DNA from: a virus
Strand: one strand, 5' to 3'
Virus record (IMG/VR): IMGVR_UViG_3300037231_000281
Coordinates: 1-22,945 of that record
Length of the DNA: 22,945 bases
A program made the position numbers and the translations under genes. Numbering within the stretch: the first letter of the stretch is position 1; the number at the start of each line of letters is the position of its first letter. The notes under the pieces were generated by a model. It saw only the letters and a program-made list of their open reading frames with translations. It ran no database searches and was not told the origin of the DNA. Shown in pieces: positions 1 to 22,945 of the stretch.

Positions 1-687
1 TCAGTCTACAGGCCCGATGTATCGGACCCCTCCCTCCGTTCGTGTGTTAGCTTGGCGTTGCCCGCCAAGATTCGTCGGCGTCGATCGCCGGCGACCAGTC
101 TGAAGTACCGCGGTCGCCGCTTGCGGGGGCGGAGGCCGCGTTCCGACGGGCGCGGTGCTCGCGCCTTGGGCGCGACTTCGCCAAGTCCGGACCCGCTGGT
201 CCTGCATCTGAATTTGCCGCTGCAAACTGATGACAGTGGCCAGATGGCCCGCGATCCCTTGATCGGTAACGTCGTTGATTGTGATTTTGCCGGGCGGGAT
301 ACCTAGGCTGGGCGCGGTCGCCGCCACGTGCTGAGCCATGCGCAGGCGCTGTTGCGGATCCGCTGTCGACGCCCGCAACCCCTGCAGCATCGCCGTGATG
401 GCTTCCGCCCTTTGCGCGGCCCCTTGCCGTTCCTGGTCGCTCTGATTGGCAATCTGCGGCTGGAGATCCATCATCCCGCCAGACCCGGCTCGGACGGCAG
501 GCATTGGCGTGATTGCCAGCCCCCCTCCCGAGGGAGCGGGCGGGGGTGCGCTAGGTTTCTTCAACAACCCCTGGTCGCTGATGGATTGCGCCGCCAGCTG
601 CCGCCCCTGCGCAAACGCATTGGCGTAATCCCCGGCATAGTCGGGCTGCTTCAACAGCCCCCAGTCGATATTCACCCCATCGGCCAT
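1..687 (-). CDS. Probable phage ejection/virion protein, C-terminus unusually basic
   Basis: This 228-residue protein follows the gp7-like ejection gene after a 6-bp gap, the place where P22 carries further ejection proteins (gp20, gp16). The N-terminus (DWGLLKQPDYAGDYANAFAQ, about residues 8-27) resembles the opening of many podophage ejection proteins. Residues 45-60 are Pro/Ala/Gly-rich and residues 80-120 look helical. From about residue 165 to the end the chain becomes Arg/Thr/Pro-rich, unlike the first two thirds, which may reflect a frameshift or a recombined 3' end. The stop codon is the first three bases of the window, so the gene is complete. The start has a G-rich ribosome binding site about 11 bases upstream. 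I do not recognise a named family; the function rests on position. Confidence 0.55.
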   Translation of the reverse strand: MADGVNIDWGLLKQPDYAGDYANAFAQGRQLAAQSISDQGLLKKPSAPPPAPSGGGLAITPMPAVRAGSGGMMDLQPQIANQSDQERQGAAQRAEAITAMLQGLRASTADPQQRLRMAQHVAATAPSLGIPPGKITINDVTDQGIAGHLATVISLQRQIQMQDQRVRTWRSRAQGASTAPVGTRPPPPQAATAVLQTGRRRSTPTNLGGQRQANTRTEGGVRYIGPVD

Positions 688-693
688 CTGTGC

Positions 694-1365
694 TTATCCC
701 CCCACCAGGGCGTTGCCGCCGGCCGATGCGCCGCTGGCGAAACTGGTCGCCCCCTGGCCCTTGCCGTATGCCGTCAGGGCGTTGCCGATCAGGCTGTTCA
801 CGCCGGTGCTGGCGCTAAGGCCCGCATTGGCCGATGCGCTGGCGGCGCTGTTGTTGTTGTTGCTCACGGCGTTGGCATAGCTCTGGCCCGTGCTGGCCAG
901 TCCGTTGGCCGCCCCTTCCCCCGTGCTCGCCACGCCGGAAAGGTCCTGCTCATATTGCTGGCCATACTGGTCGGCTTCGCCGGTGGCGTAATTGTCCAGC
1001 GCCTCCATCGTCGCCCCGCTGCCCAGCATGCCGCTGGCCGCCTGGCTCTGGGTCACGGCGTTTTCGCCCTGGTTCAGGTTAAACTGATATCCGGTGCTGT
1101 TCAGATAATTGTTGAATGCCGTGCTGGTGGCCTGGGGGCTGCCGCCCAGGCCCAGAAAGCCTTGCAACTCGGTATTGGCCGTGTCGCCGGCCTGGATATA
1201 GGGCTGGGCGTTGGCGCTGTTCTGATTATAGATCGATGTTTCCAGGGCGTTGTTCTGGTTGGCCGCGTTGGTGGCCGCGTTCGTCGCGTTGCTCGATGCG
1301 ATCATGCTGCCGGCCGTGCCCACGGCCGCCGCGCCCACAACCGCCGCTCCCAATCCTATGGGCAT
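694..1365 (-). CDS. P22 gp7-like DNA ejection protein
   Basis: A 223-residue Ala/Asn/Gln/Ser-rich protein. It begins with a hydrophobic Ala/Gly segment (residues 1-25), followed by an amphipathic Asn/Ala-rich stretch and the pattern LQGFLGLGG ... STGYQFNLNQG ... GMLGSGATMEAL. That pattern is typical of podophage ejection proteins that leave the virion and help carry DNA across the cell envelope. The C-terminal third is low-complexity Ser/Asn/Ala/Gly. The start was set at 1365, not the longer frame reaching 1536, because GGAGGTGA lies 6 bases upstream and the longer frame runs inside the GNAT-like gene. It overlaps the 3' end of that gene by 10 bases, suggesting translational coupling. Its position after the gp10/needle genes matches gp7 in P22. 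Confidence 0.65.
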   Translation of the reverse strand: MPIGLGAAVVGAAAVGTAGSMIASSNATNAATNAANQNNALETSIYNQNSANAQPYIQAGDTANTELQGFLGLGGSPQATSTAFNNYLNSTGYQFNLNQGENAVTQSQAASGMLGSGATMEALDNYATGEADQYGQQYEQDLSGVASTGEGAANGLASTGQSYANAVSNNNNSAASASANAGLSASTGVNSLIGNALTAYGKGQGATSFASGASAGGNALVGG

Positions 1366-2120
1366 TGAATCACCTCCATGATGCCGCCTCTCACCTCCAC
1401 GAAAACCCCCGCGCCGGTGTCGATGGTCAGGGGGGCTTCGCTGATCATCTGAATGGGCGGGTATCCCGCCAGGGCGGCCCAGCGGTTGTAAAACCACACC
1501 CCCTTGCGGGGATTGCCGGCGCCGATCATCAAACACGCCGCGCCGGCGGCCTGGTCGTGGGTGGCGTCCTCCGGATGGTCCGGCAGGGCGCTGTCGGCCA
1601 GGGCCTTGGCCGTCTCGATCTGGGCGTGGAAAACCCGCCCGGCCTCGTGCGCCTCATGGTCGCGCGGCCACCAGTCGTCGATCGTCCGCGCGCGATAGGA
1701 TACGTCCACCAGCTGGCCGGTGTGCGCGCGGAATGCATCCTTGCGGCTGAACCGCTCCCGAAACCCACATAGCTGGGCGGCCCAGGCCGCTGCCTCGTTA
1801 TGCGCCGGCACGCGGGTCACGATCTCGCGCGCGTCGGTGGCGCTGAACAGATACCGCTCCGCCGCCCGCCATCCGCGCATCGCCGCCCACCCCCGCCCGG
1901 CGGGGGCGATCAGGGTGTGCAGCTCATAAACCCCCGCCTCATGCCGCGCGAAAACCCACCCGCCGTGCGCGCCCTCCAGGGCATAGTTGGCCGGATTGGC
2001 GATCACGGCGCTCAGATCCAGCGGCCCCTCCCCGCCGATCCATGGGCGCACCTCCGGGTCATTGGCCACGGCGTTGAATTTCCGCGCGCACAGGGTGCGG
2101 CGGATGGGGGTGTCCGTCAT
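1356..2120 (-). CDS. GNAT-like acetyltransferase-fold phage protein (DUF2824-like)
   Basis: A 254-residue protein. Residues about 45-150 carry a GNAT-like pattern: a strand HGGWVFARHEAGVYELHTLI, then APAGRGWAA where the acetyl-CoA-binding Q/R-x-x-G-x-G/A loop would be, then a helix with AERYLFS. A second strand/helix unit follows (ATDAREIVTRVPAHNEAAAW ... GFRERF). Small GNAT-fold proteins of unknown role occur among P22-group tail genes, and this gene lies in the slot of P22 gp14. The C-terminal 80 residues mix a helical segment with a beta-rich end. GAGG lies about 5 bases before the start. Substrate and activity cannot be read from the sequence; it could be a structural relic of the fold. 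DUF2824 membership is recalled from family patterns and was not searched. Confidence 0.55.
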   Translation of the reverse strand: MTDTPIRRTLCARKFNAVANDPEVRPWIGGEGPLDLSAVIANPANYALEGAHGGWVFARHEAGVYELHTLIAPAGRGWAAMRGWRAAERYLFSATDAREIVTRVPAHNEAAAWAAQLCGFRERFSRKDAFRAHTGQLVDVSYRARTIDDWWPRDHEAHEAGRVFHAQIETAKALADSALPDHPEDATHDQAAGAACLMIGAGNPRKGVWFYNRWAALAGYPPIQMISEAPLTIDTGAGVFVEVRGGIMEVIQCP

Positions 2121-2142
2121 GTTGCCTCGATTGGCGCTGGCC

Positions 2143-2547
2143 CTAGTTCTGCGGGCCGTTGTTGCCGTTCACGCTGTAGGGAATGGTGGCCAGCACGGCC
2201 CCGGCGTCGGATTCATTGGTCACGGTCAGATTGCCGGCCGCGTTGCTGTTGGGCGCATAATAGACGATCGCCCACCCCAGGGTGTCGCCCGGGTTCACCG
2301 TGATCGCCCCGGTGTATGTGTAATAAGTCCCGTTCTGGATGTAAGACAGAGCCCCCAGCCCGCTCAGAGCCGCCTCGATCGATATCGCCTGGCCCAGCCC
2401 GCTGATCGCCGGCGTGTTGGTGGAAACCGCGCCCTGGCCATAGATGTTGGTCCACACCGGCGTGGGCGAAGGAACCGCCGATCCGCCGCCGCCCCCGCCC
2501 GCGCCGCCCTCGCCCGCCCCGATCAGGGCCATGGTTATGCCGGTCAT
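2143..2547 (-). CDS. Small Gly-rich, beta-structured phage tail protein
   Basis: A 134-residue protein starting at an ATG that overlaps the stop of the upstream fibre-like gene (ATGA). This start is preferred to the longer frame, which runs through that gene. Residues 10-23 form a Gly-rich linker (GAGEGGAGGGGGGS). The rest is Thr/Asn/Gly/Ile-rich with alternating hydrophobics, as in short beta-sandwich tail-fibre tips or lectin-like domains. There is no Cys and no signal peptide. The gene sits between a fibre-like gene and the GNAT-like gene, so a fibre tip or accessory adhesin domain is plausible. I do not recognise a specific family. Confidence 0.55.
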   Translation of the reverse strand: MTGITMALIGAGEGGAGGGGGGSAVPSPTPVWTNIYGQGAVSTNTPAISGLGQAISIEAALSGLGALSYIQNGTYYTYTGAITVNPGDTLGWAIVYYAPNSNAAGNLTVTNESDAGAVLATIPYSVNGNNGPQN

Positions 2548-3293
2548 GTCAGGCCCACCCCGGAAACCACCCAGGTGTTGGTGGCCTCGGTCATCGCCGT
2601 GCACAGGGCCCCCGGGGCCAGGGCTATGCTGGCCTGGCTGGCGGTGGCGCCGGCCTTGATCAGCGTTCCTCCGCTCGGCATGGTCAGGGTCACCACCCCA
2701 TTGCCGGCGTTGCGGAAACAGATGGCGCTGCCCCACGGATAGATGTTCAGCGGAATGGTGAATGTCGCCGCCCCGCTGCCGGCGGTCATCCGCACCATGC
2801 ACCCGGCGTCCAGCAGCACGGTCTGGTAATTGCCGCCCTGGTTGTTGATCGGCAGGCCCATGTAACCGGCGGAATAGATCGCCAGATTGTTGTTGCTCAG
2901 CACCAGGTTGGTCGCCACACCCCCGCTGGCCGCCAGGGGCGCAAACCCCAGATTGGCCACGGCCGCCCCGCCCGCCAGCTGCGCCCCGGTGATCGATCCA
3001 TTGCCGATCTCCGGCACGGAAGAAACCGGGTCGATATCGCGGATCAGCACCCCCGCGCCGCTCAGCAGCTGGCAACGGTATGTCACCGTGGGGTCCATAT
3101 AGATCGGCGCGAACAGCCCGCCGGAGTCGGCCACAACCGGGTTCGCCAGCGGCGTCGCCAGTGTGCTGTCGGAATAGACCGGCGCCGGCGTCGTCGTGCC
3201 CGTCAGATAGAATTGCAGCTGCGCCCCGGCCATGGGGTCGCCGTTCTGGTCGATCGCCCGCAGCACGGGCATCGTCAGCAGAGTGCCGGTCAT
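2544..3293 (-). CDS. Phage tail fibre-like protein
   Basis: A 249-residue protein. Residues about 13-65 have the common tail-fibre N-terminal module: DQNGDPMAGAQLQFYLTGTT, then VYSD, a PLANPVVADSGG element and an IYMD strand. This module anchors fibres or spikes in many phages. The remainder is beta-rich and contains NLGFAPLA, a segment also seen in the fibre encoded at 11714-12967. The C-terminal half (NVYP-like strands, NAGNGVVTLTMPSGG, NTWVVSGVGLT) looks like a head-binding or tip beta domain. AAGGA lies 8 bases before the ATG. It overlaps the next gene by four bases. Role: adsorption or needle/fibre accessory; the receptor is unknown. Confidence 0.7.
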   Translation of the reverse strand: MTGTLLTMPVLRAIDQNGDPMAGAQLQFYLTGTTTPAPVYSDSTLATPLANPVVADSGGLFAPIYMDPTVTYRCQLLSGAGVLIRDIDPVSSVPEIGNGSITGAQLAGGAAVANLGFAPLAASGGVATNLVLSNNNLAIYSAGYMGLPINNQGGNYQTVLLDAGCMVRMTAGSGAATFTIPLNIYPWGSAICFRNAGNGVVTLTMPSGGTLIKAGATASQASIALAPGALCTAMTEATNTWVVSGVGLT

Positions 3294-3306
3294 TCAGGTG
3301 TCCTTG

Positions 3307-3729
3307 TCAGGCCGTTACGGCCGCGCCGCTCGTCACGGCGATCCAGCTGCTGTTGCTCCAGAAACACGGAACCCCCGTCCCCGCCCCCGCCGCCTCGCCG
3401 GGCTTGCGCCCGTTCAGGGCATAGGCCCAATCGCCCACGCTCATGTTGGTGGTGGGCAGGTCGGCCACGGTGGCCATGGCGATATAGATCGCCAGAGCCA
3501 CATTGCTGGTCAGATCCCCGCCCACCTGCAACCCGCCCACGGCCACGATCTGCGTGGCCGCCGGCGCGGCCGCCAGGGCCGTGGAATAGCCGGCGTCAAC
3601 CTTGTCGAACCCCTCGCCATAGATCGCGCTCTGCACCGCGCTCAACCAGAACTGCCAGGCGTTCCCCACCTCCGCCCCATCCAGGAACGGCATGTTGAAC
3701 GGCGGGGGTGGAAGGATCGTCGCAACCAT
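3307..3729 (-). CDS. Small tail protein in the gp26 needle position
   Basis: A 140-residue protein whose start overlaps the gp10-like stop by one base (TGATG), so translation is probably coupled. The N-terminus is Pro-rich with a PFLDGAEVGNAWQFWLSAVQ segment. The C-terminus (SVGDWAYALNGRKPGEAAGA ... VPCFWSNSSWIAVTSGAAV) resembles short C-terminal fibre tips in other alphaproteobacterial phages. In P22 the gene immediately after gp10 is the tail needle gp26. This protein holds that position but lacks the long coiled coil expected of a needle, so it may be a plug or knob protein instead. Assignment by position is inference. Confidence 0.55.
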   Translation of the reverse strand: MVATILPPPPFNMPFLDGAEVGNAWQFWLSAVQSAIYGEGFDKVDAGYSTALAAAPAATQIVAVGGLQVGGDLTSNVALAIYIAMATVADLPTTNMSVGDWAYALNGRKPGEAAGAGTGVPCFWSNSSWIAVTSGAAVTA

Positions 3730-5264
3730 CAGGCGGCCGGCCGATCGGCGTTCAGCTCCAGATGGCTGAAAACCACGTTCACCCGGTCGCTACACCGTAT
3801 CTGCACCAGCCGCCCGGGCGCGCGCAGCAGGCCCAGCCTCTGCCAGAACGCCCGCGTATAGTATGCCCCCAGCGCGCCCAGCTGGGCGGCGCGCCAGTCG
3901 GTGAATGTGCGGCCCTGGTCGTCGCTCCATCGCATCTCGATCAGGGGGCTGCCGTTCGGCCCGCTGGCCAGCCCCTGGCCCACCACGCCGTGCACGATGA
4001 TGTTCAAACAGCGCGGATTGCCTTCCTCGATCTTGATGAAGGCGCTGGCCATGCGCGTGAACGGCCCGCCCGCGTCGCTGTATGCGCCCACCTTCATGGT
4101 CCACAGATCATTGGTGGTGTTGTCGCCCACATAGGCCACGCCGGCCACCATGGCCCCCACCTGGCCCCGGAAAGTGGTCTGGCCATAGCTGGCCCACTGC
4201 TGCCACTCCCCCCGCTCATAGCTGTCGCCATAGGCCTGCGCCTGGCTGCCGATGCGGCTGATGTCATAGGCGAAACTGCCCACCCCGGGGATGTTCAGCA
4301 CATAGAATTCATGGCCCTCGAACATCAGCGCCAGGGCGCTGCACTGCGTGGGGTCGGCGCACTGGCGCAGATAATCCTCGATCGTGCTGCTGGAAATCCG
4401 CGTCGGCGCATTGCCCACGCGATAGACCACCAGGTCGTCGCCCACCCAGAAAAGGCTGTTGTCGGAAAACGTCACGGTGTCGCGCGATATGCACCCCCGC
4501 TGAAACCCCCGGCCCACGCTGGGCTGCAAGGGCGCGGTGGCGCTGGCCGTGGTGCTCCAGAACTCCACCGTCTGGGCGCCGAATATCACCGCCTGCTCGT
4601 TCAATATGGCCACGGCCACATTGGGGTCCGGCGCGCTGTTGGCCTGCGCGAAATCCAGCCCGGTCACGTCCGATGCGTCGTCGATCTCGGAATACCAGAA
4701 CGTATCCGATCCGGTGGCCATGAAGATGAACCGGCCCTGCAGCCACGCCACATCGCACACCGCCGGCAGCACGCCGTTGGCGATGGCGTTCCAGCCCTGC
4801 CCATCAAACAGATAGGCGATGCCGCTGGCCACCAGCACCATCTGCGTCTCGCTGGCCGCCCAGCGCACCCGGTCCGTGCCCGGTATCGCCCCGCCGCAGG
4901 CCTGCCCCGTGGCCACGTTGTAAACCGTGGCGCCCGATACGATGAAGATCGCCGATCCATAGGCATACGGCGCCTGGAAAACCCCGCGGATCGGCCCCGT
5001 GCCCAGGTTCCACCCCGTCACCAGGCCCGGTCGGCTATAATGCACCTCGCGCAGCCCCACATAGGGCGCATACGGCCGCTCTTCCCGCAGCGGCGTCTCC
5101 TCGATCACCATGTTCAGCGGCAAAACCGCCGGAAACCCGAACGCCCGCGAAAACGCGTCGGTGAAAAACGGGATCCGCAGCCCCGTCTGCGCCGTGATCC
5201 CGTCACTGCGAAACTGCGCGATCTGCTTGCTGGGCGCCGAGCCCTGACCGTCCGCTCCCGCCAT
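3729..5264 (-). CDS. P22 gp10-like packaged-DNA stabilisation protein
   Basis: A 511-residue protein close in size to P22 gp10 (about 470 residues). It is built of repeated beta blades: an N-terminal segment with PLNMVIEETPLREERPYAPY, then many short strands around GSAIFIVSGATVYNVATG, MVLVASGIAYLFDGQGW, VAWLQGRFIFMATGSDTFWY, AVIFGAQTVEFW and NSLFWVGDDLVVYRV. This beta-propeller-like pattern, and its place directly after a gp4-like gene, match the phage stabilisation family (Phage_stabilise). gp10 proteins bind beneath gp4 at the portal vertex and help close the filled head. Nothing looks broken. The stop overlaps the start of the next gene, as in a P22-type tail-completion operon. Confidence 0.8.
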   Translation of the reverse strand: MAGADGQGSAPSKQIAQFRSDGITAQTGLRIPFFTDAFSRAFGFPAVLPLNMVIEETPLREERPYAPYVGLREVHYSRPGLVTGWNLGTGPIRGVFQAPYAYGSAIFIVSGATVYNVATGQACGGAIPGTDRVRWAASETQMVLVASGIAYLFDGQGWNAIANGVLPAVCDVAWLQGRFIFMATGSDTFWYSEIDDASDVTGLDFAQANSAPDPNVAVAILNEQAVIFGAQTVEFWSTTASATAPLQPSVGRGFQRGCISRDTVTFSDNSLFWVGDDLVVYRVGNAPTRISSSTIEDYLRQCADPTQCSALALMFEGHEFYVLNIPGVGSFAYDISRIGSQAQAYGDSYERGEWQQWASYGQTTFRGQVGAMVAGVAYVGDNTTNDLWTMKVGAYSDAGGPFTRMASAFIKIEEGNPRCLNIIVHGVVGQGLASGPNGSPLIEMRWSDDQGRTFTDWRAAQLGALGAYYTRAFWQRLGLLRAPGRLVQIRCSDRVNVVFSHLELNADRPAA

Positions 5265-5273
5265 GTCCGGGCC

Positions 5274-5954
5274 CTACCCCTGCCCGCCGGCGGGCGCGGG
5301 CGGCGCGGGCAACCCGATCGGCCCCTCGGGGTTGGCGCGGCCTCGGCGGCCATAGGCGCGGGCGATGGCCTGGCTGCCCTGCGCGGCGGCCATGGCCGTG
5401 CTGGGGCTCACGTCGGCGCCGAACTCATCGGCGATCGCCACGGCCAGCATGTATGGCATGTAGGCGATGATCGGATCGGGAAACTCGATGGCCGCGTTCA
5501 GGCCGGCGAAATCCGCCTCCACGATCCAGCTGCCCGTATCCCCGCGAAACCACCAGCGGGTGTTCTGCCCGGCCGTGCTTATCGTGGTGCTGCCCACCAC
5601 GCCGCCGATCTGCCGCCCATTGCCGGCGATGGTCAGGGGCGTCGCCCCCCAGCTAAGCCCCACATCCACCACCCCAAACCGCGCCCCGCCGCGCGGGTTC
5701 AGCGGCGCCGTCAGCGTAAACGCCGCCCCGCCCGGTATCTGATACTCCCCCCCATTCTCCGCCTGCCCGCTCACGCCGCTCAGCGGCAAGGGCGAAAGCC
5801 GAGGCCCGATCAGCGTGCCAAACCAGCTGCGCTTCAGGGCGTTGAACGCCACCAGAGCATCCGCCCCATCATTGGGCCCAGGCGCGACCCCGGCGGCCCA
5901 AAGGCCATGGATGCGCCCGGCGCGCTCGATCACTTCGAGGACGTTAAGGCTCAT
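5274..5954 (-). CDS. gp4-like head completion protein with beta insertion (copy 2)
   Basis: A 226-residue protein. Residues 1-58 form a helical half (VLEVIERAGRIHGL ... DALVAFNALKRSWFGTLIGP) and residues about 158-205 a second helical half (EFPDPIIAYMPYMLAVAIAD EFG). Together they resemble the two halves of P22 gp4, which binds the portal ring. Between them is a beta-rich insertion with GGARFGVVD, LTIAGNGRQIGG and a WWFRGDTGSWIVEADF strand pair. A similar layout occurs in the protein at 13719-14435. The Pro/Gly-rich tail is probably flexible. It lies directly upstream of the gp10-like gene, the P22 gp4-gp10 order. Family assignment rests on pattern and context and was not searched. Confidence 0.65.
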   Translation of the reverse strand: MSLNVLEVIERAGRIHGLWAAGVAPGPNDGADALVAFNALKRSWFGTLIGPRLSPLPLSGVSGQAENGGEYQIPGGAAFTLTAPLNPRGGARFGVVDVGLSWGATPLTIAGNGRQIGGVVGSTTISTAGQNTRWWFRGDTGSWIVEADFAGLNAAIEFPDPIIAYMPYMLAVAIADEFGADVSPSTAMAAAQGSQAIARAYGRRGRANPEGPIGLPAPPAPAGGQG

Positions 5955-5981
5955 GAGCGGGTCTCGCGGGTAGGGACGGGG

Positions 5982-7187
5982 TTAGGCGTCGGAGAGGAGC
6001 AGGCGGCCCTGGTCGACGGCGGAGAGGGGCGCTTCATCGCAAAGGACAAAGAGCAGGCTGCCAAAGAACAGGATGGCTCCGAGGAAGCCCTCCAGCGGAT
6101 CACCAAAGGCGAGCTCACCGGACACGACTGTCAGAAGCGCGACGGGCCAGAAGAGCCGCCGGCGGCCCGCGCTGAGCGACAGCAGAACCGCCAACAGGAA
6201 GAGCCCCGTGACCAGCCATCCATAGGCGAGGGCAAGATCGAGCGCCCCGCTCTCGGTCACGTGCGCGAGGCGAAGACCGTAGAGCCCGCCCTCGCCTATC
6301 GCGCGGTAGGTTACCCCCTCACCGATCAGGAGATGGTCGGCCGCGTCGCGCCAGCCATCGGCCATGAGATCGGCCCGCAAGGCGTTGTCGGCGTCCCAAT
6401 GGGTGAAGCTGAACCAGACGCCCCCCGCGCCGAGGATTGGGGCCACCAGCTGGAGCGGGGCGACCCGCCATAGCGAAAAGCCGATCAGGCCAACGCAGAG
6501 AACCGCCTCGCCGATGTATCGCCGGGCGTCCGACAGGATCAGCGACCCGACCAGCAGCGCCAGAACACCAAGCGCGCAAAGCGTGTCGCGCCATCCCCGC
6601 CAGCCGCGAAGCCGCGTCGCCACGGAGCAGCACGCCACGAGCGCGACCAGGCCGGCGGCGTGGCTGTTGCCCGTCAGGCCGGGGATTCGGTCGATCGTGC
6701 CCGCCGCGGTGACTCGGCCGCCGTGCTCTGCAAGCCGCCAAAGCCCGGCAAGGTCTCCAAAGCTGGCCACGGCGTCGGCGATGGCGAACCCTAAGCAGAC
6801 GACGCCAATGGCGTTGATGAAATAAGCCCTCTGATTGTTGAGCAGCAGCAACGGGAGCGCGCCCACCTGCAGGGCGAACAGGCCCCAGTCATTGACGCTC
6901 GGCGGATCGTCTCGCGTGAGAAGCCCGCCGAGGCCCGCGACCAGGAAACCGCCCCAGGCCGCGAAGAGCGTCAGCGCGCTGAGCCACCGCATGGGCCCCC
7001 TCGGCACGGTAAACCACGGATCGGCCGTCCAGCAGATCGACATGGACACAAGGCCGGCGGCGATGACGATAGCCAGAACCGGCGTCACTTGGCTGGAATC
7101 GAGCCTCAGGACCGTGTGAGCATAGAGCGAGAAGACGACCGCGAATGCCGTCACCCACGCTAGGCGTTTCTCAAGACTCATCCCCAT
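5982..7187 (-). CDS. Wzy/WaaL-like polytopic membrane protein (O-antigen polymerase or ligase family)
   Basis: A 401-residue integral membrane protein with roughly ten to twelve hydrophobic segments (for example residues 10-24, 34-52, 68-88, 104-117, 122-142, 176-190, 203-219, 228-240, 245-260, 318-340, 346-360, 368-383). The layout fits the Wzy_C/O-antigen ligase superfamily: GLTGNSHAAGL (170-180), SDARRYIGE (219-227), and a loop with RADLMADGWRDAADHLL followed by IGEG (271-291) like the R...W..A....P..G.G motif of that family. HVTESGALDLALAYGW (309-324) corresponds to the usual H(N)..LE...YG segment. These enzymes join or ligate polysaccharide repeat units at the periplasmic face. Its position 21 bases after a tailspike gene suggests serotype conversion that alters the spike's receptor. 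Two in-frame ATGs (codons 1 and 3) are possible; neither has a strong ribosome binding site. Confidence 0.65.
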   Translation of the reverse strand: MGMSLEKRLAWVTAFAVVFSLYAHTVLRLDSSQVTPVLAIVIAAGLVSMSICWTADPWFTVPRGPMRWLSALTLFAAWGGFLVAGLGGLLTRDDPPSVNDWGLFALQVGALPLLLLNNQRAYFINAIGVVCLGFAIADAVASFGDLAGLWRLAEHGGRVTAAGTIDRIPGLTGNSHAAGLVALVACCSVATRLRGWRGWRDTLCALGVLALLVGSLILSDARRYIGEAVLCVGLIGFSLWRVAPLQLVAPILGAGGVWFSFTHWDADNALRADLMADGWRDAADHLLIGEGVTYRAIGEGGLYGLRLAHVTESGALDLALAYGWLVTGLFLLAVLLSLSAGRRRLFWPVALLTVVSGELAFGDPLEGFLGAILFFGSLLFVLCDEAPLSAVDQGRLLLSDA

Positions 7188-7208
7188 GGAGCGGGCATAG
7201 CGCGACCT

Positions 7209-9080
7209 CTAATTGAGATCGACCCACGCCCCGCTTTCCTTGTGCCAGGTGCAGTTGCTGGAGCCGTGGGTGCAGTCGGCGCGGAAGTAGAAATCGCCAT
7301 TATTGCCGACACCGGCGGCCGGGTTTCCGCCTCCGGCCAGGATGCCGCCGCTAGTCTGTGTGCCGCTGCCGTTGCCCGGGTAGATCTCGGCCGTGGACTG
7401 AAGGCTGCCTGCGGTGAGCACACCGGGCGTCGTAACCGCGGCGGCCGCGCCGGAGCTGTTCGTGATGACCGCGAATTCGGCCAGCCCTTCGGCGCTCATC
7501 ACCTCGAACGCCGCGCTATCGGTCGCCGGCTGAACCGCCTCCGTTTGCACGTTGAGATTACCGTTCGAGGCGCAAAGCTTGAACGCTTGGCCGGTGAAGT
7601 TGCCCGCAAAGCCGATGAAGCAGGCGCCGTTGAGGACCTGGACCAGAGACGACGAGGGCGTGGCGCTGGGCGTGACGTCGAGCGCGATCGATCCCCCGGT
7701 GTTCTCGATGTCGAGCGCGTCGGTGTTGGTGGCCGGCTGAAGGACGAGGGTGCCGGCATGTTGCGCGCCCTGCCCCAGGATGTTGACGCCGCTCCCGGTC
7801 ACCTCGAGCTGCGGAACCTGTCCGGCGCCGAGCCACAGGTGGGAACCGCTTCCCCAGCTGGAAACGATGCCATCGCCGGCCGAGGTGCCCGATATGAGAT
7901 CGTTGGCCGTCGCGGCGACCCCCATCAAGAGGTCGAGCCCGGTCCGGCCGATGGACAGGTAATAATTCGCCGCGGCCGAGCCGCTGAGCAGCGAGGACAC
8001 GCCGGCCACGCCCTGGTTGTTGAGGTTGAAATATCCAGTCATGAGGTTGGCGGGATAGGCGTTGAAGTTGACCTGGTTGTCCCAGAGCTGCGACGACGGC
8101 CCAGGCGAGCCGGTCATATAGGTGCCCGAGAAGCCCTGAAGCTCGGAACTGCTCCGGAGGAAGTTCACCGAGCTATTGACGTTCAGATAGGTCCCGCCGC
8201 CCTCGATATCGGTCTGGATCAGGAAATCCGTCCCGTTACTCAGCGTGAACTTGGTCCCGGTCGCGCCCTGGAAAGCGCCGCCGATGAATTTCAGGGTGTT
8301 GGCATAGTTGGCGATCACCCCGCCCCCGTCGTGGTTAAGGACCGTGATCGTGGTCACCCCGTTCGCGGTGCTCGTGCCCTCGAAGTCCAGAAGGTGCGAC
8401 TGGGTGTCCTCAAGGGTGGTCGTGTAAGCGCCGGTGTTGAACAGCCACCCGCGCTTGTTCACCCCATCGTTAATGACCCTCACCCCCCGATACCGCCCAT
8501 CAAACGCCTGCACCTGATCAAACGCCGCGTTCGTCCCCACGTCGGCCACATTCGCCAGATCCACGGTCAGGTTCTCAAACCCGAAGCCCTCGACGTAGCC
8601 GCCAAAGGGTGTGCCGTCGATCTTGAACACCGCGCCGGTCAGGGCGCTGGTGGGGCGGAATATGCAGCGGCCGGAGGTGGTGGCGGCGGCCTGGTCGGTG
8701 GGGCCGGCGCCGGCGATCAGCTGGCCGTGGCTGGCGGCCGTGGTCAGGTTCAGGGTGGCGCTGATCTTATAGATCCCGTTGCAATAGAGCCGCGCCCCCG
8801 AGGCGATCGCCGCCTGTATCCCCGCCGTGGAGTCGGTCGCGCCCGAGGGGTCCACCCCGGAAAAACCGTTCAGGCTGGTGAGGACATAGTTCCGCATGTC
8901 CCCAGCGTAAGAGGCCTGCAGGCTCGCCGCGCCGGCCGGGAGGTTGGGGAATTGATCGGTCGAGGCGATCGGCCCTCGGTCCGCCAGCCCGCTAACCGCC
9001 TTGTTCTGCGCAAAGGCCATCTCCCCGGCGCAGCTGGCGAGCGCCAGCAACGCCAGGATCGGGGCGTGGGTGGGTTTCAT
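7209..9080 (-). CDS. Pectate-lyase-like beta-helix tailspike with N-terminal signal/lipobox
   Basis: A 623-residue protein. The start was placed at 9080, not 9206, because GGAGAG lies just upstream of this ATG and the following residues form a signal-like sequence; the extra 42 codons are Arg/Gly/Pro-rich and unlikely. Residues 1-24 have a basic start, a hydrophobic core and LASC at 14-17 (a lipobox candidate), with a possible Sec site after AFA at 24. Around residue 76, GVDPSGATDSTAGIQAAI leads into a right-handed beta-helix typical of phage tailspike depolymerases. Repeated short strands continue to about residue 380, followed by beta-rich, Gly/Asn/Ser-rich C-terminal modules ending in FYFRADCTHGSSNC. 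Likely role: binding or cleaving host surface polysaccharide. The catalytic residues cannot be assigned. A secreted or lipid-anchored fate would be odd for a virion protein. Confidence 0.7.
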   Translation of the reverse strand: MKPTHAPILALLALASCAGEMAFAQNKAVSGLADRGPIASTDQFPNLPAGAASLQASYAGDMRNYVLTSLNGFSGVDPSGATDSTAGIQAAIASGARLYCNGIYKISATLNLTTAASHGQLIAGAGPTDQAAATTSGRCIFRPTSALTGAVFKIDGTPFGGYVEGFGFENLTVDLANVADVGTNAAFDQVQAFDGRYRGVRVINDGVNKRGWLFNTGAYTTTLEDTQSHLLDFEGTSTANGVTTITVLNHDGGGVIANYANTLKFIGGAFQGATGTKFTLSNGTDFLIQTDIEGGGTYLNVNSSVNFLRSSSELQGFSGTYMTGSPGPSSQLWDNQVNFNAYPANLMTGYFNLNNQGVAGVSSLLSGSAAANYYLSIGRTGLDLLMGVAATANDLISGTSAGDGIVSSWGSGSHLWLGAGQVPQLEVTGSGVNILGQGAQHAGTLVLQPATNTDALDIENTGGSIALDVTPSATPSSSLVQVLNGACFIGFAGNFTGQAFKLCASNGNLNVQTEAVQPATDSAAFEVMSAEGLAEFAVITNSSGAAAAVTTPGVLTAGSLQSTAEIYPGNGSGTQTSGGILAGGGNPAAGVGNNGDFYFRADCTHGSSNCTWHKESGAWVDLN

Positions 9081-9220
9081 GGGACTCTCCGGATGGAGGG
9101 GGAAGCTCGGGGGCCATGCTCCCCCGTCGGGCCGGCGGCTTGCCTTTAACGCCGCGCCGCCGGCGTGGTCCAAGGTCCCCGCGCCTCCGCGGAGCCCTCG
9201 GATCACTGGGCGAGCGAAGG

Positions 9221-9877
9221 CTAGACGGGGGTGCGACTCGGCGTAATTGCCGCGCGCTTATGCAGCCGCTCGGCCAGGAGATAACCTTCCAGGGCCCACA
9301 TTTTGTTCAAAGCGTTCTCGCGGGCCAGCTTCTTCCCGAGCTCGGCGTTGAAGTTCTCCGGCGAGACGCACGCGCTCTCACCCGTCATGTTGATACCGTT
9401 GTCGAGGACAAGCACACAGAACGTCAGCCGGTCCAGGGAACTCCCCCGGACTTTCGGCTGCCCCAGAGCGGATGCGGCGTCGCCGGCAGTGAAATAGTGC
9501 TCGCTGGCAATCCTCGCTTTCATGCTGTCGAGCGTCACGCGTGGGGCGGTGGAGACGGCGGCGCATTCGCGGTCCTGAACCTCCAGGGATGACAACGCCG
9601 GCGGCGTGATCGGCGGCTGCGCGTGCGGCGTCGGCGCGACCTTCCCAGCCGCGACCTCCTTTTGATAGGGCATCCAGCGCCAGGTGCCACCGTTGCCGGC
9701 GGGCGGGTCGCTGTAGGAGACCTCGCGAACGGGCTCGGCGGCCTTCATATCGTGGAGAACGTGGAGGTTCACGCACTCGTTCGAGTGGGTGCGCGTGATC
9801 AGCGCCGGAACCTCGTGGGCCTCGTTCGAGAGGGCGAACAGCACGACGCGGCCCACGGTGGGGGTGATGGGGTTCAT
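9221..9877 (-). CDS. Phage protein with C-terminal gp49/gp66-family domain
   Basis: A 218-residue, two-part protein. Residues 1-75 form a small beta-rich domain (GRVVLFALSN ... NECVNLHVLHDM ... GTWRWMPYQ) often fused to or found near this family in phages. After a Pro-rich linker (about 80-100), residues 117-206 match the Phage_gp49_66 pattern: MKARIASEHYFTAGDA, TFCVLVLDNGINMTGESACV, PENFNAELGKKLAREN and KMWALEGYLL. The family's function is unknown; it is common among phage morphogenesis and accessory genes. The ATG overlaps the stop of the preceding TM gene by four bases (ATGA). It is followed by a 140-base gap before the tailspike gene. Confidence 0.75.
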   Translation of the reverse strand: MNPITPTVGRVVLFALSNEAHEVPALITRTHSNECVNLHVLHDMKAAEPVREVSYSDPPAGNGGTWRWMPYQKEVAAGKVAPTPHAQPPITPPALSSLEVQDRECAAVSTAPRVTLDSMKARIASEHYFTAGDAASALGQPKVRGSSLDRLTFCVLVLDNGINMTGESACVSPENFNAELGKKLARENALNKMWALEGYLLAERLHKRAAITPSRTPV

Positions 9878-10071
9878 TCGATTCCTTTGAGGGGTTGGCG
9901 GGACTTCGGCAGATCGTGAGCGGCCGCGTAGATTTTCAGGCCCCCGACTACCCAGCTCTTCACGCCAAGAATGGCGTGGGTGGCGAGGCGGTGCAGCACC
10001 ATCACGGTGACGATCCAGACGTTCAGGGTGACGCCCCAGAGGATGAGAACGCCGGCTTCGAAGAGGGTCAC
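9874..10071 (-). CDS. Small single-TM phage protein
   Basis: A 65-residue protein with one strong hydrophobic stretch (residues about 6-25, GVLILWGVTLNVWIVTVMVL), a second weaker one around 33-48 and a basic C-terminus. The start is GTG, with AGGAG about 7 bases upstream. It overlaps the gp49/66-family gene by four bases. Its closeness to the lysis genes makes a holin or anti-holin accessory possible, but the better holin candidate is at 10865-11062. No family recognised. Confidence 0.5.
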   Translation of the reverse strand: MTLFEAGVLILWGVTLNVWIVTVMVLHRLATHAILGVKSWVVGGLKIYAAAHDLPKSRQPLKGIE

Positions 10072-10124
10072 GGGCAGCTCCTGGGTTTAGCGGTATCGGA
10101 GTCTATCTCGGCCGGCGCGCTCGC

Positions 10125-10511
10125 TTAAAGGGCCGCCTTCACCAGGGCGATGATCGCCTGCAGGATCGGGCCTTCCAGGCTTTTCGCCTCCGCCAGGAGG
10201 GCGGATTCGGCGGCTTCCAGGCTTTCGAGGAACAGCTGTTCCAGATCCTCCAGAGAGCCGGCCGATCCCGCCGAGGTCAGGAAGCTGGTCACGGCAGCCG
10301 TGATATCGGCGAAAACGGTGGGCTCCGCCTTCTCGATGATCGGCATGACCAGACCGGCCACCGCGGTCAGGCCGGAATTGATGGCGCTGGCGGCGGCGGA
10401 CGCGCCGGCCTTTACCTCGGCCACGACCCACTTGGCGGCGGTTTCAGCGTCGGTTTCGATGGTCAGGAAGATGTTGCCCGAAGCGGGCGCGGTCGAGTTG
10501 CCGGTAACCAT
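10125..10511 (-). CDS. Ala-rich helical phage protein of unknown function
   Basis: A 128-residue, strongly Ala/Leu/Glu-rich protein predicted by eye to be almost entirely helical from residue 20. It contains AETAAKWVVAEVKAGASAAA, a moderately hydrophobic segment GLTAVAGLVMPIIEKAEPTV, and a C-terminal amphipathic stretch ending in LQAIIALVKAAL. There is no signal peptide and no Cys. The start ATG has only a weak GAAAGA upstream. It sits with two other small genes between the lysis cassette and the gp49/66 gene. I do not recognise it. Confidence 0.5.
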   Translation of the reverse strand: MVTGNSTAPASGNIFLTIETDAETAAKWVVAEVKAGASAAASAINSGLTAVAGLVMPIIEKAEPTVFADITAAVTSFLTSAGSAGSLEDLEQLFLESLEAAESALLAEAKSLEGPILQAIIALVKAAL

Positions 10512-10570
10512 GGATGCGTTCTTTCGTGTGGCTGGTGTGTGAAGTTGAGTGTGAAGCGGTGGCCGCCGGC

Positions 10571-10852
10571 TCAGGCCGGGATCGTCGATCGCGCGGCCGT
10601 CAGCTCCGCGAGCCCCGCGTCCAGCGCCTTGGCCACGGCGTCCTTGACGATGCTGTCGGCGAGGCCGCCGAACACCGGCAGCTTGGTGAGGTAGGTGGCG
10701 GCGACGCTGTCGAGCTCGTCTTGAATGACGGGCTCCAGGTCGGTCAGGGCGTAGTTAATCCGCGTCTGGTCGTCGGGGCTGAGGGTGGCGACGGCGTTGC
10801 GCAGCTTGACGAGGGCGACGTTCAGCGCGTCGGAGAGCGGTACGGTGGCCAT
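10571..10852 (-). CDS. Small helical phage protein of unknown function
   Basis: A 93-residue, mostly helical acidic protein (LVKLRNAVATLSPDDQTRIN, EPVIQDELDSVAATYLTKLP, DSIVKDAVAKALDAGLAELT). AAAGGA lies 8 bases before the ATG. It starts 12 bases after the end of the two-TM holin candidate and therefore belongs to the same transcript. Like the next gene it is short, soluble-looking and helical, and could be a lysis regulator or an accessory protein. No family recognised. Confidence 0.5.
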   Translation of the reverse strand: MATVPLSDALNVALVKLRNAVATLSPDDQTRINYALTDLEPVIQDELDSVAATYLTKLPVFGGLADSIVKDAVAKALDAGLAELTAARSTIPA

Positions 10853-10864
10853 GGGGCTATCCTT

Positions 10865-11062
10865 TCAGGGTTTCGGGGGGTCTTGCGGGGCGGCGCGCAT
10901 GGCCGCGTGGGCCGCGCCCACCCCGCCGATGAAGCCGCCCAGGGTGGAGACGGCCGCCAGGGCGATCTGGTCTCCCGTGCCGGGCGGCCCGAACTTGGCG
11001 GCCAGGCCCAGGGCCACGATGCCAGCCACGGCCAGGCCGTTGCAGAACGTCTCGGGGCGCAT
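10865..11062 (-). CDS. Two-TM small protein, candidate holin
   Basis: A 65-residue protein with two hydrophobic stretches (residues about 7-23, CNGLAVAGIVALGLAAK, and about 33-55, IALAAVSTLGGFIGGVGAAHAAM) and a Pro/Lys C-terminus, a common holin shape. It directly follows the putative endolysin. The ATG has GAAGA about 9 bases upstream. An alternative GTG five codons earlier (11077) overlaps the endolysin stop as GTGA, would give 70 residues and would be translationally coupled; I cannot choose firmly between them. The longer frame reaching 11290 is a shadow of the endolysin gene. The holin role is inferred from size, topology and neighbours. Confidence 0.55.
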   Translation of the reverse strand: MRPETFCNGLAVAGIVALGLAAKFGPPGTGDQIALAAVSTLGGFIGGVGAAHAAMRAAPQDPPKP

Positions 11063-11073
11063 GGCGGGGATCT

Positions 11074-11430
11074 TCACGCCGTGACGGTCAGGTCGCGGTC
11101 GGCGCTGGCGTTGATCGCCTCGCGGATCGATCGCGCCAGGATGATGCAGCCGTCGCTGCCGGTGTGGTTCATCGCCGCGTTGTCGCCGTGGATGAAGAAG
11201 CCGGACCGGGTGGTCGCCACCTTCACCGGGCTCAGGTGCATGGCCACCGGCCCCAGGCGCGGGTGATCGAACGCCGTGCCGATGCTCCACACCCCCTCGG
11301 GAATCGGGCCCACCATGGCCGTGGTCTGCATGGCCGGATTGTTCAGCCCCTCGCCATGGCCGCTATAGCCCTCGGCCGCCGCCTCGCCGTCATGGCTGAG
11401 CGCGCCGGTCTTCTGGCGGTATGTCCACAT
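11074..11430 (-). CDS. Tlde1/DUF2778-type L,D-transpeptidase-fold protein, putative endolysin
   Basis: A compact 118-residue protein matching the DUF2778/Tlde1 pattern: YSGHGEGLNNPAMQ (22-35), VGPIPEGVWSIG (40-51), the catalytic-type FFIHGDN (His81) and GSDGCI (Cys95). In this family the His and Cys belong to an L,D-transpeptidase/carboxypeptidase-like active site acting on peptidoglycan stem peptides. Known members include secreted type VI effectors. Here the gene lies between a TM/coiled-coil protein and a two-TM holin candidate, so it is most simply the phage's lysis enzyme. There is no signal peptide, consistent with holin-dependent export. Cleavage activity and bond are inferred from the family and untested. 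Confidence 0.75.
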   Translation of the reverse strand: MWTYRQKTGALSHDGEAAAEGYSGHGEGLNNPAMQTTAMVGPIPEGVWSIGTAFDHPRLGPVAMHLSPVKVATTRSGFFIHGDNAAMNHTGSDGCIILARSIREAINASADRDLTVTA

Positions 11431-11449
11431 GATGATGTCTCCGAAGGGG

Positions 11450-11710
11450 CTAGCGGAAGAACCGCCCGTTGATGTCCACGATCGCCGCGTCCAGCCGGTC
11501 CACCGAACCCTTCAACGCCTCCACCGTCGCCGCCAGGGCGCTCAGCAGCTGCTCCGTGGCCCCGGTCTGGGCGTTGGCCTTCTCCAGCACCGCCAGGCGG
11601 TTATCGATCTGCCCGCGCTGATAGGCATAGGCGATCAGGTGAACCACCAGCATCGCCAGCACGCTGACGGCCGTGCCCACGGCTCCGATCATGCTCCAGG
11701 TGGCGTTCAT
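11450..11710 (-). CDS. Single-TM coiled-coil protein of the lysis cassette
   Basis: An 86-residue protein with an N-terminal membrane segment (residues about 5-29, WSMIGAVGTAVSVLAMLVVH onward) followed by a heptad-like helix (NRLAVLEKANAQ, LLSALAATVEALKGSVDRLD). This layout resembles inner-membrane spanins (Rz-like) or holin accessories. Against a spanin, no overlapping Rz1-like lipoprotein reading frame was noticed. It immediately precedes the putative endolysin, 19 bases away. Probable lysis accessory; exact role uncertain. Confidence 0.55.
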   Translation of the reverse strand: MNATWSMIGAVGTAVSVLAMLVVHLIAYAYQRGQIDNRLAVLEKANAQTGATEQLLSALAATVEALKGSVDRLDAAIVDINGRFFR

Positions 11711-11713
11711 GGT

Positions 11714-12967
11714 TCAGTACTGCCAGCAGGTGATTTTAAGCCGGTCGCCGGCGCCGAACGTCGTCACTACCCCGGCCATGGAATAGGCCGTCAACACCGG
11801 CGCCGTGGTGGAATCCGTGGTCTCCTGCAGGCGCAGGGTCGAGGTGATGTCGTCGCCCGAACACGCATAGCCATCGCTGGCCGCCGTCATCGACAGGGTG
11901 ACGGTCGATCCCGTGGGCGTCCCCGCCGTCAGGGTGTAGACGGCCAGGGCCGTGCCGTTGGCCTTGGTGACGGTGCAGGTGGTGACACCCGCCACCACAC
12001 ACGGCCCGGGCGTAATGTTTCTGATCCATCCAGCCCCCGCGAAGGTGATCGAGGCGGCGGAATTGATCGATAGATTGGACGTGATGATCCCGTCCGGGAA
12101 CGTCTGGTTGCCGGTCCAGGTCTGAGCCTGGTTCAGCGCCGCCAGCGTGCCCCCCAGGGGCGGCAGGGTGTAGGTCTGCCCCGTCGTGCCGGTCAGGCTG
12201 ACGGTCGCCGCGTTGAAGGCCCAGCCGTTGACGCTGGTGATCGAGGTGGCCGTGGCGTAGGGGCCGAACGCCACCCCGTTGGTCATGGTGCAGATCACCG
12301 CCAGGGTGTTGCTGGTCGCGCAGTCGCCGCTCAGGTTGCCGGGCTCGATCGAACTCGCGCCGGCAAACGCCGCCAGCGTGCCCGCCACGGGCGATCCGGT
12401 CACTGAAGGCGGGGCGAACCCCAGGTTGGAAGCGGCCGCGCCAGGCGCCAGCAGAGAGGTCGCCAGCGTGCCGCTGGTGATGTTGCTGGCGTCCATCGTG
12501 TTGGTGAAGGCCGAGGGGGCGAAAGATACGCCGTTGCTCTTTGTGCAGACGATGTTGGGCACGGTCAGCGTGCAGTCGCCGCCGAGGGTGAAGCCGCCGA
12601 ACGCGCCGGCGTTGTTGTATTCGAGCTGGCCGGTGGACCCGCCGGGTGTGGTCGTGGCGCCCGATCCGGCGCCGCACGCCCCGCCCGCGTCGCCGAGCAC
12701 CCCGGCCGATATCCACTTGGCGCAGTCGCCCGCCGTCGGCGTTCCGGAGATGGTGGGCCAGCCACTCAACTGGCCGCGGATGTAGGTGAGCAGGGCCGCC
12801 GGCGTGGCGATCACATCGGCGCCGGACTGCACCATGGGGATCATCTCGCTCCCCGTCAGCGTCGCCGCCGCCGGGAGGGAGGAGATCCTCACCTGGGCCT
12901 GGGCGGAGATCCCCAGAAACCCCAGGAACAGGGCGCAAAGAACGCGCGAGAACAGCGAGTGCCTCAT
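11714..12967 (-). CDS. Tail-fibre-like protein with Sec signal peptide
   Basis: A 417-residue protein. Residues 1-24 form a textbook Sec signal peptide: basic MRHSLFSR, hydrophobic VLCALFLGFLG, cleavage after AQA. The next segment, RISSLPAAATLTGSEMIPMV with GADVIATPAALLTYIRG, is a recurrent N-terminal module of phage fibre-like proteins. The rest is Thr/Gly/Ala/Ser-rich with repeated NLGFAPP/LSGDC-type elements and a Cys-rich beta C-terminus (CVVAGVTTCTV, GYACSGDDI). The ATG overlaps the upstream stop as ATGA. It ends 3 bases before the lysis cassette. Either the fibre is exported before assembly, or the protein acts at the host surface; both are inference. Confidence 0.65.
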   Translation of the reverse strand: MRHSLFSRVLCALFLGFLGISAQAQVRISSLPAAATLTGSEMIPMVQSGADVIATPAALLTYIRGQLSGWPTISGTPTAGDCAKWISAGVLGDAGGACGAGSGATTTPGGSTGQLEYNNAGAFGGFTLGGDCTLTVPNIVCTKSNGVSFAPSAFTNTMDASNITSGTLATSLLAPGAAASNLGFAPPSVTGSPVAGTLAAFAGASSIEPGNLSGDCATSNTLAVICTMTNGVAFGPYATATSITSVNGWAFNAATVSLTGTTGQTYTLPPLGGTLAALNQAQTWTGNQTFPDGIITSNLSINSAASITFAGAGWIRNITPGPCVVAGVTTCTVTKANGTALAVYTLTAGTPTGSTVTLSMTAASDGYACSGDDITSTLRLQETTDSTTAPVLTAYSMAGVVTTFGAGDRLKITCWQY

Positions 12968-13242
12968 GTGGCCTCCGTCTCGATCGTCAGGCCGCCTTCG
13001 GTCTGGAGGCCCACCCAGCCCTCGGCTTCCAGCGCCTCGGACGGCCCGGCCGCCAGGATCGAGGCGCTCGCCCCGCTGAAGTTCAGCAGGCTGGAGACGA
13101 TGGCCAGCACGTCCCCGCCCGGATCGATGGTCAGCAGGTCGCCGGCCGCGTCGATCTCCAGGTCCTGCTCCTGGCCATAGTTCGACGCGGAGTAGCCGGC
13201 GAAGGCGATCAGCGTGCGGGAGGCCGATATCCCCGCCGTCAC
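12964..13242 (-). CDS. Small acidic phage protein with GTG start
   Basis: A 92-residue acidic, Gly/Ala/Ser-rich protein. Its GTG start overlaps the stop of the upstream gene (GTGA), and its end overlaps the fibre start (ATGA), forming a tightly coupled chain. This start was chosen because the longer open frame reaching 14082 is a shadow of two genes. Features visible: SASRTLIAFAGYSASNYGQE, DLEIDAAGDLLTIDPGGDVL and SLLNFSGASASILAAG. No signal or TM segment. Presumably a minor virion component; no family recognised. Confidence 0.5.
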   Translation of the reverse strand: MTAGISASRTLIAFAGYSASNYGQEQDLEIDAAGDLLTIDPGGDVLAIVSSLLNFSGASASILAAGPSEALEAEGWVGLQTEGGLTIETEAT

Positions 13243-13643
13243 AGATAGAAGCCCTCGATCGTCACACAGGCCGCCAGATTGCCCGCGCCGGCGGCCGGCA
13301 GGGTAAGCGTGATGGCGGTGTTCATCGCCGCCGCCGGTATGGCCACCGGGAAGGTCACCACCAGCGGCGATGCGGCCACGCCCGCGCCGGCGGGGAAGGT
13401 GAAGGCGAAGGCGATCGGCCCGCCGACGATGCCCGCCAGCTGGGCGGCCACGGCGCTGGCGGCCGTGGCCCCCGCGCCGGTGATCTGGAAGCCGGTGATA
13501 TAGGCCGTCATGGTCGGCTTGGCGGGCAGCGTCGCCACGGCCGCCGCGTTGGCGACCACGCCCGAGCCGCCGATCGCCGCGGTGGCGAGCGCCGGCACGA
13601 CGGCGACGTCCAGCGCCGCGCCGACCTTGGAGATCTGACCCAT
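13239..13643 (-). CDS. Ala/Gly-rich beta virion protein, unknown
   Basis: A 134-residue Ala/Gly/Val/Thr-rich protein with alternating hydrophobic strands (TAYITGFQITGAGATAASAV, PIAFAFTFPAGAG, NTAITLTLPAAG, VTIEGFYL). The pattern fits a beta-sandwich such as a head-decoration or fibre protein. No Sec signal is evident. AGGA lies about 9 bases upstream of the ATG, and a REP-like palindrome lies a further 24 bases upstream. The stop overlaps the next GTG start. No named family recognised. Confidence 0.55.
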   Translation of the reverse strand: MGQISKVGAALDVAVVPALATAAIGGSGVVANAAAVATLPAKPTMTAYITGFQITGAGATAASAVAAQLAGIVGGPIAFAFTFPAGAGVAASPLVVTFPVAIPAAAMNTAITLTLPAAGAGNLAACVTIEGFYL

Positions 13644-13666
13644 GGGTCTGTCCTTGTTCTAGGCAA

Positions 13667-13711
13667 GCGCTTTTGCGAAAAGTGGGAACTACTTTTCGGA
13701 TCAAAAAGCGC
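13667..13711. repeat. REP-like extended palindrome
   Basis: The inner arms CGAAAAGT (13676-13683) and ACTTTTCG (13691-13698) pair perfectly around a 7-base loop. The outer arms GCGCTTTTG (13667-13675) and CAAAAAGCGC (13702-13711) pair with one bulged A, separated from the inner stem by GAT on one side only. It resembles dispersed alphaproteobacterial intergenic palindromes with AAAAGTGGGAAC cores. It lies 8 bases after the gp4-like stop and can form a hairpin in the transcript. It lacks the run of Ts expected of an intrinsic terminator. No second copy was seen here. Confidence 0.65.
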
Positions 13712-13718
13712 GCTAACG

Positions 13719-21412: not shown

Positions 21413-21605
21413 GTGTCCGGGCGTCAGGCCGGCGACGCCGACTCCGCACTTCGGTCTCGCAAAATCCGCCCCCCCGCGCTAAACGACCACGGAAGGGCCG
21501 ACCCCGGACGTTCGTGTCGCCTTTCCACGCGCTGACGCGAGATGATCCCAGGCTGCGCGGGCCAGGGTATGAATTTTGCGCCAGCATCAACAGTGGAGCG
21601 CTTGA

Positions 21606-21631
21606 TCGAGGCGTCATTTCGACGCCATCGA
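21606..21631 (+). promoter_or_regulatory. Hairpin in the purA leader
   Basis: GGCGTC (21610-21615) and GACGCC (21621-21626) pair around a 5-base loop, and TCGA/TCGA extends the stem to 10 bp with one bulged A. It lies about 25 bases upstream of the purA start. It could influence translation or mark the end of an upstream transcript; there is no T-run. Confidence 0.3.
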
Positions 21632-21655
21632 GCCTCGCGCGGGAGATGAGAGACT

Positions 21656-22945
21656 TTGGGTAATGTGACGGTGATCGGCGCTCAATGGGGCGACGAGGGC
21701 AAGGGTCGGGTCATCGACTGGCTCGCCGACCGAGCTGACGTAGTGGTGCGTTTTCAGGGCGGCAACAATGCCGGCCACACCATTGTGGTGGGAAACAGCA
21801 CCTATAAGTTCGCCCTGCTGCCGTCTGGCGTGGTCCAGGGCAAACTATCGGTGATCGGCAACGGCGTGGTGGTCGATCCCTGGTCCCTGCTCGAGGAGAT
21901 CGAGCGAGTCCGAGCCCAGGGCCTGGCTATCGATCCGGACATTCTGGTGTTGGCCGACAACGCCGCCCTTGTCCTGCCGCTACACCGCGATCTGGACGCG
22001 GCCCGCGAGGCCCGCGCCGGAGCAGGCAGGATCGGCACCACCGGCAGGGGCATCGGCCCGGCCTATGAAGACAAGGTCGGGCGGCGGGCGATCCGCTTTT
22101 GCGACCTTGCCGACCCCACCGCCCTGGAAACCAAGATCGAACGGCTCCTCGCGCACCACCAACCCCTGCGCGCGGGGCTCGACCTCCCCGAGGTGACGGC
22201 GGAGGATCTCATGGCGCTGCTCCTTGAGGTGGCGCCCAAGGTCGGGATCTATGTAAAGCCAGCTTGGCGCGTGCTGGATCAGGCCATGAAGGCTGGCCGC
22301 CTCATCCTGTTTGAAGGCGCCCAGGCGACCATGCTCGATGTGGACCACGGCACCTACCCGTTCGTAACGTCTTCCAACACCGTGGCGGGCCAGGCGGCCA
22401 CCGGGTCGGGCGTGGGGCCTTCGGGCGGCGGCTATGTCCTGGGAATCGTCAAGGCCTATACGACCCGGGTGGGCGAGGGCCCCTTCCCTTGCGAACTACA
22501 CGACGAAATTGGCGAGCGCCTCGGCGTGCGCGGTCACGAGTTTGGCACGAACACCGGCCGCAAGCGCCGCTGCGGCTGGTTCGATGCGGTGTTGGTCCGC
22601 CAGTCGGTGGCGATCAGCGGGATCGAAGGCGTGGTGTTGACCAAGCTCGACGTGCTTGATGGTTTCGACACCTTAAGGATTTGCGTCGGTTATCGCCTGG
22701 GCGACCGGGTGCTGGACTATCTCCCGGCAAGTCTGAGCGAACAGGCGGCCGTCGAACCGATCTACGAAGAGATTGAGGGCTGGAAGGACGAAACGCGTGG
22801 CGCCCGCTCCTGGAAGGACCTGCCGGCTGCGGCGGTGAAATATGTGCGCCGCATCGAGGAGTTGATCGGCGCTCAGGTGGCCGCGGTGACCACCAGTCCG
22901 GAGCGCGAAGACATCATCATCATGCGAGACCCGTTCCGGGGGTAG
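21656..22945 (+). CDS. purA: Adenylosuccinate synthetase
   Basis: A complete 429-residue PurA, which joins IMP and aspartate using GTP to make adenylosuccinate, the first committed step to AMP. Key features are in their usual places: [10 protein letters not shown] with Asp13 and Lys16, NNAGH with His41, [18 protein letters not shown] (about 127-144), [44 protein letters not shown] and [12 protein letters not shown]. The catalytic Asp is retained, so it is not a phage PurZ (2-aminoadenine pathway). The start is TTG, chosen because it yields the typical [11 protein letters not shown]-terminus; a GAGAGA-like binding site lies close upstream. It reads as a host housekeeping gene. Confidence 0.95.

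Follow-up and report, generated by a model that had tools for sequence, protein, structure and literature searches.

A probable Wzy-type polysaccharide polymerase gene as cargo behind the tailspike of a P22-like prophage

The window examined in this study, a virus record of 22,945 bases, contains on its minus strand an ORF (5982..7187, ATG start) for a 401-aa polytopic membrane protein, assigned from its predicted fold to the Wzy/WaaL superfamily and proposed here as an alternative surface-polysaccharide polymerase. In our judgement it is probably a Wzy-type inner-membrane polymerase of O-antigen or capsule, carried for receptor modification as cargo behind the tailspike of a P22-like prophage with a Caulobacteraceae-type host. 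Computation supports the fold and family of the protein, the slot that its gene occupies and the exchange, in that slot, with other polysaccharide-assembly genes. From this we infer that the enzyme would be a polymerase rather than a ligase, that it would alter the linkage of the surface polymer, and that loss of recognition by the spike and a protective effect would follow.

Between positions 1 and 18961 every likely phage gene is read from the minus strand, and the Wzy-like gene therefore sits within the late structural operon, as the preliminary description had stated. The span 5982-9080 and the 21-bp gap between the Wzy-like and spike genes were likewise given correctly there; the spike gene, also on the minus strand, is 7209..9080 (623 aa, ATG at 9080 with GGAGAG upstream). 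On its other side, 27 bp separate the Wzy-like gene from a P22 gp4-like tail gene (5274..5954), named by position and phage lineage, which has the same place beside gp10 in most relatives. The gp4-like protein is 52-71% identical in most of them; it has no match in Pfam and otherwise hits weak, unnamed families only. Next comes the gene of a P22 gp10-like phage stabilisation protein, or head closure protein (3729..5264; PF11134, 1.9e-10; phrog_578, 5e-72). A fibre-like gene (11714-12967), the major capsid protein gene (14984..16126; phrog_334, 2.8e-51; PF13252, 2.6e-37) and a P22-like portal gene (16949..18961; PF16510, 1.5e-100), with which the late module begins in the window, are on the same strand.

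Also among the late genes is a Tlde1-domain protein (11074-11430, minus strand; PF10908, 5.6e-12; L,D-transpeptidase-like), possibly a lysis or peptidoglycan enzyme. The motif TATGTTGCAATATG occurs twice upstream of the portal gene (19009-19022 and 19194-19207, minus strand); it also precedes the portal in L033, and a close form does so in L037. It is possibly an operator, part of a promoter or an attachment core, with a chance expectation of 0.46 copies in the window and two copies reached by 9 of 100 shuffles. The absence of a terminase was considered as a sign of decay and dropped as such: in genome G396 the terminase is found at the distal end of the late module, a place that would fall outside the window; in G017, unlike G396, it directly precedes the portal.

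Past the portal, the plus strand (20024..22945) is a probable host flank with a caspase-domain protein and a complete purA (PF00656, 3.1e-34; NF002223, 5.5e-186). The cellular genes that abut the portal end vary among relatives: purA in the window, folE in L037, PEP-CTERM and Rieske-type genes in G001 and thiE in G019 (the PEP-CTERM, Rieske-type and thiE names, in contrast with purA and folE, were read from translations). This variation fits integrated prophages, and the window has the appearance of a prophage end. Nine virus contigs, all of them fragments, contained no PF00589 tyrosine integrase. The caspase-domain (Peptidase_C14) protein (20024-21412, plus strand) has a 66% identical relative in genome G006, where purA is not among its neighbours, which leaves the host flank without confirmation by an empty site.

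The Wzy-like ORF is not a chance reading frame, because independent contigs contain 12 homologues, 28-52% identical to the window protein, whose frames are uninterrupted throughout. Searches with peptide patterns yielded one viral relative (47% identity) and two from Caulobacteraceae MAGs (52% and 45%), a set of 390 genomes from the family to which G001 belongs yielded four more, and a widened alignment added five more viral contigs, which with the window gives 13 family members. Of these 390 genomes, 6 had the gene; searches widened to the class and the order found it in 1 of 385 and 2 of 398 genomes, respectively.

Taken alone, the window protein matched no model of Pfam, PHROGs or NCBIfam. 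Four relatives matched Pfam Wzy_C (PF04932), namely L004 (5e-6), L005 (1.8e-4), L023 (2.3e-4) and L019 (3.4e-3); none of them reached the curated cut-off of 31.7 bits (scores 26.8, 21.7, 21.4 and 17.6). AlphaFold, supplied with an alignment of nine sequences, produced a model with pLDDT 81 and pTM 0.84 (pLDDT only 45 from the single sequence). When this model was compared by Foldseek with 350,542 PDB chains, the sole significant match was the O-antigen ligase WaaL (7tpg; E 6.3e-5, probability 1.00, TM 0.50), and the runner-up, a complex I subunit (E 0.07), was about 1000 times weaker. Foldseek against viral models gave nothing significant. Searches of PDB sequences with phmmer and hmmsearch returned nothing useful (repeat proteins only, E 0.005, by composition), none of 50,697 annotated phages matched the window or the L023 protein in tblastn, and comparison by hhalign detected nothing with the Wzy-beta of epsilon15, the Wzy_C protein of the chromosomal locus described below or three other polytopic proteins. 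The preliminary description had named in advance a fold unrelated to Wzy/WaaL as the result that would count against it; the AlphaFold model, the Foldseek match and Wzy_C in the relatives agree on a Wzy/WaaL fold. Membership of the Wzy_C/WaaL superfamily is thus established at the level of the predicted fold.

Six residues, R222, Y224, R271, E312, S313 and G323, are invariant in all 13 sequences and are candidate catalytic residues. In a weak profile alignment with Wzy-beta of phage D3 (E 0.013), R271 falls on R270, which mutagenesis found to be essential together with R254, R272 and H300 (PMC4815439). R222 and R271 may represent the essential arginines of the periplasmic region, the alignment to D3 being weak. 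The histidine of the HX9-10G motif is not conserved in the 13 sequences, where an invariant Glu-Ser pair (E312 and S313, respectively 10 and 9 residues ahead of G323) stands in its place, and a histidine at the nearby position 309 is found in 3 of the 13 only.

This replacement of an essential histidine makes a ligase role appear less likely. A WaaL-like ligase, moving polymer onto the lipid A core, would explain why WaaL is the best structural match, and Wzy_C is itself an 'O-Antigen ligase' model; however, the same domain occurs in Wzy polymerases such as D3 Wzy-beta (PMC4815439). Compared with WaaL (7tpg), the window protein is alike in fold, but it has 15% identity, and its gene is not set in a core/ligase locus. 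Moreover, the one homologue on a bacterial chromosome, L010 (an 808-kb contig, 40% identity), adjoins GT2, GT11, polysaccharide export and Wzz-type chain-length genes in a locus that already has its own strong Wzy_C gene (1.3e-16), and a relative of EpsG polymerases takes the same phage slot (see below). We consider a ligase unlikely.

The remaining 12 of the 13 members are in phages that share the gp4 and gp10 genes or the spike. In nine cases (the window, L004, L014, L015, L016, L019, L020, L022 and L023) the gene occupies the slot between spike and gp4, with one small gene in between in L019 and with the gene inverted in L023. L021 opens at its contig end with the Wzy gene, followed by gp4, and in L005 the Wzy gene is right behind the spike. 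In L017 (the same contig as L002) it is found behind gp10, directly followed by an ORF (L002:9364-10554) that we take to be an IS66-type transposase; such a putative transposase could explain the displacement. In the window, L005, L016, L038 and L040 the gene follows the spike on the same strand after 9-24 bp. Association with a Wzx/Wzy-type polysaccharide locus was found for L010/L013 and for a phage cassette in L023.

In the tree, the chromosomal homologue branches beside one phage clade, and its position in a bacterial polysaccharide locus is what one would expect if the phage gene were a bystander picked up from such a locus, with no present function for the phage. This appears highly improbable, considering that 12 of 13 members are in phages of this one kind, that a single slot has been kept despite identities of 28-52% to the window protein, that the candidate catalytic residues are invariant, that the gene is present in 6 of the family's 390 genomes and hardly anywhere else, and that no gene decay was seen in close relatives.

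The same slot also houses other genes. In L023/G396 it is filled, in the orientation opposite to that of the late genes (L023:2414-5805), by a cassette of a 334-aa protein with no match in Pfam, a flippase (Polysacc_synt, 1.3e-40), a UDP-galactopyranose mutase (4.1e-71) and the Wzy homologue. In L027 it is filled by a 352-aa polytopic protein that is not homologous to that of the window and whose gene is separated from its neighbours by 9 and 10 bp. This protein itself has no match in Pfam; its relative in G177 (34-35% identity) belongs to the EpsG family (9.5e-9, above cut-off), and 2 bp separate the gene of the latter from the spike-like gene ahead of it, in a siphovirus-type prophage (L054:4024-11658, contig C8) that has an integrase and a lysozyme and adjoins flippase and sugar transferase genes. 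In addition, the Wzy gene of L005 is directly followed by an Acyl_transf_3 gene in the reverse orientation, and L026 has an acyltransferase-3 gene near a short spike. The occurrence of two unrelated polymerase families behind the spikes of two unrelated phage types is the strongest argument for function, and the comparative anatomy of the relatives supports a polysaccharide-modifying cargo slot beside the spike. Directly ahead of the G396 portal there is also a sulfotransferase gene (L033:1-984; PF13469, 1.2e-7), either prophage cargo or a host gene.

The preliminary description had called the spike a beta-helix protein. This holds by way of its homologue in L005, which matches Pect-lyase_RHGA_epim (1.4e-10), whereas the window spike, 41% identical to that of L002, has no Pfam match of its own. 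In a distance comparison of eight phages, the Wzy distances tracked those of the spike (rho 0.50, p 0.014; given gp10, 0.59, p 0.006) and were without relation to those of gp10 (-0.12) or gp4 (0.00). With one reduced set the correlation was rho 0.27 (p 0.19), the signal resting on few close relatives, and these data may give a hint of co-evolution between Wzy and spike.

The N-terminus of the window spike (9080-9006) resembles a signal peptide, with a lipobox LASC, directly before an adaptor-like segment, and that of the window fibre (12967-12893) is also signal-peptide-like, ahead of such a segment, as in the fibre homologues of L017 and L040. Seven of the ten spikes with a readable N-terminus share this feature. 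Beyond the window, such N-termini of spike or fibre proteins are found in L005, L016, L017, L033, L035 and L040, some with a lipobox, and a simple scan of hydropathy ranked the N-termini of spike and fibre as the two most hydrophobic among 16 late proteins of the window. They are odd for virion proteins, which are assembled in the cytoplasm. It is conceivable, if quite doubtful, that the spike serves outside the virion as well, goes to the envelope and forms with Wzy an exported pair that would remodel the surface polysaccharide of the lysogen, one building the polymer and the other trimming the coat.

In the reading that we prefer, that of a receptor-modifying polymerase carried by a prophage, the enzyme would act in the periplasm on undecaprenyl-linked repeat units of host origin and join them with a linkage of its own. 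The new surface polymer would no longer fit the spike of the phage itself, and the lysogen, or the late-infected cell and the progeny, would be shielded from related phages. A Caulobacter phage requires smooth LPS genes (PMC13001222), and O-polysaccharide is therefore a plausible receptor in this host group.

When the gene is expressed bears on its use. A scan with the sigma-70 consensus only found no sigma-70-like promoter near the Wzy-like gene. This result and the same-strand packing appear to favour late expression, whereas the inverted L023 cassette would favour independent expression. The same kind of enzyme could have a lytic use: co-transcribed with the spike, it would bring about a late change of the surface that stops progeny from sticking to the doomed cell and its debris and prevents superinfection by siblings. 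The negative promoter scan and the location on the late-gene strand, 9-24 bp behind the spike in the five phages listed above, speak for such a use. The L023/G396 homologue, on the opposite strand with a flippase, a mutase and a further gene, would instead need its own transcription, and a change of linkage just before lysis should alter little of the polymer already present. We regard a lytic use as possible but not likely.

Pairs of a tailspike and a Wzy polymerase are already known from epsilon15, D3 and Acinetobacter prophages. Among the seroconversion genes of Salmonella phage epsilon15, a temperate podovirus, that of tailspike gp20 is directly followed, as is the spike gene in the window, by that of a Wzy polymerase (Wzy-beta) with ten TM segments, with attP and int nearby; its polymerase gene, however, comes after a terminator, is encoded in the reverse orientation and has the gene of an alpha-polymerase inhibitor (Iap) as a companion, while that of the window is on the same strand, and the two proteins have no sequence similarity by profile comparison. 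Pseudomonas phage D3 (iap-oac-wzy-beta) likewise has, after a tail fibre gene, an O-antigen modification cassette with an acetylase and a Wzy_C polymerase, but there Wzy-beta is on the opposite strand, has its own candidate promoter and depends on an essential His300 (PMC4815439), while the window protein has Glu-Ser at that place and its gene no iap beside it. The gaps of 21 and 27 bp are in fact too small for an Iap-like small gene next to the polymerase gene. Infection with D3 makes the host resistant to superinfection (PMC4815439). The preliminary description had judged the placement of the gene unusual; epsilon15 and D3 are the classic cases of such a gene next to the tailspike, and what does differ from these is the same-strand packing within the late operon.

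The prophage-encoded Wzy of Acinetobacter baumannii (WzyPh) was demonstrated to alter how capsule units are linked, and such prophages also encode a tailspike depolymerase; in the later Acinetobacter paper the authors speculate on protection by the combination of spike and Wzy (PMC9241936, PMC13228068). These spike-bearing prophages with a polymerase of their own are similar to the window, but phages and hosts differ. What is new here is the family, its tight slot on the late strand, the refilling of this slot with a cassette or with a relative of polymerases that is not homologous to the family, and the Glu-Ser pair in place of the histidine. Neither the enzyme family nor the tight, repeatedly refilled slot was found in the annotated collections searched.

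A polymerase family missed by Pfam, PHROGs and NCBIfam is now annotated. The P22-like prophage lineage to which the window belongs has a fixed cargo slot, from the receptor-recognising spike to the tail genes, in which unrelated polymerases, and even a flippase-mutase-Wzy cassette, interchange. The old idea that temperate phages combine their spike with an enzyme masking the receptor of that spike thus becomes directly testable in a non-pathogenic host group.
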